The translations under genes were made by a program, and so were the position numbers. From Geomonas subterranea (lineage in GTDB: Bacteria; Desulfobacterota; Desulfuromonadia; Geobacterales; Geobacteraceae), in NCBI RefSeq assembly GCF_019063845.1, contig NZ_CP077683.1:3278501-3342500 (forward strand): a DNA stretch of 64,000 nucleotides, read 5' to 3'. Within the stretch, counting starts at the first letter, position 1; the number at the start of each line of letters is the position of its first letter. The notes under the pieces were generated by a model, which was given only the letters and a program-made list of their open reading frames with translations, had not been told where the DNA came from and did no database searches. Below, one piece after another: positions 1 through 64,000 of the stretch.

Positions 1-669
1 CTCCTCCACGCTCCCTCCGATCTCGCACGGGTAGCGGACCGGGTTCCTCTCCATCACGCCGTCGTGGAACAGCTTCTCCATATCCTTCAGCCAGGCCCCC
101 TTCCGCACCCCCTCTACGGCCATGCGATGGTCGTCGAGCACGAATGCGGCACCCTCGTCTATCCGGTAGGCCATCACCGGGATGTGGTGCTCGCACTGCG
201 TGGCGGTGACGGTCAGGTGCCGGTTGCCGTAGAGCACGCCGTTACGCTCTCCCTCGGAAGTGGCGGCAAAGGCTTCCGGGCCGTTGTACAGGGTGCTGGT
301 GACCCGGCCGTTTGCCCCGACCTCGTTGACACGGAAGTTACCCCAGAAGGTGTCGGCGAGGTTCCAGTCGTAGCAGGCGAACTTGTTGGCCATGCGGCCG
401 GCAAGGCCGGGGGGGCCGAACACGTCGATGGTGCGTGGCGAGGCGTGACTGTGGCGGATCACGCTATCCATCCCCATGAAATGGTCCATGTGGGCGTGGC
501 TTATGAAGATGGCGTCGATGGAGGTGTAGACTCTCTTGGCGAGGTGATGCATCTTGCCGCAATCGAAGAGGAGCGCACGTCCGGTGGGACGTACCCGGAC
601 CAGGAGCAGCGGGTCGTCGAAGAGACCCGCGAAGAAGGTGGGTTCGAGGTAGCGGAAAGGTTTGGGCAT
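1..669 (-). CDS. MBL-fold metallo-hydrolase, ribonuclease Z-like (partial, C-terminus off window)
   Basis: The reading frame is open on the minus strand from an ATG at 669 to the window edge (223 codons), so the C-terminus is missing. It begins MPKPFRYLEPTFF and carries the metallo-beta-lactamase metal motif SHAHMDHF about 55 residues in, followed by FGPPGLAGRMANK and a later TQCEHHIPVMAYRI, an arrangement typical of RNase Z-type members of the superfamily. Such enzymes use two zinc ions to hydrolyse phosphoesters, classically at the 3' end of tRNA precursors. The gene is divergent from the cupin gene. Whether it is a true tRNA 3' endonuclease or a related hydrolase cannot be decided from this fragment. 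Confidence 0.75.
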   Translation of the reverse strand, partial: MPKPFRYLEPTFFAGLFDDPLLLVRVRPTGRALLFDCGKMHHLAKRVYTSIDAIFISHAHMDHFMGMDSVIRHSHASPRTIDVFGPPGLAGRMANKFACYDWNLADTFWGNFRVNEVGANGRVTSTLYNGPEAFAATSEGERNGVLYGNRHLTVTATQCEHHIPVMAYRIDEGAAFVLDDHRMAVEGVRKGAWLKDMEKLFHDGVMERNPVRYPCEIGGSVEE

Positions 670-779
670 GCGCAGAATTTTACCATTAGATTGACCTGCA
701 TCAATTGCAACACTCTCTGTACGGGTTACAGTTCCCATCAAGAGAACAACGGCAAGCTCACAGGAAAAGGAGAAATGAC

Positions 780-1112
780 ATGGCTGAGAAAAAGGGTGTG
801 GCTCTGGGTGAGGCATTGAACCTGGTGAATCTTGCGGGCTATCAGGACGGCGCGGTGGTGAGCAGGACGGTCATAGACAAGCCTGTCGGCACGATCACAG
901 CTTTCGCTTTTGACGCCGGTGAGGGGTTGAGCGAACACACCGCTCCGTACGATGCCTTCGTGCAGGTGCTGGACGGCGAGGCGGAAATAAATATCGAGGG
1001 GACGACGCACACCGTGTCGGCCGGGGAGATCATCATCATGCCCGCCAACAAGCCGCATTCCCTGCGTGCGGTCAAGCGCTTCAAGATGCTGCTGGTGATG
1101 ATCAGGGCCTAG
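780..1112 (+). CDS. Small cupin-domain protein
   Basis: This 110-residue protein is a single cupin barrel. It shows the two cupin motifs in degenerate form: an EHTAPYDAFVQVLDGEAEI segment and PANKPHSLRAV near the C-terminus. The ATG at 780 is preferred over the upstream in-frame codons because AGGAAAAGGAGAA lies just before it. There is one likely metal histidine in each motif (EHTAP and PHSLR). Small cupins of this kind are common in anaerobes, and their ligand is usually unknown. It stands alone, divergent from the MBL-fold gene, and is followed by a palindromic repeat. Confidence 0.8.
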   Translation: MAEKKGVALGEALNLVNLAGYQDGAVVSRTVIDKPVGTITAFAFDAGEGLSEHTAPYDAFVQVLDGEAEINIEGTTHTVSAGEIIIMPANKPHSLRAVKRFKMLLVMIRA

Positions 1113-1222
1113 AGACAAAAACTTGAAAAGCGGAGCACAGAGGACACCGGGGGAAAACCCGGGCGGACACAGAGACAAAGCTTTTTGTTTTCCTCTGTGA
1201 ACCTCTGTGACCTCTGTGTTGA
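1113..1222. repeat. Intergenic palindromic element, CACAGAGG type
   Basis: The left arm has GAGCACAGAGGACACC and the right arm has repeated CCTCTGTG units (CCTCTGTGAACCTCTGTGA then CCTCTGTG). The arms can pair across a short centre with TTTTTG. The element fills the space between the cupin and MreB-like genes and belongs to the same general class as the elements at 5276, 20754 and 27644. Confidence 0.6.
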
Positions 1223-1305
1223 CGCCTTAACACTTTTGTTTGACCCTCATTGCGCCTTGGGCTATGCTCACTCCTGCCAGAACAGCAACTTGTCGGGTCA
1301 GGATC

Positions 1306-2172
1306 ATGACTATTTTCAACATCGATCAGTGGCGACAACACGTCGCTCTTGATGTCGGCACTGCAACCACTCGTATTGCGACCGGAAACTGCGGGATCTT
1401 CGAAGTCCCCTCCCGGATCGGCTCCCGCAGGGCGCTGCGCGACGGCGTCGTCGTCGACCCGGACACGACCGTCCAAATCCTGCAGCCAGTCATCGAAAAG
1501 CGCCGTGTCTTCGGCATGGTGAAGCCGAGCATCCTCGGCTGCGCCCCCAGCGACGCCAGTGAAAGCGAGCGGCAGCTGCTGACGGATGCGATCATGAAGG
1601 CGGGGGCCGCGGCGGTGTCCATCATCCCGGAGCCGCTCGCCGCCGCCGTTGGCGCCAGCCTCGATGTTTCTTCTCCTTACGCCCAGATGGTGGTGGATGT
1701 CGGCGACGGTGTCACCGATTGTGCCGTATTCCGCTGCGGAAAAGTCATCGCCAGCTACGCCCTCCGGGGCGGCTGTTGCCGTATGCGGCGGGCCATCGCG
1801 ACGGCAGTCGCGTCGGAGCGCAAAACCACGCTTGATGAGGAGGAGGCGGACCTGCTGCTGCGGAGCTACGGCACCAGCGCTGGGGAACACCCGGCGGGAA
1901 TGACGGCTGCTGCCGCCCTGCCCACGGTCCTCGAAGAGATTGCCGACGGTATCGACATCTTCATCAGGGACCTGCCCAACGATATTGGGTGCGACATCAT
2001 CTACAGCGGCATCTGTCTCACCGGCGGCGGCGCGTTGATACCGGGACTGCGGCACCTGCTGGAGGAGCGCACCGGCATCAACGTCTTCACCGCAGCCCAC
2101 CCGCGCAGCGCCGTCGTCGAGGGTGCACGCGCCATCCTTCCGGTCGTAGTGATGCTGAACCGGTGGAAATAA
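1306..2172 (+). CDS. MreB/actin-like ATPase (short, divergent)
   Basis: A 288-residue actin/HSP70-fold protein. The phosphate-1 loop is seen as VALDVGTATTRIA near the N-terminus, the phosphate-2 loop as MVVDVGDGVTDCAVF near residue 135, and the adenosine motif as ICLTGGGALIPGLRHLL near residue 245. The match is to MreB/MreB-like proteins that polymerise under the inner membrane. It is about 50 residues shorter than usual MreB, with poor conservation between the phosphate loops, so it is probably a paralogue and not the main rod-shape protein. No mreC or mreD follows. The start at 1306 is chosen because homology begins there; an upstream in-frame ATG at 1240 would add 22 atypical residues. Confidence 0.75.
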   Translation: MTIFNIDQWRQHVALDVGTATTRIATGNCGIFEVPSRIGSRRALRDGVVVDPDTTVQILQPVIEKRRVFGMVKPSILGCAPSDASESERQLLTDAIMKAGAAAVSIIPEPLAAAVGASLDVSSPYAQMVVDVGDGVTDCAVFRCGKVIASYALRGGCCRMRRAIATAVASERKTTLDEEEADLLLRSYGTSAGEHPAGMTAAAALPTVLEEIADGIDIFIRDLPNDIGCDIIYSGICLTGGGALIPGLRHLLEERTGINVFTAAHPRSAVVEGARAILPVVVMLNRWK

Positions 2173-2175
2173 CTG

Positions 2176-2412
2176 CGATGCCCTCCTTTGCGAAGGCTTT
2201 ATTAGCGGACGGTGGCGGTATGGATCTTACAGGAGAGAGGGCGCACGGCAGAAGGGACTGGCTCCTCTAGCGGAACGCTCCATTCAGCTCAGCCAACGTC
2301 CCAAGCACCAAGGGGACAGGCCCCTGGCGGAGCCAGCCCCCCCCTTCGGGGAAGGGCTCCAAGGTGGGAAACCACCACGCATCGCTAATAGAACCTTTGC
2401 AAAAGGGGGAAC
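2176..2412. repeat. Imperfect long inverted repeat (CCTTTGCGAAGGCTTTATTAGCG type)
   Basis: The left arm at about 2180-2211 (CCTCCTTTGCGAAGGCTTTA, then TTAGCG) recurs inverted at about 2380-2412 (CGCTAATAGAACCTTTGCAA). The segment between them contains further GC-rich palindromes and no supportable gene. The element fills most of the gap between the convergent MreB-like and hemB genes. Confidence 0.6.
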
Positions 2413-2478
2413 GTGGGGACACGCGCGGTGCACCGCAGGCAACATACGCCACCTTCCCGCCAATTCCCCAATGAACAT

Positions 2479-2518
2479 AAAAAAGCCCCTGCCGACAGAG
2501 TCGACAAGGGCTTTTACT
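2479..2518 (-). terminator. Rho-independent terminator of hemB operon
   Basis: On the minus strand AAAGCCCTTGTCGAC pairs with GTCGGCAGGGGCTTT and is followed by a T run. It lies 17 bases after the hemB stop codon and is the natural end of the heme operon. Confidence 0.85.
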
Positions 2519-2535
2519 TTATATGGTGCTACTGG

Positions 2536-3555
2536 CTACCGGCAGCCGCAGCCGCAACGGCCGTTCAGCTCCGCCTCGTAACCCTTGCGCAGCAGCTTGG
2601 CCACTTCTTTGGAGTGGTAGGTCAGGATCAGGTCGGCGCCGGCGCGTTTGAAGGACATCATGGTCTCCATGACCACGCGGTCCTCGTCGATCCACCCCAT
2701 CTTGGCGGCGGCCTTCACCATGCTGTACTCGCCGGAGACGTTGTACACGGCGGTGGGGAGGTTGAACTCGTTTCTCACCTCGCGCACGATGTCGAGATAC
2801 GGCAGGCCGGGCTTGACCATCAGGATATCCGCACCTTCTTCGACGTCCATCCTCGCCTCGCGGATCGCCTCGAGCCTGTTGCCCGGATCCATCTGGTAGG
2901 AGCGGCGGTCACCGAACTGCGGGGTGGATTCGGCAGCCTCGCGGAACGGACCGTAGTAGCCGGAGGCGTATTTGACCGCGTAGCTCATCAGCGGGATGTG
3001 GTTAAAGCCGTTGTTGTCCAGCGACTCGCGGATCGCGGCCACGCGGCCGTCCATCATGTCGGAGGGGGCGACCATGTCGGCGCCTGCCTGGGCGTGAGAG
3101 AGCGCCTCGCGGGCCAAGAGCTCCAGGGTCTCGTCGTTGTCCACGTCGCCGTTTTTGATCACGCCGCAGTGGCCGTGGTCGGTGTACTCGCACATGCAGA
3201 CGTCGGTGATGACGGCGAGCTTGGGCACGCTCTTCTTGATGGCGCGGATGGTCTCCTGGATGATGCCGGTCTCGGAGTAGGCGTCGCTCCCCATGGCGTC
3301 CTTCTGCTCGGGGATGCCGAACAGGATCACGGCCGGAACACCCAGCTCGTAAACCTCCTGGGCCTCCTCGACGATGTTCTCGATGGACTGCTGATAGATC
3401 CCCGGCATGGACGAGATCTCTTTTTTGATCCCCTTGCCGAAGGCGGAAAACATCGGGTAGATCAGATCGTTGGCGGAAACGGAGGTCTCCCTGACCATGT
3501 TTCTGAAGACTTCCTTGCCCCGAATTCGTCTCGCTCTGTACACCGGGTAGAACAT
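2536..3555 (-). CDS. hemB: Porphobilinogen synthase (delta-aminolevulinate dehydratase)
   Basis: This 339-residue cytosolic enzyme condenses two 5-aminolevulinates to porphobilinogen. The metal-binding cysteines C120, C122 and C130 sit in [15 protein letters not shown], as in zinc-dependent ALADs. The Schiff-base lysines are K195 (SYAVKYASG) and K248 ([11 protein letters not shown]). The length is normal apart from the C-terminus, which ends GRCGCGCR, an unusual cysteine/glycine tail. The start is supported by AAAGGAGAAATCT. It is the last gene of the heme cluster and is followed by a strong terminator. Confidence 0.97.
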
Positions 3556-3597
3556 AGATTTCTCCTTTTGGTTATGCGTTCGTTTCTAAAAGGATCC

Positions 3598-3631
3598 CTC
3601 ACGTCCCTCTCCCGGAGGGCGAGGGGACGTG
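3598..3631. repeat. REP-like palindrome between cobA-hemD and hemB
   Basis: TCACGTCCCTCTCCC and its near-complement GGCGAGGGGACGTGA face each other across CGGA. It is a member of the CCCTCTCCC/GGGAGAGGG family found many times in this window. It could act as an attenuator or RNA-stability element within the heme operon. Confidence 0.6.
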
Positions 3632-3684
3632 AGGGGCAGATTGTGCGTGCTGCGAAGGATCTAACCGGGGGGGAAAGCGCTCTG

Positions 3685-5223
3685 CTATTTCCCGCCGAAG
3701 TACCTGACCATCTCCCGCGACAGCGCTTCCAGGGTGAACTCGGCCGGCTCCATGTGCACCTCGAGGCCGAGGTCACGGCAGGTCCTGGAGGTGATCGGCC
3801 CTATGGAGGCGATCTTCACCCCTTCCATCAGGTGCAGGAATCGATTTTCCCCAAGGATGCCCGCCAGGTTCTGAACCGTCGACGAGGAGGTGAAGGTGGC
3901 GCAGTCGATGCGCCTCTCCTCCAGCGCCTGTAACGCCTCCTCCGGGATGCTCGCGGGAGTATGGTTGGCGTAGGCCACCGGCGCGATCACCTGTGCCCCC
4001 AGGCGCCCGAGTTCTTCCGGAATCACTTCGCGGGCGCGGTCGCCTTTCGGGAAGAGAACCCACTTGCCGTCCATCTCCAATTCGGAGAAGGCGGCCACCA
4101 CACCCTCGGCCTTGTACTCGGCGGGAATGAGGTCGGGGCGGATGCCGTAGGGGGCGAGCGCTGCGGCGGTCTTGGGACCTACTGCGCAGACGCGGCAGGC
4201 TCCCAGGGCCCGGCTGTCGAGGCCGTGATCGGCAAGCCTGGTGAAGAAGTATTTGACCGCATTGTACGAGGTGAAGATGATCCAGTGGAAGCTGTCCAGG
4301 GCGTCGATCGCCTCGTCAAGGGCCGCGTAGCTCCCGGGTGCCGCGATCTCTATGGTCGGACAGCAGTAGGCGTGGGCGCCCAACTGTTCCAGCATCGAGG
4401 TGAATTCGCCGGCCTGGTCGGCGCCGCGGGTAACCAGGACCGACTGCCCGAAGAGCGGGCGGTTATCGAACCATCTCAGCGTCTCCCTGAGGTTGACCAC
4501 TTCACCGACCACGGTGATGGCGGGGGCCTTGAACCCGGCGACGCGCGCTTTTTCGGCGATGTCGGCCAGCGTCCCTACCAGCACCTCCTGCTCGGGGCGT
4601 GTGCCCCAGCGGATCAGCGCCACCGGGGTTGCCGGCGCACGGCCATGATCCATGAGGCTCTGCGCGATATGCGGCAGGTTGGTGACCCCCATGTAGAAGA
4701 CCACCGTGCCGCTCCCGAGCGAAAGGCCCTCCCAGTCGATCTCGGAGGAGGCCTTTCCCTTCTTCTCGTGACCGGTCACGAAGGCGACCGACGTGGTGAC
4801 GCCGCGGTGGGTAAGCGGAATCCCCGCGTAGCTGGTGGCGCCTACAGCGGCTGTGATACCCGGGACGATCTCGAATGGGATTCCCTCCGCCACCAGGGCC
4901 TCGCACTCCTCGCCGCCGCGGCCGAAGATGAAGGAGTCCCCCCCCTTGAGCCTGGCCACCACCTTGCCGGAGAGCGCTTTTTGCACCAGCAGGTCGTTGA
5001 TCTGGCTCTGCTCGCGGTTGTGCTCGCCGCCGACCTTGCCGGCGTAAATGAGCTCCGCCCCCTTGGGAGCGAGCCGCAGCAGCTCGTCGTTGGCCAGGTA
5101 GTCGTACATCACCACCTGGGCCTTGGCCAGGCAGTCACGTCCCTTGACGGTGATGAGACCGGGATCGCCGGGCCCCGCACCGATCAGGTAGACATATCCT
5201 TTTTTTGTCGTATCAACGGTCAT
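3685..5223 (-). CDS. cobA-hemD: Fused uroporphyrinogen-III C-methyltransferase / uroporphyrinogen-III synthase
   Basis: A 512-residue bifunctional protein. Residues 1 to about 250 are a tetrapyrrole (SUMT) methylase: YLIGAGPGDPGLITVKG, ARLKGGDSFIFGRGGEE and the PGITAAVGATSYAGIPLTHRG region. It makes precorrin-2 from uroporphyrinogen III using SAM. Residues about 265-510 are a HemD domain (LVTRGADQAGEFTSMLEQLG) that cyclises hydroxymethylbilane. The fusion places both branches of tetrapyrrole synthesis on one chain. The ATG at 5223 is preferred to an upstream TTG because family similarity begins there. It lies between hemC and hemB; a palindromic element separates it from hemC. Confidence 0.95.
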   Translation of the reverse strand: MTVDTTKKGYVYLIGAGPGDPGLITVKGRDCLAKAQVVMYDYLANDELLRLAPKGAELIYAGKVGGEHNREQSQINDLLVQKALSGKVVARLKGGDSFIFGRGGEECEALVAEGIPFEIVPGITAAVGATSYAGIPLTHRGVTTSVAFVTGHEKKGKASSEIDWEGLSLGSGTVVFYMGVTNLPHIAQSLMDHGRAPATPVALIRWGTRPEQEVLVGTLADIAEKARVAGFKAPAITVVGEVVNLRETLRWFDNRPLFGQSVLVTRGADQAGEFTSMLEQLGAHAYCCPTIEIAAPGSYAALDEAIDALDSFHWIIFTSYNAVKYFFTRLADHGLDSRALGACRVCAVGPKTAAALAPYGIRPDLIPAEYKAEGVVAAFSELEMDGKWVLFPKGDRAREVIPEELGRLGAQVIAPVAYANHTPASIPEEALQALEERRIDCATFTSSSTVQNLAGILGENRFLHLMEGVKIASIGPITSRTCRDLGLEVHMEPAEFTLEALSREMVRYFGGK

Positions 5224-5275
5224 CTCGCACCAGGAAAAGAGAGTGTCGTGCGCAAAAGGCAAAAGGCTAAGGTAG

Positions 5276-5412
5276 AACCATTAGCCTTTAAAAGAAAGTC
5301 AGAACCGTTGGACACGGAGAGACGGAGGACACGGAGAAAGGCAAAAAAAGGGGTAACCCCAAAGTCTTTGGCTTTTCTCAGATTTTCTCCGTGCCTCCGT
5401 GGCTAATGGTTT
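5276..5412. repeat. Long palindromic intergenic element (AACCATTAGCC...GGCTAATGGTT)
   Basis: The terminal arms AACCATTAGCC (5277-5287) and GGCTAATGGTTT (5401-5412) are exact inverted copies. Inside, CGGAGAGACGGAGGACACGG pairs with ACGGAG-complement units CTCCGTGCCTCCGTGG. It sits between hemC and cobA-hemD within one operon, so a transcript would form a very long hairpin there. The same termini occur at 20754-20926. Confidence 0.75.
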
Positions 5413-5419
5413 GGTGGTT

Positions 5420-6376
5420 TTATACCGGGATTTCCTTCTCCCGGGAGACTTCACGCTGGTACACCTCGGCGAGGATGGCGTGGCCACCTTCGGAGAGGAG
5501 CTGCTCGGCGAGCTTCACGCCCAGCTTCTCGCAGTCGTCGGCGGGGCCGGTAACCACACCCTTCACGGAAACCTTGCCGTCCACCGAGGCGATGAAACCG
5601 GTCAGCTTCAGCTCGTCGCCGGTCACTTCGCCGTAGGCGGCGATGGGGACCTGGCAACCGCCCTCGCAGCGCCACAGAAGAGCACGCTCGGCACGAACGG
5701 CGCGGCTGGTGTCCGGGTGGTTGAAGAAGGAGATGGCGTCCTTCACATCCTCGTTGGAGAGGTTGCACTCGATGCCCAGCGCACCCTGGCCGATGGCCGG
5801 CAGGGAAAGGTCGGTCGGCAGGAGCTCGGTGATCTGGTCGGCGAAGCCCAGGCGGTTCAGGCCGGCGGCAGCCAGGATGACGGCGTCGAGCCCCTCGGTC
5901 TCGAGCTTGTCCATGCGGGTCTGCACGTTGCCGCGGATGATGACCATCTCCAGGTCGGGGCGGACCTTCAGCAGCTGCGCCTGGCGGCGAAGCGCCGAGG
6001 TGCCGATGCGGGCGCCCTGCGGCAGGTCGAGAAACTTGACGTTGCGGGAGATGACGGCGTCGCGCGGATCTTCACGCTCGGTGATGCAGTAAAGGCCCAG
6101 CCCTTCCGGGAACTCGGTCGGCACGTCCTTCATGCTGTGCACCGCGATGTCGATCTCGCCGCGCAGCATCGCCTCTTCGATCTCCTTCACGAAGAGTCCC
6201 TTGCCGCCCACCTGCGCCAGCGGCACGTCGAGGATCTTGTCACCGATGGTCTTGATCTTCTTCAGGGTGACCGTCATGTCGGGGTAGCGTTTCTCCAGCT
6301 CGGACTTGACCCAGTTTGCCTGCCAGAGTGCGAGCTGGCTCGCGCGGGTTCCTATTCTCAGCTCTTTCAGCGCCAT
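5420..6376 (-). CDS. hemC: Hydroxymethylbilane synthase (porphobilinogen deaminase)
   Basis: A 318-residue cytosolic enzyme that polymerises four porphobilinogens into hydroxymethylbilane. The N-terminus IGTRASQLALWQANWVK is the family signature, and AVHSMKDVPTE holds substrate- and cofactor-binding residues. C241 in CEGGCQVPIAAYG is the cysteine that carries the dipyrromethane cofactor. It is of normal length and follows hemA by 24 bases in the same direction, so the two are almost certainly co-transcribed. The start is backed by AAAAGGAGAATATAT. Confidence 0.97.
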   Translation of the reverse strand: MALKELRIGTRASQLALWQANWVKSELEKRYPDMTVTLKKIKTIGDKILDVPLAQVGGKGLFVKEIEEAMLRGEIDIAVHSMKDVPTEFPEGLGLYCITEREDPRDAVISRNVKFLDLPQGARIGTSALRRQAQLLKVRPDLEMVIIRGNVQTRMDKLETEGLDAVILAAAGLNRLGFADQITELLPTDLSLPAIGQGALGIECNLSNEDVKDAISFFNHPDTSRAVRAERALLWRCEGGCQVPIAAYGEVTGDELKLTGFIASVDGKVSVKGVVTGPADDCEKLGVKLAEQLLSEGGHAILAEVYQREVSREKEIPV

Positions 6377-6400
6377 ATATATTCTCCTTTTCGGTTAAAT

Positions 6401-7702
6401 TTAATCTTCCAGCTCCATCATGCCTTCCTGCTGCTCGGGGGTCTCCAGGTCGAAGAGGTGGCGCAGTGCGTCGACGTACAGGTCGTTGCGGCTCCCCTGG
6501 TCGGTCCTCTTCAAGAGGCTGGTCGGGTGGTGCAGCAGCTTGTTCATGATGGCGTTGGTCAGTGCTTCCATCTTCTTCTCCGCACCGGGAGGGAGATCCT
6601 TCCAGTTGGAGAGGGTCTTGGCCAGTTCCGCCTTCCTGATCTCGTCGAAGTGGCTCCTGAGTGCCACGATGGTCGGGGTCACGTCCAGCGAGGAGAGCCA
6701 TTTGAAGAACTGCCCGATCTCCTGCTCGACGATGGCCTCGGCCTTGGCCGCCTCTATCTTGCGCTGCTCAAGGTTGGTGGCCACCACGCCGTTCAAGTCG
6801 TCGACGGTGTAGAGATAGCAGTTCTCCACGTCGTTCACCTTGGGGTCGATGTCGCGCGGTACGGCGATGTCGATGAAGAACATCGGCTTCAGCTTGCGGC
6901 GCCTGAGCACGTCCTCCATGTCCTTTTCGTGGATGATGAAGTGGGGAGCCCCGGTGGAGGAGAGGATGATGTCCGCCTTGGGGAGGTGGTCCATCAGGGC
7001 CTCGAAGTGGACCGGCTTGGCGTCGAACTCCTCGGCCAGCTTCTCGGCGCGCTCGTAGGTGCGGTTGGTGACCATGACGCCGCGCACGCCGACGTTGATG
7101 AAGTGCTTGGCGGCCAGTTCGCACATCTCGCCGGCTCCGATCAGAAGGACCGTCTTGTCGGAGAGCTCGCCGAAGATCTTCTTGGCCAGTTCCACCGCGG
7201 CAAAGGCGACGGAAACGGCCGAAGAGGCGATCTTGGTCTCGGTCCTCACCCTCTTGGCGACGGAGAAGGCCTTGTGCAGGAAGCGGTTCAGGATCACGCC
7301 GGAGCTCTTGAACTCGGCGGCGTAGCCGTAGGATGTCTTGATCTGCCCGAGGATCTGCGGCTCGCCTACCACCATGGAATCGAGGCTCGAGGCGACGCGG
7401 AACACGTGGCGGGTGGCCTCCTCACCGTGGTAGCTGTACAGGTGCTTCTCCAGCGTCTCCAGCGGGAAGTTGTGGTACTCGGCAAGAAAGCGCTTCAGGC
7501 GGGCCATGCCGCCGGCGACGTCACGGGTGGTGGCGTAGAGCTCCACGCGGTTGCAGGTGGAAACGATCACGGCCTCGGTGATGTCGGGGAGCGCCACGAG
7601 GGCATTGAGAGGCTTCTCCATCTGGGTGGGGGAGAATGCGACCTTTTCCCGGATTTCAACTGCGGCAGTTTTGTGCGAAAGCCCGACCACAATAATGTTC
7701 AT
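6401..7702 (-). CDS. hemA: Glutamyl-tRNA reductase
   Basis: A 433-residue NADPH-dependent enzyme that reduces glutamyl-tRNA(Glu) to glutamate-1-semialdehyde, the first committed step of C5-pathway heme synthesis. The catalytic C50 lies in [11 protein letters not shown]. The NADPH-binding Rossmann segment is [17 protein letters not shown] near residue 185, and the C-terminal dimerisation helix region follows. The enzyme is usually membrane-independent and controlled by heme. It follows the CcsB gene by 32 bases, which links heme production with cytochrome c assembly. Confidence 0.97.
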
Positions 7703-7734
7703 AACAATCCCTGCCCCTTCTGGGGAAATCCCTC

Positions 7735-8550
7735 TTACTTGTAGCTGTGCAGCCCCGGCAGCAACAGGTTAACGCCGAGGAAGGTGAAAAGCATGATGAC
7801 GAAGCCAAAGATGGAGAGCATGGCGGCTTTCCTGCCGCGCCAACCGGTGGTGAGCCTGCCGTGCAGCAAGGCGGCGTAGATGAACCAGGTGATCAGCGAC
7901 CAGGTCTCCTTGGGATCCCAGCTCCAGTAGGTCCCCCAGGCGGTCTCCGCCCAGATGGCGCCCGAGATGATGGCGAAGGTCAGGAGCGGGAAACCGAAGG
8001 TGAGGCAGCGGTAGCTTATGTCGTCCAGAATGTCCAGCGACGGCAGCTTCTGGAACATGGAACCGAGCCGGCGCGTCTTCAGGAAGTGCGACTGGATCAG
8101 GTACATGATGCTGACGCCGAAGGAGATGGCGAAGGCGGCATACCCCAGAAACGCCATGATGGTGTGGACCGCGAGCCACTTGCTTTTCAGGGCCGGGTTC
8201 AAAGGCGGAATGATGGTGGAGAAGGAGGCGGAGATCGCCATGATCAACAGCGCCACCGGCATCATGAACGAGCCGAGGATGCTGATCTTGTAACGCCTTT
8301 CCAGCAGCAGGAAGATGCCGACCACCGAGAGACTGAAGAAGGAGAGCGATTCGTGCAGGTTGGTGATCGGGGTGTGCCCCGCCTCGATGAAGCGGTTCAG
8401 GGTGAAACCGCAGTGCACGAGGAAGCCGGCCAGGGTGAGCCAGAGGGCTGTTTTGCCCAGGGACTCCTTCGGCTTGAGCAGGTAGATCAGGTAGACAGCG
8501 GTGACGACCGCGTAGATGACCAGGGTGCTGTTGAAGAGCAAGGCGTTCAT
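7735..8550 (-). CDS. ccsB: Cytochrome c biogenesis protein, CcsA/CcsB (HemX) type
   Basis: A 271-residue polytopic membrane protein with about eight hydrophobic segments. The tryptophan-rich heme-handling motif [18 protein letters not shown] (WWD domain) and conserved histidines in [12 protein letters not shown] and LLHGR identify the CcmC/CcsA family. Such proteins pass heme across the membrane for attachment to apocytochromes, or in the HemX case tune HemA levels. Its position immediately before hemA fits either role. The gene overlaps the siroheme gene by four bases (ATGA). Confidence 0.88.
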
Positions 8551-9221
8551 GAAGGGTCCTCTTTTCCTGCCCCTGCCGGGCCCGGTGCGGCCCCGGCAGC
8601 GGAGAGCTTCAGGAGTATCTGGTCTATGGCATCTCTCTGCCCATTTTTAATCAGCGCGGGGAGGTCCAGCGCGGCAAGCTCGGCAAAAACCGTGTCATTG
8701 TATGCGTTCCCCACCTTTTCAGTCAATAGCTTTTCACGGACGGCATCTAAAAGAGCAACAGCTTCACCGTATTCAGGACCAAACTGGGGCCTCAGTCGTT
8801 CGACGATGCTTTTTGACAGAGAAGGGCTGGCTCCACCAGTCGAGACGGTGATGAGAAGCCCCCCCTGTTCGAGAACGGCGGGTGTCACGAAGTCCCCATC
8901 TCCCGGCAGATCGACACAGTCGACGAGGATATTGAGTTCCCGGGCCTCCCGTGCCACCTCGCGATTGACGGCGGGATCGCTGGTGGCAGCAAAGACAAGG
9001 ATCGCACCGGAGATGTCCCCGGACCGGTAGCTGCGGCACAGGTGCGCGACTCCCCCGTGCGCTACGAGAGCGGCAAGCGACTCCTCCACCACAGGCGCAA
9101 CCACGGTGACACGCGCCCCCGCGCCGACCAGGCGCGCCGCTTTGCGGGCCGCGACCTTGCCTCCGCCTACGACCACGACAAGGCGCCCCTTCAGGTTCAG
9201 GTTTATGGGATAATGACGCAC
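8547..9221 (-). CDS. Precorrin-2 dehydrogenase / sirohydrochlorin ferrochelatase domain (Met8p/CysG-N type)
   Basis: A protein of about 224 residues with an NAD-binding Rossmann start (LNLKGRLVVVVGGGKVAARKA) and the family segment LITVSTGGASPSLSKSIVERL. It oxidises precorrin-2 to sirohydrochlorin and can insert iron to make siroheme, complementing the CobA half of the fusion downstream. The first possible GTG (9227) overlaps its own GGAG. The GTG at 9221 has GGAG at a workable five-base spacing and was chosen. It is the promoter-proximal gene of the heme/siroheme operon. Confidence 0.9.
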   Translation of the reverse strand: MRHYPINLNLKGRLVVVVGGGKVAARKAARLVGAGARVTVVAPVVEESLAALVAHGGVAHLCRSYRSGDISGAILVFAATSDPAVNREVAREARELNILVDCVDLPGDGDFVTPAVLEQGGLLITVSTGGASPSLSKSIVERLRPQFGPEYGEAVALLDAVREKLLTEKVGNAYNDTVFAELAALDLPALIKNGQRDAIDQILLKLSAAGAAPGPAGAGKEDPS

Positions 9222-9383
9222 GGGCACTCCGTAGCACGCCGCCGGGACGGCCGGGGTCGTTGATTTATGGCGGTCGGCCGCCCCAATATGGCCCTATCCC
9301 GCCGACCTGTCAATGCTGAATACATGAACGATGCGAGGGGTTTGCCGACTTTAGTTGGCTCTCACCAAGGGGGCAATTACTCC

Positions 9384-9411
9384 TTGCTTTTTTCATCGGC
9401 TCATTTATAGT
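9384..9411 (+). promoter_or_regulatory. Sigma-70-like promoter of thioredoxin gene
   Basis: TTGCTT (9384-9389), a 16-base spacer and TATAGT (9406-9411) lie 36 bases before the thioredoxin start. The initiating region is AT-rich. This is a sequence-based prediction. Confidence 0.55.
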
Positions 9412-9446
9412 AGAACTCACTTTTTTTTATTAAAGGAGAAGGTTCC

Positions 9447-9776
9447 ATGGCCAGCGAAAACGTACATACCTTTACCGACGACAACTTTGAGAAGGAAGTC
9501 CTGCAGTCCGACATCCCGGTGCTGGTAGACTTCTGGGCCACCTGGTGCGCCCCCTGCAAAGCTATCGCTCCCCTCATCGATACGGTCGCGTCCGAATACG
9601 AAGGACGCGTTAAAGTAGGCAAAGTCAACGTTGACGACAACCCGGCGACCCCTGGCAAGTATGGCGTGCGCGGGATTCCCACCGTAATCCTGATCAAGGA
9701 CGGCAAGGTGCTGGACCAGGTGGTCGGCGCCATCCCGAAAGCCCAGCTGGAGGCCCTGATCAATAAGGCTCTCTAA
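9447..9776 (+). CDS. trxA: Thioredoxin
   Basis: A 109-residue cytosolic disulfide reductase. The active site WCAPC gives C34 and C37. The cis-proline region ([13 protein letters not shown]) and the length are canonical. A strong ribosome-binding site (AAAGGAGAAGG) precedes the ATG. It is followed after two bases by a TlpA-type gene, so the two are probably co-transcribed and together cover cytoplasmic and exported thiol chemistry. Confidence 0.95.
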
Positions 9777-9778
9777 AA

Positions 9779-10303
9779 ATGAAAAAGCAGATGCAGTTTA
9801 AGAAATACCTGATGAGAATTACCCCGCTGGCACTCGCAGGCCTGCTGCTCTTCACGCAGCCGGCAGCCGCGATACTGCAAAAAGGCGACCCCGCTCCCCC
9901 GATCAGATTGACCACCACTTCCGGGCAGCCGATCACCCTGAGCAATTACAAGGGCTATGTCCTGGTGATGGACTTCTTCGCCACCTGGTGCCTCCCCTGT
10001 AAGGAGGCCATCCCCCACCTGAACTCGCTGAGGGCGAAGTACGGAAAGCAGGGGTTGCAGGTGCTCGGTGTCAGCGTCGACGAAGGGAGCGACCGCGACG
10101 TAAAGAACTTCATCAACGAGCGCAGGATCAGCTACCCCGTCGCCATAGCCGGCGAGGAGATGCAGACCGACTATGGCCTGCGTTCCATCCCGACCGTCTT
10201 CGTCATCAACAAGAAGGGAGTCGTCGCCGAAAGGTTCCAGGGGTTCTCGGATCAAACTGCGAAGACGATGGAAGACACCATAAAGAGGCTGCTCGCAGAA
10301 TAG
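9779..10303 (+). CDS. TlpA/ResA-type periplasmic thiol:disulfide oxidoreductase
   Basis: A 174-residue protein with an N-terminal hydrophobic export signal (about residues 12-31, ending QPAAA) and a thioredoxin fold of the AhpC/TSA-Redoxin type. The active-site motif WCLPC gives C71 and C74, and SIPTVFVINKKG holds the cis-proline. Members of this family reduce apocytochrome CxxCH cysteines or other exported thiols. Proximity to the heme/cytochrome-biogenesis operon is consistent with that but does not prove it. A strong terminator follows. Confidence 0.9.
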   Translation: MKKQMQFKKYLMRITPLALAGLLLFTQPAAAILQKGDPAPPIRLTTTSGQPITLSNYKGYVLVMDFFATWCLPCKEAIPHLNSLRAKYGKQGLQVLGVSVDEGSDRDVKNFINERRISYPVAIAGEEMQTDYGLRSIPTVFVINKKGVVAERFQGFSDQTAKTMEDTIKRLLAE

Positions 10304-10333
10304 ACAGGCAGTCAGCACCACGAAAAATGAGAA

Positions 10334-10392
10334 GAGCGGCGTCTCGCGGCGATACCATTTACGGTCATCGTCGCGAGACGCCGCTTTTTTTG
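10334..10392 (+). terminator. Strong rho-independent terminator
   Basis: AGCGGCGTCTCGCGGCGA (10334-10351) pairs with TCGTCGCGAGACGCCGCT (10368-10385) and is followed by a run of T. It ends the trxA-tlpA transcript. Confidence 0.92.
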
Positions 10393-10522
10393 TTCCCGCC
10401 CCCTCCCCGCCACGGATTCCCGCTGCTACTTACCTGCCTCTCCCGGCCAACACATTGACTTTTTTTAATCACATGGCACGATTCTGTGTGTTTTTCCGGA
10501 CAATGCGAACAGGGGGTGACCC

Positions 10523-10762
10523 ATGAGACTGAGGGCAACGGGAATGATAGGACAGGACGACGACGGCCACATAGTTCTCGAATTGAAAAATGGTCAGGAT
10601 GTGGCGGCCATCAAGAGTCACGTGGGGGAGGAGGTCGAGATGGTAATCCTCACCAAGGAAGCAGCGGTGAAGGCACGCGAGTCGACTGCTTCAGAAAAGG
10701 GCTCGGAAGGTCTCAGCACATGCGCCAAGCCGGGGTATTGGAACATCGAGGACCAGCAATAA
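10523..10762 (+). CDS. Small hypothetical protein (79 aa)
   Basis: The ORF starts at an ATG preceded by AGGGGGTGACCC and encodes a 79-residue soluble, charged protein (MRLRATGMIGQDDDGHIVLE...). I do not recognise the family. It contains two glycine/aspartate-rich turns and a single cysteine near the end (LSTCAKPGYWN). The stop TAA at 10760 is followed in the same frame by an open stretch that runs straight into the 21-bp repeat array at 10801, so stop-codon readthrough would append a long heptad-repeat tail. Upstream lies only the terminator of the previous operon. Confidence 0.55.
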   Translation: MRLRATGMIGQDDDGHIVLELKNGQDVAAIKSHVGEEVEMVILTKEAAVKARESTASEKGSEGLSTCAKPGYWNIEDQQ

Positions 10763-10800
10763 CCACTCCTTGGAGCAACGGCCAGCAACAACTTCTTGGT

Positions 10801-11073
10801 GATGGCCATCAACACAGTTGCGACGGTCATCAACACAGTTGCGACGGTCATCAACATTGTTGCGATGGTCATCAACATTATTGCGATGGTCATCAACATC
10901 GTTGCGATGGTCATCAACATAGTTGTGATGGTCATCAACATAGTTGTGATGGCCATCAACATCGTTGCGATGGTCATCAACATCGTTGCGATGGTCATCA
11001 ACATCGTTGTGATGGTCATCAACATCGTTGCGATGGTCATCAACATCGTTGCGATGGTCATCAACACTTTGTT
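10801..11073. repeat. Tandem array of thirteen 21-bp units
   Basis: The unit is GATGGTCATCAACATCGTTG followed by C or T. Twelve near-perfect copies are followed by one degenerate copy, beginning at 10801, with changes mostly at four variable positions. Because the unit is a multiple of three and lacks stops in most phases, five of the six frames are open. One forward frame reads DGHQHRC repeats, another MVINIVA repeats. No good ribosome-binding site was seen for either. It lies between the 79-residue gene and the 3' end of an AraC regulator. Confidence 0.97.
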
Positions 11074-11106
11074 GATGGGTACACCGCAGATGGGCGCTTT
11101 AGCGGA

Positions 11107-12024
11107 TCAGGCGGAGACCGATGATGGAATGTCGGCGGTCGCCATGCGGCGCAGGTGGGTGATGTCCCGCAAGGGCGGCGTTCCGAACAGGCGGCTGTAT
11201 TCGCGGCTGAACTGGGAGGCGCTCTCGTAACCTACGTTGAAGGCGGCAGTGGTCGCGTCCAAGCGCTCGGTGAGCATCAGGCGCCGGGCCTCGTTCAGGC
11301 GCAGCATCTTCTGGTACTGCAACGGGCTCATGGCGGTCAGGGTCCGGAAGTGGTGGTGGAAGGTCGAGGTGCTCATGTTGACCTTGGTTGCCAGATCGTC
11401 GATACGCAACGGACTGCTGAAGTTCCCCTTGAGCCAGTCGATGGCCCGGGCGATCTGCTGGCTCTGGCTTCCCGCCGAAGCAATCTGCCTCAGGCGCGCC
11501 CCCTGGTCGCCGACAAGCAACCGGTAGATGATCTCACGCTGGATCATCGGTGCGAGAATGGCAACATCCTTCTCGTCGTCAAGCAGGTCGAGCAAGCGCT
11601 GGAACGCGCTGAGAAGCGGCAAGGTCACCTCTCCGACCGCCATGCCGCGGCTGGACTGCTGGGTACGGGGCTGGGGGAGGTTGCTGTCGAGCATCAGTTG
11701 GGAAACCTCTCGCAGGTCGAGCATCAGCCTCAGCCCCAGATACGGCTTTTCGGGGCTTGCCTCGATGATCTGCACCACCGTGGGCAGATGCACCGACGTG
11801 ATCAGGAAGTGATTGGCGTCGTAGATCAGAGTTTCGTCACCAAGCTGAACGCGCTTGGCGCCTTGCGCTACCAGGCAGACACTGGGCTCGTACATGCCGC
11901 TGGCGGGTTCGGTGACTTCTTCCCTTTTGAACAGCGACAGGCCGGGGACCGGCGTCTGGAACAACTCTCCCCGTTCAGTCCATCGGGCAACACTCCGTCT
12001 CAAACTTTCAATAGCGTCTTTCAT
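11107..12024 (-). CDS. AraC-family transcriptional regulator (AraC_N type)
   Basis: A 305-residue regulator. The N-terminal half is an AraC_N-type sensor domain (FKREEVTEPASGMYEPSVCL). The C-terminal 100 residues carry two helix-turn-helix motifs (IDDLATKVNMSTSTFHHHF and AAFNVGYESASQFSREYSRL). The start at 12024 is chosen because AACCTCC on the plus strand provides a GGAGGTT ribosome site; a longer in-frame version lacks one. It is divergent from an aldo/keto reductase gene. Regulators of this subgroup often switch on adjacent oxidoreductases in response to aldehydes, which is a reasonable inference here. Confidence 0.92.
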   Translation of the reverse strand: MKDAIESLRRSVARWTERGELFQTPVPGLSLFKREEVTEPASGMYEPSVCLVAQGAKRVQLGDETLIYDANHFLITSVHLPTVVQIIEASPEKPYLGLRLMLDLREVSQLMLDSNLPQPRTQQSSRGMAVGEVTLPLLSAFQRLLDLLDDEKDVAILAPMIQREIIYRLLVGDQGARLRQIASAGSQSQQIARAIDWLKGNFSSPLRIDDLATKVNMSTSTFHHHFRTLTAMSPLQYQKMLRLNEARRLMLTERLDATTAAFNVGYESASQFSREYSRLFGTPPLRDITHLRRMATADIPSSVSA

Positions 12025-12064
12025 TGCGAGAACCTCCAAGCAGCAGCCCAACAAGCTGTTTTAA

Positions 12065-13342
<1,278 letters not shown>

Positions 13343-13354
13343 GGAGGATCAATC

Positions 13355-14413
13355 ATGTATAAGGCAAAAGCATATTCCGCCGCCAGCGCGACTGCCCCGC
13401 TGGCATCGACCACCATTCAGCGCCGCGAGCCGACCGACCGCGACGTCCAGATCGAAATCCTTTTCTGCGGCATCTGCCACTCCGACCTGCACACCGTGCG
13501 CGACGAGTGGAACAGCGTCATGCCGACCATGTATCCCTGCGTTCCGGGACACGAGATCGTCGGGCGCGTGACCAAGGTGGGCTCCGCGGTAACCAAGTTC
13601 AAGCCGGGCGACCTGGCCGGCGTGGGCTGCCTGGTGGATTCCGATCACAGCTGCCCCAGCTGCGAGGCAAACCTGGAGCAGTTCTGCACCAACGCGACCT
13701 TCACCTACAACTCCCCCGACAAGCACCTGGGGGGGATCACCTATGGCGGCTACTCGGACAGCATCGTGGTGGACGAGCACTTCGTATTGCGCGTCCCCAC
13801 CAACCTGAACCTGGCCGGGGTGGCACCGCTGCTTTGCGCCGGAATCACCACCTACTCCCCCATCCACCGCTGGGGCGACATCAAGGGTAAGAAGGTCGGC
13901 GTGGTCGGTCTGGGCGGCCTCGGTCACATGGGGGTCAAGTTCGCCAAGGCGTTCGGCGCGCACGTGGTGGTCTTCACCACCTCGCCCGGAAAGAAAGAGG
14001 ACGCCCTGCGGCTGGGCGCCAACGAGGTGATCATCTCCACGGATGCCGAGCAGATGAAACAGCACGCCGGCAGCTTCAACTTCATCCTCGACACCATCGC
14101 AGCCGACCACGACTTGAACGCCTACATCCACATGCTGGGTCTGGAAGGGAACATCACCCTGGTCGGTGCGCCGGACAAGCCGCTCGCCCTCTCCTCCTTT
14201 GCGCTCCTCTTCGGCCGCCGCAGCGTCTCCGGCTCACTCATCGGAGGGCTCGCCGAGACCCAGGAGATGCTCGACTTCTGCGGACAGCACAACATCACCT
14301 CCGACGTCGAGGTCATCCCGATCCAGAGGGTGAACGAGGCCTACGAAAGGCTGGTGAAGTCGGACGTGAAGTACCGCTTCTCTATCGACATGGCCTCGCT
14401 GAAGGCGGAGTGA
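13355..14413 (+). CDS. Zinc-dependent alcohol dehydrogenase (YahK/cinnamyl-ADH type)
   Basis: A 352-residue medium-chain dehydrogenase. The catalytic-zinc residues are C41 and H42 (CGICHSDLH) and H66-E67 (PGHEIVG). The NADP-binding motif is VGVVGLGGLGHMGVKFAKAF. The structural-zinc loop is unusual: C100, C103 and C111 are present, but the first cysteine expected after VDS is replaced (VDSDHSC). These enzymes reduce aldehydes to alcohols with NADPH. It follows the aldo/keto reductase with AAGGAGGATCAATC before the ATG, so the two form one aldehyde-reduction operon. Confidence 0.93.
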   Translation: MYKAKAYSAASATAPLASTTIQRREPTDRDVQIEILFCGICHSDLHTVRDEWNSVMPTMYPCVPGHEIVGRVTKVGSAVTKFKPGDLAGVGCLVDSDHSCPSCEANLEQFCTNATFTYNSPDKHLGGITYGGYSDSIVVDEHFVLRVPTNLNLAGVAPLLCAGITTYSPIHRWGDIKGKKVGVVGLGGLGHMGVKFAKAFGAHVVVFTTSPGKKEDALRLGANEVIISTDAEQMKQHAGSFNFILDTIAADHDLNAYIHMLGLEGNITLVGAPDKPLALSSFALLFGRRSVSGSLIGGLAETQEMLDFCGQHNITSDVEVIPIQRVNEAYERLVKSDVKYRFSIDMASLKAE

Positions 14414-14497
14414 ACAAAGTTGGCCGGTGTGCCCTACCCCTCCCCCCTCCCCTTGCGGGAGGGGGTTAGGGGGTGGGGGAAGGTGCCATGGGGAAAA

Positions 14498-15652
14498 ATG
14501 AACCTGAAGCGAAAGATCATCGCGGTAATGGTTGTCGGAGGCTTAACAGTCATGGCAGTACGTAGCGGCGACGAAGTTGACCGGGACCGGTCAGCGCAAG
14601 CCGGGAAAAAACCATCAGGAGAAGTGATGACCACCGGAGGAATCCTCGAATCGACCCGCGTCATGTGGAATTTCTTCTTCAACAAGCCGGCCGACACCCG
14701 TCCTGCCGGGAAAATACCGGTCCACAAGATATCCAGCGAAGAGCTGCTCTCCGCGCCCAACAACACCGTCTTCAGGATCGGGCACTCCACCGTCCTCCTG
14801 AAGCTGCAGGATGCCTTCTGGCTCACCGATCCGATGTTCTCGGACCGGGCTTCACCGGTCCAGTGGGCGGGTCCGCAGCGGTTCCATCAAGCGCCGATAA
14901 GCATCGAGGAGTTGCCCCCCATCAAGGGGGTGATCATCTCCCATGACCACTACGACCACCTCGACCGCGATTCCATCGTGAAGCTGGCCGCCAAGACGGA
15001 GCACTTCCTGGTGCCGGCCGGGGTGGGCGACATCATAACCGGTTGGGGCGTCCCCGCCGCCAAGGTGCGGCAGCTGAACTGGTGGCAGTCGGCACAGGTG
15101 GAGGAGGTGCGGCTGGTGGCCACTCCCTGCAGTCACTTCTCCGGCCGCGGCCTTTTCAACAAGAACCAGACCCTGCAGAACTCCTGGACCATCTTAGCCC
15201 CCGGGTTCCGGGTATTTTTCAGCGGGGACTCAGGGTACTTCCAGGGGTTCAAGAGGATCGGCGAACAGTACGGCCCGTTCGACCTGACTTTACTCGAGGC
15301 AGGGGCCTACAACGTGAACTGGTCGGGGGTGCACATGATGCCGCAAGAGACGGTACAGGCACACATGGACTTGAAGGGGAAAAGGATGCTGCCGATCCAC
15401 AACGGCACTTTCGACCTTTCCATGCACGCGTGGCACGAACCGTTCGACAGGATCCTTGCCCTGGCGCAGGCGCGGAGCATCGACGTGGCCATACCGGTCA
15501 TGGGCGAACCGCTCTACTCATCCGCAGCCGCTCAAGACCGGCCCTGGTGGGCGGCGGTCGATGCGGTGCCTGCGCCGGCCACGGGAAAATTCAAACCGTT
15601 GGCCACGCCTTTGGGCCGCAGCCCCCAGGGCGCAGGATCGGAGGAAATCTGA
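14498..15652 (+). CDS. UlaG/NAPE-PLD-type MBL-fold hydrolase, membrane-anchored or exported
   Basis: A 384-residue protein with an N-terminal hydrophobic segment (MNLKRKIIAVMVVGGLTVMAV) that may be a signal or anchor. The metal motif HDHYDHLDRDS and later HFSGRG, FSGDSGYF and PIHNGTFDLS match the large beta-lactamase-like family related to UlaG and NAPE phospholipase D. The substrate is unknown. The ATG at 14498 is used because the longer frame to 14420 reads through a CCCTCC REP palindrome. It follows the alcohol dehydrogenase with an 84-base gap filled by that palindrome. Confidence 0.85.
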   Translation: MNLKRKIIAVMVVGGLTVMAVRSGDEVDRDRSAQAGKKPSGEVMTTGGILESTRVMWNFFFNKPADTRPAGKIPVHKISSEELLSAPNNTVFRIGHSTVLLKLQDAFWLTDPMFSDRASPVQWAGPQRFHQAPISIEELPPIKGVIISHDHYDHLDRDSIVKLAAKTEHFLVPAGVGDIITGWGVPAAKVRQLNWWQSAQVEEVRLVATPCSHFSGRGLFNKNQTLQNSWTILAPGFRVFFSGDSGYFQGFKRIGEQYGPFDLTLLEAGAYNVNWSGVHMMPQETVQAHMDLKGKRMLPIHNGTFDLSMHAWHEPFDRILALAQARSIDVAIPVMGEPLYSSAAAQDRPWWAAVDAVPAPATGKFKPLATPLGRSPQGAGSEEI

Positions 15653-15746
15653 GGAAATCTGAGAAAAGACAACAGCTGAGGGAGGCAAAAGTCTCTCTGG
15701 ACATGAAACTGCTAGTGGCAAATGCTTTCCCAATTTGGAGGCTGAC

Positions 15747-16448
15747 ATGACAAAGGAAAAAGGGGGGACCTTCACCCGCCGGGAGTTTCTGAAGGGAGTA
15801 GGGGTGGGTGGGGGCGCGCTGGTGCTGTTCGGACAGTTCGGGATTCACTCGGCAGCCTGGGCGCTGTCGGGCGAATCTGCCCTGAAGATGGTCGTGGTCG
15901 ATTACAACAAGTGCACGGGATGCCGGACCTGCGAGACGGCGTGCTCGGCGCGCAACAGACCCGCATCGGTCGCGGGCAGGGAACTCCCCGGCCTGGGCAA
16001 CCCCTACTTCGCCAACATCAGGGTCCACAACTTCAACCCCGACGTGGACGTCCCCAACGTCTGCGCCATGTGCGCCGACACCCCATGCGCCACGGCATGT
16101 CCGGTGGACCCGGACCCGAAGACGGGCCGGCGCGCCTTCTACCGGGACCAAACGAACCACGCCATGCGCAACGACACCGCCCGCTGCATCGGCTGCGGCA
16201 GTTGCGCCAAGGCCTGCGCCTCGCAACGCACCGGCGTCATCCGGCCCAACCCGGAGACGGGGAAACCGGAGCGGATGTGTACCCTGTGCGGTGGCGATCC
16301 GCAATGCGTCAAGCGTTGCCCCTTCGGGGCGCTCTCCTACGTCGAAGTGCGGCGCGACAGGAAATTCTACGGCCTCGGGCCGGAAAAGATAGCTGCTGAA
16401 CTGGCCAGAAACTGGTACGGGACGGCAGAGTTCGGAGGTGTGAAATGA
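15747..16448 (+). CDS. Four-cluster [4Fe-4S] ferredoxin-like protein with Tat-type leader
   Basis: A 233-residue electron-transfer protein. An N-terminal twin-arginine motif (TRREFLKG) precedes a hydrophobic stretch (VGGGALVLFGQFG). Four cysteine groups follow: CTGCRTCETAC, CAMCADTPCATACPV, CIGCGSCAKACAS and CTLCGGDPQCVKRCPF. The pattern resembles the iron-sulfur partners of AOR-family enzymes and of E. coli YdhY. The start follows TTTGGAGGCTGAC. It overlaps the AOR gene by four bases, so the two are surely partners. Export of this subunit next to a leaderless AOR is odd; the leader may not be used. Confidence 0.88.
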   Translation: MTKEKGGTFTRREFLKGVGVGGGALVLFGQFGIHSAAWALSGESALKMVVVDYNKCTGCRTCETACSARNRPASVAGRELPGLGNPYFANIRVHNFNPDVDVPNVCAMCADTPCATACPVDPDPKTGRRAFYRDQTNHAMRNDTARCIGCGSCAKACASQRTGVIRPNPETGKPERMCTLCGGDPQCVKRCPFGALSYVEVRRDRKFYGLGPEKIAAELARNWYGTAEFGGVK

Positions 16449-18247
16449 GCGGCAAAGCGGGATACCACGGCAGGATCCTTGAAATAGATTTGAGCTCCGG
16501 GAAGTCCAGGACCGTGGCCATCCCTTCCGAGGATCTGGACAAGTTCGTGGGGGGACAGGGGCTGGGGATGAAGCTGCTCTGGGACCGGCTGAAAAAGCCG
16601 GGTGTCGACGCACTCTCTCCGGAAAACCCGCTCATGTTCATACCGGGACCGTTTTCGGGGCTCCCCGTCCCCTCTTCGTCGAGAACCTGCGTGGTCACCA
16701 AGTCCCCGATCACGGCTCCGCTGAAATCAGACCATCGCCATGCCTCCACCGTCACCTACTCCAACATGGGCGGCTTCTTCGGCCCGGAGATCAGGTTCGC
16801 GGGGTACGACGGACTGGTGGTTGTCGGCAAGGCGAAAGAGCTTTCCTACATCGTCATCGACGACGACAAGGTGACGATCCGGGACGCCCGGAAGTTCAAG
16901 GGGATGCGCACCGACGCCTTCGACAAGGCTTTCCTGGAGGATCTCGGCGACCGGAAGTACAAGACGGTCTACATCGGGCCGGCGGGTGAGAACCTGGTCC
17001 CCTACTCCAGCATCATCCACACTGCCGGGAGGGCCGCAGGGCGCGGCGGATCGGGATGCGTCATGGGGTCCAAGAACCTGAAAGCCATCGCAATCAAGGG
17101 CTCCGGCCAGCCGGGCGTCGCCAACCACGAACGCTTCCTCACCGCACTGGAGAAGTCCAGGCGCGCACTGTACGGGACGACCTATGCCAAGTCCTGGGCC
17201 GAACAGGGGACGGCCCGGGCCATCGTCGGCAACAGCAACGCCGGGACCGAGTCGGTGCGCAACTACCGGGAGGGGACCTTCACCGGGGCGGACAAGATCG
17301 GCGGCGACGCGGCGCGGCGCGACGTGTGGGTGAGGGACTTCGCCTGTTATTGCTGCCCGCTTGCCTGCAAGAAGAGCGGCGTCACCAAGGGGAAATACGG
17401 CGGCGTGGTGCACGACGGCCCCGAGTACGAAACCGGCGTCATGCTCGGCTCCAACCTGATGATCTCCGATATGCCCGGTCTTTTGAGGGCGATCTACAAC
17501 ATCGACGACCTGGGGCTGGACCAGATCTCCACCGGCAACGTGATCGGCTTCCTGATGGAGGCCTACGAAAAGGGGATGATCGACCAAAAGTTCCTGGACG
17601 GCATCGACCTCACGTGGGGGAACGTGGACGCGACCCTGGCCATGATCGAAAAGATCGCGGCCAAGGACGGGGTGGGCGCGCTCGCCGCCCAGGGCGTGGC
17701 GACCTTGTCCCGCCACATCGGACAGGGAAGCGAGAAGTTCGCCATACACGTGAAGGGGCTGGAACTGGCGGCGCACAACATCCAGGGGAACCAGCCCAGG
17801 GCGCTTTCCTACGTCACCGCGTCCCGGGGGGCCTGCCACATGAGCGGCGACGACATCGCCATGCAAAACAGGCGCGCCATGCTCGACTCGACCGGGATGT
17901 GCTTTTTCCCCACCTTCGAACCGGCGCTGGAAGAGCCCATGCTCGAATTGCTGAGCGCGATCACCGGCCACGAGTACGACAAGGCCGAGTTCGAAAAGGC
18001 CGGCGAGCGGATCTTCAACCTGGAGAAAATGTTCAACTACCGCGAGGGATTCCGCCGAGGAGACGACAAGCTTCCGGACCGTTTCTACGAGGATGCCTTC
18101 ACCATCGGCGCGAAGAAAGGAGCCGTGCTCGATCGCAAGAAATTCGAGGAGATGCTGACCAAATACTACCAGGACCGCGGCTGGGACCCGAACAGTACCA
18201 AGCCCGGACCGGCAAAACTGAAAGAGCTGGGGCTGGACCTCGTCTAA
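16445..18247 (+). CDS. Aldehyde ferredoxin oxidoreductase family protein (tungsten/molybdenum bis-pterin)
   Basis: A 600-residue protein with the complete AOR layout. The N-terminal beta domain (GKAGYHGRILEIDLSSG, VGGQGLGMKLLW) is followed by the pterin-binding segment AGRAAGRGGSGCVMGSKNLKA. The cubane region CYCCPLACKK (about residue 300) and a later cysteine in SRGACHMSGDD are visible. Classic members oxidise aldehydes to acids with ferredoxin; others in this group act on unknown substrates. It has no export signal and overlaps the ferredoxin gene. The surrounding reductases suggest aldehyde or carboxylate interconversion, which is an inference. Confidence 0.93.
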   Translation: MSGKAGYHGRILEIDLSSGKSRTVAIPSEDLDKFVGGQGLGMKLLWDRLKKPGVDALSPENPLMFIPGPFSGLPVPSSSRTCVVTKSPITAPLKSDHRHASTVTYSNMGGFFGPEIRFAGYDGLVVVGKAKELSYIVIDDDKVTIRDARKFKGMRTDAFDKAFLEDLGDRKYKTVYIGPAGENLVPYSSIIHTAGRAAGRGGSGCVMGSKNLKAIAIKGSGQPGVANHERFLTALEKSRRALYGTTYAKSWAEQGTARAIVGNSNAGTESVRNYREGTFTGADKIGGDAARRDVWVRDFACYCCPLACKKSGVTKGKYGGVVHDGPEYETGVMLGSNLMISDMPGLLRAIYNIDDLGLDQISTGNVIGFLMEAYEKGMIDQKFLDGIDLTWGNVDATLAMIEKIAAKDGVGALAAQGVATLSRHIGQGSEKFAIHVKGLELAAHNIQGNQPRALSYVTASRGACHMSGDDIAMQNRRAMLDSTGMCFFPTFEPALEEPMLELLSAITGHEYDKAEFEKAGERIFNLEKMFNYREGFRRGDDKLPDRFYEDAFTIGAKKGAVLDRKKFEEMLTKYYQDRGWDPNSTKPGPAKLKELGLDLV

Positions 18248-18279
18248 CAGACACAGAAAACGCAGAGAGGATGTTTTTG

Positions 18280-18801
18280 ATGAGCAATGAAAGCAACAGG
18301 GCAAGCTTCGGGGGGTGGAAGGTTCTGACCGTGTACTTCTCGCATTCCGGGAACACCAGGGAGTGTGCCCGGCAGATCAACCAAAGGGTAGGAGGCGACC
18401 TGCTCGAATTGACACCGGTACAACCGTATCCCGAAGATTACGATACCGTCGTGAGTCAGGCGAAGCGGGAACTGCGGGCGGGGTACAGGCCGGAGCTGAA
18501 GGCGAAGGGCGACGACGTCGCCGACTACGACGTCGTGTTCGTCGGCTCACCGAACTGGTGGAACACGGTAGCGCCGCCGGTCATGACCTACCTGGCCGGA
18601 TACGACTTCGCCGACAAAGCGATCGTGCCGTTCATCACGCATGAAGGCACGGGCTTAGGACAAAGCGCCCGGGACATCAGGGATCTCTGCCCCGGCGCCA
18701 CAGTTCTGGAGGGCATCGCCATTCGAGGCGGCGAGGTCAACAGGGCCGGGCAGAAGCTGTCGGAATGGCTACGCAAACTCGGCATAGCAGAGGCGGCGTG
18801 A
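18280..18801 (+). CDS. Flavodoxin
   Basis: A 173-residue FMN protein with an N-terminal phosphate loop (VYFSHSGNTRECA) and the isoalloxazine-contacting segments VFVGSPNWWNTVAPPV and FITHEGTGLGQS. It is of the YqcA/flavodoxin_4 class that also includes NAD(P)H-quinone reductase-like forms. Two close ATGs exist (18271 and 18280); the second has GAGAGG nine bases upstream. It lies 32 bases after AOR and probably shuttles its electrons. The leader region (CACAGAAAACGCAGAGAGG) resembles a piece of the intergenic palindrome family. Confidence 0.9.
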   Translation: MSNESNRASFGGWKVLTVYFSHSGNTRECARQINQRVGGDLLELTPVQPYPEDYDTVVSQAKRELRAGYRPELKAKGDDVADYDVVFVGSPNWWNTVAPPVMTYLAGYDFADKAIVPFITHEGTGLGQSARDIRDLCPGATVLEGIAIRGGEVNRAGQKLSEWLRKLGIAEAA

Positions 18802-18903
18802 CGAGCCGCACAGGGAGAAACCAATGACAAAACCTGAAGCAGCAAAGGGGATGAGCGATCTGGAGGCGGTGGGGACGTGCTGGACGCCTTGGCGGAATAA
18901 AAC

Positions 18904-19019
18904 CTGTAGGGGCGAATAAATATTCGCCCGCCGTTACCGCACCTGGCACCTCGGCCTCTCTCGCCATTGGCAGAGGCAGGGGCACCGGCGGCTGGGCAAA
19001 TAATTATTTGCCCCTACAG
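18904..19019. repeat. Inverted repeat, CTGTAGGGGCGAATAA type
   Basis: CTGTAGGGGCGAATAAATAT (18904 onward) and the inverted arm AATTATTTGCCCCTACAG (ending 19019) bound a 116-base element. The lipA stop codon (19014-19016) lies inside the right arm. A shorter relative occurs at 63341-63366. Confidence 0.8.
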
Positions 19020-19877
19020 CACCTGCGGCGTCCCTTGGCTGTACCGCTCGGCCATGTAGGAGCTGCGCACGTAGGGTGCGCTCTCGACGTGGAGCAGGCC
19101 GGCGGCAAGTGCCTGCTCCTTCAGCCTGTCAAAACGCTCCGGCTCGACGAAATTCTGTACCGGATAGTGCTGCCGGCTGGGAGCGAGATACTGGCCGAGG
19201 CTCAGGTAGCTGCACCCAGATGCAACCAGATCCTTGAATACCGCGAGAAGTTCGTCCTCCTCCTCGCCCAGCCCGAGCATCAATCCGGATTTCGTCTTCA
19301 ACGCCGGCTCAAGCCGGCGGGCGTTGGCCAGAAGCCGCAAAGATCTCTGATAATCGGCGCCGGAGCGGATGGCGTAGAGCCTCGGCACCGTCTCCAGGTT
19401 GTGCCCCAGGATGTCGGGCGCGCTTGCCAGCACTTTCTTCAGCGCGTCCAGGTCCCCCTGGAAATCGGGGATCAAGAGCTCGATCTTCGTGTCGGGGGAG
19501 GCCGAGCGAATGGCGGCGACGGTCTCGGCGTACTGTCGGGCGCCACCGTCGGGGAGGTCGTCCCGGGTGGGGCTCGTGATAACAACGTGGGAGAGCTTCA
19601 AACGGCAGACTGCCTCGGCTACCGCGGCCGGCTCGCCCTGCTCCGGCGGCAGCGGCACCTCCTTGGAGACCGAGCAGAACGAGCAAAGCCGCGTGCAGGC
19701 GCGACCGAGGATCAGGAAGGTCGCCTGCCTCTGCCGGAAGCATTCCGTGATGTTGGGGCAGCGGGCCTGCTGACAGACCGTATTCAGGTTGAGCTCTTTA
19801 AGGAGCCCTTCCATCTCCGCGTGTGCCGCCGGGTTCACCTTCTTTTGCAGCCATTCCGGCTTGCGTACTGCTTTCAT
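19014..19877 (-). CDS. lipA: Lipoyl synthase
   Basis: A 287-residue radical-SAM enzyme that inserts two sulfurs into octanoyl groups on carrier proteins such as GcvH. Six cluster cysteines are visible: C35, C40, C46 (auxiliary cluster, CQQARCPNITEC) and C61, C65, C68 (SAM cluster, CTRLCSFC). The C-terminal RSSYMAERY contains the conserved serine ligand motif RSSY. It is slightly short at the end because the reading frame terminates inside a palindromic repeat. It is grouped with lipoate ligase and glycine cleavage genes. Confidence 0.96.
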   Translation of the reverse strand: MKAVRKPEWLQKKVNPAAHAEMEGLLKELNLNTVCQQARCPNITECFRQRQATFLILGRACTRLCSFCSVSKEVPLPPEQGEPAAVAEAVCRLKLSHVVITSPTRDDLPDGGARQYAETVAAIRSASPDTKIELLIPDFQGDLDALKKVLASAPDILGHNLETVPRLYAIRSGADYQRSLRLLANARRLEPALKTKSGLMLGLGEEEDELLAVFKDLVASGCSYLSLGQYLAPSRQHYPVQNFVEPERFDRLKEQALAAGLLHVESAPYVRSSYMAERYSQGTPQVL

Positions 19878-19942
19878 CTCCCCCCCAAAAAACCGTCCAC
19901 ATCCCCTCTCCCTCCGGGAGAGGGGACCAGCATAGGTTGCTT

Positions 19943-20743
19943 TTAGCTCCGCCCCTCGAAGGTCCAGGTCGGGCAGCGGTATTTGTGTTCCGCAAGTTTC
20001 CGGGCACTCACCGCCTCATCGTCCGTGACCGGTTCGGGCAGCAGGTCAACACCCATGCGCTCCTGGAAGCACTCGACCAGGAGACGCTTCAGTTCATCGG
20101 GCTCCGGCGTGTGCCCCAGTTCCGAGAGGCTCACCGAGCGCGCCGCACCGGGAGCCGGTTCTTTCAGGTAGCGCAGTCCCTGCTGCACCCGGTTTTCCAG
20201 CGGGATGGAGCCGTGCTGCAGTATGGCGCCGGAAAGCCTGCGCTGGGCGTTGCCGCCGATCTTGCGGTCGTTGACCACCACGTCGAATTCCTCCTTCCCG
20301 GCAAAGCAGAAGGAAGTCCGCTCTCCCAGCCGCTCCCCGTCCGGGTTGCAGTCGACGGCGAAGCGGGCGTCGAGCCCCAGGCGCTGATAGGTGCCGAGGA
20401 GGAAGCCGCACAGTTTGCGGAAACCTTCCTTGACGCCGGTCCGGTCTCCCAGGTGTTCGGGCGCGCAGACCACGCTGTAGGTCACCTCCGCCGCGTGGTA
20501 GATGATGCCGCCGCCGGTCATGCGGCGCACCACCGGCACCCCCTCCTCACGGCAGAGATCGAGCTTCAGCGCGGCGGCCGCGTCCTGGTAACGCCCCACC
20601 GAAAGCGTGGCGGGACTCCAGCCGTACAGGCGCAGAACCGGCCTGGCGGGGTCCTTCTGGAAGCAGTTGAGAAGCGCCTCGTCCAGGGCCATGTTGGCAG
20701 GCCCATCCAGGGGACCCGTATCTATCAATCGCCACTTACACAT
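19943..20743 (-). CDS. Lipoate-protein ligase A / octanoyltransferase family (LipM-like)
   Basis: A 266-residue BPL/LPL-fold protein. The pocket motifs RRMTGGGIIYH and the lysine-bearing DRKIGGNAQRR are clear. Family members attach lipoate or octanoate to carrier lysines. With lipA next door, an octanoyl transfer role (LipM-like) or lipoate scavenging are both possible, and sequence alone does not decide. The C-terminal part also has PDELKRLLVECFQERMG, typical of the accessory region of LipM/LplA proteins. It lies between lipA and gcvPB in the same direction. Confidence 0.88.
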   Translation of the reverse strand: MCKWRLIDTGPLDGPANMALDEALLNCFQKDPARPVLRLYGWSPATLSVGRYQDAAAALKLDLCREEGVPVVRRMTGGGIIYHAAEVTYSVVCAPEHLGDRTGVKEGFRKLCGFLLGTYQRLGLDARFAVDCNPDGERLGERTSFCFAGKEEFDVVVNDRKIGGNAQRRLSGAILQHGSIPLENRVQQGLRYLKEPAPGAARSVSLSELGHTPEPDELKRLLVECFQERMGVDLLPEPVTDDEAVSARKLAEHKYRCPTWTFEGRS

Positions 20744-20753
20744 AAAACCTCTA

Positions 20754-20926
20754 AACCATTAGCCACGGAGAAAATCTGAGAAAAACAGAAACCTGAGAGG
20801 AACAAAAAGACCTAAATCTGGGACACTACGGGTCCTTTAAGGCTTTAGCCTTTCAAAGCCTTTATCTTTTCCCATGTTTCATGGTTTTCTCAGATGTTCT
20901 CAGATTTTCTCCGTGGCCAATGGTTT
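20754..20926. repeat. Long palindromic intergenic element (AACCATT...AATGGTT)
   Basis: The left arm AACCATTAGCCACGGAGAAA faces the right arm ending TTTTCTCCGTGGCCAATGGTT, with further CTCAGAT units internally. It separates gcvPB from the ligase gene on the minus strand and shares its ends with the element at 5276-5412. Confidence 0.8.
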
Positions 20927-20945
20927 TGTCTTTGTCTCTCAGGTT

Positions 20946-22385
20946 CTATTCGCAGCAGACCTGCTGCATCCTCGCCGCGCGGGTCTCATCCAGGCGGCCG
21001 ACGGGGGTGGTCACCGGCGCTTGGTGCAACCGTTCCGGATCCTCCCTGGCCAGCCGCGCCGCTTCCAGCATCACCTCGATGAAGGCATCCATGGTCTGCT
21101 TGCTCTCGGTCTCGGTCGGCTCGATCATGATCGCCTCCTTGACGTTGAGCGGGAAGTACACGGTCGGCGGATGGAAGCCCCGGTCGATCAGGTACTTGGC
21201 GACGTCTATGGCGTGGACGCCGTTTTGCACCTGGCGGCTCGCGGAGAAGACGCACTCGTGCATGCAGGTCTGATCGAAGGGAATCTCGTACTCCTCCTTG
21301 AGCCTCGCCATCATGTAGTTGGCGTTCAGCACCGCCTGCTCACTCACCTCGATCAACCCTTCGCGCCCAAGTAATGTGATGTAGGCGTAGGCGCGCGCCA
21401 TGATGGCGAAGTTGCCGAAGAAGTCGGAAACACGCCCGATCCCCTCGGGATGGTCTTCCACGGCGTAACTGCCGTCCTCCCTGCGCAGCACGCGCGGGGT
21501 CGGGAGGAAGCGGACCAGGTCCCCTCTCACGCCGACCGGACCGCTGCCGGGGCCGCCGCCACCATGAGGGGTGCCGAAGGTCTTGTGCAGGTTGACGTGG
21601 ATCACGTCGAAGCCGACGTCGCCGGGGCGCACCTTGCCCAGGATGGCGTTCAGGTTGGCGCCGTCGTAGTAGGTGAGTGCCCCCCCCTCGTGAGCGATGG
21701 CGCAGATCTCGGCGATGTGCGGGTTGAAAAGCCCCAGGGTGTTGGGACAGGTCAGCATCACCGCCGCCACCTCGTCGTTCATCGCCTGCCGGAACAGGTC
21801 GAGGTCCATGTCGCCGTAGGGGGCGGTCGGCACGGTGACGATCTCGTATCCCGCCATGGCGGCGCTGGCGGGGTTGGTGCCGTGCGAGGAGTCGGGGACG
21901 ATGACATACTTGCGCTTCCGGTCACCGCGCGCCTTGTGATAGGCGGCGATCACCATGATGCCGGTCATTTCGCCGTGGGCGCCGGCCAAAGGCTGCGTGG
22001 TCACCTCTTCCATGCCGGTGATCTCGGCCAACTGCCGCTCCAGCTCATACACGATGGCCAACGGTCCCTGCACCAGCTGGTCTCCCCCCGGGAGCAGCGC
22101 CAGCATCGGATGGCAGGAGGCGAAGAGCCCACCGGCATTCTCGGTGACCTTGGTGTTGTACTTCATGGTGCAGGAACCAAGCGGATAGAAGTTGGTGTCC
22201 ACCGAGAAGTTCCTGCGGGAAAGGTTGGTGTAATGCCGCACCAGGTCCAGTTCGCCCACCTCGGGCAGCCGCACCGGCTCACCGCGCCGCAATTCGCCGG
22301 GCAAAGGGGCGGCCTTGGGTACGTCACTCAAGGGGACCCTGACACCGGTGCGTCCGGAGACGGATTTCTCGAAGATCAGCTCCAT
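20946..22385 (-). CDS. gcvPB: Glycine dehydrogenase (decarboxylating) subunit 2
   Basis: A 479-residue PLP subunit of the split P-protein of the glycine cleavage system. The PLP lysine lies in [18 protein letters not shown], a glycine-rich loop typical of subunit 2. With subunit 1 it decarboxylates glycine and passes the aminomethyl group to lipoyl-GcvH. It starts inside the end of gcvPA (10-base overlap), implying translational coupling. Its C-terminus ends QQVCCE. Confidence 0.97.
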
Positions 22386-23713
22386 AACGCCTCCTCAAGC
22401 AGCGCCGCCAGGCGGTCGATCTCGTCCCGGGTCCGCTTCTCGGTCACGGTCACCACCAGCGCCCGCTCCATCCCGGGATAGTACTGCCCAAGCGGCACGC
22501 CGGCCGCCACTCCCTTGTCGAGCAGCCGTTGTACCACTTCGGCGGCGTCCTTGGGAAGAGACAAGGTGAACTCGTTGAAGGTCGCCCCGGCGTTGAGCAC
22601 CTCCACCCCGCGCACGGCGCCGAGCACGGACCTGGCGTACTGCGCCTTGTCGTAATTCAACCGGGCGAGTTCCTCGAATCCCTTCCGCCCCAGGGAGGCG
22701 CAGAAGATGAGGCCGCGCAGGGCGCACAGGCTCTGGTTGCTGCAGATGTTGGAGGTCGCCTTGTGCCTCTTGATGTGCTGTTCACGCGCCTGGAGGGTGA
22801 GCACGAAACCGCGCCGCCCCTGGTGGTCGACGGTCTCCCCCACGATGCGTCCGGGAAGGTTCCTGATGAAGCGCTTGCGGGTGGCGATGAAGCCGAAGTA
22901 GGGGCCGCCGAAGGAGAGGTGGTTGCCGAGACTCTGCCCCTCTCCCACCGCGATGTCCGCTCCCATCTCGCCGGGGCTCGCAACGAGACCCATGGCGATG
23001 GGGTAGCAGGACACGATCAGCAGCGCCTCGTGGTCATGCGCCTTCTGCGCCAACTCCCGGAAGTCCTGCACCGAGCCGAAGAAGTTGGGGCTCTGCACGA
23101 TCACCGCTGCGGTCTCGTCGTCGATGGAGGCGATCAGGCGGGCGAGGTCGGATGCGCAGCCGTCGGATGCGACCTGCACCGCCTGCGCGGAGAGGCCGTG
23201 CAGGTAACCGGTTACGATCTCCCGGTGCAGCGGGTTAACGGACCCGTCCAGGATCACCTTGTGGCGGTCGGTGATGCGCAGCGACATCAGCGCCGCCTCG
23301 GCCACCGCGGTGCCGCCGTCGTAGAGCGAGGCGTTGGAGGCCTCCAGTCCGGTCAAGCGGCAGATGGTGGTCTGGTACTCGTAGAGGGCCTGGAGCGTCC
23401 CCTGCGCGCATTCCGGTTGGTAGGGGGTGTAGGCGGTGTAGAATTCGGCGCGGGAGGCGAGGTGATCGACGGCGGCAGGGATGAAGTGGTCGTAGATCCC
23501 CCCGCCGATGAAGGGTGTGATCCCGGCGCCGCAGGAGGCCGCCTTCTCCCTCATCAGCCGCATGAGTTCCAGTTCGGACATGCCGGGGGGGAGATCGAAG
23601 GATTTGGCGCGCAGCTGAGCGGGAATCGGGGCGAAGAGCTCCTCCACACTGGCCGCGCCGATCGCCGCCAGCATGTCCCGGATGTCATCCGGCGTGTTCG
23701 GGGAGTATCCCAT
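22376..23713 (-). CDS. gcvPA: Glycine dehydrogenase (decarboxylating) subunit 1
   Basis: A 445-residue N-terminal-type subunit of the split P-protein. Recognisable segments are the start [53 protein letters not shown] and [14 protein letters not shown]. Lacking the PLP lysine, it pairs with GcvPB to form the active heterotetramer. It is placed directly after gcvH (one base between) and overlaps gcvPB. The order gcvT-gcvH-gcvPA-gcvPB is the standard bacterial operon. Confidence 0.97.
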
Positions 23714-23714
23714 G

Positions 23715-24086
23715 TCAGAGTCCTTTCAGGTACTCGGTGTACGCATCGTCATCCATAAGGGCGGAGAGTTCGGCGCTATCGCAACCTTCCAGTTTGCAGA
23801 TCCATCCTTCGGACTCGGCCCACTGGTTCACCAGCTCGGGCGCCTCCTCCAGCGCCTGGTTCACCTCCGCGACCTTCCCCGAGAGCGGCGCGTAGATGTC
23901 GCTGGCAGCCTTCACCGACTCGATAGCCGCCAGGGCCTCGAACTGTTTGACGCTTTTACCGATCTTCGGGAGTTCGACGTAGGTGATGTCCCCCAATTCG
24001 TGGGCCGCGTGCTCGCTGATCCCCACCGTCGCCTGCGCCCCTGCCACCTCGACCCACTCGTGCTCCTTGGTATAGAACTTTGCCAT
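23715..24086 (-). CDS. gcvH: Glycine cleavage system H protein
   Basis: A 123-residue lipoyl carrier. The lipoylated residue is K59 in [15 protein letters not shown]. The N-terminal KEHEWVEV and the [19 protein letters not shown] segment are diagnostic. It moves the aminomethyl intermediate between P, T and L proteins. The lipA and ligase genes downstream would supply its cofactor. It sits 71 bases after gcvT, across a small CCCCTCCC palindrome. Confidence 0.98.
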
Positions 24087-24157
24087 CGGTGCGACCTCCG
24101 TTTCGAATTATGGATTTGCCCCCCTCCCTTGACGCGAGGGGGAGTTATCGTGCAAGT

Positions 24158-25249
24158 TTATGACCTTAAGGATCCTCCGGTGTAGAAGGGAAGTTCGACC
24201 ACCTGCGCCTCCATCTCCACCTTTTCATGCCTGATGGTGAGCCGTGTCCCGAGCGCCGCCGCCCCGGGTTTGACCAGCCCCAGGCCGATGCCACAGGAGA
24301 GCATGGGTGAGAAAGCGCCGCTGGTTACGACACCCACCTCCTCCCCCTGGTGCAGGATCCGGTAATGGTGACGCGGCGCACGCCGGGAGTCGACCTTGAA
24401 GGCGACCTTCATCCGGGGGGAGCCCTGCACCAGCTCCCGCTCCAGGGCCGCCTTGCCGACGAATTCCTTGTCCATGTTCACGAAGGAGGAGAGCCCGGCG
24501 GTGAGGGGGGTGATGGTTTCGTCGAGGTCGTTGCCGTAGAGGGAGTACCCCATCTCCAGGCGCAACAGGTCGCGGGCGCCCAGCCCGGCGGGGGCAACGC
24601 GCGGGTCCTCGAGCAGCAGCCGCCACAGTTCGGGCACCTTGTCCGCCGGCAGGAAGATCTCGTAGCCGAGTTCGCCGGTGTAGCCGGTCCGGCTCACGAT
24701 CGCGTCGCTCCCCAGGATGGCCGTTTTGATGAACTTGAAGAAGGGGATGTCCCTGATCGCCTCGCCGAAATGCTCCACCATGATCGCGCGGGAGAGCGGT
24801 CCCTGCAGATCAACTTTACCGGTGCGGGCGGAGATGTCGGTGAGGGCGGCGGGATTCTTCAGCCGGGAGCGGATCACGGCGAAATCGTTGCCGGTGGTGG
24901 CTGCGTTGACCACGATCATGGCCTCGTCGCCCGCCAGCCGGAATACGATGAGGTCGTCGATCACTCCTCCGGCATCGTTCAGCAGGAACCCGTAGCGCGA
25001 GCGCCCCACGGGAATGGTGCTGACCGGGAAGGTGAACACCCCCTCCAGCCCGTCGGCGACCAGGTCCCCCTTGAAGAGGAACTCCCCCATGTGGCAGATA
25101 TCGAAGAGCGCGCCCTTCTCCCGGCACCATTTGTGCTCGGCGATGATCCCCGAGTACTGGATCGGCATGAGCCACCCGCCGAAGGGTGCCATCAGCGCCT
25201 TGAGGTTCTCGTGCTCCGCGCGCAGCGGCGTCGCCTTGAGATCTTCCAT
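24158..25249 (-). CDS. gcvT: Aminomethyltransferase (glycine cleavage T protein)
   Basis: A 363-residue tetrahydrofolate-dependent enzyme that takes the methylene group from GcvH and releases ammonia. The segments DICHMGEFLFKGD, SRTGYTGELGYEIFLP, GARDLLRLEMGYSLYGNDLDE and GVVTSGAFSPMLSCGIGLGLV are characteristic. It is the first gene of the minus-strand glycine operon; the ATG follows GGAGTCCAGGTT. I looked for a glycine riboswitch in the 150-base divergent spacer upstream and saw none. Confidence 0.97.
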   Translation of the reverse strand: MEDLKATPLRAEHENLKALMAPFGGWLMPIQYSGIIAEHKWCREKGALFDICHMGEFLFKGDLVADGLEGVFTFPVSTIPVGRSRYGFLLNDAGGVIDDLIVFRLAGDEAMIVVNAATTGNDFAVIRSRLKNPAALTDISARTGKVDLQGPLSRAIMVEHFGEAIRDIPFFKFIKTAILGSDAIVSRTGYTGELGYEIFLPADKVPELWRLLLEDPRVAPAGLGARDLLRLEMGYSLYGNDLDETITPLTAGLSSFVNMDKEFVGKAALERELVQGSPRMKVAFKVDSRRAPRHHYRILHQGEEVGVVTSGAFSPMLSCGIGLGLVKPGAAALGTRLTIRHEKVEMEAQVVELPFYTGGSLRS

Positions 25250-25400
25250 AACCTGGACTCCTTTCAGCCGGCAAAAGGTTAGCTTCCGTCAACAAAAGAA
25301 ACCGGACGTACTGTTTGAAACCGCCCCAAACACCCTATCTCTTTAACTTCTTGCTAAATTCTCCAATATGAATATAATCTAGCCTTTGTCAGGAGAACTC

Positions 25401-25739
25401 ATGGATAAGTCTGAGTTATTACAAAAGACAGCTGAAAAGCTGACGCCGTTCGAGACGGCCAACATTATAGACTTCGCCCGGCACCTCACCGTGAAGAGCG
25501 CGCTTTCGAACCCGTGGATCGTCTGCGGCTTCCTGATCATCACCTTCTACGCCGTGGTGGTACGGTCGAAATTCGTGCTGGCAGCCTTGTTCACCACCAT
25601 TTCGCTACTGCTCCTGATCCGCTACACCATGCCGGCGGAAGGCGACTCGCTGAACCTCTCTACGACCCTTCCCTTCGCCTTCGGCGGTCTCGCCATCGGG
25701 GCCTTCCTCATCTATTTATTTTTCATCAAGACGGAGTAG
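25401..25739 (+). CDS. Small membrane protein of unknown function (112 aa)
   Basis: The protein begins MDKSELLQKTAEKLTPFETANII, an amphipathic cytosolic stretch, followed by three hydrophobic spans at about residues 40-55, 58-76 and 86-106 (LPFAFGGLAIGAFLIYLFF). CAGGAGAACTC precedes the ATG at 25401; the frame extends upstream only through a TTG. I do not recognise the family. It is followed after five bases by the dehydratase-type gene with coupled translation, so it probably belongs to the same transcript. Confidence 0.75.
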   Translation: MDKSELLQKTAEKLTPFETANIIDFARHLTVKSALSNPWIVCGFLIITFYAVVVRSKFVLAALFTTISLLLLIRYTMPAEGDSLNLSTTLPFAFGGLAIGAFLIYLFFIKTE

Positions 25740-25744
25740 AACTT

Positions 25745-26728
25745 TTGCGCAGAGTAGGCTTTACCACCACCATCCCGCTGGAAGTACTGGTCGCGGCGGG
25801 CGTGGTCCCCATCGACCTGAACAACGTCTTCATCACCCACCCCGAAAACTACTCACTGATAGAAGATGCCGAATTGACCGGCTTCCCCCGCAACGTCTGC
25901 GCCTGGATCAAGGGTATCTACGGCGCCGTGGTCGCCAGCGGCGTAAAGGAGATGATCGCCGTTACCGAAGGTGACTGCAGCTACACGAAGGCGCTCATGG
26001 AGGTCCTTTCGCTGAACGGCGTCCAGGTCTACCCCTTCGCCTATCCGGCGAGCCGCGAGGCCCTTCCGCTCAAGGCGGAGATAGAGAAGCTCATGTCCGT
26101 TTTCGGTGTCGGCTGGCCGGAGGTGGGCGAGGCGAAAGAGCGCCTGGACCGGATCAGGGCGAAGGTGCACGAGATAGACCGCCTCACCTGGCAGGAGAAC
26201 CGGGTCAGCGGCGAGGAGAACCACTACTTCCAGGTCTGCACCTCGGATATGAACGGCGACCTGGACGCCTTCGAGGCGGAGGTCGACGCCTTCCTGGCGC
26301 AGGCAACGCAGAGGCCCGAGCGCGGGGAGCGGATCAGGCTGGCCTACCTGGGGGTCCCCCCCATCGTTTCCGGGCTGTATGGTTTCGTCGAGGAGGTCGG
26401 TGCCCGCGTGGTCTTCAACGAAACCCAGCGGCAGTTCTCCATGCCGTACGGCATCCAGGACCTGGTGGAGCAATACCGCACCTACACCTACCCCTACGAC
26501 ATCTTCCACCGGCTCGGCGACATCAGCAGTGAACTGGAGAAACGGAAAGTGGACGGGGTTATCCACTATGTGCAGTCGTTCTGCTTCAGGCAGATCGAGG
26601 ACATGGTGCTCAGAAAGAGCATCAAGCTCCCGATTCTGACGCTCGAAGGTGACAAGCCGGGTAAGGTCGATGCCAGGACAAAGATCAGGCTGGAAGGCTT
26701 TCTGGAATTGCTCGAGGAGCGTAGCTGA
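25745..26728 (+). CDS. 2-hydroxyacyl-CoA dehydratase family protein, single-subunit (HgdB/double-cubane type)
   Basis: A 327-residue protein starting at TTG 25745, with GGAG eight bases upstream. Cysteines in PRNVCAWIKG, EGDCSYTK and QSFCFRQIED are in the positions where HgdB/BcrC-like proteins bind [4Fe-4S] clusters. Classic hydroxyacyl-CoA dehydratases have two such subunits, but only one is here, followed by an activase. This arrangement is reported for YjiM/YjiL-like double-cubane-cluster proteins, which carry out low-potential reductions. The substrate is unknown. Confidence 0.8.
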   Translation: MRRVGFTTTIPLEVLVAAGVVPIDLNNVFITHPENYSLIEDAELTGFPRNVCAWIKGIYGAVVASGVKEMIAVTEGDCSYTKALMEVLSLNGVQVYPFAYPASREALPLKAEIEKLMSVFGVGWPEVGEAKERLDRIRAKVHEIDRLTWQENRVSGEENHYFQVCTSDMNGDLDAFEAEVDAFLAQATQRPERGERIRLAYLGVPPIVSGLYGFVEEVGARVVFNETQRQFSMPYGIQDLVEQYRTYTYPYDIFHRLGDISSELEKRKVDGVIHYVQSFCFRQIEDMVLRKSIKLPILTLEGDKPGKVDARTKIRLEGFLELLEERS

Positions 26729-26847
26729 CAAGCCCCCGGCTGTGCCAAGCCCGTGACCAAATATACAATGGCCTATGCGATTGGCAAGCAGGGCCACAAG
26801 ATAAAACCGTCCCGCGCATTCCCTGGAAAGCATGTGAACGGCAGGCA

Positions 26848-27645
26848 ATGACAGGAGAAGAGATTCAGGTGTCAGATACACTGAAAATAGGAATAGACCT
26901 CGGGAGCAGGAAGGCGAAGTTCGCCCTGATGCGCGGCGACCAGATCGTCAGACTGGCGGACCTGGACACCATCGCCTTCTACAAGAAGTACGGCAGCATC
27001 GTGAACGAAGAGCTGTCGCTCGACCTTCAGGGGAGTGGCATCTTCAGCGCTGAAGAGCTGGCCGAGGCGCAGATAACGGTGACCGGCTACGGCCGCAACA
27101 GCATCAACCTGCACGGCGCGCGGGTCATATCCGAGATCAAGGCGCACGTCGCCGGTGCGCGCACCCAGACCGGGCTCGCCAACTTCACCCTGCTGGACAT
27201 GGGGGGACAGGACACGAAAGTGGCCCAGGTGGTCGCGGGGAGGCTCACCGACTTCGTCATGAACGACAAGTGCGCCGCCTCCAGCGGCCGGTACCTGGAA
27301 AACATGGCGGCGGTGCTCGAGGTAAGCCTGGAGGAACTCTCCTCCCACTCCGACGACCCCATCGCACTGGATGCCACCTGCGGCATCTTCGGCGAAAGCG
27401 AGCTGATCGGCCAGATCCTGCGGGGGTATCCCGTCTCCAGGCTCTGCGCCGGCGTCAACCTCACCCTGGTGAAGCGGGTGATGCCGATGCTGAAGCGCTT
27501 CCCCGGGGACACGCTGGTCATCACCGGCGGGGTCGCGATGAACGCCGCCATGGTGAACCTGTTGAGGGCGCAATGCGGCATGGAGATCGTGATTCCACAG
27601 CACCCGCAGCATAACGGCGCCATCGGCTGCGCCGCAAACCTTTAA
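26848..27645 (+). CDS. Acyl-CoA dehydratase activase (HgdC/BadF-BcrA ATPase family)
   Basis: A 265-residue ASKHA-fold ATPase that drives an electron into the partner protein. The nucleotide loop is IGIDLGSRKAKFALM, the second DMGGQDTKVAQVV, and the bridging-cluster cysteines are in NDKCAASSGRYLE and DATCGIFGESELIG. The end has ITGGVAMNAAMVNLL. The start may be the ATG at 26848 or the GTG at 26869, the latter having AGGAGAAGAG upstream. It follows the dehydratase-type gene by 120 bases and is its likely reductase. Confidence 0.92.
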   Translation: MTGEEIQVSDTLKIGIDLGSRKAKFALMRGDQIVRLADLDTIAFYKKYGSIVNEELSLDLQGSGIFSAEELAEAQITVTGYGRNSINLHGARVISEIKAHVAGARTQTGLANFTLLDMGGQDTKVAQVVAGRLTDFVMNDKCAASSGRYLENMAAVLEVSLEELSSHSDDPIALDATCGIFGESELIGQILRGYPVSRLCAGVNLTLVKRVMPMLKRFPGDTLVITGGVAMNAAMVNLLRAQCGMEIVIPQHPQHNGAIGCAANL

Positions 27646-27893
27646 AACCATTTTCAACGCAAAGTCGCAAAGGCGCAAAGACACCAAGAGAACCAAAAAG
27701 CTCGAACTTGACGTCTCAAAGATTTTCTTTGCGGCTTTGCTTTGCGTTAAAAGCTTTAAGCCTCAACGTAAAGCCGCGGTGCCGCAAAGGCGCAAGTAAA
27801 AGCGGAAATGGTTTCAAACCAAAAAGCTTTCACAGTTCCCCGTACTTGTTCTTTCTCTTTGCGCCTCCGCGCCTTGGCGTCTTTGCGTTAAAG
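27644..27893. repeat. Palindromic intergenic element, AACGCAAAG type
   Basis: The left part has CAACGCAAAGTCGCAAAGGC and the right part has its approximate inverse, CTTTGCGCCTCCGCGCCTTG then GCGTCTTTGCGTT. Between them TTTGCGGCTTTGCTTTGCGT and AACGTAAAGCCGCGGTGCCG form a second inverted pair. The 326 bases between the activase and cytochrome genes hold this element and no gene. Confidence 0.8.
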
Positions 27894-27971
27894 GCTCTTC
27901 TAACAATTTTTCTTGAATTTTCCCTGCGGCCCGTTTAACCTCGCCGCTTAGATTTGATCCCCGGAGGGCAC

Positions 27972-28271
27972 ATGCGTATCGGCAAAAAGGACTGGATCTT
28001 CATCGGCATCATCGCTGCCGTTTTTCTCATCTTCTACGTCATTTCCGGCGAGGAAAAGACCAAGCGCGTCCCCCTGGACGACGCCCACAAGCCCTCCTAC
28101 GAGCTGTTCAAGAAGACCGGCAGCAAGATGGAGGCCGACAAGGGCTGCCCCGCCTGCCACAACACCAATCCCGGCGGCATCCCTTTCCCCGCGAAACACC
28201 CCGTGAAACCCAAGGACGGGCCGATGCGCTGCCTGTTCTGCCACAAGCTTAAGTTAGCCGGAGTGCAATGA
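27972..28271 (+). CDS. Membrane-anchored diheme cytochrome c-type protein
   Basis: A 99-residue protein with one N-terminal transmembrane helix (WIFIGIIAAVFLIFYVI) and two heme-attachment motifs, CPACH and CLFCH, in a short periplasmic domain. Nearby histidines (FPAKHPV) may be axial ligands. CCCGGAGGGCAC precedes the ATG at 27972; the upstream in-frame ATG at 27954 lacks a site. It overlaps the metallopeptidase-like gene by four bases. Probably an electron carrier anchored to the inner membrane. Confidence 0.88.
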   Translation: MRIGKKDWIFIGIIAAVFLIFYVISGEEKTKRVPLDDAHKPSYELFKKTGSKMEADKGCPACHNTNPGGIPFPAKHPVKPKDGPMRCLFCHKLKLAGVQ

Positions 28272-28849
28272 CCACGCTGAACCTGACCGGGGAGCTGGAG
28301 CGGCTGATCTACGACATCACCCTCCGCACCCCGGAGCTGCAACACGTCATCCCCGAGAAGCTGCTGGTCTGCGTCTCCACCGGCCGGACCAGCCGCGGCG
28401 GGAGCCTGGCGAAGATCCACCCGCTGCGTTTCGCCGGCGGAGAAAGATCGGTCAAGACCAGGCGCGGCAGGCGTAGCGTCCTTTGCACCATGCCCAGCAT
28501 CACCCACCGCGGCGAGGAGATGCTCTACGTCATCTACTTCCTGATCCCCCGCTTCCTGGAACTCTCCTTCCGCGAGAAGATGATCACCATCTTCCACGAG
28601 CTCTACCACATCTCCCCGGCCTGCGACGGCGACATCCGCCGCTTCCCTGGCCGAAACTACGCCCACGGCTCGTCCACCAAAAGCTACAACCTGTTGATGG
28701 GGCAACTGGTGGACCGCTACGTGGAGGCGCTGCCGGACCGGTCCGCGCTCGACTTCCTGGAGGGGAACCTGGCGGCCCTGCGCTCGCGGCACAGCGCCAT
28801 CGTGGCCCGACGGCTGCAGGCCCCCCGCATCAGCATCACGCCGGCTTGA
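28268..28849 (+). CDS. Putative zinc metallopeptidase (HExxH)
   Basis: A 193-residue soluble protein. The zincin motif HELYH sits in KMITIFHELYHISPACDG near residue 115, with downstream DGDIRRFPGR and YAHGSSTKSYN as possible third-ligand region. The N-terminal half is rich in basic residues (TRRGRRSVLC). The family resembles the uncharacterised putative metallopeptidases found in many bacteria and phages. The substrate is unknown. Four-base overlap with the cytochrome gene implies translational coupling, an unusual pairing. Confidence 0.75.
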   Translation: MTTLNLTGELERLIYDITLRTPELQHVIPEKLLVCVSTGRTSRGGSLAKIHPLRFAGGERSVKTRRGRRSVLCTMPSITHRGEEMLYVIYFLIPRFLELSFREKMITIFHELYHISPACDGDIRRFPGRNYAHGSSTKSYNLLMGQLVDRYVEALPDRSALDFLEGNLAALRSRHSAIVARRLQAPRISITPA

Positions 28850-28936
28850 GAATAAGCCATTCTTGACTTTTCACGGGTAAAACTATAATTTCGCAGACAT
28901 TTACAGATCCGTAGACCCCAAAGGGGGCACATCGTC

Positions 28937-29590
28937 ATGTTGAAACTCGACTACACCGTCACCCGCAAGTTCGAGGAACTCGCCGAGAAGGCGAAAAGGG
29001 TGAGCTCCTCGCAACTCATCAACGACATCGCCGCCACCGTCGACTCGAAGCTGTTCCAGGACTGGGCCAACTCGGCGCTGAGCCTTTTGCAGCAGATCTT
29101 CGGCGAGGAAAGCGCCTACTACCGCAACTTCCAGTCCATCTACTCCAAGATCATCAACATCACCTACAAGGAGAGCTTCGACAACTGCCGCGCCATCGTG
29201 CACTCCGCCCGCGAGGAGTACGAACAGGGAGGGCTCACGGAGATCGGCCTGTTCCTGGATCACGCGGTGCTGGAGTACCTGGGAGGCAGGACCTCCGACT
29301 TTTTGAGGCGCGGCGACAACCACACCGCCTGCATCCTGGCCTCGGTGTTACTGGAGCAGGTGCTGATGCTCATCTGCGGCAACAAGGGGATCGCTACGGG
29401 AAGCACCGACGAGATGAACGAAGCGCTTTACCAGGCGAAGGCGTACCAGGTGGGGACCTACCAGCGGGTCAAGGACTGGTGCTACATGAAGGCGGATTTC
29501 CTGGCCGGGCAAGGGGAGCGGTACCGCACCGCCGACGTGGACGAGATGCTGCGCGGCGTGCAGCGCTTCATCACGAAGGAGATCGGGTGA
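28937..29590 (+). CDS. Hypothetical helical protein (217 aa)
   Basis: A 217-residue protein that appears all-helical. I do not recognise it with confidence. The middle segment (DNHTACILASVLLEQVLMLICGNKG) resembles helices of DUF4145/HEPN-like domains, which bind nucleotides or RNA in some defence proteins. No catalytic R-x4-6-H motif was identified. The ATG follows AAAGGGGGCACATCGTC. It is preceded by an 87-base gap after the HExxH gene and followed by a terminator. Confidence 0.7.
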   Translation: MLKLDYTVTRKFEELAEKAKRVSSSQLINDIAATVDSKLFQDWANSALSLLQQIFGEESAYYRNFQSIYSKIINITYKESFDNCRAIVHSAREEYEQGGLTEIGLFLDHAVLEYLGGRTSDFLRRGDNHTACILASVLLEQVLMLICGNKGIATGSTDEMNEALYQAKAYQVGTYQRVKDWCYMKADFLAGQGERYRTADVDEMLRGVQRFITKEIG

Positions 29591-29649
29591 AGGAAGCTCA
29601 AGATAAAGGTTGAGAACTCAGATCGAGATACATTCGAGACGGAAAAGTG

Positions 29650-29683
29650 AAAAAGGGGACGCCATACGGCCTCCCCTTTTTTA
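29650..29683. terminator. Bidirectional rho-independent terminator
   Basis: AAAAAGGGGACGCC pairs with GGCCTCCCCTTTTTT across ATAC, with A and T runs on both sides. It serves the plus-strand hypothetical gene and the minus-strand OmpA-type gene. Confidence 0.85.
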
Positions 29684-29735
29684 TTACGCGGTCCCTGGCT
29701 GGCAGCCGCCAGGGTTTCCTCATCTCAGTCTTTAT

Positions 29736-31115
29736 CTACTTTGTCACCACGCAGTCGATGATGGCGTTGATCCTGCGGTTCTTGGCACGTCCTTCGGCCG
29801 TGCTGTTGTAGGCAACGCGCCTGGTGTAGCCGTATCCCTTCGCGGTCAGGCGCCCCTTCTCGATGCCGAAGTTGTCGACCAGGTACCGCACGGCGCTCTC
29901 GGCGCGCTCGCGCGACAGCTTCATGTTGTACTCATAGCCACCGACGTTATCGGTATGCCCTTCGATGATCGCGGTGGTGGTCGGGTACTTCTTCATGTAA
30001 TCGGCGACCTTCGCCATTTCGTCCTTGTACTGCGGCTTTATGTCCGCCTTGCCGGTGTCGAATTCGACCACCAGGGCCATGCACAGACGCTCGGGAGGCT
30101 TAACCTCCTTCACGTCGAAGGCGCAGTCGATGATCGCCTCGATGCGTCGGTTGGCCTGGCGTCCCTCGTCCGTCGCATTGGACGCCACCGGGCGCGCCAT
30201 GCCGAAGCCGCGCGCCTCGAGACGCGAGCGGTCGATGCCGCAGTTGGCGACCATGTAGTCGACAACAGCCTGGGCGCGACGCTTGGAAAGGTCTAGGTTG
30301 TACTCGGGGGTTCCGACGTTGTCGGTGTGCCCCTCGATGACGGCGGTGGTGGTGGGGTACTGCTTCATGAACTCACACACCGGAGCGATCTGTTCCTTGT
30401 CCTCCTGGCGGATGGCGGCCTTGTCGATGTCGAATTCGCCATGCAGGGTGACGCAGTACTTGTAGTGGCCAGGCGTCGGCTCAGCCGCCGGGACCACCTC
30501 CAGGGGGGGCTCCTCAGCGGGAGCCGGCTGCGCCACCGGTGCCGGTTTTGCTACGGCCGCGGGGGCCTCCTTGACACCGCCGAACACGAAGTCCAACCCG
30601 ACGCTGTACTCGAGGTTGTGGAAGGATTCGCCATCCTCCCTGAGGATGAGATGCCGCAGGTCTCCCCTTAGCGCCATGGCTTCAGTTAGGAAGTACTTTA
30701 CGCCAGCACCGTAGTTGAAGGCGGAACGGGTGGTCTCGAACGGCCCGGATGCTTCACGGGACTGCCCGCCATAACCGGCTGCGACGTAGGGGACCAACTG
30801 CCGGTCCGGCATGAAGTGATAGAGCATGTCGAGGTGGTAGTTGTAGGCATCCAGGTCGCCGATGTTGCTGTTTCTCTTGCCCTCGGTGGGGACATAGTCG
30901 AACACAGCCTCCAGGCCGAAGTGCCGGGTGAAGTTGTAGCCGCCGCGCAAACCGAAGGCGGGGGCTGTTTCCAGGTGTTCCTTGCCGATGAAGGTGTAAC
31001 CGCCAACAAAGGGTGAGAGGGAGAAGCTTTGTGCCTTGATCTCGGCGTGTGCCTGCGGGAGCAGGGTGAACAACAATGCGGGAACCAGAACAAGCAACAG
31101 CAGGTACTTTTTCAT
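29736..31115 (-). CDS. Outer-membrane beta-barrel protein with two OmpA peptidoglycan-binding domains
   Basis: A 459-residue protein. Residues 1-24 are a signal peptide (MKKYLLLLVLVPALLFTL...). About 25-185 form an OmpA-type barrel (GGYTFIGKEHLETAPAFGLRGG). A proline/alanine linker (about 190-220) follows. Two successive OmpA C-terminal domains are then seen, each with an EGHTDNVG loop and a VxNxTxEGRxxNRRIxAIIDC end. The domains anchor the barrel to peptidoglycan. One such domain is usual; two in tandem is uncommon and implies internal duplication. Confidence 0.93.
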   Translation of the reverse strand: MKKYLLLLVLVPALLFTLLPQAHAEIKAQSFSLSPFVGGYTFIGKEHLETAPAFGLRGGYNFTRHFGLEAVFDYVPTEGKRNSNIGDLDAYNYHLDMLYHFMPDRQLVPYVAAGYGGQSREASGPFETTRSAFNYGAGVKYFLTEAMALRGDLRHLILREDGESFHNLEYSVGLDFVFGGVKEAPAAVAKPAPVAQPAPAEEPPLEVVPAAEPTPGHYKYCVTLHGEFDIDKAAIRQEDKEQIAPVCEFMKQYPTTTAVIEGHTDNVGTPEYNLDLSKRRAQAVVDYMVANCGIDRSRLEARGFGMARPVASNATDEGRQANRRIEAIIDCAFDVKEVKPPERLCMALVVEFDTGKADIKPQYKDEMAKVADYMKKYPTTTAIIEGHTDNVGGYEYNMKLSRERAESAVRYLVDNFGIEKGRLTAKGYGYTRRVAYNSTAEGRAKNRRINAIIDCVVTK

Positions 31116-31190
31116 CTGACACCTCCTCTGTTTGTTTAGGCTTCTAGTTGTGTAGCGTTCTTACTTCACGTCGTGCGGTTCGTTCAGTTC

Positions 31191-31616
31191 CTACTGCTCC
31201 GACGTGCAATTGGGGCAGCGGCTGGCATTCACCGGGATCATGGTGCAGCAGCGCGGGCACTCCTTGGTCGTCACCGGTGCAGCCGGCGCCGGCTGCAGCC
31301 TGTTTATCTGGCGCACCAGAAGGAACAGGGCAAAGGCGATGATTACGAAGTCGAAAATGGCGTTCAGGAAAAGGCCGTAAGCCACCACCGGCACGCCCGC
31401 AGCCTTGGCTTCCGCCACGGAGCGGACGGGGGTGCTGGAAAGGTTGATGAACAGGGAGGAGAAATCCATGTTGCCGAGGAGTTTTCCGATGGGCGGGGTG
31501 ATGATGTCTGCGACGAAAGAGCTGACCACTTTGCCGAAGGCCGCGCCGATGACGACTGCAATTGCGAGATCAAGGACATTTCCCTTCAACGCGAACTGCT
31601 TGAATTCCTTTAACAT
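31191..31616 (-). CDS. mscL: Large-conductance mechanosensitive channel with C-terminal zinc ribbon
   Basis: A 141-residue inner-membrane channel that releases solutes on osmotic downshock. TM1 is [21 protein letters not shown] and TM2 lies at about residues 76-98 ([20 protein letters not shown]). The usual cytoplasmic helix bundle is followed by an added zinc-ribbon: [18 protein letters not shown]. That tail is not part of classical MscL. Gene order places it beside the OmpA-type gene in the same direction, with 75 bases between. Confidence 0.95.
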
Positions 31617-31698
31617 TCTTGTAAGCCCTCCTTGTTAGAACGATAGCAGCCAAATCACAATGAGAAAGGCTACCACCCTTTACACGGGGCGCAAGAAA

Positions 31699-31738
31699 GC
31701 CTGCCCCTTTTTTGCCCGGTTGAAGGGGCGGGGCAGGC
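31699..31738 (-). terminator. Terminator of the cation efflux gene
   Basis: GCCTGCCCC (31699-31707) pairs with GGGGCAGGC (31730-31738); the minus strand reads GGGGCAGGCTTTCTT after the stem. It lies 100 bases beyond the cation transporter stop. Confidence 0.6.
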
Positions 31739-31837
31739 CGTTGTCTGGTTCCGGGGAAAAAGAGGAAGTCAGAAGAACGATACAGGTTGTCTCGTGAGTA
31801 AGAAGTCCTGGTCAGCCTCCGGCTAACCCGCTGAACT

Positions 31838-32467
31838 TCAACTGCAGGAGCAGGCAATGCCGCTCGCCTTGCCGAAGGCCTCCCTCCCCTCCTTGAAGCT
31901 GAACCAGGCGATGCCGAGTGCTCCGGCCGAGTCGAGCCAACCGATGCCGGTGAGATAATAGCCGGCGCTGGAGACGAGCAGGATGACGGAAAGGTAGAGA
32001 CAGACCCTGGTGCAGGCGGCGTCGGCGAGGATAGCCTGGGAACCGAGCTCCTTCCCCACCTTCACCTTCTGTTGTATCAACAGCCACATGGAGAGTATGG
32101 AAACCAAGGAGACGACGATCCCCCAGAAGGTGGTGGCGGGGGCGTGGTGCTGAAAGGCGTCGTAGACGGCGGTACCGAGCAGACCGGCAGCGAGCAGGTA
32201 AAAGCCGCCGCCGGTGATCCTGAGCGCCCCGCGCTCGAACTGGTCGGGCGCTTGGTCGGGGTTCTCCCGCTGGCGGCGCACCATGTGCCATATCCCCGCC
32301 CCGGACACCACCTCGACGAAGGAATCGAGGCCGAAGCCGAAGAGCGCCAGTGACTCGTCCTCGAAGCCGAACCAGGCCGAGACGACCCCTTCGAGGACGT
32401 TGTAGAAGACGGTTATGAAGGCCAGCAATTGCGCAGCCCGATACAATTTTTGAAGTCGCGTGTTCAT
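31838..32467 (-). CDS. Cation diffusion facilitator-related membrane protein
   Basis: A 209-residue protein with five to six hydrophobic segments. The segment ESLALFGFGLDSFVEVVSG resembles the TM2 metal site of CDF transporters (usually H/D-x-x-x-D), and LADAACTRVCLYLSVILL resembles TM5. The cytoplasmic C-terminal domain of classic CDF proteins is missing; the chain ends GIACSCS. The start at 32467 is supported by AAAGGACCACG; the longer version to 32542 has none. The transported metal is unknown. Confidence 0.75.
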   Translation of the reverse strand: MNTRLQKLYRAAQLLAFITVFYNVLEGVVSAWFGFEDESLALFGFGLDSFVEVVSGAGIWHMVRRQRENPDQAPDQFERGALRITGGGFYLLAAGLLGTAVYDAFQHHAPATTFWGIVVSLVSILSMWLLIQQKVKVGKELGSQAILADAACTRVCLYLSVILLVSSAGYYLTGIGWLDSAGALGIAWFSFKEGREAFGKASGIACSCS

Positions 32468-32689
32468 CGTGGTCCTTTCGCCGCTGCTGCGAATAAAACA
32501 TTGCGGGTTTTGAATATATCCCGGCCGTCGCTGCAAAGTCAACCGTGGCGCGCAAACACGAGATGAACCCGAGCGGGGGTGACCCGACTGTCGCCAGGCT
32601 AAACCACGGATTTGACGGAGCTCTTAATAGGGGGATCGGGGAGAGCCTAAAAAATGAAATTTTCGGAGGGAACGCCTGCAGAAATATTA

Positions 32690-32718
32690 TTGACAGCCAA
32701 AAACCGCTATGCTATACA
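32690..32718 (+). promoter_or_regulatory. Sigma-70 promoter of tRNA-Asn
   Basis: TTGACA (32690-32695), 17-base spacer, TATACA (32713-32718), ending 39 bases before the mature tRNA 5' end. It is an excellent match to consensus. Confidence 0.85.
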
Positions 32719-32757
32719 CGTAATCTCTTCGCGGCACAGGGCGAAGAAAACCAATAT

Positions 32758-32833
32758 TCCCGAGTAGATCAGTCGGTAGATCAGCGGACTGTTAATCCGT
32801 GTGTCGTAGGTTCGAGTCCTACCTCGGGAGCCA
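32758..32833 (+). tRNA. tRNA-Asn (anticodon GTT)
   Basis: A 76-nucleotide cloverleaf with acceptor stem TCCCGAG/CTCGGGA, anticodon GTT at 32791-32793 in loop CTGTTAA, T-arm GTAGGTTCGAGTCCTAC, and encoded CCA at 32831-32833. Its 3' part (from 32788) is repeated at 40043-40090, marking it as the attachment site of the downstream mobile element. Confidence 0.97.
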
Positions 32834-32835
32834 AA
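32788..32835 (+). repeat. attL, 48-bp direct repeat within tRNA-Asn
   Basis: Starts ACTGTTAATCCGTGTGTCGT in the anticodon loop region and ends GGGAGCCAAA. Identical to 40043-40090. Confidence 0.95.
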
Positions 32836-32841
32836 TTATTC

Positions 32842-32875
32842 AAAGGGTTACAGCTTTTAGCTGTGACCCTTTTTG
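32842..32875 (+). terminator. tRNA-Asn terminator, element copy
   Basis: AAAGGGTTACAGC pairs with GCTGTGACCCTTT followed by T. It is a diverged version of the host terminator now found at 40096-40125, so the element restores both tRNA 3' end and terminator on insertion. Confidence 0.85.
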
Positions 32876-32881
32876 CTTCAT

Positions 32882-32900
32882 AGGTAACACATAGGTAACT
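32882..32900. repeat. Candidate integrase arm sites, left
   Basis: AGGTAACAC at 32882 and AGGTAACT at 32893, 11 bp apart, just inside attL. The same motif occurs three times inside attR. Confidence 0.6.
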
Positions 32901-33054
32901 TCAGGTGATGTTTCACGCGAACCTGCTCCCCCCTGCTCCCCCGAATGCCCCAAACCGGTTCCTATAATCTATCCAGTAAAAAAATCTTTATCCTTAGTGT
33001 GGGCCATGGTATTTTCTCACGCAATACCAGCAGAGGCTAGGGGAGAGGTCTATC

Positions 33055-33873
33055 ATGAATAACGCGAGCTTCGAATTGTTCGTAAGGCTTGTAAGGCAAA
33101 AGCATCAGCAGTTAGTTTCCAACCTCAATACAGTTTTAGAAAAGTTGTCTGGAGAGGATGCCCAAAGTAAGACCGCCTCTGCTGAAGCTATGTCCTTGAC
33201 AGCCAAAGATTTACGGGGGTTGATGGCAAATGAGGATATCCCTAACTGGTTAAATCAAACTATTCAAAGTTTGACTAATTATACAAGCGGACAATGGAAT
33301 GGATACAACCTCCTTGTCTCGCTTATAAATCTTAAAAGCCAAATTGAGTCCTATGCTTTTGTCTTCGAAAACCAGAAAGAGGTCGGATTTGATTTTGATG
33401 CAATATATGAGCACTTCAAAAATGAAAGCAGATTGCCTGAGCTTTTTGAAGAGATAATCAGAATTTTAGAGGAAATACAGAGTAGTGGCGCAGTAGATAG
33501 TGTAACCATGCTGTCAGCACTTGAAAAAGTGATTGCTACTATCAGAAGAGGTAAAGGCGGCTCATATCTTTCTATGATAAGCTCTTGGAATTTCCTTATG
33601 AGTTTTTTGAAGAATTATATGTGGGGGGAGCTTTCAAAACTTCCAGTAATCGGGACAGCTATGGAAGCACTCGAAAAGACCATAAAAGAAGCTGATGAAG
33701 AAATGGAGAGGCTTCATCAGAAGGTAGAAGCTGATGCAAGGCGTGTAGTGGAGACCGAGGTGAAAGCGCTGGCGGGAAAAGCGCAATTCCCTGGGATTAC
33801 TTATAGAAGTACTGGCGGCCTGATAACACACCAGCCAGATGCAACGATTACTACAACCTCTACTATAGCCTAG
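33055..33873 (+). CDS. Hypothetical cargo protein, helical (272 aa)
   Basis: The gene is AT-richer than the host. AGGGGAGAGGTCTATC precedes the ATG. The protein appears helical: a charged N-terminal part (NNASFELFVRLVRQKHQQLVS), acidic middle, a hydrophobic patch around residues 175-190 (SMISSWNFLMSFLKNYMW) and a coiled-coil-like stretch about 205-235 (EALEKTIKEADEEMERLHQK). It ends in threonine/serine-rich residues. I recognise no domain. It is followed after eight bases by the zinc-ribbon gene and so forms a two-gene cargo unit. Confidence 0.75.
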   Translation: MNNASFELFVRLVRQKHQQLVSNLNTVLEKLSGEDAQSKTASAEAMSLTAKDLRGLMANEDIPNWLNQTIQSLTNYTSGQWNGYNLLVSLINLKSQIESYAFVFENQKEVGFDFDAIYEHFKNESRLPELFEEIIRILEEIQSSGAVDSVTMLSALEKVIATIRRGKGGSYLSMISSWNFLMSFLKNYMWGELSKLPVIGTAMEALEKTIKEADEEMERLHQKVEADARRVVETEVKALAGKAQFPGITYRSTGGLITHQPDATITTTSTIA

Positions 33874-33881
33874 GACCTGCA

Positions 33882-34289
33882 ATGAGTTCAGTTGAGACGA
33901 CCGTTTCATGCATGCATTGCGGCACCGACCTACCTGAACAGACAGCCCCATTGCCTGGGGACCGCCCCCCCTGCCCTGAATGCGGTTCAATGGCTCGCAC
34001 CTTTCACGTCCACATTACCGAGACTGTTACCGTTTTTCAAAAGATTGGTACAAAACACAAACGTCCCGGAAAGAAAAAACCTATCTTTGAGTCTGTTACA
34101 GGCGATGACCTCCACCGTGCGACCGGCAGATGGAACAAACTGACTCGTCAAATCGACAGGGAAAACGATCACTACAGGGAGATCATATTTGATCCCGAGA
34201 CGGGCCATATCATACGAGAATGCGACGAACCCCTAAGTGAGCATGTGGGAAGGGGGTCAGATAAGCCACAGTTGAATGACCCGAGTTGA
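33882..34289 (+). CDS. Zinc-ribbon cargo protein (135 aa)
   Basis: The N-terminus has two CxxC pairs, CMHC (about residue 10) and CPEC (about 32), forming a likely zinc ribbon. The rest is polar: FHVHITETVTVFQKIGTKHK, then RATGRWNKLTRQIDRENDHY and YREIIFDPETGHIIRECDEPL. I recall similar uncharacterised proteins scattered in bacterial islands, but no function. It is probably co-transcribed with the upstream helical gene. A hairpin lies 13 bases past the stop. Confidence 0.75.
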   Translation: MSSVETTVSCMHCGTDLPEQTAPLPGDRPPCPECGSMARTFHVHITETVTVFQKIGTKHKRPGKKKPIFESVTGDDLHRATGRWNKLTRQIDRENDHYREIIFDPETGHIIRECDEPLSEHVGRGSDKPQLNDPS

Positions 34290-34301
34290 CTGTCCCAAAC
34301 A

Positions 34302-34331
34302 GAGAAGGGGCCAGTCTCCCGGCCCCTTCTC
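34302..34331. terminator. Hairpin between convergent genes
   Basis: GAGAAGGGGCC (34302-34312) pairs with GGCCCCTTCTC (34321-34331). T runs are weak on both strands. It could terminate both the zinc-ribbon gene and the convergent 52-residue gene. Confidence 0.6.
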
Positions 34332-34354
34332 AATCCTTCTCCTGCTCTTGTCGG

Positions 34355-34513
34355 CTACGCTGCCAGCAGCACCAACGCCCCATCCTCGATGTCCCGCCGC
34401 TCAAGCTCCGCCTCACAGGCTGCATAAAGCTCTTTGTCCCCCTCACCCAACGCCACCCACCGGAAATCTGCCAATTCGTAGCGCGACATCTGCGTTAACT
34501 TGGTTCCCATCAT
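34355..34513 (-). CDS. Small cargo protein (52 aa)
   Basis: On the minus strand an ATG at 34513 preceded by ATGGAGGGGC opens a 52-codon frame beginning MMGTKLTQMSRYELADFRWV and ending VLLAA, stop at 34355-34357. It is acidic and probably helical. The good ribosome site, hairpin just after the stop and codon use like the minus-strand element genes argue that it is real. The family is not recognised. Confidence 0.6.
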   Translation of the reverse strand: MMGTKLTQMSRYELADFRWVALGEGDKELYAACEAELERRDIEDGALVLLAA

Positions 34514-34905
34514 GCCCCTCCATGTGCAATATCATTGAATTGAACAACTGCAACGAGTATCGCACAAAGCCGTCTACAACACAAGAAAATTCAACAAAAT
34601 CAATCACTTAACAACTAGGTTGTTTCGGTGACTCAACCAAGTTGCGCCCCCCCTCCCTACCCCCGGACCCCCAAAACGCCCCCGGCGAGTTCCTGTGAAG
34701 TCATTACCGGTATCCGGTCCAAAACAGCCCGAAAAGCCGTTGTGTGAAATCCGACGGTCCCTCTCAACGAGAGTCCCCGTCACCGCAGCCGCACTACTAC
34801 CTCGCCTCAAAATAAATTTTGCAAATTAGCAGGCACCATGATATAGCGAGCGTTCAGGCACAGGTACGGCTTGGACTGTAGCATCAGACATGATAGGAAG
34901 GCACT
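34514..34905. other. Intergenic region without recognisable gene
   Basis: A 390-base region between the divergent 52-residue gene and the exported-protein gene. Its left part is AT-rich and likely carries their promoters. The centre is C-rich (CCCCGGACCCCCAAAACGC). Short minus-strand frames here lack ribosome sites and look accidental. Confidence 0.5.
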
Positions 34906-35682
34906 ATGGTAAGGTCGGTAATTCTTTGGTTGATACTCGCAACAACTGTAAGTAGTCCCTCTACTACAGAAGCTGCCATAGGCGACTTTATGGCCACAAA
35001 AGCATGGGGGACAACTAACGACCGCGCCACAAAAGCCCCAGCCAAGAATAATAACCGTGCCCCTAAAGCCTCCGCCACAGATAATAACCGTCCTGCTATC
35101 AAAGAATTGAACAAGTGGGCTGCTGGCACTATAGTATTTAACCCGCAGCCAGCAATGACACTTTATGAGTGGCACAGCTTTGACGTGATAATTTCACCGG
35201 TGAAATACAGCAAAGCTCTCCTTGAGAAGTTAGTCAGAAGCCTCAGAAGACCCACCTTCGTTCAATACACCTCTGTCAATCACGTTACCAGCAAAATGAA
35301 AATTCAACTTTCTGGTGGCCATCCAGACGATTTTGATATTACGCCAAAAGAACCTGTGGTGTTGGATATAGTTCAAGCCGCAAAGCAAGACTTCTCAGTT
35401 ATGCCTTTGAAAGGTGGGCTACTTAATCTTTACCTAAATGTGAAACCGGTAATATATGACAGAGTGACCGGCAAGGAAACTACAATCAATGGTCTTGACG
35501 AACTTAACAGGAAGATCGAGGTAGAAGTCACAACAGTTGGATCAATAAAACGATATTCACCTTATGTGAAAGATTATTGGACAGTCATTGCATCTATTTC
35601 AGGCGTCTTTGCGATAGGTGCCGGCTACGCTTGGAGAAAACGAGCCGAGATTTTCAGCTTCATCAAGCGATTTAGGAGCTAG
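34906..35682 (+). CDS. Exported cargo protein with C-terminal membrane anchor (258 aa)
   Basis: The N-terminus is a signal peptide (VRSVILWLILATTVSSPSTT). A low-complexity asparagine/lysine/alanine section (NRATKAPAKNNNRAPKAS) follows, then a predicted beta-rich domain (about 65-205), a single hydrophobic span (about 228-245, TVIASISGVFAIGAGYAW) and a short basic tail. This topology places the domain in the periplasm. TAGGAAGGCACT precedes the ATG. The gene is AT-rich. No family is recognised. Confidence 0.75.
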   Translation: MVRSVILWLILATTVSSPSTTEAAIGDFMATKAWGTTNDRATKAPAKNNNRAPKASATDNNRPAIKELNKWAAGTIVFNPQPAMTLYEWHSFDVIISPVKYSKALLEKLVRSLRRPTFVQYTSVNHVTSKMKIQLSGGHPDDFDITPKEPVVLDIVQAAKQDFSVMPLKGGLLNLYLNVKPVIYDRVTGKETTINGLDELNRKIEVEVTTVGSIKRYSPYVKDYWTVIASISGVFAIGAGYAWRKRAEIFSFIKRFRS

Positions 35683-36011
35683 CGAAGCAAGCAAACCAAC
35701 CACAAGCCCAAAGCTTGTGTACCAGAAGGCTGATGGCCTGTTCACGTCCAAAGGAGGGCAAAAGGACTGCAAATCCTTCACGGCCCGAAGGGGCATAACC
35801 CGCACAACCTCTATCTGGTTATCTTTATAGTCTTAAGAGACTGTAAGTCTCTACTATAGTCCTCTCGGTACTATAAGGTCTGATTGGTAATGTGAATGTA
35901 GGGCAGGAAATTACGGCGCTGACAGCCACGATGTCTTGCATTTCCCACATGCGCGACGAATACCTATTAGAGGTTTCACTGCTCTCTGAGGTAACACCGC
36001 TAGGGGGATCG
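35683..36011. other. Structured non-coding region with tRNA-arm-like hairpins
   Basis: Contains AAGGACTGCAAATCCTT (about 35764-35780), which folds as a five-pair stem with loop CTGCAAA, identical in form to a tRNA-Cys anticodon arm, and AGAGACTGTAAGTCTCT (about 35837-35853), which looks like a tRNA-Tyr arm extended by TATAGT/ACTATA. No complete cloverleaf could be assembled around either. It may be a non-coding RNA, decayed tRNAs or simple hairpins. Confidence 0.35.
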
Positions 36012-36515
36012 TTACGCTATCCTGAGATGCCGTGCGGCCATAGCCACTTCTGTCTTCTCGTCTTCCGTGTAGAGGTCAGGGTTCGCTTCCATCTCTTCCA
36101 GCATCGCCTTGACCCTTGCCACTCGTTCTTCTCTCGGTCTTGGTGTCTGCTGCTTCTCCGTAGTGGGCATCATGCCTACCCCTCCAGTCGTATCAAGTAG
36201 CTCCTTTTTCGGCAGGAGCAGGCAAAATCCTCCAGTAGCGATTGCAACTATGGCCCACTGTACTAAAAGCCTTTGAATATCAATACGGCCAAGCGTCTCG
36301 TAACTGGAACTTAAGGTGGGTCTGGTATAGCTCGGCGGGGTTGCGATGAAAACATACCCAAGATCTTTGGTCACAGTTCGGTATTCACCTGCTTTGTAAG
36401 TGATAATCCACGGTGGGAACATACCGATCAACACGACCAACGCGATTCCTGCGGCAAGACCCTTTTGTTGGTTCAGCGAGCCCAGCGAAAACATTCTCCG
36501 AAACGAAGTTAACAT
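36012..36515 (-). CDS. Hypothetical membrane protein (167 aa)
   Basis: Two hydrophobic spans are visible, at about residues 20-40 (GLAAGIALVVLIGMFPPW) and 82-100 (LVQWAIVAIATGGFCLLLP). The C-terminal third is a charged cytoplasmic tail (EERVARVKAMLEEMEANPDL). I do not recognise it. The ATG follows a GGGGGGGCGC stretch, the same type of ribosome site used by other minus-strand genes of the element, which supports it as a real gene. It is the leftmost minus-strand element gene apart from the 52-residue one. Confidence 0.65.
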   Translation of the reverse strand: MLTSFRRMFSLGSLNQQKGLAAGIALVVLIGMFPPWIITYKAGEYRTVTKDLGYVFIATPPSYTRPTLSSSYETLGRIDIQRLLVQWAIVAIATGGFCLLLPKKELLDTTGGVGMMPTTEKQQTPRPREERVARVKAMLEEMEANPDLYTEDEKTEVAMAARHLRIA

Positions 36516-36789
36516 GCGCCCCCCCTATGAATACCTGAACGTGCACCTAGATTATCGAAAGGCATACATATTGACAAGATATAATTGGCTTATGCTTATG
36601 GCTTTGAGCAGGTACAAGAAAGCCGGCCCTCAATAGAGAACCGGCCCCTGGACCTTCCGCCACTGTTTCTGTGAATTGCGAGTAAACAGCCCCTTAAACA
36701 ACCCCTCCTCGCCCACCCCTTACCTCGCTATTCCTCCCCCTCGGTTAACGCCCCTCATCAGGCGTCTGCTTCGCAAAAAGCACAGGGTG

Positions 36790-37017
36790 TCACTGATTGA
36801 CGGCCTCCTTGGCAACGTTTCTCTTGGCGGCCCTCGCGGCCTCTCGCTCCTCCCGCCTCTTCATCCAAGCGTTGAAAGACTGCTCCGTTGCAAAGACAGC
36901 GTGTTCGAGCTTCACCCACTTGAGGGGTAGGATACCTTTGTTGCGGCCACAGTAGAGGTAATTGGTGGTGAGGCCACTTCTTGCCGCCATCTGTGGTATC
37001 GAAAGTAAGTTCTTCAT
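36790..37017 (-). CDS. Small DNA-binding-like protein (75 aa)
   Basis: Starts MKNLLSIPQMAARSGLTTNY, which reads as a winged/MerR-like helix-turn-helix (IPQMAARSGLTTNYLYCGRNKG), followed by a basic C-terminal tail (KRREEREAARAAKRNVAKEA). The start at 37017 is chosen for AAGGAGTCTGGATC; the in-frame start at 37044 has none. Likely an excisionase or regulator of the element. It is transcribed with the upstream replication-like gene. Confidence 0.65.
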   Translation of the reverse strand: MKNLLSIPQMAARSGLTTNYLYCGRNKGILPLKWVKLEHAVFATEQSFNAWMKRREEREAARAAKRNVAKEAVNQ

Positions 37018-37092
37018 GATCCAGACTCCTTGTTTCCCCTTCACCAGGGGCTAGATTAATGTGGGCAGTTGAGGTGCCACCGCCCGGCTAGG

Positions 37093-37836
37093 TTAGACTT
37101 CCCATGCCCTTTTGGGGCCGTTGTAGCCGCTGGCAGATTCGTCAACCTCATCCTCCCACCGTCTACCAGTGAGCCAGTTGGCAGGATCGGGGATGTATCG
37201 GGTTCCCTCATCGAGGCCCGTCCAAACCGTGCCGTGTTGCAGGTGCACGGCATCAACGATGGCCTGACATAACCCCTCGTCCGGTTGGATTGCTGACCAT
37301 GCCTCCTCTGCCTGCTGTCGCTTTACCTTCTTTGGGTACACCTTCCAGAACCGAAGAAACCCTTCGACCGGCGCACGCGGGGTGCTTGTTGTTTTTCCCT
37401 TCTTCCCCTTTTTTACATCTTCCCTTTCTTGTTCGGGGACTGTTTTCGGGTCCGGCTTCGCGCCGTTTTCGGGTCCGTCTTCAGTGCCGTCTTCGGGTCC
37501 GCCGAATTGGTAGCGGTCGTAATTAGTGATGGTAATAAGAGAAGTTGCAGCTACGTTTTTCAGGGCCGTCTCTCTGGTGATCATCTCCCGTTCTTTAAGC
37601 TCGTTCAGGAAACGTTTTACCTTCCCTTCGCTCCAGAGCCATCTTGCAGCAAGGGCATCCTGCGAGTACCCGACTTGGCCCCGCTTTACCTTGACCGCGA
37701 TGCCCCGTCTGCGGATCATGCCCGACTTGTGGTTGGCGAGGAGAATCAAATCAACCCAAGCCTGCCCCCTTGTAAATGGTTCACTCCGCCAAAGGTCATG
37801 CTCCTGAAGCGACCTGTCCACCATTATCCAACCCAT
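37093..37836 (-). CDS. Replication-organiser-like protein (phage type)
   Basis: A 247-residue protein. The N-terminal 110 residues form a winged-helix-like region (DLWRSEPFTRGQAWVDLILLAN, WSEGKVKRFLNELKEREMI). A charged linker (GPEDGTEDGPENGAKPD) follows, and the C-terminal part (FWKVYPKKVKRQQAEEAW ... YIPDPANWLTGRRWEDE) is typical of phage replisome organisers and DnaT-like proteins that load helicase. It suggests that the element replicates after excision. It overlaps the preceding gene by 13 bases. Confidence 0.75.
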   Translation of the reverse strand: MGWIMVDRSLQEHDLWRSEPFTRGQAWVDLILLANHKSGMIRRRGIAVKVKRGQVGYSQDALAARWLWSEGKVKRFLNELKEREMITRETALKNVAATSLITITNYDRYQFGGPEDGTEDGPENGAKPDPKTVPEQEREDVKKGKKGKTTSTPRAPVEGFLRFWKVYPKKVKRQQAEEAWSAIQPDEGLCQAIVDAVHLQHGTVWTGLDEGTRYIPDPANWLTGRRWEDEVDESASGYNGPKRAWEV

Positions 37837-38090
37837 ACGCCCCCCTGCATCGCTTTACGAGCCTGCCTGTAGAGCCACGCACGGCAGGCGGCAAAACGTT
37901 TGACGGGTTGATGAAGGGCGCCAGTGGAATAGGCCAGGGCGATGTACTGGTGCTCCTCGCTCGCCTCGAAGGCGAAGCTAACCAGACTGTTGCCCGACTG
38001 ACGGTGGATGTTAGGGCGGGTCCCAGTACCCGCCATGATGGCGGCGGCTTGGTCGAGGTCGGTTGTCTGTAGTTGCTCTGTCGGTCTCAT
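37824..38090 (-). CDS. Hypothetical protein (88 aa), DUF5659-like
   Basis: Starts MRPTEQLQTTDLDQAAAIMA; the longer upstream frame crosses the AlpA-type gene and is not used. The core (GNSLVSFAFEASEEHQYIAL ... RFAACRAWLYRQARKAMQGG) resembles DUF5659, a small domain found in phage-related islands; the match is from memory and is tentative. It lies 10 bases downstream of the AlpA-type gene, and its 3' end overlaps the replication-organiser start. Confidence 0.55.
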   Translation of the reverse strand: MRPTEQLQTTDLDQAAAIMAGTGTRPNIHRQSGNSLVSFAFEASEEHQYIALAYSTGALHQPVKRFAACRAWLYRQARKAMQGGVWVG

Positions 38091-38100
38091 GCTGCCCCCC

Positions 38101-38361
38101 CTACGCCGCGTGGTCGGCTTCGGTGGTTGACCCGAACGCCTCAAGGCCGGCGATGTAGGCGGTAACATCGCTGAAGCGATACCTGACCGAGCGTCCGATC
38201 TTAACGAACTTCGGCCCCTGGCCTTTGAGGCGCCACTGCTCAACCGTCGATTTGGCCGCACCGAGCATAGCCTGTACCTCGGCCTGCCTCAGAAGACGAT
38301 CACCGTGAGGTTGTGCCGTTGCTGCGCGGGGGAGTTGAGTGACATTTGGGTTATTCTTCAT
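38101..38361 (-). CDS. AlpA/excisionase-type helix-turn-helix regulator
   Basis: An 86-residue protein. The HTH reads RLLRQAEVQAMLGAAKSTVE, then GPKFVKIGRSVRYRFSDVTAY, which is the MerR/AlpA (HTH_17) arrangement. GGAGGTTTACAAGA precedes the ATG at 38361. Proteins of this type act as recombination directionality factors or activate integrase expression. It heads the leftward operon of the element. Confidence 0.85.
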   Translation of the reverse strand: MKNNPNVTQLPRAATAQPHGDRLLRQAEVQAMLGAAKSTVEQWRLKGQGPKFVKIGRSVRYRFSDVTAYIAGLEAFGSTTEADHAA

Positions 38362-38476
38362 TCTTGTAAACCTCCGTAACGTGAACCTACTGAACATCAC
38401 ATAACAGTGCACAGTTGTGGATAGAACCACACAGTAGTTATTCAAGTCAAGTTACAGAGGCATTTTCTTTAAACGC

Positions 38477-38509
38477 AAAAAATCCGCGCCTACATAGTAA
38501 GTGCGGATT
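38477..38509 (-). terminator. Integrase terminator
   Basis: AATCCGC (38481-38487) pairs with GCGGATT (38503-38509); the minus strand continues GCGGATTTTTT. It lies just past the integrase stop. Confidence 0.75.
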
Positions 38510-38572
38510 CTTCAGATAGGATCAAGCTTTTTCCAGATACAAAGTTGTAAACAACTCACGATGCTAGAATTG

Positions 38573-39883
38573 TTAACGTGGGGCGGTGGCCTCCGATGGA
38601 TGCCTTTCATACGGGAACTTTGTATCCGCCTGCCGCTGCCGCCTCTTCTCCGCAAGGTTGATGACGCCCGGATTGGATTCTGCCGGGGTCGGTTGTTCAT
38701 AAGGGCTCCATGCGTGGGCCGCAAACATCAAGGTGTCCGTAACTCGCTGCATGAGGGGGCGGAGCTTTTCGACATTTTTGACCACGTACCCTGCGGTAAC
38801 ATCGTTGGTATTGGCCGCATGGTTCAGCAAACGCTTCAGTTCATAGTAGCCCACAACGCCGTCGATCGCGCTTGTATAAGACCGCCTCATGTCGTGCAGG
38901 GTGAACTTAACGCCCGTTTCGTCCATCACCTTGAGCATCTGCTTCCTCGGCTCGACTAGATGACCATGCTTCCCAGTCCCCGGAAAAACGAAATCGTTTT
39001 CACGCAGAGCCGCACGCCGCTGGAAGATTTGATAGATGAAGTCACTCATGGGGAGAGGCAAGGGCTTTCCGTTCTTGGTCTTGGTGAGGACAAAGGTTCG
39101 CTGCCCCATGTCTACGTCCGACCATGATAGTGATGCCGTCTCTGTGCGCCTAGCGCCAGTGAAGAGGAGCAACAAGAGGTAGTCTCGGATGGTCGGATTG
39201 TCCAGCCTGTTGACACTGGTGAGCCATTTGGGGAGATCGGCTTCCGCGACAATGCTGTCTCTCCGTTCGACCTTGAACCACTGGCGCGTGTTCGACAGTC
39301 GCTTGACGGGGTTCACGGGCAAGGTGTCATCCAAAAGTTCGTTGGCAAAATTGTAGACCAGTCGCAGGGTACGCATGGTGTTGTTTGCGGCGGCCTTTCC
39401 CTTCTGAGAAACCTTCAAGTGCCGTTGCGCCACCATGTCCTTAGTAATTTCCCCAATGGGCTTACTCATCCAGTCAGAGAGGTACAGCCTGAAAAGGTCG
39501 CGGTAGGTGGTGACAGTGCGCGGCTTCAACTCCTGCCGGGCCATGAAGTAGCTCTCAAGCATGTCCCCGAGGCTGACGCCTCGCTCCCGGTTCTGTGCTT
39601 TCTCGCGGTTGATGTCGATGCCTTTGTGTAGTTCCGAGAGGGCGTCTATGGCGGCGGCGCGTGCGTTCTCAGCGGTAAGGATGCCATGCTTGCCGAGCGT
39701 CACCCGTGTTAACTTCCCGTTCACGCGCTTCATCACGAAGTATGCCTTGCTCGTATGTGATACGCGGACGCCAAAACCTTTCAGGTCTGAATCCCAGTAG
39801 TCAACCTGCTGGCCTTTCTGCGCAAGCGGCAGTCCATCGACAGACCTCTTCCCGATCTTGATCTTCCCCTTTGCATCTGCCAT
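38573..39883 (-). CDS. int: Tyrosine-type integrase
   Basis: A 436-residue site-specific recombinase. The N-terminal arm-binding domain (GKIKIGKRSVDGLPLAQKGQ) is of the P4-type DUF4102 class, followed by a SAM-like core-binding domain. Catalytic residues are R in FTGARRTETASLSW, the H-x-x-R of LHDMRRSYTS and the nucleophilic Y in NDVTAGYVVKN. The ATG at 39883 is chosen because AAAGGGGGGCGGAC precedes it; an upstream frame runs through the attR arm repeats. It would cut at the tRNA-Asn 48-bp repeat. Confidence 0.95.
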   Translation of the reverse strand: MADAKGKIKIGKRSVDGLPLAQKGQQVDYWDSDLKGFGVRVSHTSKAYFVMKRVNGKLTRVTLGKHGILTAENARAAAIDALSELHKGIDINREKAQNRERGVSLGDMLESYFMARQELKPRTVTTYRDLFRLYLSDWMSKPIGEITKDMVAQRHLKVSQKGKAAANNTMRTLRLVYNFANELLDDTLPVNPVKRLSNTRQWFKVERRDSIVAEADLPKWLTSVNRLDNPTIRDYLLLLLFTGARRTETASLSWSDVDMGQRTFVLTKTKNGKPLPLPMSDFIYQIFQRRAALRENDFVFPGTGKHGHLVEPRKQMLKVMDETGVKFTLHDMRRSYTSAIDGVVGYYELKRLLNHAANTNDVTAGYVVKNVEKLRPLMQRVTDTLMFAAHAWSPYEQPTPAESNPGVINLAEKRRQRQADTKFPYERHPSEATAPR

Positions 39884-39916
39884 GTCCGCCCCCCTTTGAA
39901 TTGCCATCCTATCAAC

Positions 39917-39950
39917 AGGTAACACATAGGTAACACAATAAAGGTAACAC
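39917..39950. repeat. Candidate integrase arm sites, right
   Basis: AGGTAACAC at 39917, 39928 and 39942, upstream of the integrase start and inside attR. The first two share the 11-bp period seen at the left end. Confidence 0.65.
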
Positions 39951-40042
39951 GTCAATACAGCACACAACTACAACAGATATAAACACTTGATATTTCATAG
40001 GTCACAACACTCCACATCAACACACGCAATACAGACCCTCAA

Positions 40043-40090
40043 ACTGTTAATCCGTGTGTCGTAGGTTCGAGTCCTACCTCGGGAGCCAAA
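40043..40090 (+). repeat. attR, 48-bp direct repeat
   Basis: Copy of tRNA-Asn from ACTGTTAATCC through GGGAGCCAAA without the 5' half, so it is not a gene. It marks the host side of the insertion. Confidence 0.95.
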
Positions 40091-40095
40091 AATTC

Positions 40096-40125
40096 AAGGG
40101 TCACAGCGCAAGCTGCGACCCTTTT
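40096..40125 (+). terminator. Original host tRNA-Asn terminator
   Basis: AAGGGTCACAGC pairs with GCTGCGACCCTT and continues into T. It is now separated from the tRNA by the element. Confidence 0.8.
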
Positions 40126-40176
40126 TCATTTACTCCCTCCCCGGATGCTCCTTCCCCCTTCACGGCCCTTTTATTT

Positions 40177-40323
40177 TCAGTACCTGCGCTCGCCGTACCC
40201 GCCGCGGTCATCATAATGCCTGCCGCCGCGACCGTAGCCATCATCATGCCACCAGCACGGGCAACACCCCGACAGCAGCGTGACAAGGAGCAGCAGCCCC
40301 ACCGATATCCTTATCTTCTTCAT
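40177..40323 (-). CDS. Small lipoprotein (48 aa)
   Basis: Starts MKKIRISVGLLLLVTLLSGC, with lipobox LLSGC, then CPCWWHDDGYGRGGRHYDDR. The mature part is rich in glycine, arginine, histidine and tyrosine. AAGGAGAAATGATC places a ribosome site eight bases before this ATG, while the upstream ATG at 40329 is too close to it. Function unknown; small lipoproteins of this type are common near regulators. Confidence 0.7.
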   Translation of the reverse strand: MKKIRISVGLLLLVTLLSGCCPCWWHDDGYGRGGRHYDDRGGYGERRY

Positions 40324-40448
40324 GATCATTTCTCCTTCACTTCGGCACCCTTCGCAACCTCCATTGTAATCCAAATGACCAGGTTATTGACAATTTCCAG
40401 CCACCCCATCCCGCCCCATCCAAGCTGCATCACTTCACTCTCCACCGC

Positions 40449-40477
40449 TTGACATGCCGCGAGGCATGACCTATAGT
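40449..40477 (+). promoter_or_regulatory. TetR operon promoter with nested operator
   Basis: TTGACA (40449-40454), 17 bases and TATAGT (40472-40477). The spacer contains the palindrome CATGCCGCGAGGCATG (40453-40468), placing a TetR dimer site between -35 and -10, as expected for autorepression. Confidence 0.75.
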
Positions 40478-40514
40478 CAAATCTGACCATGAGTCAACTT
40501 TAAGGAGAACCGTG

Positions 40515-41150
40515 ATGAGCAGCGTCACAAAGCAGAATCCCCCCCCTGCCGACCGCCCCTCAGGACGCAGGGCGAAAAGGAGCGAGGAAACCAGGCAGCG
40601 GATCTTCCGGGCCGCGCTCGGCCTCTTCGCGGAGCGGGGGTTCAACGCTACCACCATAGAGGCGATCACCGCCGCCGCTGACGTGGGCAAGGGAACTTTT
40701 TTCAACTACTTCGAAAACAAGGAAAGCGTCCTGCTCGAATACCGGGAACTGCAGATGGAGCGGGTGGCGGAGTTCGTCACCGCGCACCGTGATTCGGACC
40801 GTCCGCTCGCGCCGCTTTTGCTGCAACTGGCACTGACGCTGACTGCTGAGCAGGAAAAAGGGCCCGGGCTGATCCAGAGCCTCATGACCGCCGTTTTCGG
40901 CAGCGAGACGGTCCAGAAGCGGATGGCGGAGGCGATGGAGGGCAACATCCGGCAGCTCTCGGCCCTCATGGCGCGGCGCCAGCAATCGGGGGAGATCCGC
41001 TGCGACCTCGATGCCTTCAGCATCGCTCAGTCGTTCCAGCGCATCATTTTCGGCACCATGATCACCTGGTCGCTCAACCCGGTCGATCCCCTGGAGGAGA
41101 ACCTTAAGAAGAGCATCCAGCTCTTCGTCGACGGGGCCCGCTCCACGTAG
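40515..41150 (+). CDS. TetR/AcrR-family transcriptional repressor
   Basis: A 211-residue repressor. The N-terminal HTH is AALGLFAERGFNATTIEAITAAADVGKGTFFNYF, shown in parts: AERGFNATTIEAITAAA and VGKGTFFNYF. The C-terminal domain binds an unknown ligand. AAGGAGAACCGTG places the start at ATG 40515. It heads an efflux operon, as CecR does before ybhGFSR in E. coli, and probably responds to a transported drug. Confidence 0.93.
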   Translation: MSSVTKQNPPPADRPSGRRAKRSEETRQRIFRAALGLFAERGFNATTIEAITAAADVGKGTFFNYFENKESVLLEYRELQMERVAEFVTAHRDSDRPLAPLLLQLALTLTAEQEKGPGLIQSLMTAVFGSETVQKRMAEAMEGNIRQLSALMARRQQSGEIRCDLDAFSIAQSFQRIIFGTMITWSLNPVDPLEENLKKSIQLFVDGARST

Positions 41151-41166
41151 CAACAAAGGACACGCC

Positions 41167-42504
41167 ATGATCACAAACGCCTTGAAACTGTTGACCGTAT
41201 CCCTCCTGCTGGCTCTGGCGGGGAGACAGGCGTGCGCCCAGGACTCCCCTCCCCTGGCGCTGTCGCTGGACCAGGCCATCACCCGCGGGCTGGAGACGAA
41301 CTTGAACGCGGTGCTGGCGAGATCCAGGGTGAACGAAGCGGAAGGGACGCGGGAACGCAGGGTGGCCGGTTACCTCCCGCACCTGCGCATCGAGACGCCG
41401 TTCGCCTGGCAGACCCGCAACCTGCGCGCCCAGGGGATCAGCCTCCCCAACTCCCCGGCCGTGGTCGGTCCCTTCACCAGCTATGACTTCCGCATCTACG
41501 GCGAGCAGAACATCCTCGACCTGCAGAGCTACCACGCCATCAGGGCGGCCGAACAGGAGAAAAAGGCGCGGCTCGACGACTACCTGGATGCGCGCGGCGA
41601 GGTGATCCGGCTGGTCACGGTGCAGTACCTGAATGCCGCCTACGCCGAGGCCCGGGTGGCGACGGCGCGAAGCCGGGTGCAGACCTCGGAGGCCCTGGAG
41701 AAACTGGCCCGGGACCAGCGCGCGGCCGGGGTGGCCGACGGCCTGGACGTGCTGCGCGCCCAGGTGCAGCTTGCCAACGACCGCCAGAACCTCCAGGTGA
41801 CCGGGAACAACGCGCAACTCGCCCTGCTCGCCCTGGCCCGCAGCGTCGGCATCGACCTGGGCACCCCCATCACCCTCACCGACAAGCTCGCCTTCAAGCC
41901 CCTGGAACCGCCGCGGATCGAGCAGGGGATCGAGGCCGCGCTGGAAAGCCGCCCCGACTACCGCTCGCTCTTTTCCCAGCGCGCCTCCCTGGAGGAGCTG
42001 GTGAAGGCCTCCCGCTCGCGCTACCTCCCGAAGATCGTGGTGAGCGGCAACTACGGCACCAGCGGCCAGGAGGTGAGCAGCCTCGATCCGAGCGGGATGC
42101 TGCAGGTCAACATGGTGCTGAACCTGTTCGACTACGACCGCAAGGGTGAGCGCCTGGAACTGGAGAGCCGCCTCGAGCGCAACGCCCGGCAGGTGGCCGA
42201 CCTGAAACTCGGGGTGGAGCAGGACATCCGCGCGGCCCTGTTGACTCTGGCTTCCGCGACTGACCAGGTGGCCACCGCGCGGGAAGGGGCGCAGCTCGCC
42301 GAGCGCGAACTGCAGTACGCCGGCGACCGCTTCAGAAACGGGGTCGCCAACAACATCGAGGTGGTCACGGCGCAGGAAGCGCTGGCGCGGGCTCGCGACA
42401 ACGAGCTCAACGCGCTGGCGCAGCACGCCGAGGCGAAGATAGCGCTCGCCCGCGCCTTGGGCGACACGGAAAAGGTGTACCGGCTGTTCCTGGGCATCGA
42501 ATAA
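41167..42504 (+). CDS. TolC-family outer membrane efflux protein
   Basis: A 445-residue protein with an N-terminal signal peptide (LLTVSLLLALAGRQACAQ) and two outer-membrane-efflux repeats, each helix-rich: LDQAITRGLETNLNAVLAR in the first, LAERELQYAGDRFRNGVANN in the second. A YIEVVTAQ-like element (NNIEVVTAQEAL) is typical of TolC. It forms the trimeric channel for the tripartite pump coded next. It follows tetR by 16 bases. Confidence 0.95.
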   Translation: MITNALKLLTVSLLLALAGRQACAQDSPPLALSLDQAITRGLETNLNAVLARSRVNEAEGTRERRVAGYLPHLRIETPFAWQTRNLRAQGISLPNSPAVVGPFTSYDFRIYGEQNILDLQSYHAIRAAEQEKKARLDDYLDARGEVIRLVTVQYLNAAYAEARVATARSRVQTSEALEKLARDQRAAGVADGLDVLRAQVQLANDRQNLQVTGNNAQLALLALARSVGIDLGTPITLTDKLAFKPLEPPRIEQGIEAALESRPDYRSLFSQRASLEELVKASRSRYLPKIVVSGNYGTSGQEVSSLDPSGMLQVNMVLNLFDYDRKGERLELESRLERNARQVADLKLGVEQDIRAALLTLASATDQVATAREGAQLAERELQYAGDRFRNGVANNIEVVTAQEALARARDNELNALAQHAEAKIALARALGDTEKVYRLFLGIE

Positions 42505-42523
42505 CTGCGAGGTCACGCACGCC

Positions 42524-43522
42524 ATGAAAAGAAAACTGATCCCGATCATCCTGCTGGTCGCCGTCGCAGCCGGCGCCGGATACTTCTTCACCCACCGCGC
42601 CGCTAAGGATGCCGGCGCCACTTCGGTGACGCTCTCCGGGAACATCGAGGCGCACGAGAGTGTGCTCGGGTTCAAGGTTCCCGGTCGCCTGACGGAACTG
42701 CCGGTCGAGGAGGGGGAGCTGGTCAAGGCGGGAGACATCCTGGCAAGGCTCGACCAGAGCGATTACCGGCAGCAGGTGCAGATCGACGAGGCGGGCGTGG
42801 GGACACGCCAGGCGGAGCTTGGGCTCGCCACTGCCGGGAGCCGTCCACAGGAGAAGAAGGCGGCGCACCAGTCGGTCTTGGACGCCCAGGCGGACTACGA
42901 GCTGAAAAAGCACGACCTGCAGCGCTACCAGGCCCTCTACGAGAAGGACGAGGTGTCGGCGCAGGTGCGTGACACGGCCTCCGCCGCGCTGAAGCGAAGC
43001 CAGGCGGCCCTGGAGCGGGCGAAGCAGAACTACGACCAGGTGCTGGAGGGGGTGCGCAAGGAGCAGGTGGAGATCAATCGCGCCGCGGTCCGGTCGGCGC
43101 GCCAGGCGCTGGAACTCTCCCGGATCAAGCTCTCCTACACCACCCTCCAGGCCCCCATCTCCGGGGTGGTGCTGGTGCGCCAGGCCGAACTGGGCGAGGT
43201 GCTCGCCGCCGGGGCGCCGGTGGTGACCATCGCGGACCTCGACCACCTCTGGATGCGCGGCTACCTGAGCGAGACCGACCTCGGGAGGGTGAAGCTCGGC
43301 CAGGTCGCCACGGTCAAGACCGACACCTATCCCGGCAAGTCCTACCGGGGACGGGTCTCCTTCATCTCGTCCCAGGCCGAGTTCACCCCCAAGTCGGTCG
43401 AGACTCACAAGGAGCGGGTGACCCTCGTGTACCGCATCAAGATCGAACTCGAGAACCCGGGGCACGAGCTGAAACCGGGGATGCCGGCGGATGCGACCTT
43501 CTCCGTGGCGCCGGCCAGGTAA
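42524..43522 (+). CDS. HlyD/YbhG-type membrane fusion protein
   Basis: A 332-residue periplasmic adaptor. One N-terminal TM anchor (LIPIILLVAVAAGAGYFF) is followed by a lipoyl-like half (GNIEAHESVLGFKVPGRLTE), a long coiled-coil hairpin (about 100-190) and the second lipoyl half with beta-barrel (TLQAPISGVVLVRQAELGEV). It joins the ABC-2 transporter to the TolC channel. Similarity of order to E. coli ybhG is clear. Confidence 0.93.
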   Translation: MKRKLIPIILLVAVAAGAGYFFTHRAAKDAGATSVTLSGNIEAHESVLGFKVPGRLTELPVEEGELVKAGDILARLDQSDYRQQVQIDEAGVGTRQAELGLATAGSRPQEKKAAHQSVLDAQADYELKKHDLQRYQALYEKDEVSAQVRDTASAALKRSQAALERAKQNYDQVLEGVRKEQVEINRAAVRSARQALELSRIKLSYTTLQAPISGVVLVRQAELGEVLAAGAPVVTIADLDHLWMRGYLSETDLGRVKLGQVATVKTDTYPGKSYRGRVSFISSQAEFTPKSVETHKERVTLVYRIKIELENPGHELKPGMPADATFSVAPAR

Positions 43523-43523
43523 C

Positions 43524-44486
43524 ATGAGCGGCGGGGAGAACACCATAGAGCTCACCGGGCTCACCAAGTCCTTTCCGGGGGTGCGGGCCGTGGACCGGCT
43601 GAGCTTCGCCGTCCGGCGCGGCGAGATCTTCGGGCTGGTCGGCCCGGACGGCGCCGGCAAGACCACCACCATGCGCATGCTGGCGGGAGTACTCCCCCCC
43701 GACGAGGGAAACGCCACCGTGGCCGGCTACGACCTGCGCCGCGACGCCGAGCGCGCCAAGCACCACATAAGCTATATGCCGCAGCGCTTCGGGCTTTACG
43801 AGGAGCTGACCGTGGACGAGAACATCCGCTTCTACGCGGACCTCTTCGGGGTGCCGCGCCGGGAGCGGGAGGAGCGCTCCGTGGAACTGCTGCAGGCGGC
43901 CGGGATGGCGGAGTTCCGCTCCCGCCTCGCCGGGAAACTCTCCGGCGGGATGAAGCAGAAACTGGGGCTTGTCTGCGCGCTGATCCACACCCCGGAGGTG
44001 CTCCTGCTGGACGAGCCGACCAACGGGGTCGACCCGGTGTCGCGGCGCGACTTCTGGCGCATCCTCTACACGCTTTTGGACCAGGGCGTTACCATCCTCA
44101 CCACCACGGCCTACCTGGACGAGGCCGAGCGGTGCCACCGCGTGGCGCTCCTGCACGAGGGGCGCATGCTCTTTTGCGACACCCCCGCCAACCTGAAGGG
44201 CTCGCTTCCCGGCGCCGTCTTATCCATCGTCTGCGCCGAACCGCGCCCGCTCCGGGACCTGTTAGCCGGGATGGAGGGGATCTCCACCGTCATGATCGTG
44301 GGGGACGGCCTGCACCTGGTGGTCAGCGACCCGCAGCGCATGATCCCGGAACTGCGCACCCGCATCGCCGCGGCCGGAATATCCTGCGACGCCATCGAGC
44401 AGGTCCCCCCCTCCATCGAGGACCTCTTCGTCGAGGCGGTGCAGCGCGAACAGGCCGGACCGGCCAACCAGGGGGGCGGGCGATGA
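43524..44486 (+). CDS. ABC transporter ATP-binding protein (first of two)
   Basis: A 320-residue ATPase. Walker A is GPDGAGKTTTMRML, the signature is LSGGMKQKLGL and Walker B is LLLDEPTNGVDP. The ATG at 43524 follows the adaptor stop directly. In E. coli YbhF the two nucleotide-binding domains are one chain; here they are separate genes with a four-base overlap. The C-terminal regulatory domain (about 230-310) is the DrrA-type extension. Confidence 0.94.
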   Translation: MSGGENTIELTGLTKSFPGVRAVDRLSFAVRRGEIFGLVGPDGAGKTTTMRMLAGVLPPDEGNATVAGYDLRRDAERAKHHISYMPQRFGLYEELTVDENIRFYADLFGVPRREREERSVELLQAAGMAEFRSRLAGKLSGGMKQKLGLVCALIHTPEVLLLDEPTNGVDPVSRRDFWRILYTLLDQGVTILTTTAYLDEAERCHRVALLHEGRMLFCDTPANLKGSLPGAVLSIVCAEPRPLRDLLAGMEGISTVMIVGDGLHLVVSDPQRMIPELRTRIAAAGISCDAIEQVPPSIEDLFVEAVQREQAGPANQGGGR

Positions 44487-45502
44487 ACGGGACGCCCCCG
44501 GCAGTCGTGGTGCGGGACCTGGTGAAGCGCTTCGGCGACTTCGTGGCCGTGGACAACATCTCCCTCGAGGCGAGCCCGGGCGAAATCTTCGGGTTTCTCG
44601 GGCCCAACGGCGCCGGCAAGTCCACCACCATCAGGATGCTGTGCGGCCTGTTACGGCCGAGTTCGGGACAGGCGCTGGTGGCCGGACTGGACGTGGCGCG
44701 CGAACCGGAGCGGGTGCGGCAGAATATCGGCTACATGTCGCAGAAGTTCTCCCTGTACAACGACCTGAAGGTGATCGAGAACCTGCGCTTTTTCGCCGGG
44801 ATGTACAGCGTACCGGCGGCCGATCTCACGGAGCGCATCGACTGGGCCATCGACATGGCGGGGCTCTCCGGCCGGGAGCAGCTCCTCACCGGGACCCTCG
44901 CCGCGGGATGGAAGCAGCGCCTGGCCCTGGGCTGCGCCGTGCTGCACCGCCCCCCCATCGTCTTTTTGGATGAACCCACCTCGGGTGTCGACCCCATCTC
45001 CCGGCGGCTCTTCTGGGAGCTGATCCACCGCATGGCCGACGACGGGGTGACCGTCTTCGTGACCACCCACTACATGGATGAGGCGGAGTACTGCAACCGC
45101 CTGGTGCTGATCGACCGCGGCAGGATCGTCGCCTCCGGATCGCCGCTGGAATTGAAGGAAAAGAGCATGGCCGGGGATCTCCTCCTCGTGGAATGCGACC
45201 AGGTGGGGAAGGCCCTTGAGGAATTGCACGGGGCGCCGGGCGTCACCGACGCCGCCATTTTCGGTAACGCGTTGCACCTGGTGGTACCTTCCGCGCAGCG
45301 CGCCATCCCGCAGGTGCAGGAGTTCCTCGCCGCGCGCGGCATCCAGACAACCCGCATCGAGCGGATCCGCCCCTCCCTGGAGGACGTCTTCGTGGCGCTC
45401 ACCACCCTGAACAGGGATGCAGGGGACACGGAAGGGAACTGGGATGAAGGGGATACAACCGGGGCAACCGGGGCAACCGGTGGGGAAAAGGGGCAACCAT
45501 GA
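44483..45502 (+). CDS. ABC transporter ATP-binding protein (second) with low-complexity tail
   Basis: A 339-residue ATPase. Walker A GPNGAGKSTTIRML and Walker B VFLDEPTSGVDP are intact. The signature loop reads LAAGWKQRLALG where LSGGxxQ is usual, so the signature serine is an alanine; this is known for one half of heterodimeric exporters. The last 30 residues (GDTEGNWDEGDTTGATGATG) are low-complexity and coded by a stretch resembling an intergenic CATCCCCTTCATCCC repeat. It forms the degenerate ATP site with its neighbour. Confidence 0.9.
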   Translation: MNGTPPAVVVRDLVKRFGDFVAVDNISLEASPGEIFGFLGPNGAGKSTTIRMLCGLLRPSSGQALVAGLDVAREPERVRQNIGYMSQKFSLYNDLKVIENLRFFAGMYSVPAADLTERIDWAIDMAGLSGREQLLTGTLAAGWKQRLALGCAVLHRPPIVFLDEPTSGVDPISRRLFWELIHRMADDGVTVFVTTHYMDEAEYCNRLVLIDRGRIVASGSPLELKEKSMAGDLLLVECDQVGKALEELHGAPGVTDAAIFGNALHLVVPSAQRAIPQVQEFLAARGIQTTRIERIRPSLEDVFVALTTLNRDAGDTEGNWDEGDTTGATGATGGEKGQP

Positions 45503-46632
45503 ACTGGAACAGGCTCTGCGCCATGGCACGCAAGGAAATGATCCAGATCCGGCGCGACGCCCGCAGCATCGGCATCGTCATCGCCATGCCCATCGTGATG
45601 ATGTTCGCCTTCGGCTACGGCGTGAGCTTCGACACCAAACACATCCCGGTCTACGTCTACGACCAGGAGAAGAGCCAGCAAAGCCAGGACTTCCTCAAAC
45701 GGTTCCAGGCCTCGGTCTACTTCAAGGTGGTAAAAACGGTGGCAAGCTACCCGGAACTGGTGCAGGCGATCGACAAGGGAGATTGCCAGATCGGCCTCGT
45801 GGTCCCTCCCGACTTCTCCAGGAAACTCCGCTCGGGGCAGAAGGTGAGCATTCAGGCGATTTTCGACGGCACCGACAGCAACAGCGCGAGCCTGGGGATG
45901 AGCTACACCGAGGCGGTGGCGCAGGCGCACTCCCAGCAACTCCAGCTCGAATGGCTGCAGGGGCGCGGACAGGGGGAGGCGCGGCTTCCCTTGAGCGTCG
46001 ACGCCCGGACCTGGTTCAACGAGAACCTGGAAAGCATGGTCACCATCGTCCCGGGCGTGGTGGCCATGGTGATGGCGGTGGTCGGGACCTTCCTCACATC
46101 ACTCACCGTGGCACGGGAATGGGAGCGCGGCACCATGGAGCAGCTCATCTCGACGCCGGTGACTCCCTTGGAGATCATGCTCGGCAAACTCGCACCCTAC
46201 GTGGCGATCGGTCTCGCCGACACCACCCTCTGCGCCATCATGGGGGTATGGTGGTTCGGCGTCCCCTTCCGCGGGCACATCTGGGTCTTCCTGCTGAGCA
46301 CCTTCCTGTTCCTTACCGTGGTCCTTTCGCTGGGGTACTTCTTTTCAGTAGTCGCCAAGACGCAGCTCGCGGCGAGCCAGATCTCGCTGATCGCCACCTT
46401 CCTCCCCGCGTTTCTCCTGTCCGGCTTCGTGTACCCGATCGACCAGATGCCGGCGATGGTCCAGGGCATCACCCACATCGTGCCCGCCCGCTACTACATG
46501 GCGATCCTGCGCAACGTCTTCTTGAAGGGGTCGCCCGTCCTTACCATGTGGCAGGATTTCCTGGGGCTCGCCATCTTCGCGGCCCTGCTGGGGCTTGCCG
46601 CCACGCGGGTCTTCCGCAAAAAACTCGCCTGA
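45499..46632 (+). CDS. ABC-2 type permease (first)
   Basis: A 377-residue membrane protein. The N-terminal TM is ARSIGIVIAMPIVMMFAFGY, a large periplasmic domain spans about 50-180, and five TMs follow, including GVVAMVMAVVGTFLTSL. The family is YbhS/YhhJ-like drug permeases. It overlaps the second ATPase gene by four bases. With its neighbour it forms the membrane core of the pump. Confidence 0.93.
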   Translation: MNWNRLCAMARKEMIQIRRDARSIGIVIAMPIVMMFAFGYGVSFDTKHIPVYVYDQEKSQQSQDFLKRFQASVYFKVVKTVASYPELVQAIDKGDCQIGLVVPPDFSRKLRSGQKVSIQAIFDGTDSNSASLGMSYTEAVAQAHSQQLQLEWLQGRGQGEARLPLSVDARTWFNENLESMVTIVPGVVAMVMAVVGTFLTSLTVAREWERGTMEQLISTPVTPLEIMLGKLAPYVAIGLADTTLCAIMGVWWFGVPFRGHIWVFLLSTFLFLTVVLSLGYFFSVVAKTQLAASQISLIATFLPAFLLSGFVYPIDQMPAMVQGITHIVPARYYMAILRNVFLKGSPVLTMWQDFLGLAIFAALLGLAATRVFRKKLA

Positions 46633-46642
46633 GGGGAGAGAC

Positions 46643-47773
46643 ATGCTCGGTCGCCTGCGCCAGATGCTGATCAAGGAGTTCCTGCACGTCATCCGTGACA
46701 AGAGGGCGAGATTCTTCCTGTTCGCCCCACCGGTCATCCAGACGCTGGTCTTCGGCTACGCCGCCACGCTGGAGATCAAGCACGTCCCGATCGCCGTCGT
46801 GGACTACGACAACAGCCAGGTGAGCCGGGACCTCATCTCCCGCTTCCAGGCGAGCCGCTACTTCCAGGTGCGCCGTGTCGCCGACCGCCGGGAGATCCCG
46901 GACCTGATCGACCGGAGCGAGGTCACCATGGCGCTGCAGATCAATTCGGGGTTCGCGCGCGATCTGCGCAAGGGGGAGACCGCGCACCTTCAGGTGATAG
47001 TCGACGCCAGCAACTCCAACACGGCGCTGGTGGGGCTTGGTTACCTGAACCAGGTGGCACAAGGGTTCGCCCGGCAGTACCGGCTCGATGCGCTGAACCG
47101 CCAGGCTCCCGCCGTCGCCGCCACGCTCCCCGAGATCGTCGTCGAGCGCCGCCCCTGGTACAACCCCGACATGAGCAGCCAGTGGTTCTTCGTGCCGGGG
47201 GTGATCGGCAACCTGGTCCTGGTGATCGTGGTCACCCTGACCGCCTTCGCGGTGGTGCGGGAGCGCGAGATCGGCACCCTGGAACAGATCATGGTGACGC
47301 CGATACGGCGCACCGAATTCATCCTGGGCAAGACCATCCCCTTCTTCCTGATCGGGCTCCTGGACACGGCGCTGATCAGCCTGGCGGGGACGCTCTGGTT
47401 CCGCGTGCCGCTCACCGGCAGTTTCCTGGTGCTGGCCGCCGGGACCGTCTGCTTCATCCTGTGCATGCTCGGCGTCGGGCTCTTCATCTCCACCGTCTCG
47501 GCGACCCAGCAGCAGGCCATGGTGACCAGCTTCTTCTTCATCATGCCCGCCGTCATCTTCTCCGGCTTCGGATCCCCCATCTCCAGCATGCCGGAAATCC
47601 TGCAGTGGCTCACCTACCTGAACCCGCTGCGCTACCAGGAGGTGGTGCTGCGAAGCGTCTACCTGAAAGGGGTCGGCTTCGATGTGCTCTGGCCCCAGAT
47701 GGCCGCCATGGCGCTCATCGCCGCGGTCATGCTCACCGTGAGCGTGCTTCGCTTCCGCAAGTCGCTGGAATAG
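46643..47773 (+). CDS. ABC-2 type permease (second)
   Basis: A 376-residue protein of the same fold as its neighbour (ARFFLFAPPVIQTLVFGYAA then a periplasmic domain and five TMs, ending VLRFRKSLE). GGGGAGAGAC precedes the ATG at 46643; the upstream frame is overlap. It closes the efflux operon. Gene order tetR-tolC-hlyD-ABC-ABC-permease-permease matches the YbhGFSR system. Confidence 0.93.
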   Translation: MLGRLRQMLIKEFLHVIRDKRARFFLFAPPVIQTLVFGYAATLEIKHVPIAVVDYDNSQVSRDLISRFQASRYFQVRRVADRREIPDLIDRSEVTMALQINSGFARDLRKGETAHLQVIVDASNSNTALVGLGYLNQVAQGFARQYRLDALNRQAPAVAATLPEIVVERRPWYNPDMSSQWFFVPGVIGNLVLVIVVTLTAFAVVREREIGTLEQIMVTPIRRTEFILGKTIPFFLIGLLDTALISLAGTLWFRVPLTGSFLVLAAGTVCFILCMLGVGLFISTVSATQQQAMVTSFFFIMPAVIFSGFGSPISSMPEILQWLTYLNPLRYQEVVLRSVYLKGVGFDVLWPQMAAMALIAAVMLTVSVLRFRKSLE

Positions 47774-47896
47774 CCGCACCGGTTCTGCCGCTGCCACCCC
47801 ATACTTCCTTTAATTCAAATAATGTGATACAACACCCCTCCGGGATACCTGCCCCTCAAGCTGCGGTACGCCGCGGCCACCATACCGGAGGTTTTC

Positions 47897-48439
47897 ATGA
47901 ACAAGGAAAAGCAACAGGAACTGATCAGCAGGCGCGACTTGCTGAAAGGCTCGCTCTGCCTGGGCGTCTGCCTCGCAGCGGGAAACATCTCCGGCGAGGC
48001 CGGGGCGGCCGCCGACGCCAAGACCGCGGCAGGACGCCCGGAAGCGGCCAGGAAACATTTCCTGAAATCGACGAACTGCTCCCAGGCTATCCTGGAGAAT
48101 TACGCTCCCGCTTACGGCATCTCTCCCGAAGCGGCCGGCAGGCTCGCCACCGGATTCGCCGGAGGGATGACCACCGGCCACGAGTGCGGCGCGGTCACCG
48201 CGGCCTACATGGTGCTTGGCCTCGCTTACGGCCCCAAGGAAAGGAAGGTGTTCCCGAAGGTCGAGGCATTCAACAAGGAGTTCAAGGCGCGCCACGGAGA
48301 ACTGGGGTGTTCGCAGCTCCTCGGCATCGACATGTCGACCAGGAAAGGGATGAAAGAGGCCGACAGCAAGGGGCTCTTCAAGACCCGCTGCCCCCATTTA
48401 GTGAAAAGCGCCGGGGAGATCCTCGAGGAAATGATCTAG
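47897..48439 (+). CDS. C_GCAxxG_C_C family redox protein with Tat-like leader
   Basis: A 180-residue protein. The leader has SRRDLLKG and a hydrophobic stretch (SLCLGVCLAAGNIS). The family motif is visible as NCSQAIL, then TGHECGAVTAAYM, LGCSQLLG and TRCPHLV: conserved cysteines in the C-x-GCAxxG-x-C-x-C pattern. Members are small putative redox or metal proteins of anaerobes. It stands alone after the efflux operon, with its own upstream region and the hairpin CCCGCGCCGG/CCGGTGCGGG about eight bases after the stop. Confidence 0.85.
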   Translation: MNKEKQQELISRRDLLKGSLCLGVCLAAGNISGEAGAAADAKTAAGRPEAARKHFLKSTNCSQAILENYAPAYGISPEAAGRLATGFAGGMTTGHECGAVTAAYMVLGLAYGPKERKVFPKVEAFNKEFKARHGELGCSQLLGIDMSTRKGMKEADSKGLFKTRCPHLVKSAGEILEEMI

Positions 48440-48629
48440 CGTGCCGCCCGCGCCGGTCTTATTCCGGTGCGGGCTCGATCTCCCCATCCCGCCTCCCCGC
48501 ACCTCCCTCCGGTGCCGCTCCCGCGGCTCCACACCGGGTGCCGTCGCTTGAAACTGTGGTCAATAATCCACCGTTTGACTCCACGACGATCATTTTCCAC
48601 CTTTAATCCGTCAAAGCCGATCTAAACCG

Positions 48630-48657
48630 TTGACGTAGCGCATGACCGGTGTATAAA
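48630..48657 (+). promoter_or_regulatory. Promoter of two-component pair
   Basis: TTGACG (48630-48635), 16 bases, TATAAA (48652-48657), upstream of the kinase start at 48747. The 307-base gap between 48440 and 48746 holds this promoter, the palindrome below and no gene. Confidence 0.55.
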
Positions 48658-48693
48658 ATGCCGCACCGAAATCGGTCCTACAGCGCGCAGGAC

Positions 48694-48709
48694 GGTGACC
48701 GACGTCACC
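48694..48709 (+). promoter_or_regulatory. Palindrome GGTGAC-CGAC-GTCACC
   Basis: A perfect 6-bp inverted repeat with 4-bp spacer, about 35 bases downstream of the predicted -10. It could be an operator of the NarL-type regulator of this operon or a leader hairpin. Confidence 0.45.
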
Positions 48710-48746
48710 TTCGGCCACGCCCCTCAACCGCGGGAGCACGACGACG

Positions 48747-50453
48747 ATGACGCAACCGAGCTACCACTCCAAAACCCGGGCCGAGTACCTGATCGCCACC
48801 GGGCGCGTCATCCTCTCCGCTTTCTTCCTGTTCGCGGTCTGGCTCGACCCTTCCGAGCCGACCCGCTACGCGGCAACAGCCTATGGCATCCTCTCCGGCT
48901 ACCTCGGCTACTCACTCGCCATTGGCGCTCTCACGTGGCGTCAGGCCTTTGGCTGGAGCAGGCTGCACCTGATCACGCACAGCATCGACCTCCTGGTCTT
49001 TGCCTGCCTCATGTTCCTCACCACCGGGCCCAACAGTCCCTTCTTCGTCTACTTCATCTTCATCCTGGTCTGCGCCACCTTCCGCTGGCAGTGGCGCGGC
49101 ACCCTCTGGACCGCAGTGGCGGCGATGTCCATCACCTTGCTGCTCGCGTGGTACCCTTCCAACCTGCTGTTGGAGCACAGTTTCGAGCTCAACCGCTTCA
49201 TCATCCGCATCGCCTATCTCGCGGTAGTAGCGGGGCTTCTGGGCTACCTCGGCGCCTACGAGGAGTCGATGCGGGAGATCCTGGCCATGCTGTCCCAGTG
49301 GCCCAGGGAAACGCTCCCGCAGGAACCGGGGGCGGACGGCCAGGGGATGCTGGGTCACGCCGCGGCCATCCTGAAAGTGCCACGCGTGGTGCTTTTGTGG
49401 GAGGAGGAAGAGGAACCGTGGCTGCACCTGCTGTGCTGGACGGCCGAAGGGTGCCGCTACGAGTGGAAGGAGCCCGGCATCTTCGGCGACCTCGTCGCCG
49501 GGGGACTGGAACGGGCGAGTTTCTTCTGCCGTGAGGCCGGCTCCGACCGGGCGCTGGTGGTGTGCAACACCGCCGGCGGTTTGCAACAGCGCCGCTGCGC
49601 ACCGCTGCACCCCGAGTTCGTACGCTACTTCAACGTCTCCTCCGCCTGCATCTCGCCGCTGGGAGGGGAGAAAGTCTCCGGGTACCTGTTCGCCCTGGAC
49701 CGGAGCCACCTCACCCCGGACGACCTGGTCCTGGGAGGGATCGTGGCACGCGAGATCGCCGCCCGCCTCGATCACGCGCTGCTCTTGAAACAGCTCCAGC
49801 AGGGGGCCGCTGCAGACGAGCGTCTCCGGCTTGCCCACGACCTGCACGACGGCCTGCTCCAGGCCCTGGCGGGCGCCGGGCTGCAACTGGCGGCGGCGAG
49901 CCGCCAGATCGCGACGGACCCGGCCGCGGCCCGGGAGAACATCCTGCAGGTCCAGCAACTGCTCGCCTCCGAGCAGCGGGACCTGAGGACCCAGATCAAC
50001 GACATGAAGCCGCTCTTCTCGCGGCGCAAGACCGAGGAGTTCGGTCTCCCCAAGCGGTTGGAGGAACTGGCCGGGCGCATCAAGCGCCAATGGGAGGTCG
50101 CCTGCTCCGTCACCTGCCACACCCCCGCACCGCGGCTGCAGCGCAGCATGGCGCGCGAGATCTATTTCGTCGTTCACGAGGCGCTGATCAACGCGGTGCG
50201 CCACGCGGAGGCGACGACGCTGCGCGCCGAGATCCATTTCGACACCCAGTGGGCGCGGATAACGGTGACCGACGACGGGCGCGGCTTCGGCTTCCAGGGA
50301 TGCTTCGACCAGGACCAGCTAAGCGACCTGAAGCGCGGCCCGGTGACGCTCAGGGAGCGCATCGACGCGCTCAACGGGAAACTGGTGATCGATTCCAGCG
50401 AGCACGGCGCCCGCCTCGACATCACACTGCCCCTCATGGAACTAGGAGGCTGA
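48747..50453 (+). CDS. NarL-family sensor histidine kinase with multi-TM N-terminus
   Basis: A 568-residue kinase. About six TMs lie in residues 15-175 (VILSAFFLFAVWL, FACLMFLTTG, FVYFIFILVCA, LAVVAGLLGYLG). A GAF-like region (about 195-350) is next. The phospho-acceptor is about H367 in AHDLHDGLLQALAGA (HisKA_3), then a HATPase with TVTDDGRGFGF. The sensed signal is unknown. It overlaps nothing but lies one base before the response regulator. Terminal DITLPLMELGG is typical. Confidence 0.93.
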   Translation: MTQPSYHSKTRAEYLIATGRVILSAFFLFAVWLDPSEPTRYAATAYGILSGYLGYSLAIGALTWRQAFGWSRLHLITHSIDLLVFACLMFLTTGPNSPFFVYFIFILVCATFRWQWRGTLWTAVAAMSITLLLAWYPSNLLLEHSFELNRFIIRIAYLAVVAGLLGYLGAYEESMREILAMLSQWPRETLPQEPGADGQGMLGHAAAILKVPRVVLLWEEEEEPWLHLLCWTAEGCRYEWKEPGIFGDLVAGGLERASFFCREAGSDRALVVCNTAGGLQQRRCAPLHPEFVRYFNVSSACISPLGGEKVSGYLFALDRSHLTPDDLVLGGIVAREIAARLDHALLLKQLQQGAAADERLRLAHDLHDGLLQALAGAGLQLAAASRQIATDPAAARENILQVQQLLASEQRDLRTQINDMKPLFSRRKTEEFGLPKRLEELAGRIKRQWEVACSVTCHTPAPRLQRSMAREIYFVVHEALINAVRHAEATTLRAEIHFDTQWARITVTDDGRGFGFQGCFDQDQLSDLKRGPVTLRERIDALNGKLVIDSSEHGARLDITLPLMELGG

Positions 50454-50454
50454 C

Positions 50455-51090
50455 ATGATTCGACTGGTCATCGCCGACGACCACCCGCTGATCCTTAACG
50501 GACTGACCGGACTGTTCAACTTCGAGGAGGATTTCGAGGTGCTGGCCAGTTGCAGCAACGGCGCTGAGGCGCTGGAAGAGATCCGCCGGCAGCGCCCCGA
50601 CGTGGCGGTGCTCGACATCCGCATGCCGGGGCTGACCGGCATCCAGGTGGCACGCAGGGTGACCGAGGAACGGCTCGGCGCGCGGTTGGTCCTGCTCACC
50701 GCGGCCCTGGAGGACGAGGATATGCTGGACGCGGTCATGCTCGGCATCCAGGGGGTGGTCCTGAAGGAGATGGCGCCTCAGTTCCTGGTGCAGTGCATCA
50801 GGAAGGTGCACGCCGGCGAACAGTGGCTTGAGCGCCGTTCGGCCAAGCAGGCACTGGAAAAGCTCCTGAAGCGCGAAGCGGGGGGGCGCGAGGTGGCCAA
50901 CCTCCTCACCCAGCGCGAGGTCGAGCTGGTACGCATGGTGGCAGGCGGGTCGCGCAACAAGGAGATCGCCGACAGGCTCTGCATCAGCGAGGGGACGGTC
51001 AAGGTCCACCTGCACAACATCTACCAGAAGGTCAACGTCGACGGCAGGCTCGCACTGTTGCGCTACGCACAGGAAAAAGGATTGGTCTAG
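50455..51090 (+). CDS. NarL/LuxR-family response regulator
   Basis: A 211-residue regulator. The phospho-acceptor D in VAVLDIRMPGLTG is near residue 47, and acidic D9-D10 (VIADDHPLIL) bind metal. The C-terminal HTH is LTQREVELVRMVAGGSRNKE then IADRLCISEGTVKVHLHN. The start lies at the end of the kinase gene with CTAGGAGGCTGAC before the ATG. The promoter regulated is likely its own or the hydrogenase operon that follows, but this is only inference from position. Confidence 0.94.
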   Translation: MIRLVIADDHPLILNGLTGLFNFEEDFEVLASCSNGAEALEEIRRQRPDVAVLDIRMPGLTGIQVARRVTEERLGARLVLLTAALEDEDMLDAVMLGIQGVVLKEMAPQFLVQCIRKVHAGEQWLERRSAKQALEKLLKREAGGREVANLLTQREVELVRMVAGGSRNKEIADRLCISEGTVKVHLHNIYQKVNVDGRLALLRYAQEKGLV

Positions 51091-51120
51091 CAGCCGCCAT
51101 CCGCCACAGGCATCCACCTC

Positions 51121-51228
51121 CCCTCTCCCTCTGGGAGAGGGTCAGGGTGAGGGGAGGTGCCAAAGGCAAGATCCCAGCAGGCGGCGCCCTCACCCGCCCT
51201 TCGGGCACCCTCTCCCGGAGGGAGAGGG
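51121..51228. repeat. Double REP-like palindrome
   Basis: CCCTCTCCCTCTGGGAGAGG and CCCTCTCCCGGAGGGAGAGG lie about 88 bases apart, with GGTCAGGGTGAGGG/CCCTCACCC forming a larger inverted structure. It occupies the spacer between the regulator and hydrogenase genes. Confidence 0.8.
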
Positions 51229-51350
51229 AACTGACGCAAGATCCCTCCATTCTGTCATTACTCGCCCCGCCGACACGTCAAAATATTCTTGTTTTACTCA
51301 TAAACACCATTCATTCTGACTTTTTTTCTCACCAGACTCACTTTCCCCTC

Positions 51351-51378
51351 TTGCAATAAAACATCTTTCTACTAAAAT
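51351..51378 (+). promoter_or_regulatory. Candidate promoter of hydrogenase operon
   Basis: TTGCAA (51351-51356), 16 bases, TAAAAT (51373-51378), 72 bases before the small-subunit start. The region 51091-51449 otherwise holds the palindrome above and AT-rich sequence. Confidence 0.45.
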
Positions 51379-51449
51379 AGCATATACTGCCAGTTCTGGT
51401 TCACGCGCCAAAGAGTCCACCGTTTCGCTGTCAGCAAGGGGAGGCCGGG

Positions 51450-52589
51450 ATGAGCACGACGAGAACGGAGCCGTGTAACGAAACACGGGGAGATACCCAG
51501 CGCAATGAGGATCTCTCCATCAGCCAGATACTGAAGGAGCGCGGCGTCTCGCGACGCGACTTCCTCAAGTTCTGCTCTACGGTCACGGCGGCCCTGGCGC
51601 TGCCACCTTCCTTCGCCCCGTCCGTGGCCCGGGCGCTGGACGAGGTGAAACGTCCCCCCCTGGTCTGGCTCGAATTCCAGGGGTGTACCGGCGACAGCGA
51701 GGCGCTCCTGCGCTCGGCCAACCCCACGGTCGCCGAGATCATCCTCGACATCCTGTCGGTCGACTACCACGAGACCATCATGGCCGCCGCCGGGCACCAG
51801 GCGGAGGCCGCGCTGGAGAAGACCATCACCGACTACAAGGGGAAGTACTTCGCCGTCATCGAGGGCTCCATCCCGATGAAGGACGGCGGGGTCTACGGCT
51901 GCGTGGGGGGGAAGTCGAACCTGGAACGCGCCCGCCAGGTCTGCGGCGGCGCCGCGGCCACCATCGCCATCGGCAACTGCGCCTCGTACGGCGGGATTCC
52001 CGCGGCCGCCCCCAACCCGACCGGCGCGGTGGGGGTCAAGGAGGCGGTCCCCGGCGCCACGGTGATCAACCTCCCCGGCTGCCCCTGCAACGCCGACAAC
52101 CTGACCGCCACCATCGTGCACTACCTGGTCTTCAACAAGATCCCCGCTCTCGACGGCCACGGCCGGCCGCTCTTCGCCTACGGCAAGCGCATCCACGACA
52201 ACTGCGAACGGCGCCCGCACTTCGACGCCGGACAGTACGTGGAACGCTGGGGGGACGACGGGCACCGCAAGGGGTACTGCCTCTACAAGATGGGGTGCAA
52301 GGGCCCCGCGACCTTCCACAACTGTCCCACCCAGCGCTACAACGAGAAGACCGCCTGGCCCATCGGCTCGGGTCACCCCTGCGTCGGCTGCGCCGAGCCC
52401 CAGTTCTGGGACGTCATGTCCCCCATGTACAAGAGGCTTCCCAACGTGCCGGGCTTCGGCATCGAGCACACCGCCGACGCCATCGGCCTCGGGCTCGCCG
52501 CGGGTGCTGCGGGCGCCTTCGTGGTGCACGGAGCGCTTTCCGCCATGAGAAAGGACAAGGAACCGGGCGAGGACGCCAAGGAGGAGTAA
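51450..52589 (+). CDS. hyaS: [NiFe] hydrogenase small subunit
   Basis: A 379-residue periplasm-facing electron-transfer subunit. The Tat signal is VSRRDFLKFCS (about 33-43). A C-terminal TM anchor (IGLGLAAGAAGAFVVHGAL) follows the third cluster region. Cysteines for medial and distal clusters are in NCPTQRYN, CVGCAEPQFW and others. The proximal-cluster motif is GCTGDSEALL: C79 is present but the second expected cysteine is D82. Such Asp coordination is described for the actinobacterial-type hydrogenase of Ralstonia. It is the first gene of the operon; symbol as in G. sulfurreducens hyaSLBP. Confidence 0.95.
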   Translation: MSTTRTEPCNETRGDTQRNEDLSISQILKERGVSRRDFLKFCSTVTAALALPPSFAPSVARALDEVKRPPLVWLEFQGCTGDSEALLRSANPTVAEIILDILSVDYHETIMAAAGHQAEAALEKTITDYKGKYFAVIEGSIPMKDGGVYGCVGGKSNLERARQVCGGAAATIAIGNCASYGGIPAAAPNPTGAVGVKEAVPGATVINLPGCPCNADNLTATIVHYLVFNKIPALDGHGRPLFAYGKRIHDNCERRPHFDAGQYVERWGDDGHRKGYCLYKMGCKGPATFHNCPTQRYNEKTAWPIGSGHPCVGCAEPQFWDVMSPMYKRLPNVPGFGIEHTADAIGLGLAAGAAGAFVVHGALSAMRKDKEPGEDAKEE

Positions 52590-52590
52590 G

Positions 52591-54288
52591 ATGACCAAGA
52601 TCGTTGTCGACCCGATCACCAGGATCGAAGGGCACCTGCGCGTCGAGGCGGAAGTCTCCGGCGGCAAGATCAGCAATGCCTGGGTCTCGGGCACCATGTT
52701 CCGCGGCATAGAGACGATCCTCAAGGGGCGCGACCCGCGCGACGCCTGGTACTGGACCCAGCGCTTCTGCGGCGTCTGCACCACGGTGCACTCCATCGCC
52801 TCCATCCGAGCCGTCGAGGACGCGCTGAAGATCCCGGTCCCCCCCAACGCGCAGCTGATCCGCAACATCATCATCGCCATCCAGAACACCCAGGACCACG
52901 TGATCCACTTCTACCACCTGCACGCCCTGGACTGGGTGGACATCACCTCGGGGCTGAAGGCCGACCCGGTGAAGACCGCGCAGCTCGCCGCCTCCATCTC
53001 GGACTGGCCCAACAACTCGCCGACCTACTTCAAGTCCGTGCAGGACAAGGTGAAGGCATTCGTCGGTTCCGGGCGGCTCGGCCCCTTCGCCAACGCCTAC
53101 TGGGGGCACCCGGCCTACAAGCTCCCGCCGGAGGCGAACCTGATGGCCACCGCCCACTACCTGGAGGCGCTGGAGTGGCAAAAGGACATCATCAAGATCC
53201 ACGCCATCCTGGGGAGCAAGAACCCGCACCCGCAGACCTTCCTGGTGGGTGGGATGTCGATCCCCATCGACCCGGACTCGCAAAACGCGCTCAACGCCGA
53301 CAAGCTGATCGAGATAAAGCGCCTGCTGCACAAGGCCCAGGAATTCGTGGAGAAGGTCTACATCCCGGACCTTTTGGCGGTCGCCTCCTTCTACAAGGAT
53401 TGGGCGGGGATCGGCGCCGGGGTCGGCAATTACATGTGCTACGCCGAGTTCCCCGACGCCAATGGGAAACCGTGGCTCCCCGGCGGCGCCATCCTGAACC
53501 GGGACATCTCCAAGGTGGTGCCGCTGGACCAGAAGAAGATCACCGAGCACGTGGAACATTCCTGGTACCAGGATGCCGGCAGTGACGGCAAGGGACTGCA
53601 CCCCTGGGAAGGCTCCAGCGAGCCCAACTACACCGGCCCCAAGCCCCCCTACCAGTACCTCGACACGGACAAGAAATACTCCTGGGTCAAGGCGCCGCGC
53701 TACGAGGAGAAACCGATGGAGGTTGGGCCGCTCTCCCGCGTGCTGGTCGCCTACGTCTCGGGGCACAAGGAGACCAAGACGGCGGTGGACCTGGTGCTGA
53801 AGAAACTGGGTGTCGGCCCGGAGGCGCTCTTCTCCACCCTCGGTCGGACCGGCGCCCGCGGCATCGACTGCCTGGTCATCGCGCAGCAGGCCCCCAAGTG
53901 GCTGGACGAGCTGATCGGCAACATCGCCAAGGGAGACCTGAGGATCCATTCCAACGAGCTGTGGGACCCGGCGACCTGGCCGGCCGAGGCGCACGGCTAC
54001 GGCTGGCACGAGGCGCCGCGCGGAGGGTTGGGGCACTGGATCAAGATCAAGGACCAGAAGATCCTCAACTACCAGGCGGTGGTCCCCTCCACCTGGAACG
54101 CCTCGCCCCGCGACGGCAAGGGGCAGGCGGGGCCCTACGAGGCGGCCCTTCTGGGAACGCCGGTGGCGGACCCGGAAAAGCCGCTCGAGATCCTGCGTAC
54201 CATCCACTCCTTCGACCCCTGCCTGGCCTGCGCCGTGCACGTCCTCGACGCCACCGGCAGGGAGATGGTCAGGGTGAAGGCATCCTAG
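52591..54288 (+). CDS. hyaL: [NiFe] hydrogenase large subunit
   Basis: A 565-residue catalytic subunit. The nickel-binding motifs are RFCGVCTTVHS (C60, C63) and DPCLACAVH near the end. The 15 residues after the final histidine (VLDATGREMVRVKAS) are the propeptide removed by the protease coded downstream. It oxidises H2 and passes electrons through the small subunit to the cytochrome b. It starts one base after the small-subunit stop. Confidence 0.96.
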   Translation: MTKIVVDPITRIEGHLRVEAEVSGGKISNAWVSGTMFRGIETILKGRDPRDAWYWTQRFCGVCTTVHSIASIRAVEDALKIPVPPNAQLIRNIIIAIQNTQDHVIHFYHLHALDWVDITSGLKADPVKTAQLAASISDWPNNSPTYFKSVQDKVKAFVGSGRLGPFANAYWGHPAYKLPPEANLMATAHYLEALEWQKDIIKIHAILGSKNPHPQTFLVGGMSIPIDPDSQNALNADKLIEIKRLLHKAQEFVEKVYIPDLLAVASFYKDWAGIGAGVGNYMCYAEFPDANGKPWLPGGAILNRDISKVVPLDQKKITEHVEHSWYQDAGSDGKGLHPWEGSSEPNYTGPKPPYQYLDTDKKYSWVKAPRYEEKPMEVGPLSRVLVAYVSGHKETKTAVDLVLKKLGVGPEALFSTLGRTGARGIDCLVIAQQAPKWLDELIGNIAKGDLRIHSNELWDPATWPAEAHGYGWHEAPRGGLGHWIKIKDQKILNYQAVVPSTWNASPRDGKGQAGPYEAALLGTPVADPEKPLEILRTIHSFDPCLACAVHVLDATGREMVRVKAS

Positions 54289-54300
54289 AGGAGGTGGGCC

Positions 54301-54966
54301 ATGTCGGATCGTTGCAAGTTCAAGCAGTACGTCTGGGAACTGCCGCTGCGCTGGTTCCACTGGATCAACGTGCTCGCCATCGTGCTCCTGTCGGGGACTG
54401 GGTTCCTGATCGGGCACCCGGTGACCCTCGGGGCGAGCGCAAGCGACTACGCCATGGGGTGGATCCGCCTAATCCATTTCGTGGCGGCCTACGCCTTCAC
54501 CGTGAGCGTCGCCTCGCGCGTGGTCTGGTCCTTCATCGGCAACGAGCACGCCAGCTGGCGCGCCTTCTTCCCGATGTTCAGCGCCACGGGGAGAGAAAAG
54601 CTCCGGCACATGATACGCTACTACACGCTGCAGACGCACCAGGTGCCGGAAACGGTGGGGCACAACCCGCTGGCGACCACCGCCTATTTCGCGCTCTTCC
54701 TGGTCTACCTGGGCATGATCCTTACCGGCTTCGCCATGTACGCCACCCACGCCCCGGGGGGCGTGATGTTCACGGCGCTTGGCTTCATGTACTCCCACTT
54801 CAGCCTGCAGGGGATGCGCCTGGCCCACCATTTCGGGATGTGGCTCATCTTCGGCTTCGTCATCAACCACATCTACAGCGCATGGCTGATGGACATCAAG
54901 GAGCACGGCGGAGAAATCTCCAGTATGTTCAGCGGGTACAAGTTCACCGTTAAAAAGGGAGAATAA
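54301..54966 (+). CDS. hyaB: Hydrogenase cytochrome b subunit (HyaC/HyaB type)
   Basis: A 221-residue integral membrane protein with four TMs. Conserved heme-ligand histidines are in LRWFHWINVLAIVLL, RLIHFVAAYAF, HSFLxG-like HFSLQGMRLAHHFGMW and VINHIYSAW. It receives electrons from the small subunit and passes them to quinone. The ATG follows AGAGGAGGTGGGCC. It lies 12 bases after the large subunit. Confidence 0.94.
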   Translation: MSDRCKFKQYVWELPLRWFHWINVLAIVLLSGTGFLIGHPVTLGASASDYAMGWIRLIHFVAAYAFTVSVASRVVWSFIGNEHASWRAFFPMFSATGREKLRHMIRYYTLQTHQVPETVGHNPLATTAYFALFLVYLGMILTGFAMYATHAPGGVMFTALGFMYSHFSLQGMRLAHHFGMWLIFGFVINHIYSAWLMDIKEHGGEISSMFSGYKFTVKKGE

Positions 54967-55020
54967 CCTCCTGGATTCCCTCTCCAGAACCCCGGACTCC
55001 AAAATCCCCTCACCCTAGCC

Positions 55021-55190
55021 CTCTCCCAGGGGGAGAGGGGATTGTAAGAGTTGGGGGGGGCGGAAGATCGCGCAAGCTCTCTCCCGGGAGGAGAGGGGAT
55101 TATAAAAGAGTCAGGGGGCGGAAGATCACACAGGCGCTCTCCCGGGGGGAGAGGGGATTGTAAGAGTCGGGGGGCGGAGAGCATACCTAA
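55021..55190. repeat. Three direct 58-bp repeats inside hydrogenase operon
   Basis: Copies begin at 55021, 55079 and 55137, each starting CTCTCCCxGGGGAGAGGGGAT and then running through a G-rich tract with CGGAAGATC. Each contains the REP-like palindrome. They fill the 242-base gap between cytochrome b and maturation protease. Confidence 0.9.
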
Positions 55191-55208
55191 TTAAAGGAGA
55201 ACGAACAC

Positions 55209-55739
55209 GTGGCGGCAAATTCCGTGAAAAACGCACCGAAGGTACTGGTGCTTGGCGTAGGAAACCTGGTGATGGGCGACGACGGCGTCGGCATCCGGGT
55301 CGTGCAGCAGCTGCAGCGGGAGTTCCTGTTCCCAAAGAGCGTGGAGATCGTTGACGGCGGCACGCTGGGGCTCGACCTCCTCCCGGTGCTGGAAGGGAGG
55401 AGCCACCTGATCATGGTGGACGCGGTGGAAACGGGGAAGGAGCCCGGAACCTGCGTGCGGCTTTCCGGCGAGGAGCTCCCGATCGCCCTGGAGACCAAGG
55501 TCTCGCCGCACCAGATGGGGCTCAAGGACCTCCTCTCGGTGGCGCGGCTCATGGGGCAGGCCCCGGGCAAGATGGTGCTGATCGGCGTTCAGCCCGGGAG
55601 CATCGAGATGGGGACCGAACTCACCCACGAGGTGTCGCTGCAGGTGGAAACCATGAAGGGGGCGGTACTGAAGGAACTTTCCGCCTTCGGCGTCCAGTGC
55701 CGCCCCGTCTCCCGCTCCTTCAGCGAATGCAGGGACTAG
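55209..55739 (+). CDS. hyaP: Hydrogenase maturation protease (HyaD/HybD family)
   Basis: A 176-residue endopeptidase that trims the C-terminus of the hydrogenase large subunit once nickel is inserted. The start region LVLGVGNLVMGDDGVGIRV and the second DGGTLGLDLLPVL carry the conserved Glu/Asp nickel-sensing positions, with HQMGLKDLL the histidine. The start is GTG at 55209 with AAAGGAGAACG upstream. It is separated from the cytochrome gene by the 58-bp repeats but must act on this operon. Confidence 0.94.
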   Translation: MAANSVKNAPKVLVLGVGNLVMGDDGVGIRVVQQLQREFLFPKSVEIVDGGTLGLDLLPVLEGRSHLIMVDAVETGKEPGTCVRLSGEELPIALETKVSPHQMGLKDLLSVARLMGQAPGKMVLIGVQPGSIEMGTELTHEVSLQVETMKGAVLKELSAFGVQCRPVSRSFSECRD

Positions 55740-55744
55740 CCGCC

Positions 55745-56206
55745 ATGCCCCTGCGCCCCACAACTTCTCCATCAGCTCCTCCCCCCGGAAGGGGAAGGTC
55801 GGGAGGGGGGGCTCATGGGAGGCAAGGACATCGCCCGGTGCCGCTGCCGCCACCGTTACCGGGCCGCCACATCGCCGCCTGCCTCGCCGCCTGCCTCGGC
55901 ATGGCCGCGCTCCTTGGCGGCTGCACCGAGTCTCAGAAAACCGGCTCCCCGCCTGTGGCCAGCGAGCGCGGAGCGCAGCTGTTCAAGGTGCGCTGCGCCC
56001 CCTGCCACCCCGACGGCGGCAACGTCATCAATCCCAGGAAGACCCTGCACGGCGGCGTGCTCGCCGACAACGGCATCGCCTCGCCCTCCGGCATCATGAA
56101 CAGGATGCGCAACCCGGGCCCCGGGATGACACGCTTCGACCAGGGGACCATCCCGGACTCCGACGCCCGCCTCATCGCCGAGTACATCCTCGCCACCTAC
56201 CGCTGA
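55745..56206 (+). CDS. Lipoprotein c-type cytochrome (monoheme)
   Basis: A 153-residue frame whose first 34 residues (PLRPTTSPSAPPPGRGRSGG) run through a REP palindrome and are probably not translated; GTG 55838 is an alternative start just before the signal (HIAACLAACLGMAALLGGC, lipobox LGGC). The mature part has the heme motif CAPCH and the methionine-containing segment NPGPGMTRFDQGTIPD, as in small cytochrome c modules. It follows the protease by five bases and may pass electrons from hydrogenase or serve another periplasmic chain. Confidence 0.8.
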   Translation: MPLRPTTSPSAPPPGRGRSGGGAHGRQGHRPVPLPPPLPGRHIAACLAACLGMAALLGGCTESQKTGSPPVASERGAQLFKVRCAPCHPDGGNVINPRKTLHGGVLADNGIASPSGIMNRMRNPGPGMTRFDQGTIPDSDARLIAEYILATYR

Positions 56207-56290
56207 GCTGTGCGGCACCAGGCCGCCCCGCCATAACGTCCTCGATGGTATGATCTTGCACCACTCTCCTCTCCCTCCGGACCTTCCCCC

Positions 56291-56497
56291 GCCATCTCCC
56301 ACAGCGTCTCGTTCCTGGACATGCTGGTCTGGGCCGGGGTCGCCCTCCTGGTCCAGCTGCTCGCGTTCCTGGCGCTGCGCCTGGTCTTCGCCGACTTGAG
56401 CCGTTCCATCGCCGGCGACGCGCTTGGGCCCGCGGTTTTGCGGGGAACCCTCTCCCTTGCCGCCGGCATCCTGAACGCCGCCTGCCTCACCTACTAG
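56291..56497 (+). pseudogene. C-terminal remnant of a DUF350-family membrane protein
   Basis: An open frame reads HSVSFLDMLVWAGVALLVQL then LRLVFADLSRSI and ends LSLAAGILNAACLTY. This is the second half of a DUF350 (YjfL-like) protein: two TMs with the conserved GxxNAAxxxY end. The first half and a start with ribosome site are absent upstream. Only 58 codons follow the first in-frame ATG (56321). Likely a decayed gene. Confidence 0.6.
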
Positions 56498-56999
56498 GAC
56501 TCCCCTGAGGCGCCAGCCGCTCCATTCCGGCTGTCCCCCCACTTCCGGCTGAGTCCCACTTCCGGCGGCAACCGCCCCTCCCCCCGGAGGGGGGAGGCTG
56601 GGAGGGGGAGGAAGGTGGTGCCGCATCACGTGGCAGGTGCCCCTTTTTACAGCAGACCCCGCTCTTCTCCCCCCTTAGCCCCTTTTCCACCCCCACTGTC
56701 ACCACGGTTCACCGGAGATTGCGGGAGAACGGCCCGTCGCCCCCCTTCCCTTTGCAGGAGGGACAAGGGAGCAACAAAAAACGGTGTCATTTCTGCTTCT
56801 TGCGGCTTACCTACCCCACCCCCTCCCGTCAAGAGAGGGGGGCGTCCCGAGGCCGACGTTCTCCCGGAACTTTTCTTTGGACCTTCGTCAGCTGACAACT
56901 AAGCCATCCCGACCGATGTGGCACGCGTCATGTAATCGAGGCAACGACGGCAAAGCACGCCGGTTCCCCCCATACATTCCGCAATAAAAGGAGCGCGCC
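56498..56999. other. Non-coding region with REP-like palindromes
   Basis: Contains CCCCTCCCCCCGGAGGGGGG near 56571 and CCCCCTCCCGTCAAGAGAGG near 56819, and probably the modA promoter near its right end. No frame here looks like a gene. Confidence 0.6.
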
Positions 57000-57740
57000 A
57001 TGAAGAAAGTTCTGATCCGGGCAGCATCGTCCCTCTTCGCCCTGCTTTTGCTGGCAGCACCGGCTCTCGCCGGTGAAATCTCCATCTCGGCCGCCGCGAG
57101 CCTCAAGGAAGCCCTCAACGAACTCGCCGACGGCTTTTCACGCCAGCACCCCGGAGTCAGGATCGTCACGAACTACGGCGCATCCGGCACTCTCGCCAAG
57201 CAGATCGAGAGCGGCGCCCCCGCGGACATTTTCATCTCCGCCAACGAGGTGTGGATGACCTACTTGAAGCAGAGAAAACTCATCTCCTCCGTCGACACCC
57301 TGGCCTGCAACACCCTCGTCTTCGCCGGGAGCACCGGCAAGAAGGTCACCGGCATGAGCGACCTCGCCCTCCTGGACAGAATCGCACTGGGGAGCCCCGG
57401 CAGCGTCCCCGCCGGCGAGTACGCCGCCGGGGCCATCCGGCAGGCCGGTCTTGAAAAACGGCTGAGCGGTAAACTCATCTTCGCCAAGGATGTCAGGCAG
57501 AGCATGATGTACGCGGAGCGCGGCGACGTGGACGGCGCTTTCGTCTACCGTACCGATGCCCTGCTCGGGAAACGGGCCCGCATCCTCTTCACCGTGCCGC
57601 GGCAGCTCTACCCGCGCATCACCTATCCCATGGCACTCACCCCGTCCGGGGCGGGAAAGAGCGAGGCAACCGCTTTTTTCAGTTACCTCAAAGAGGCTCA
57701 AGCTGTGTCGGTTCTGAAAAAGTACGGATTCACATTCTGA
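57000..57740 (+). CDS. modA: Molybdate-type ABC transporter substrate-binding protein (orphan ModA)
   Basis: A 246-residue periplasmic protein. The signal peptide is VLIRAASSLFALLLLAAPAL with cleavage near ALAGEI. The core begins ISISAAASLKEALNELADGF and NYGASGTLAKQIESGAPADIF, with the conserved Ser and Ala residues that bind the oxyanion. It binds molybdate or tungstate. No modB or modC follows. Molybdenum/tungsten supply for the AOR-type enzyme is a plausible use. AAAAGGAGCGCGCC precedes the ATG. Confidence 0.92.
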   Translation: MKKVLIRAASSLFALLLLAAPALAGEISISAAASLKEALNELADGFSRQHPGVRIVTNYGASGTLAKQIESGAPADIFISANEVWMTYLKQRKLISSVDTLACNTLVFAGSTGKKVTGMSDLALLDRIALGSPGSVPAGEYAAGAIRQAGLEKRLSGKLIFAKDVRQSMMYAERGDVDGAFVYRTDALLGKRARILFTVPRQLYPRITYPMALTPSGAGKSEATAFFSYLKEAQAVSVLKKYGFTF

Positions 57741-57950
57741 CGACCAGCATGACTGTATCTGACACATCGTTACACTGACACCCCTTTATCTTGGTCACTA
57801 TAAACCCCTTTTTTATCGAATAAAAACCGAGTTCCACGCAGCACAAAGAAAAATATTTGAGAGAAACAAATTATCTGCTAATAATGTTTTCCGACTCAAC
57901 CAACTCATGCGACTGATCTAGACCCGAGCCAGGTTCAGCAGAGGTTCAGG

Positions 57951-59858
57951 ATGCCAACAAAAGACAGCCACACTTTCCACCCCCCCCTTCCCCCGGACAG
58001 GAACACCGCCGGCTCCGGCGGCAACGCCCCCGTCCTGGAACAGATGCTGGCGGACCATTACTTGAAAATCCTGGCCGAGGCCCCGGTGCTCATATGGCGC
58101 GCCAACACGAGCGCCGAGTGCGACTGGTTCAACGACTCCTGGCTGTCGTTCACAGGCCGGACCATGGAGCAGGAATACGGCAACGGGTGGGCCGAGGGAG
58201 TGCACACGGAGGACCTGCAGCGCTGCGTCGATATCTGGCTGGGAGCCTTCAAGAAACGGGAAAGCTTCGAGATGGAGTACCGTCTGCGCCGTCACGACGG
58301 GGAGTTCCGCTGGATCATGGATATCGGGCGCCCCTTCAAGGCCGTCGACGGCTCCTTCGCCGGCTACATCGGCTACTGCTTCGACATCACCGACCGCAAG
58401 GAGGCGGAGATGGCGCTGGTATTAGCCAGGGAGAGCGCCGAGGCGGCCAACCGGGCCAAGAGCGACTTCCTCGCCAACATGAGCCACGAGATCCGCACCC
58501 CGATGAACAGCATCATGGGGATGTCGCAACTGCTCGCCTTCACCGAACTCACCCCCGAGCAAAAGGAGTACGTCGAAGGGATCATGGGCTCCTCCGAAGG
58601 GCTTCTGGCCATCATCAACGACATCCTCGACCTCTCGAAGGTGGAGGCGGGCAAGATAGACCTGGAACTGCACAATTTCAGCATCAGGCGCAGCATCAAC
58701 GACGTCATCAAGTCCCAGATGAGCTCCGTCCTGGGCAAAGGGCTGTTCCTGCGGCCGGAAGTGGCCGAGGATGTGCCCGACACCCTGGTTGGGGACCAGT
58801 TGAGGCTGAAGCAGGTGCTCTTCAACATCGTGGGCAACGCCGTCAAGTTCACCAACGAGGGGGGCGTCACCGTATCGGTCTCACTCCAGGAAGAGCGCGG
58901 GGATGTCGCGGTCCTGAAGATCAGCGTCACCGACAGCGGCATCGGCATCACTCCCGACGCCATCGAGCGCATCTTCTCCCCTTTCGGCCAGGAGGACAGC
59001 TCCACCACCCGCAAGTACGGCGGCACCGGGCTCGGGCTTTCCATCAGCAGCAAGCTGATCGAGCTCATGGGGGGGCGGATCTGGGCCGAGAGCCTCAAGA
59101 ACGCGGGGAGCAGCTTCCACCTCTTGATCCCGTTCCGACGCTCCGACGAGCGGCCGGACCTGCTCGCACCGGCAAGAAGCGGCATGACACCGCTTTGGGA
59201 GGGAGAGAAGCTGCACATCCTGCTCGCGGACGACCAGGAGACCAGCCGCAATATCATGTCGCGTCTTTTGGAGCGCTTCGGACATACGCTGGAGACCGCG
59301 GCCGATGGCGAGGAGGTGCTGCGGAAATGGCGCGAGCAGCGGTTCGACGTCATCCTCATGGACGTGGAGATGCCCACCATGAACGGCAACGAGGCGATGC
59401 GCCAGATAAGGGAGATGGAAGCGCCCTCCGGTAACCGGACCGCCGTCATCGCCCTCACCGCCCACGCGCTGAAGGACCAGCAGGAGATGTTCCTGAAACT
59501 GGGGTATGACGGCTACGTGGCGAAGCCGGTGGAGATCGCATCTTTGCTGCAGGAATTGAAGCGCTGCCTGCAGCTCCCTGCGGTCCACCTGGAAGCCCCG
59601 CCCGATGCCACAGCATCCACGGCCGTGTCTATTGACATAGCGAAACTCACCGACATACTTAGCTCGGTGGTTCCACTGTTAAAGCAGAGAAACATGGGGG
59701 TGCTGGACACGGTTAACGACCTTCCCCACGCCGGTCCACAACTCCCCCTGCTGTCTCAGTTGAACCTGCAAATCAGGCAGTTTGATTGCGCCGGAGCCTT
59801 GCAGACAGTGCAAAGGTTGTGCGAGGAGTTGAACATCCAGATCGACCAGCGCCTGTAA
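57951..59858 (+). CDS. PAS-containing hybrid histidine kinase with receiver domain
   Basis: A 635-residue cytosolic kinase. About 25-150 is a PAS/PAC domain (APVLIWRANTSAECDWFN, YIGYCFDITDRKEAE). The HisKA box MSHEIRTPMNSIMG is near residue 180 and HATPase runs about 285-405 (GTGLGLSISSKLIELMGG). The receiver, about 420-545, has LLADDQETS and VILMDVEMPTMNG. A short unclassified C-terminal tail may be an Hpt relic (DVKSS-like helices). No TM was seen. It is followed by a receiver-only type gene. Confidence 0.93.
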   Translation: MPTKDSHTFHPPLPPDRNTAGSGGNAPVLEQMLADHYLKILAEAPVLIWRANTSAECDWFNDSWLSFTGRTMEQEYGNGWAEGVHTEDLQRCVDIWLGAFKKRESFEMEYRLRRHDGEFRWIMDIGRPFKAVDGSFAGYIGYCFDITDRKEAEMALVLARESAEAANRAKSDFLANMSHEIRTPMNSIMGMSQLLAFTELTPEQKEYVEGIMGSSEGLLAIINDILDLSKVEAGKIDLELHNFSIRRSINDVIKSQMSSVLGKGLFLRPEVAEDVPDTLVGDQLRLKQVLFNIVGNAVKFTNEGGVTVSVSLQEERGDVAVLKISVTDSGIGITPDAIERIFSPFGQEDSSTTRKYGGTGLGLSISSKLIELMGGRIWAESLKNAGSSFHLLIPFRRSDERPDLLAPARSGMTPLWEGEKLHILLADDQETSRNIMSRLLERFGHTLETAADGEEVLRKWREQRFDVILMDVEMPTMNGNEAMRQIREMEAPSGNRTAVIALTAHALKDQQEMFLKLGYDGYVAKPVEIASLLQELKRCLQLPAVHLEAPPDATASTAVSIDIAKLTDILSSVVPLLKQRNMGVLDTVNDLPHAGPQLPLLSQLNLQIRQFDCAGALQTVQRLCEELNIQIDQRL

Positions 59859-59886
59859 GCAGACTTCGGATCGTATTGAGGGCCCG

Positions 59887-60486
59887 GTGGCAAAAAAAAC
59901 CCTTCTTGTCGTTGACGACACCATCGACAATCTCATAGTCCTCTACAAGGTGCTTCGGGCCGAGTACGACGTCATCGGCGCCAGCAATGGCAAGGAAGCG
60001 CTGCGACTTGTCGAGGCCACCCCTCCGGACCTCATCCTGCTGGACATCATGATGCCGGAAATGGACGGCTACGAGGTCTGCCGCCTGCTGAAGCTGGACC
60101 CGCGGCTCCGTGACATACCGGTCATCTTCATCTCGGCGCTGAACGAGGAGGTCGACGAGACCCGCGGCTTCGAGATGGGCGCGGTGGACTTCATCACCAA
60201 GCCGGTCAAACCGGCGATTCTGTGTCGCCGCGTGGCGGTGCACCTGGAACTGCGCTCCCAGAAGGAGGAGCTGCGGCGCCAGAACCAGGAGCTGCAGGAG
60301 GTCCTTTCCCAGGTGAAGGAGCTCTCCGGGCTCCTCCCCATCTGCATGACCTGCAAGAAGATCCGGGACGACCAGGGGTACTGGAACCAGTTGGAAACCT
60401 ACATTTCCGAGCACTCGGACGTCCTCTTCAGCCACAGTTACTGCCCCGACTGCGCCGGGATCGCCTTGGAGGAGTTTCTCAAGTAG
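59887..60486 (+). CDS. Response regulator with C-terminal cysteine motif
   Basis: A 199-residue protein. The receiver (about 1-125) has VVDDTIDNL, LILLDIMMPEMDGYE and K in FITKPVKP. A coiled coil (about 130-155, QKEELRRQNQELQEVL) follows. The C-terminal tail CMTCKKIRDDQGYWNQLETY ends SYCPDCAG, with two CxxC pairs that may bind zinc or sense redox. No DNA-binding domain. The start is GTG 59887. It follows the hybrid kinase by 28 bases and likely relays from it. Confidence 0.9.
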   Translation: MAKKTLLVVDDTIDNLIVLYKVLRAEYDVIGASNGKEALRLVEATPPDLILLDIMMPEMDGYEVCRLLKLDPRLRDIPVIFISALNEEVDETRGFEMGAVDFITKPVKPAILCRRVAVHLELRSQKEELRRQNQELQEVLSQVKELSGLLPICMTCKKIRDDQGYWNQLETYISEHSDVLFSHSYCPDCAGIALEEFLK

Positions 60487-60622
60487 GGGGTACGCTCCTT
60501 TCTCAGAAGCCCCCTTACGAAGTTTCCCATACAGCCCTACATTTTCCCTCATTGACACCCATTGGCATACGCTATTAAGTAAAGGGGCGGGGCTTGTAGC
60601 AGCTCCAGTACCAGCTACTTCA

Positions 60623-62707
60623 ATGACATTGCGGATACCGGGAACACTGATGAAATACCCCATCGCCGAACTTCTCGACATCCCGAAACTGCAAACGATC
60701 CTCGACAGCCTCTACGAGGTGTCAGGGATCCCGTCCGCCATCATCGACCTGGAGGGGAAGATCCTGACCGGCTCCGGATGGCAGGACATCTGCACCAGGT
60801 TCCACCGCGGCAACCCCGCCACCGAGAAATTCTGCATCGAAAGCGACCAGAAAATCACCAGCGGACTGCAGGACCAGCAGCGCCACGTCCAGATCACCTG
60901 CCCCATGGGGCTCACCGACACCGCCACTCCGCTCATCATCGAGGGGGAGCATCTCGCCAACATCTTCACGGGCCAGCTCTTCCTGCAACCTCCCGACCGG
61001 GGCCGTTTCCAGCTCCAGGCGCAACAGTACGGCTTCGAGGAGGCGTCCTACCTGCTGGCCATGGACCGCGTCCCGGTCATCAGTCAGGACAAGCTGGACC
61101 AGAACCTCTCCTTCATCGCCAACCTGACCGAGCTTCTCGCCCTGCAGGGACTGACGCAGTTGCGAAGTTTGGAGGTCCAGGAGTGCCTGCGCGAGAGCGA
61201 GGAGCGCGTGCAGCAGATCATCACCTCGGCACAGGAAGGGATCATCGTCTACGACTGCGGACTGCGCTTCCAGGTCTGGAACCGTTACATGGAGCAGCTG
61301 TCCGGCCATAGCGCCGGGGACGTCATCGGCAAGCTTCCCCAGGAGGTCTTTCCTATGCTCGAGCATTCGGGGGTAGTCGAGAGGCTGCGGCGCGTTCTTG
61401 CCGGCGACGGCGTCACCTCCGACGAGGTCGAATTGAGGCTCCCGGGCAGCGGCCGCACCATCTGGCATTCGGACACCCTGGCCCCGCTAAAAAATGCCAG
61501 CGGCGAGATCGTCGGCGTCATCGCCACCGTGCGCGACATCACCGAGCGCAAGCAGACCGAGGAGCAGCTGCGGCAGGCGCTGAAGATGGAATCGGTGGGG
61601 AGGCTCGCGGGAGGGGTGGCCCACGACTTCAACAACATGCTCACCGTAATCATGGGGCAGGCGCAACTGGCCCAGATGAAGATCGCCCCCGGTCACCCGC
61701 TGTGGCAGCCGCTGGAACAGATCGGGACCGCGGCGCAGCGCTCGAGCCAGATCACCCGCCAGTTGCTCGCCTTCTCCCGCAAGGAGATCATCGAACCGCG
61801 TCCGGTGGATCTGAACCAGCTGATCACCGAGGCGCAGAAGACGCTGCTGAGGCTGATCGAGGAGAACATCACGCTGCACTGCCTGCCGGGGGCCGACCTC
61901 TGGCCGGTCAAGATGGACCCCTCACAGGTCGACCAGGTGCTGGTCAACCTCGCCGTAAACGCCCGCGACGCCATGCCCAACGGGGGCGTCCTCTCCATAC
62001 ACACCGACAACGTCCACCTGAGCCAGAAGAGCTGCCAGTACCTGCACGACGCGGTGCCGGGCGATTACGTGCAGCTTGTCGTGAGCGACACCGGGGTGGG
62101 GATGGAGGCGGAGGTGCTCGAACACCTCTTCGAACCGTTCTACACGACCAAGGGGGTGGGCAAGGGGACAGGCCTGGGGCTTGCCACCGTGTACGGCATC
62201 GTCCGGCAAAACGGCGGCTTCATCAACGTCTACTCCGAGGTCGGGCACGGTACCTCCTTCAAGATCTTCCTCCCGCGCACCAGCGGGGATGCCCCGGCCG
62301 GGACTCAGCGCAGGTGCGCCGACGTCCGGATCGGCTCAGGCACCGTGCTGCTGGTCGAGGACAACGACATGGTGCGCAGGGTTACCAGGTCGTACCTCGA
62401 GGAGTTGGGATACCACGTGATCGTTGCCGACACCCCCAGGGGGGGGATAGATATCTGCAACGACCGGCAGAACAAGATCGACCTGGTGCTGACCGACGTC
62501 ATCATGCCCGGCATGAGCGGCAACGAGATGGTGCACGAGATCAAAGCGCACTTTCCCGAGGTGAAAGTGCTGTTCATGTCCGGCTACACGGCCGACCTGG
62601 TGGCGAGAAGCGGCGTGGTCGAAGAGGGAATGCACTTCATCCAGAAACCGTTCGACATCAGCACCCTTTCCGTCAAAATCGAGGACACCTTCCTTTGCGA
62701 CGACTGA
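60623..62707 (+). CDS. PocR-PAS histidine kinase with C-terminal receiver
   Basis: A 694-residue protein. PocR sensor at about 12-175 (LQTILDSLYEVSGIPSAIID, CTRFHRGNPATEKFC, ITCPMGLTDTATPLI), with cysteines arranged as in PocR domains that bind small carbon compounds. A PAS domain covers about 195-320, the H-box is GGVAHDFNNMLTVI (about residue 335), then HATPase with DTGVGMEAEVLEHLFEPF and receiver LLVEDNDMV ... LVLTDVIMPGMSG. No TM. The start may be 60623 or ATG 60650. It is likely a hybrid signal transducer of a metabolic cue. Confidence 0.92.
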   Translation: MTLRIPGTLMKYPIAELLDIPKLQTILDSLYEVSGIPSAIIDLEGKILTGSGWQDICTRFHRGNPATEKFCIESDQKITSGLQDQQRHVQITCPMGLTDTATPLIIEGEHLANIFTGQLFLQPPDRGRFQLQAQQYGFEEASYLLAMDRVPVISQDKLDQNLSFIANLTELLALQGLTQLRSLEVQECLRESEERVQQIITSAQEGIIVYDCGLRFQVWNRYMEQLSGHSAGDVIGKLPQEVFPMLEHSGVVERLRRVLAGDGVTSDEVELRLPGSGRTIWHSDTLAPLKNASGEIVGVIATVRDITERKQTEEQLRQALKMESVGRLAGGVAHDFNNMLTVIMGQAQLAQMKIAPGHPLWQPLEQIGTAAQRSSQITRQLLAFSRKEIIEPRPVDLNQLITEAQKTLLRLIEENITLHCLPGADLWPVKMDPSQVDQVLVNLAVNARDAMPNGGVLSIHTDNVHLSQKSCQYLHDAVPGDYVQLVVSDTGVGMEAEVLEHLFEPFYTTKGVGKGTGLGLATVYGIVRQNGGFINVYSEVGHGTSFKIFLPRTSGDAPAGTQRRCADVRIGSGTVLLVEDNDMVRRVTRSYLEELGYHVIVADTPRGGIDICNDRQNKIDLVLTDVIMPGMSGNEMVHEIKAHFPEVKVLFMSGYTADLVARSGVVEEGMHFIQKPFDISTLSVKIEDTFLCDD

Positions 62708-62730
62708 CCGGCTCCCGCGACGTTTTCCCA

Positions 62731-62768
62731 ACCGGCTGGAGGTAGCTTGAACCGGCCGGTTTTTTTTG
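62731..62768 (+). terminator. Terminator of PocR kinase gene
   Basis: AACCGGCTGG pairs with CCGGCCGGTT across a short loop, followed by eight T. The T run abuts the promoter of the next gene. Confidence 0.8.
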
Positions 62769-62797
62769 TTGACATTAGTTGGCCGTCAAACTAAATT
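62769..62797 (+). promoter_or_regulatory. Promoter and operator of MarR gene
   Basis: TTGACA (62769-62774), 17 bases, TAAATT (62792-62797). The inverted repeat TTAGTT (62775-62780) and AACTAA (62789-62794) fills the spacer, suiting a MarR dimer. The predicted transcript start, near 62804, is almost at the ATG at 62806. Confidence 0.65.
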
Positions 62798-62805
62798 CCG
62801 CTGTC

Positions 62806-63231
62806 ATGGAAACCAGAAACATCGCCACCATCATCAGCGAGACGCGCGCGGGGATCAACCGGTACCTGCTCCAGGAGCTCAAGCGGCTGGGGATCGACGG
62901 GCTCGCCCCTTCGCACGGCGCCATCCTGTACCATCTCTTCAACAACGAAGAGGTCACCATGAAGGACCTGGCCAAGGCGGTGCGCCGGGACAAGTCGACG
63001 GTGACGGCGCTGGTAGGGAAGCTGGTTGCCAACGGCTACGTGGACAAGGTGAGCAGCACCGTCGACCAAAGGACCGTGTACGTCAGGCTTTCGCAGCGGG
63101 GGCAGGCGCTGCGCCCCGTATTCGAGGAGGTGTCGCGCAACCTTATCGATCAGATGTGGCGCGGCGTCGACGGCGCCGAGCAGCGCGAGCTGGTGCGCCT
63201 TTTGAAGAAGATCCGCGCCAACCTGCCCTAG
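62806..63231 (+). CDS. MarR-family transcriptional regulator
   Basis: A 141-residue winged-helix regulator. The HTH and wing are LFNNEEVTMKDLAKAVRRDK then STVTALVGKLVANGYV and DQRTVYVRLSQRG. The ATG at 62806 is preferred; an in-frame TTG at 62779 lies within the promoter. No ribosome site lies before the ATG (AAATTCCGCTGTC), so translation may be leaderless. The operator-like repeat upstream suggests autoregulation. Confidence 0.9.
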   Translation: METRNIATIISETRAGINRYLLQELKRLGIDGLAPSHGAILYHLFNNEEVTMKDLAKAVRRDKSTVTALVGKLVANGYVDKVSSTVDQRTVYVRLSQRGQALRPVFEEVSRNLIDQMWRGVDGAEQRELVRLLKKIRANLP

Positions 63232-63340
63232 GCCTTCGTCCCTTCCGTCCTGCATCTCTTTCATCCCCTTCATCCCTGTTAAAAATCCAAACGCCCTCCC
63301 CTCCCGCAAGCCATGGAATCGACGCGCTCCCGACGGAGCT

Positions 63341-63366
63341 GGGCGAATGATTATTCGCCCCTACAG
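63341..63366. repeat. Short palindrome GGGCGAATGATTATTCGCCC
   Basis: A near-perfect palindrome followed by CTACAG; the same type as the element at 18904-19019. It is preceded by CATCCCCTTCATCCCTGTT, a direct-repeat motif related to the tail of the second ABC ATPase gene. Confidence 0.75.
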
Positions 63367-63404
63367 TGGTCATCGCTCCCCTCCCTTGATCCCGGAGCGG
63401 GACC

Positions 63405-63794
63405 GTGGGGGCGATGTACCTGAGGATCAACGCGGCGCGCGCGGCGACACCCGAACTGCGGGAGCCGAACCGGTACTTCCTGGGACTCACGGGGGGAGGG
63501 TTCCACGAGGAGATCTTTTCGGTCGCGCGCTGGCGCGCGGAGGAGGGGGAGAGGGACGCGGTGACGCTGGTGTTCGTGAACCTGAGCGTATCCAACGGCA
63601 ACGCCGGGACCTTCCGCCTGCCCGACAGCATCCGGCTATCGGGTCTTTACCAGGTGAGGAACCTGGTGGCGGACGACGCGGACCGCAGGCTGTGGCCGGC
63701 GCCGCGCGACGCGCGGGAGATCTATCAGGAGGGGGTCTTCGTCGTCTTCACCCTTCCCAACGAGGTGCAGTACCTGAAGCTGGTTCCGGTCTGA
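63405..63794 (+). CDS. Small protein resembling alpha-amylase-type C-terminal domain
   Basis: A 129-residue frame from GTG 63405, with GGAG seven bases upstream. The sequence (REPNRYFLGLTGGGFHEEIFSVARW, in part; VTLVFVNLSVSNGNAGTFRL; VFTLPNEVQYLKLVPV) looks like the beta-sandwich that ends glycoside hydrolase family 13 proteins. No catalytic barrel is present upstream. It is either a truncated gene or an independent small domain. Function is not assigned. Confidence 0.5.
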   Translation: MGAMYLRINAARAATPELREPNRYFLGLTGGGFHEEIFSVARWRAEEGERDAVTLVFVNLSVSNGNAGTFRLPDSIRLSGLYQVRNLVADDADRRLWPAPRDAREIYQEGVFVVFTLPNEVQYLKLVPV

Positions 63795-63800
63795 CCGCTG

Positions 63801-64000
63801 TCAAGCCAGCCTCTCCAGCACGAAGCCGGCGATGGTGTGGGCGATCCGGTCGGAAGAACAGCGGTCGTTGTTGAAGAGGAGATCGTAGAGGGCGGGATCG
63901 TGCCCGTCCTGGTTGAGAAAGTCCTTGGTGAAGCGATCGCGCACCTTTTGCTGGCGGTGCATGAGCTTCTCGGCCTCCTCCTCTTCGATGCCGAGGCGGC
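63801..64000 (-). CDS. Cytidylate-kinase-like protein (partial, N-terminus off window)
   Basis: Minus-strand frame ending at TGA 63801-63803. The last 65 residues read EEEAEKLMHRQQKVRDRFTK then DFLNQDGHDPALYDLLFNND and end GFVLERLA. This matches the C-terminus of the cytidylate kinase-like AAA family, common in Desulfuromonadota. The catalytic P-loop lies outside the window. Confidence 0.65.
   Translation of the reverse strand, partial: RLGIEEEEAEKLMHRQQKVRDRFTKDFLNQDGHDPALYDLLFNNDRCSSDRIAHTIAGFVLERLA

Follow-up and report, generated by a model that had tools for sequence, protein, structure and literature searches.

A tRNA-bounded island in Geomonas

The 64-kb window, by which we mean the whole stretch of DNA analysed here from Geomonas, a soil bacterium, holds an island bounded by two perfect 48-bp direct repeats of the 3′ half of a tRNA-Asn gene; the copies are spaced 7255 bp apart and the element is accordingly 7,255 bp (~7.3 kb) long (Table 1). 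A preliminary description had noticed this repeat, at about 7.2 kb, as well as a tyrosine integrase and an AlpA-type gene inside it, and domain matches bear out both genes. The remaining content consists of four cargo genes (A to D), small DNA-binding or accessory proteins, and a putative replication gene, with start codons that are our choice among the in-frame starts.

Table 1. Features of the island and its integration site, in window coordinates
Feature	Position	Strand	Description and evidence
tRNA-Asn(gtt)	32758..32833	+	Integration target; 5′ part host, 3′ part element-supplied; ARAGORN; Rfam RF00005 68.7 bits
attL core	32788..32835	+	48 bp, begins in anticodon loop; perfect repeat
Element-borne hairpin, intrinsic-terminator type	32842..32874	+	After restored tRNA; -21.1 kcal/mol, z -5.84, then TTTTT
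Left pair of putative arm-type integrase sites	32879..32899	+	11-bp period
Cargo gene A	33055..33873	+	272 aa; low-confidence all-helical model; no homologue found
Cargo gene B, zinc-ribbon-like	33882..34289	+	135 aa; sub-threshold zinc-ribbon matches
Small ORF, possible gene	34355..34513	-	52 aa; no match in phages or NCBIfam
Cargo gene C	34906..35682	+	258 aa; by eye, an apparent signal peptide and a single membrane helix at the C terminus; no homologue found
Cargo gene D	36012..36515	-	167 aa; hydrophobic in two segments (by eye); two other genomes of the order hold distant relatives
Small DNA-binding/excisionase-like protein	36790..37044	-	PHROG 66 excisionase 3.2e-4; weak relative in L112
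DnaD-like helicase loader/replication initiator	37093..37836	-	PHROG 2514 1.6e-20, 9474 3.6e-19, 270 6.9e-19
Predicted replication origin	37442..37501	-	Iteron-like repeats (12/23-bp period) within initiator gene; TRF score 92
Protein F	37824..38090	-	88 aa; between alpA and rep; 53% identical partner in same place in L107 sister
AlpA-like regulator/excisionase (AlpA/HTH_17)	38101..38361	-	HTH_17 36.4 bits; Phage_AlpA 21.0 bits, exactly at cut-off
Tyrosine integrase	38573..39883	-	436 aa, open frame; Phage_integrase 46.7 bits, Arm-DNA-bind_3 42.4 bits
Right putative arm-type repeats	39917..39950	+	11-bp pair and third AGGTAACAC copy, between int and attR
attR core	40043..40090	+	Native 3′ half of tRNA-Asn, displaced; perfect repeat
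Native host terminator of tRNA-Asn	40096..40126	+	Displaced with attR; hairpin z -6.96; aligned congener sites

A genome-wide search for tRNA-Asn gave 5 matches in all and found no second tRNA-Asn gene, the other matches being the attR fragment, a tRNA-Phe, and two tRNA-Thr; an Rfam scan returned nothing besides tRNA. GC content is about 44–57% inside the element and 57–70% in segments wholly outside it. Of 18 congeners, 9 carried both flanks and a single tRNA-Asn with no element between, so that the empty sites the preliminary description had suggested looking for do occur in relatives; the site comparison left out genomes G005, G013, G015, and G018. An intact tRNA gene and a displaced fragment at opposite ends, with an integrase between them and an empty site in relatives, make this an island in the sense of the Islander catalogue, where, in the text available, a tRNA gene and its displaced 3′ fragment bound islands with a tyrosine integrase, and whose anticodon-loop crossover class the element shares (PMC4383910).

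Structure of the ends

The stability of the hairpin that follows the restored tRNA was reached by none of 200 shuffles. In alignments of congener sites it differs from the hairpin at attR, which is the one that the native terminator in 5 of the 9 empty sites (L094 and L099–L102) resembles most. This agrees with the earlier proposal that the element brings its own tRNA 3′ end and a diverged terminator copy. Consensus scans stayed near shuffle level (6 promoters vs 5.7, 10 terminators vs 8.1), and because they are this close to shuffles we claim no promoter.

Just inside each end of the element, at 32882 and 39917, lies the 18-bp repeat AGGTAACACATAGGTAAC; with up to 3 mismatches allowed, these are exactly the two matches in the 64 kb, against an average of 0.00 over 100 shuffles. 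The integrase would recombine attP, carrying the tRNA-Asn 3′ half, with the chromosomal tRNA-Asn gene, and the paired, 11-bp-phased putative arm-type sites would flank the core on both sides. Integration would split the gene; with the replacement 3′ half and the intrinsic terminator that the island brings along, the sole tRNA-Asn gene detected would stay a complete transcription unit.

Integration and replication module

The integrase frame is intact, as the preliminary description required, and in an alignment of eight integrases, with that of L121 left out, the R, K, HxxR, H, and Y positions, assigned by eye, are conserved; we take these to be the tyrosine-recombinase motif. AlpA, whose relatives in sister elements L107 and L106 are 57% identical, may act as regulator or excisionase, possibly in concert with the other small DNA-binding protein.

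The iteron-like repeats within the DnaD-like gene adjoin a purine-rich stretch and were matched by 0 of 300 synonymous-codon shuffles, which places them beyond what the protein sequence imposes. Repeats occupy the same place in all six initiator genes examined and exceed all 300 synonymous shuffles in five; the sixth, in L110, lies within the shuffle range (16 of 300 reach it). We predict that the repeats form a theta-type replication origin, from which the excised circle would replicate as the DnaD-like protein loads the host DnaB helicase.

No relaxase, conjugation gene, or coupling protein was recognized among nine element ORFs in Pfam and PHROGs or among ten in NCBIfam, and the nine gave no significant match to virion or packaging genes in Pfam and PHROGs. 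PHROGs matches at the weakest level, to scaffolding (0.066), tail (0.19), and small terminase (0.034) proteins, were set aside. Searches of the phage and plasmid records with the element DNA (32841–40040) likewise gave no match. The earlier view of an island with a replication-like gene and no structural or conjugation genes thus stands, as does its reading as a satellite or mobilisable island, as far as sequence can say.

Related islands in Geobacterales

Relatives of the integrase define a family of islands in Geobacterales, which is a known kind of element and a well-defined new lineage of it. We analysed the ends at 30 integrase loci, comprising 29 of the 32 other integrase places and L112, and found both ends at eight; the other 22, on short contigs, at non-tRNA sites, or with ends beyond the fetched stretch, are uncounted, so the end signature is known for bounded elements only. 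All 9 fully bounded elements (the one in the window and eight sisters) have, within the island and directly after the tRNA 3′ half, a terminator-type hairpin, and each of them bears paired repeats of 11-bp period at either end. L106, L119, and L127 show a weak run of T behind this hairpin; the core repeat is imperfect in L141 (15 bp exact) and has one mismatch in L119.

One sister, the 10.3-kb L107 in Geomesophilobacter sediminis, occupies the same tRNA-Asn site and has the same core. It has its own hairpin and paired 11-bp repeats, and its integrase (63%), AlpA (57%), and F (53% identical) keep their order, which runs int, a 140-aa ORF, AlpA, F, and then a DUF3987/primase-type gene in place of the DnaD-like gene of the window element. 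Its cargo includes a dCTP deaminase and an XhoI-type restriction-modification system. Replication modules vary from sister to sister in this way, and the bounded sisters span 5–17 kb with a constant end structure and varying cargo. The description of the window element as unusual in gene content therefore holds for its unplaced cargo but not for its integrase/AlpA/replication module, which is common to relatives.

If the element were a degraded prophage that retained only integration and replication genes, then phage relatives of its initiator and integrase, and its intergenic stretches of several hundred bases, would be natural. The module genes are open, however, and decay does not predict that bounded sisters of 5–17 kb keep their end structure while the cargo changes; we regard such a remnant as very improbable.

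L106 encodes a rolling-circle Rep_trans protein (2.9e-37), and proteins of this class can sometimes serve in mobilisation. Together with the absence of virion genes among the element ORFs, this would suit an IME-like element carried in trans by conjugative elements via an unrecognised origin of transfer. That the window element has no recognised relaxase or coupling protein, and matches no plasmid record, makes this reading unlikely.

Comparison with known satellites and islands

In the available account of PICMI, the phage satellites of Vibrionaceae, the 6.1-kb PICMI115 carries int, AlpA, small genes, and a replication gene, and accessory genes include restriction-modification systems and the new defence gene UP2 (PMC10803314). 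The window element is like PICMI in having integrase and AlpA and in size and module order, and it differs in its site (tRNA-Asn vs fis), its host class, and its DnaD-like initiator, where PICMI have a DUF3987/DUF5906 primase (PMC10803314); no DUF3987 or DUF5906 primase was found by Pfam among the nine element ORFs. The order int-AlpA-small gene-replication gene, together with the primase-type gene order of L107, argues for a strict PICMI/PICI-type satellite, one whose AlpA is triggered by the particular helper phage that packages it. Against this, no packaging, terminase, or capsid-remodelling gene was recognised and no helper is known, the site and the replication gene are not those of PICMI, and the element DNA matches no phage record; PICMI, as far as that account describes them, themselves lack capsid-remodelling genes (PMC10803314). 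A strict satellite is a serious contender that we would nonetheless hesitate to bet on.

The intY/alpA islands at the Pseudomonas tmRNA gene, one of which was moved by a jumbo phage, share with the window family a tyrosine integrase, AlpA, direct repeats at an RNA gene, and defence cargo without transfer genes; in the same partial account, they differ in being larger, in placing AlpA and the integrase at opposite ends, and in their other core genes (PMC12595487). Tycheposons, described as tRNA-bound islands of 4–200 kb with a tyrosine recombinase, are a possible further comparison, since tRNA, size, and recombinase of the window element fit that description (PMC10872708). The consulted text of the Islander account does not use the word "terminator," and as far as tested the paired-repeat signature is the window family's own (PMC4383910).

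We consider it likely that the window element is a non-conjugative, helper-dependent integrative island akin to PICMI satellites and to tRNA/tmRNA defence islands. Its transfer would rely on another element, whether a phage or a conjugative element.

Defence genes and the cargo bay

Restriction-modification or other defence genes exceeded control level in 6 of the 8 sisters, and none did so in the other 2, in a scan of 20 sister proteins picked by eye rather than all ORFs, with control ORFs picked by rule. Matches of L112 to PDC-S67 (5.7e-16) and TIR (2.6e-9) are not counted as evidence of defence, since the control gave values down to 1.7e-25 for ordinary flanking genes. The part of the island distant from the integrase would be a cargo bay, one that holds antiviral genes in most bounded sisters. 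These sister elements and their defence cargo, like the arm-type repeats and the predicted origin, are new beyond the preliminary description.

That description had counted about four cargo genes of no known kind, and A, B, C, and D are indeed four. Genes A and B, 8 bp apart, likely share one operon. Besides the window's own copies, genes A and C have no homologue in 141 genomes of the order and 395 of the phylum, nor in plasmids or viral contigs (a search reaching close relatives only), and gene A has none in phages. Searches with gene B covered profile libraries and tblastn against the sister loci. Gene D has distant relatives elsewhere in the order, in G051 (7.6e-11, with two stops inside) and G085 (1.3e-10). 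The single-sequence structure model of gene C was unusable (pLDDT 33), and that of gene A (pLDDT 57) gave BAR-domain and other helical matches in Foldseek, the best at E 0.063 and none at 0.001. PADLOC, run on the nine ORFs, found no known anti-phage system in the cargo, with 15.5 bits for A and 17.4 bits for AlpA; the former, to PDC-M64B (E 0.0036), is at a level where chance matches are expected.

Nothing in their sequences links genes A–D to defence. Because related islands mostly carry antiviral genes, however, the four unplaced genes in the window's cargo bay are proposed as candidate new ones. It is possible, though we lean toward doubting it, that A and B, perhaps joined by C and D, make up one or two undescribed anti-phage systems. 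Their cargo bay would belong to a family of Geobacterales islands that all bear a tRNA-3′-half-plus-terminator cassette and swap replication and defence modules as entire units.

Implications

It is the ends, not the cargo, that delimit this family, whose small islands occur in a group of metal reducers of environmental importance. The signature of these ends, which combines the tRNA 3′ half, a hairpin of the island's own, and paired repeats of 11-bp period, should permit precise mapping of further members. The family also raises a testable question, whether an island needs its own terminator for harmless residence in a tRNA gene that has no second copy. The cargo bay offers a directed place for finding new antiviral genes, as UP2 was found in PICMI according to the part of that account available (PMC10803314).

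Structure and insertion site of the tRNA-Asn island

The preliminary description of this region was real and, in essence, rightly read. It had reported a perfect 48-bp repeat of the tRNA-Asn 3' half about 7.2 kb away, enclosing a tyrosine integrase and an AlpA-type gene, together with a replication-like gene. On the single 4,991,523-base contig of the host genome, these 48 bp (the last 46 bases of the tRNA and 2 more) recur exactly 7,255 bp away, both genes lie between the copies, and the replication-like gene is a DnaD-like initiator. GC is about 44-57% within the element and about 57-70% in 1-kb windows that lie entirely beyond its ends.

Features of the island; start codons are our choice
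Feature	Position	Strand	Remarks
tRNA-Asn(gtt)	32758-32833		
attL core	32788-32835		
Gene A	33055-33873	plus	
Gene B	33882-34289	plus	
Gene C	34906-35682	plus	
Gene D	36012-36515	minus	two hydrophobic segments
Small excisionase-like gene	36790-37044	minus	
DnaD-like initiator gene	37093-37836	minus	DnaD-like/replication-initiator phage families
Gene F	37824-38090	minus	88 aa
AlpA-like gene	38101-38361	minus	
Integrase gene	38573-39883	minus	Phage_integrase and Arm-DNA-bind_3 domains
attR core	40043-40090		exact repeat

A left-flank query that included the tRNA matched all 18 other congeners, some weakly, and a right-flank query matched 10 of the 18. Among the 14 congeners whose site sequence was compared, empty tRNA-Asn sites were found in nine (G001, G002, G003, G007, G008, G010, G011, G012 and G014), each with both flanks and one tRNA-Asn; G004, G009, G016 and G017 have one tRNA-Asn with an incomplete flank match or none, and G006 carries a different insertion at the gene. 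The hairpin on the attR side resembles the native terminator of five of the nine empty sites (loci L094 and L099-L102), with 97.6% identity across 85 bp, core counted, in L099 from G003; in L095-L098 the native terminator is another hairpin, unlike the attR-side one. The hairpin after attL is yet another sequence, distinct from the attR-side and congener hairpins, and its place between the cores makes it island DNA. The island therefore carried in both the tRNA 3' half and a hairpin belonging to the island, just as had been proposed for the tRNA 3' end and a diverged terminator copy. A genome-wide search detected no further tRNA-Asn gene; the remaining four matches were two tRNA-Thr genes, one tRNA-Phe and the attR fragment. 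In the portion of the Islander paper available, tRNA gene restoration is described, and its main text never uses "terminator" (PMC4383910); among the open-access papers listed we recognized none on terminators brought by tRNA islands.

Two other features of this site were seen in congeners. In five of the nine empty-site genomes (L098-L102), 2.1-2.2 kb of additional chromosomal DNA separates the tRNA-Asn terminator from a TetR gene; this DNA is absent from the window (40126-40512) and from the other four; among the top three ORFs of this DNA in L098-L100, an amino-acid-kinase-like ORF of 267-285 aa is present in all three loci and an additional ORF of 250-260 aa in two. In the G006 insertion (L139, contig C58, from about 1745-1985 onward), the first ~30 bases of tRNA-Asn, its 5' end, are duplicated; next come an entire tRNA-Asn and several-gene-sized ORFs resembling, by eye, type I restriction-modification.

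A family with a shared end signature

The closest relatives of the integrase are in G. limicola (66% identity) and Geomesophilobacter (63%), and matches at E<=1e-60 occur in 27 of 141 genomes of the order, the window genome counted. The residues assigned by eye to the tyrosine-recombinase motif (R, K, HxxR, H and Y) are conserved across eight aligned integrases. We screened 30 relative loci for a long repeat that would connect a tRNA gene with the sequence upstream of int. Eight proved to be bounded, making nine elements with our own.

Bounded sister elements, with cargo matching defence models above the control bar
Element	Length (bp)	tRNA gene	Cargo above bar
L106	5,176	tRNA-Arg(acg)	HEC-01 A and B
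L107	10,296	tRNA-Asn	dCTP deaminase, XhoI R-M
L110	13,324	tRNA-Arg(cct)	type III R-M
L112	9,734	tRNA-Ser(cga)	none (0 of 3 proteins)
L119	17,399	tRNA-Gly(ccc)	type I R-M
L121	15,633	tRNA-Phe(gaa)	type III R-M, PDC-S15
L127	15,820	tRNA-Pro(ggg)	type IIG-like enzyme with SNF2/HKD helicase
L141	6,808	tRNA-Arg(cct)	none (0 of 1 protein)

All nine have a strong terminator-type hairpin within the first 50 bases past the attL core, a stretch that the topology assigns to the island (MFE -17.7 to -26.8 kcal/mol, z -4.1 to -7.6), a stability reached by 0 of 200 shuffles in each; the T run expected after it is weak in L106, L119 and L127 and clear in the other six. Inside both ends of all nine there is also a direct repeat whose period is exactly 11 bp (at least 7 matching bases), found in 0.0-2.4% of base-shuffled flanks per end. 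Its sequence varies by island, being AGGTAACACAT in the window element and TGGGTAACATA, AGGGTACACAT, TGGGTTGCGTA, ATGTAGCACAT and TTGTACCTATA elsewhere, and within one island the repeat is identical or nearly so at the two ends. We read these repeats as putative arm-type sites of each island's integrase. Since only 159 bp, holding the putative arm repeats, separate the start of int from attR, its self-regulation is plausible; the available part of a study of tRNA-associated integrases expects this where integrase promoters overlap the recombination region (PMC2951348).

Around 11565 and 17871 of another locus, L147, an integrase relative has ends without a tRNA, a 21-bp repeat on both sides and an 11-bp-period repeat (TAGGTACTAACTAGGTAC) close to one end. 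It may be a member of this family inserted elsewhere than in a tRNA gene.

Replication modules

By tblastn the window initiator matches 128 phage records, with 23-47% identity among the 20 matches listed. In the best six of 16 places in the order, every initiator gene contains tandem repeats of 11-12 or 23-24 bp directly after a conserved N[YF]xxYQ motif, and then an A- or purine-rich stretch. The repeat score was reached by none of 300 synonymous-codon shuffles that kept the protein in five of the six, and by 16 of 300 in L110. From these scores, the DNA repeat itself seems to be under selection in most of the initiator genes, a situation like that of lambda-type origins.

The replication gene differs among sisters: L106 has a rolling-circle Rep_trans protein, L107 a DUF3987-like/primase gene (25.9 bits, just below the Pfam cut-off of 27; PHROG primase, 6.4e-14), and L110 a DnaD-like gene with a DnaB-like helicase. 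In L110 (10620-12571) the initiator overlaps this downstream helicase ORF, and in locus L111 (7716-9679) it overlaps an ORF that is DnaB-like by eye; this two-gene module is absent from the window element.

Cargo and comparison with known islands

Genome searches covered genes A, C and D. Relatives of A and of C were limited to the window's own among 141 genomes of the order and 395 of the phylum, and for D distant relatives turned up in 2 of the 140 other genomes. For the sisters we scanned 20 proteins that we judged likely cargo against defence models, with 48 window ORFs of at least 150 aa outside the element as the control. The control matched 13 models, one member each, and its best match (1.7e-25, to ZorB/MotB models), from what we take to be an OmpA-type protein, set the bar; 15 of the 20 sister proteins, in six of the eight sisters, exceeded it. 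The window cargo had no convincing match in PADLOC, Pfam, PHROGs or NCBIfam; from its position and company we infer that it may be defensive.

The available text on PICMI satellites describes PICMI115 as 6.1 kb with int, a small int-overlapping gene, AlpA, up1, primase and up2, the last of which is a novel gene for defence; R-M, a retron and other cargo occur in further PICMIs. Activation of the satellite required AlpA, which also sufficed for it, and a helper phage packaged the element (PMC10803314). Our element is similar on paper but is without two PICMI features, the primase and the fis site. In L107, the Geomesophilobacter sediminis sister at the same tRNA-Asn site, the succession of int, a 140-aa ORF, AlpA, F and the DUF3987/primase-type gene (5982-10657) is that of the Vibrionaceae satellites as given there. 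With tmRNA islands, as described in the text available on them, our element has in common an integrase, AlpA and a lack of transfer genes and, if its cargo role is as inferred, defence cargo; one such island is mobilized by a jumbo phage (PMC12595487). Among the matches listed in the open-access literature on Geomonas and Geobacter islands, nothing concerned this family.

The element belongs to a known kind, the hitchhiking integrase/AlpA islands with defence cargo. Together with its sisters it extends that kind by a coherent family with a clear end signature, found here in Geomonas and relatives from its order.
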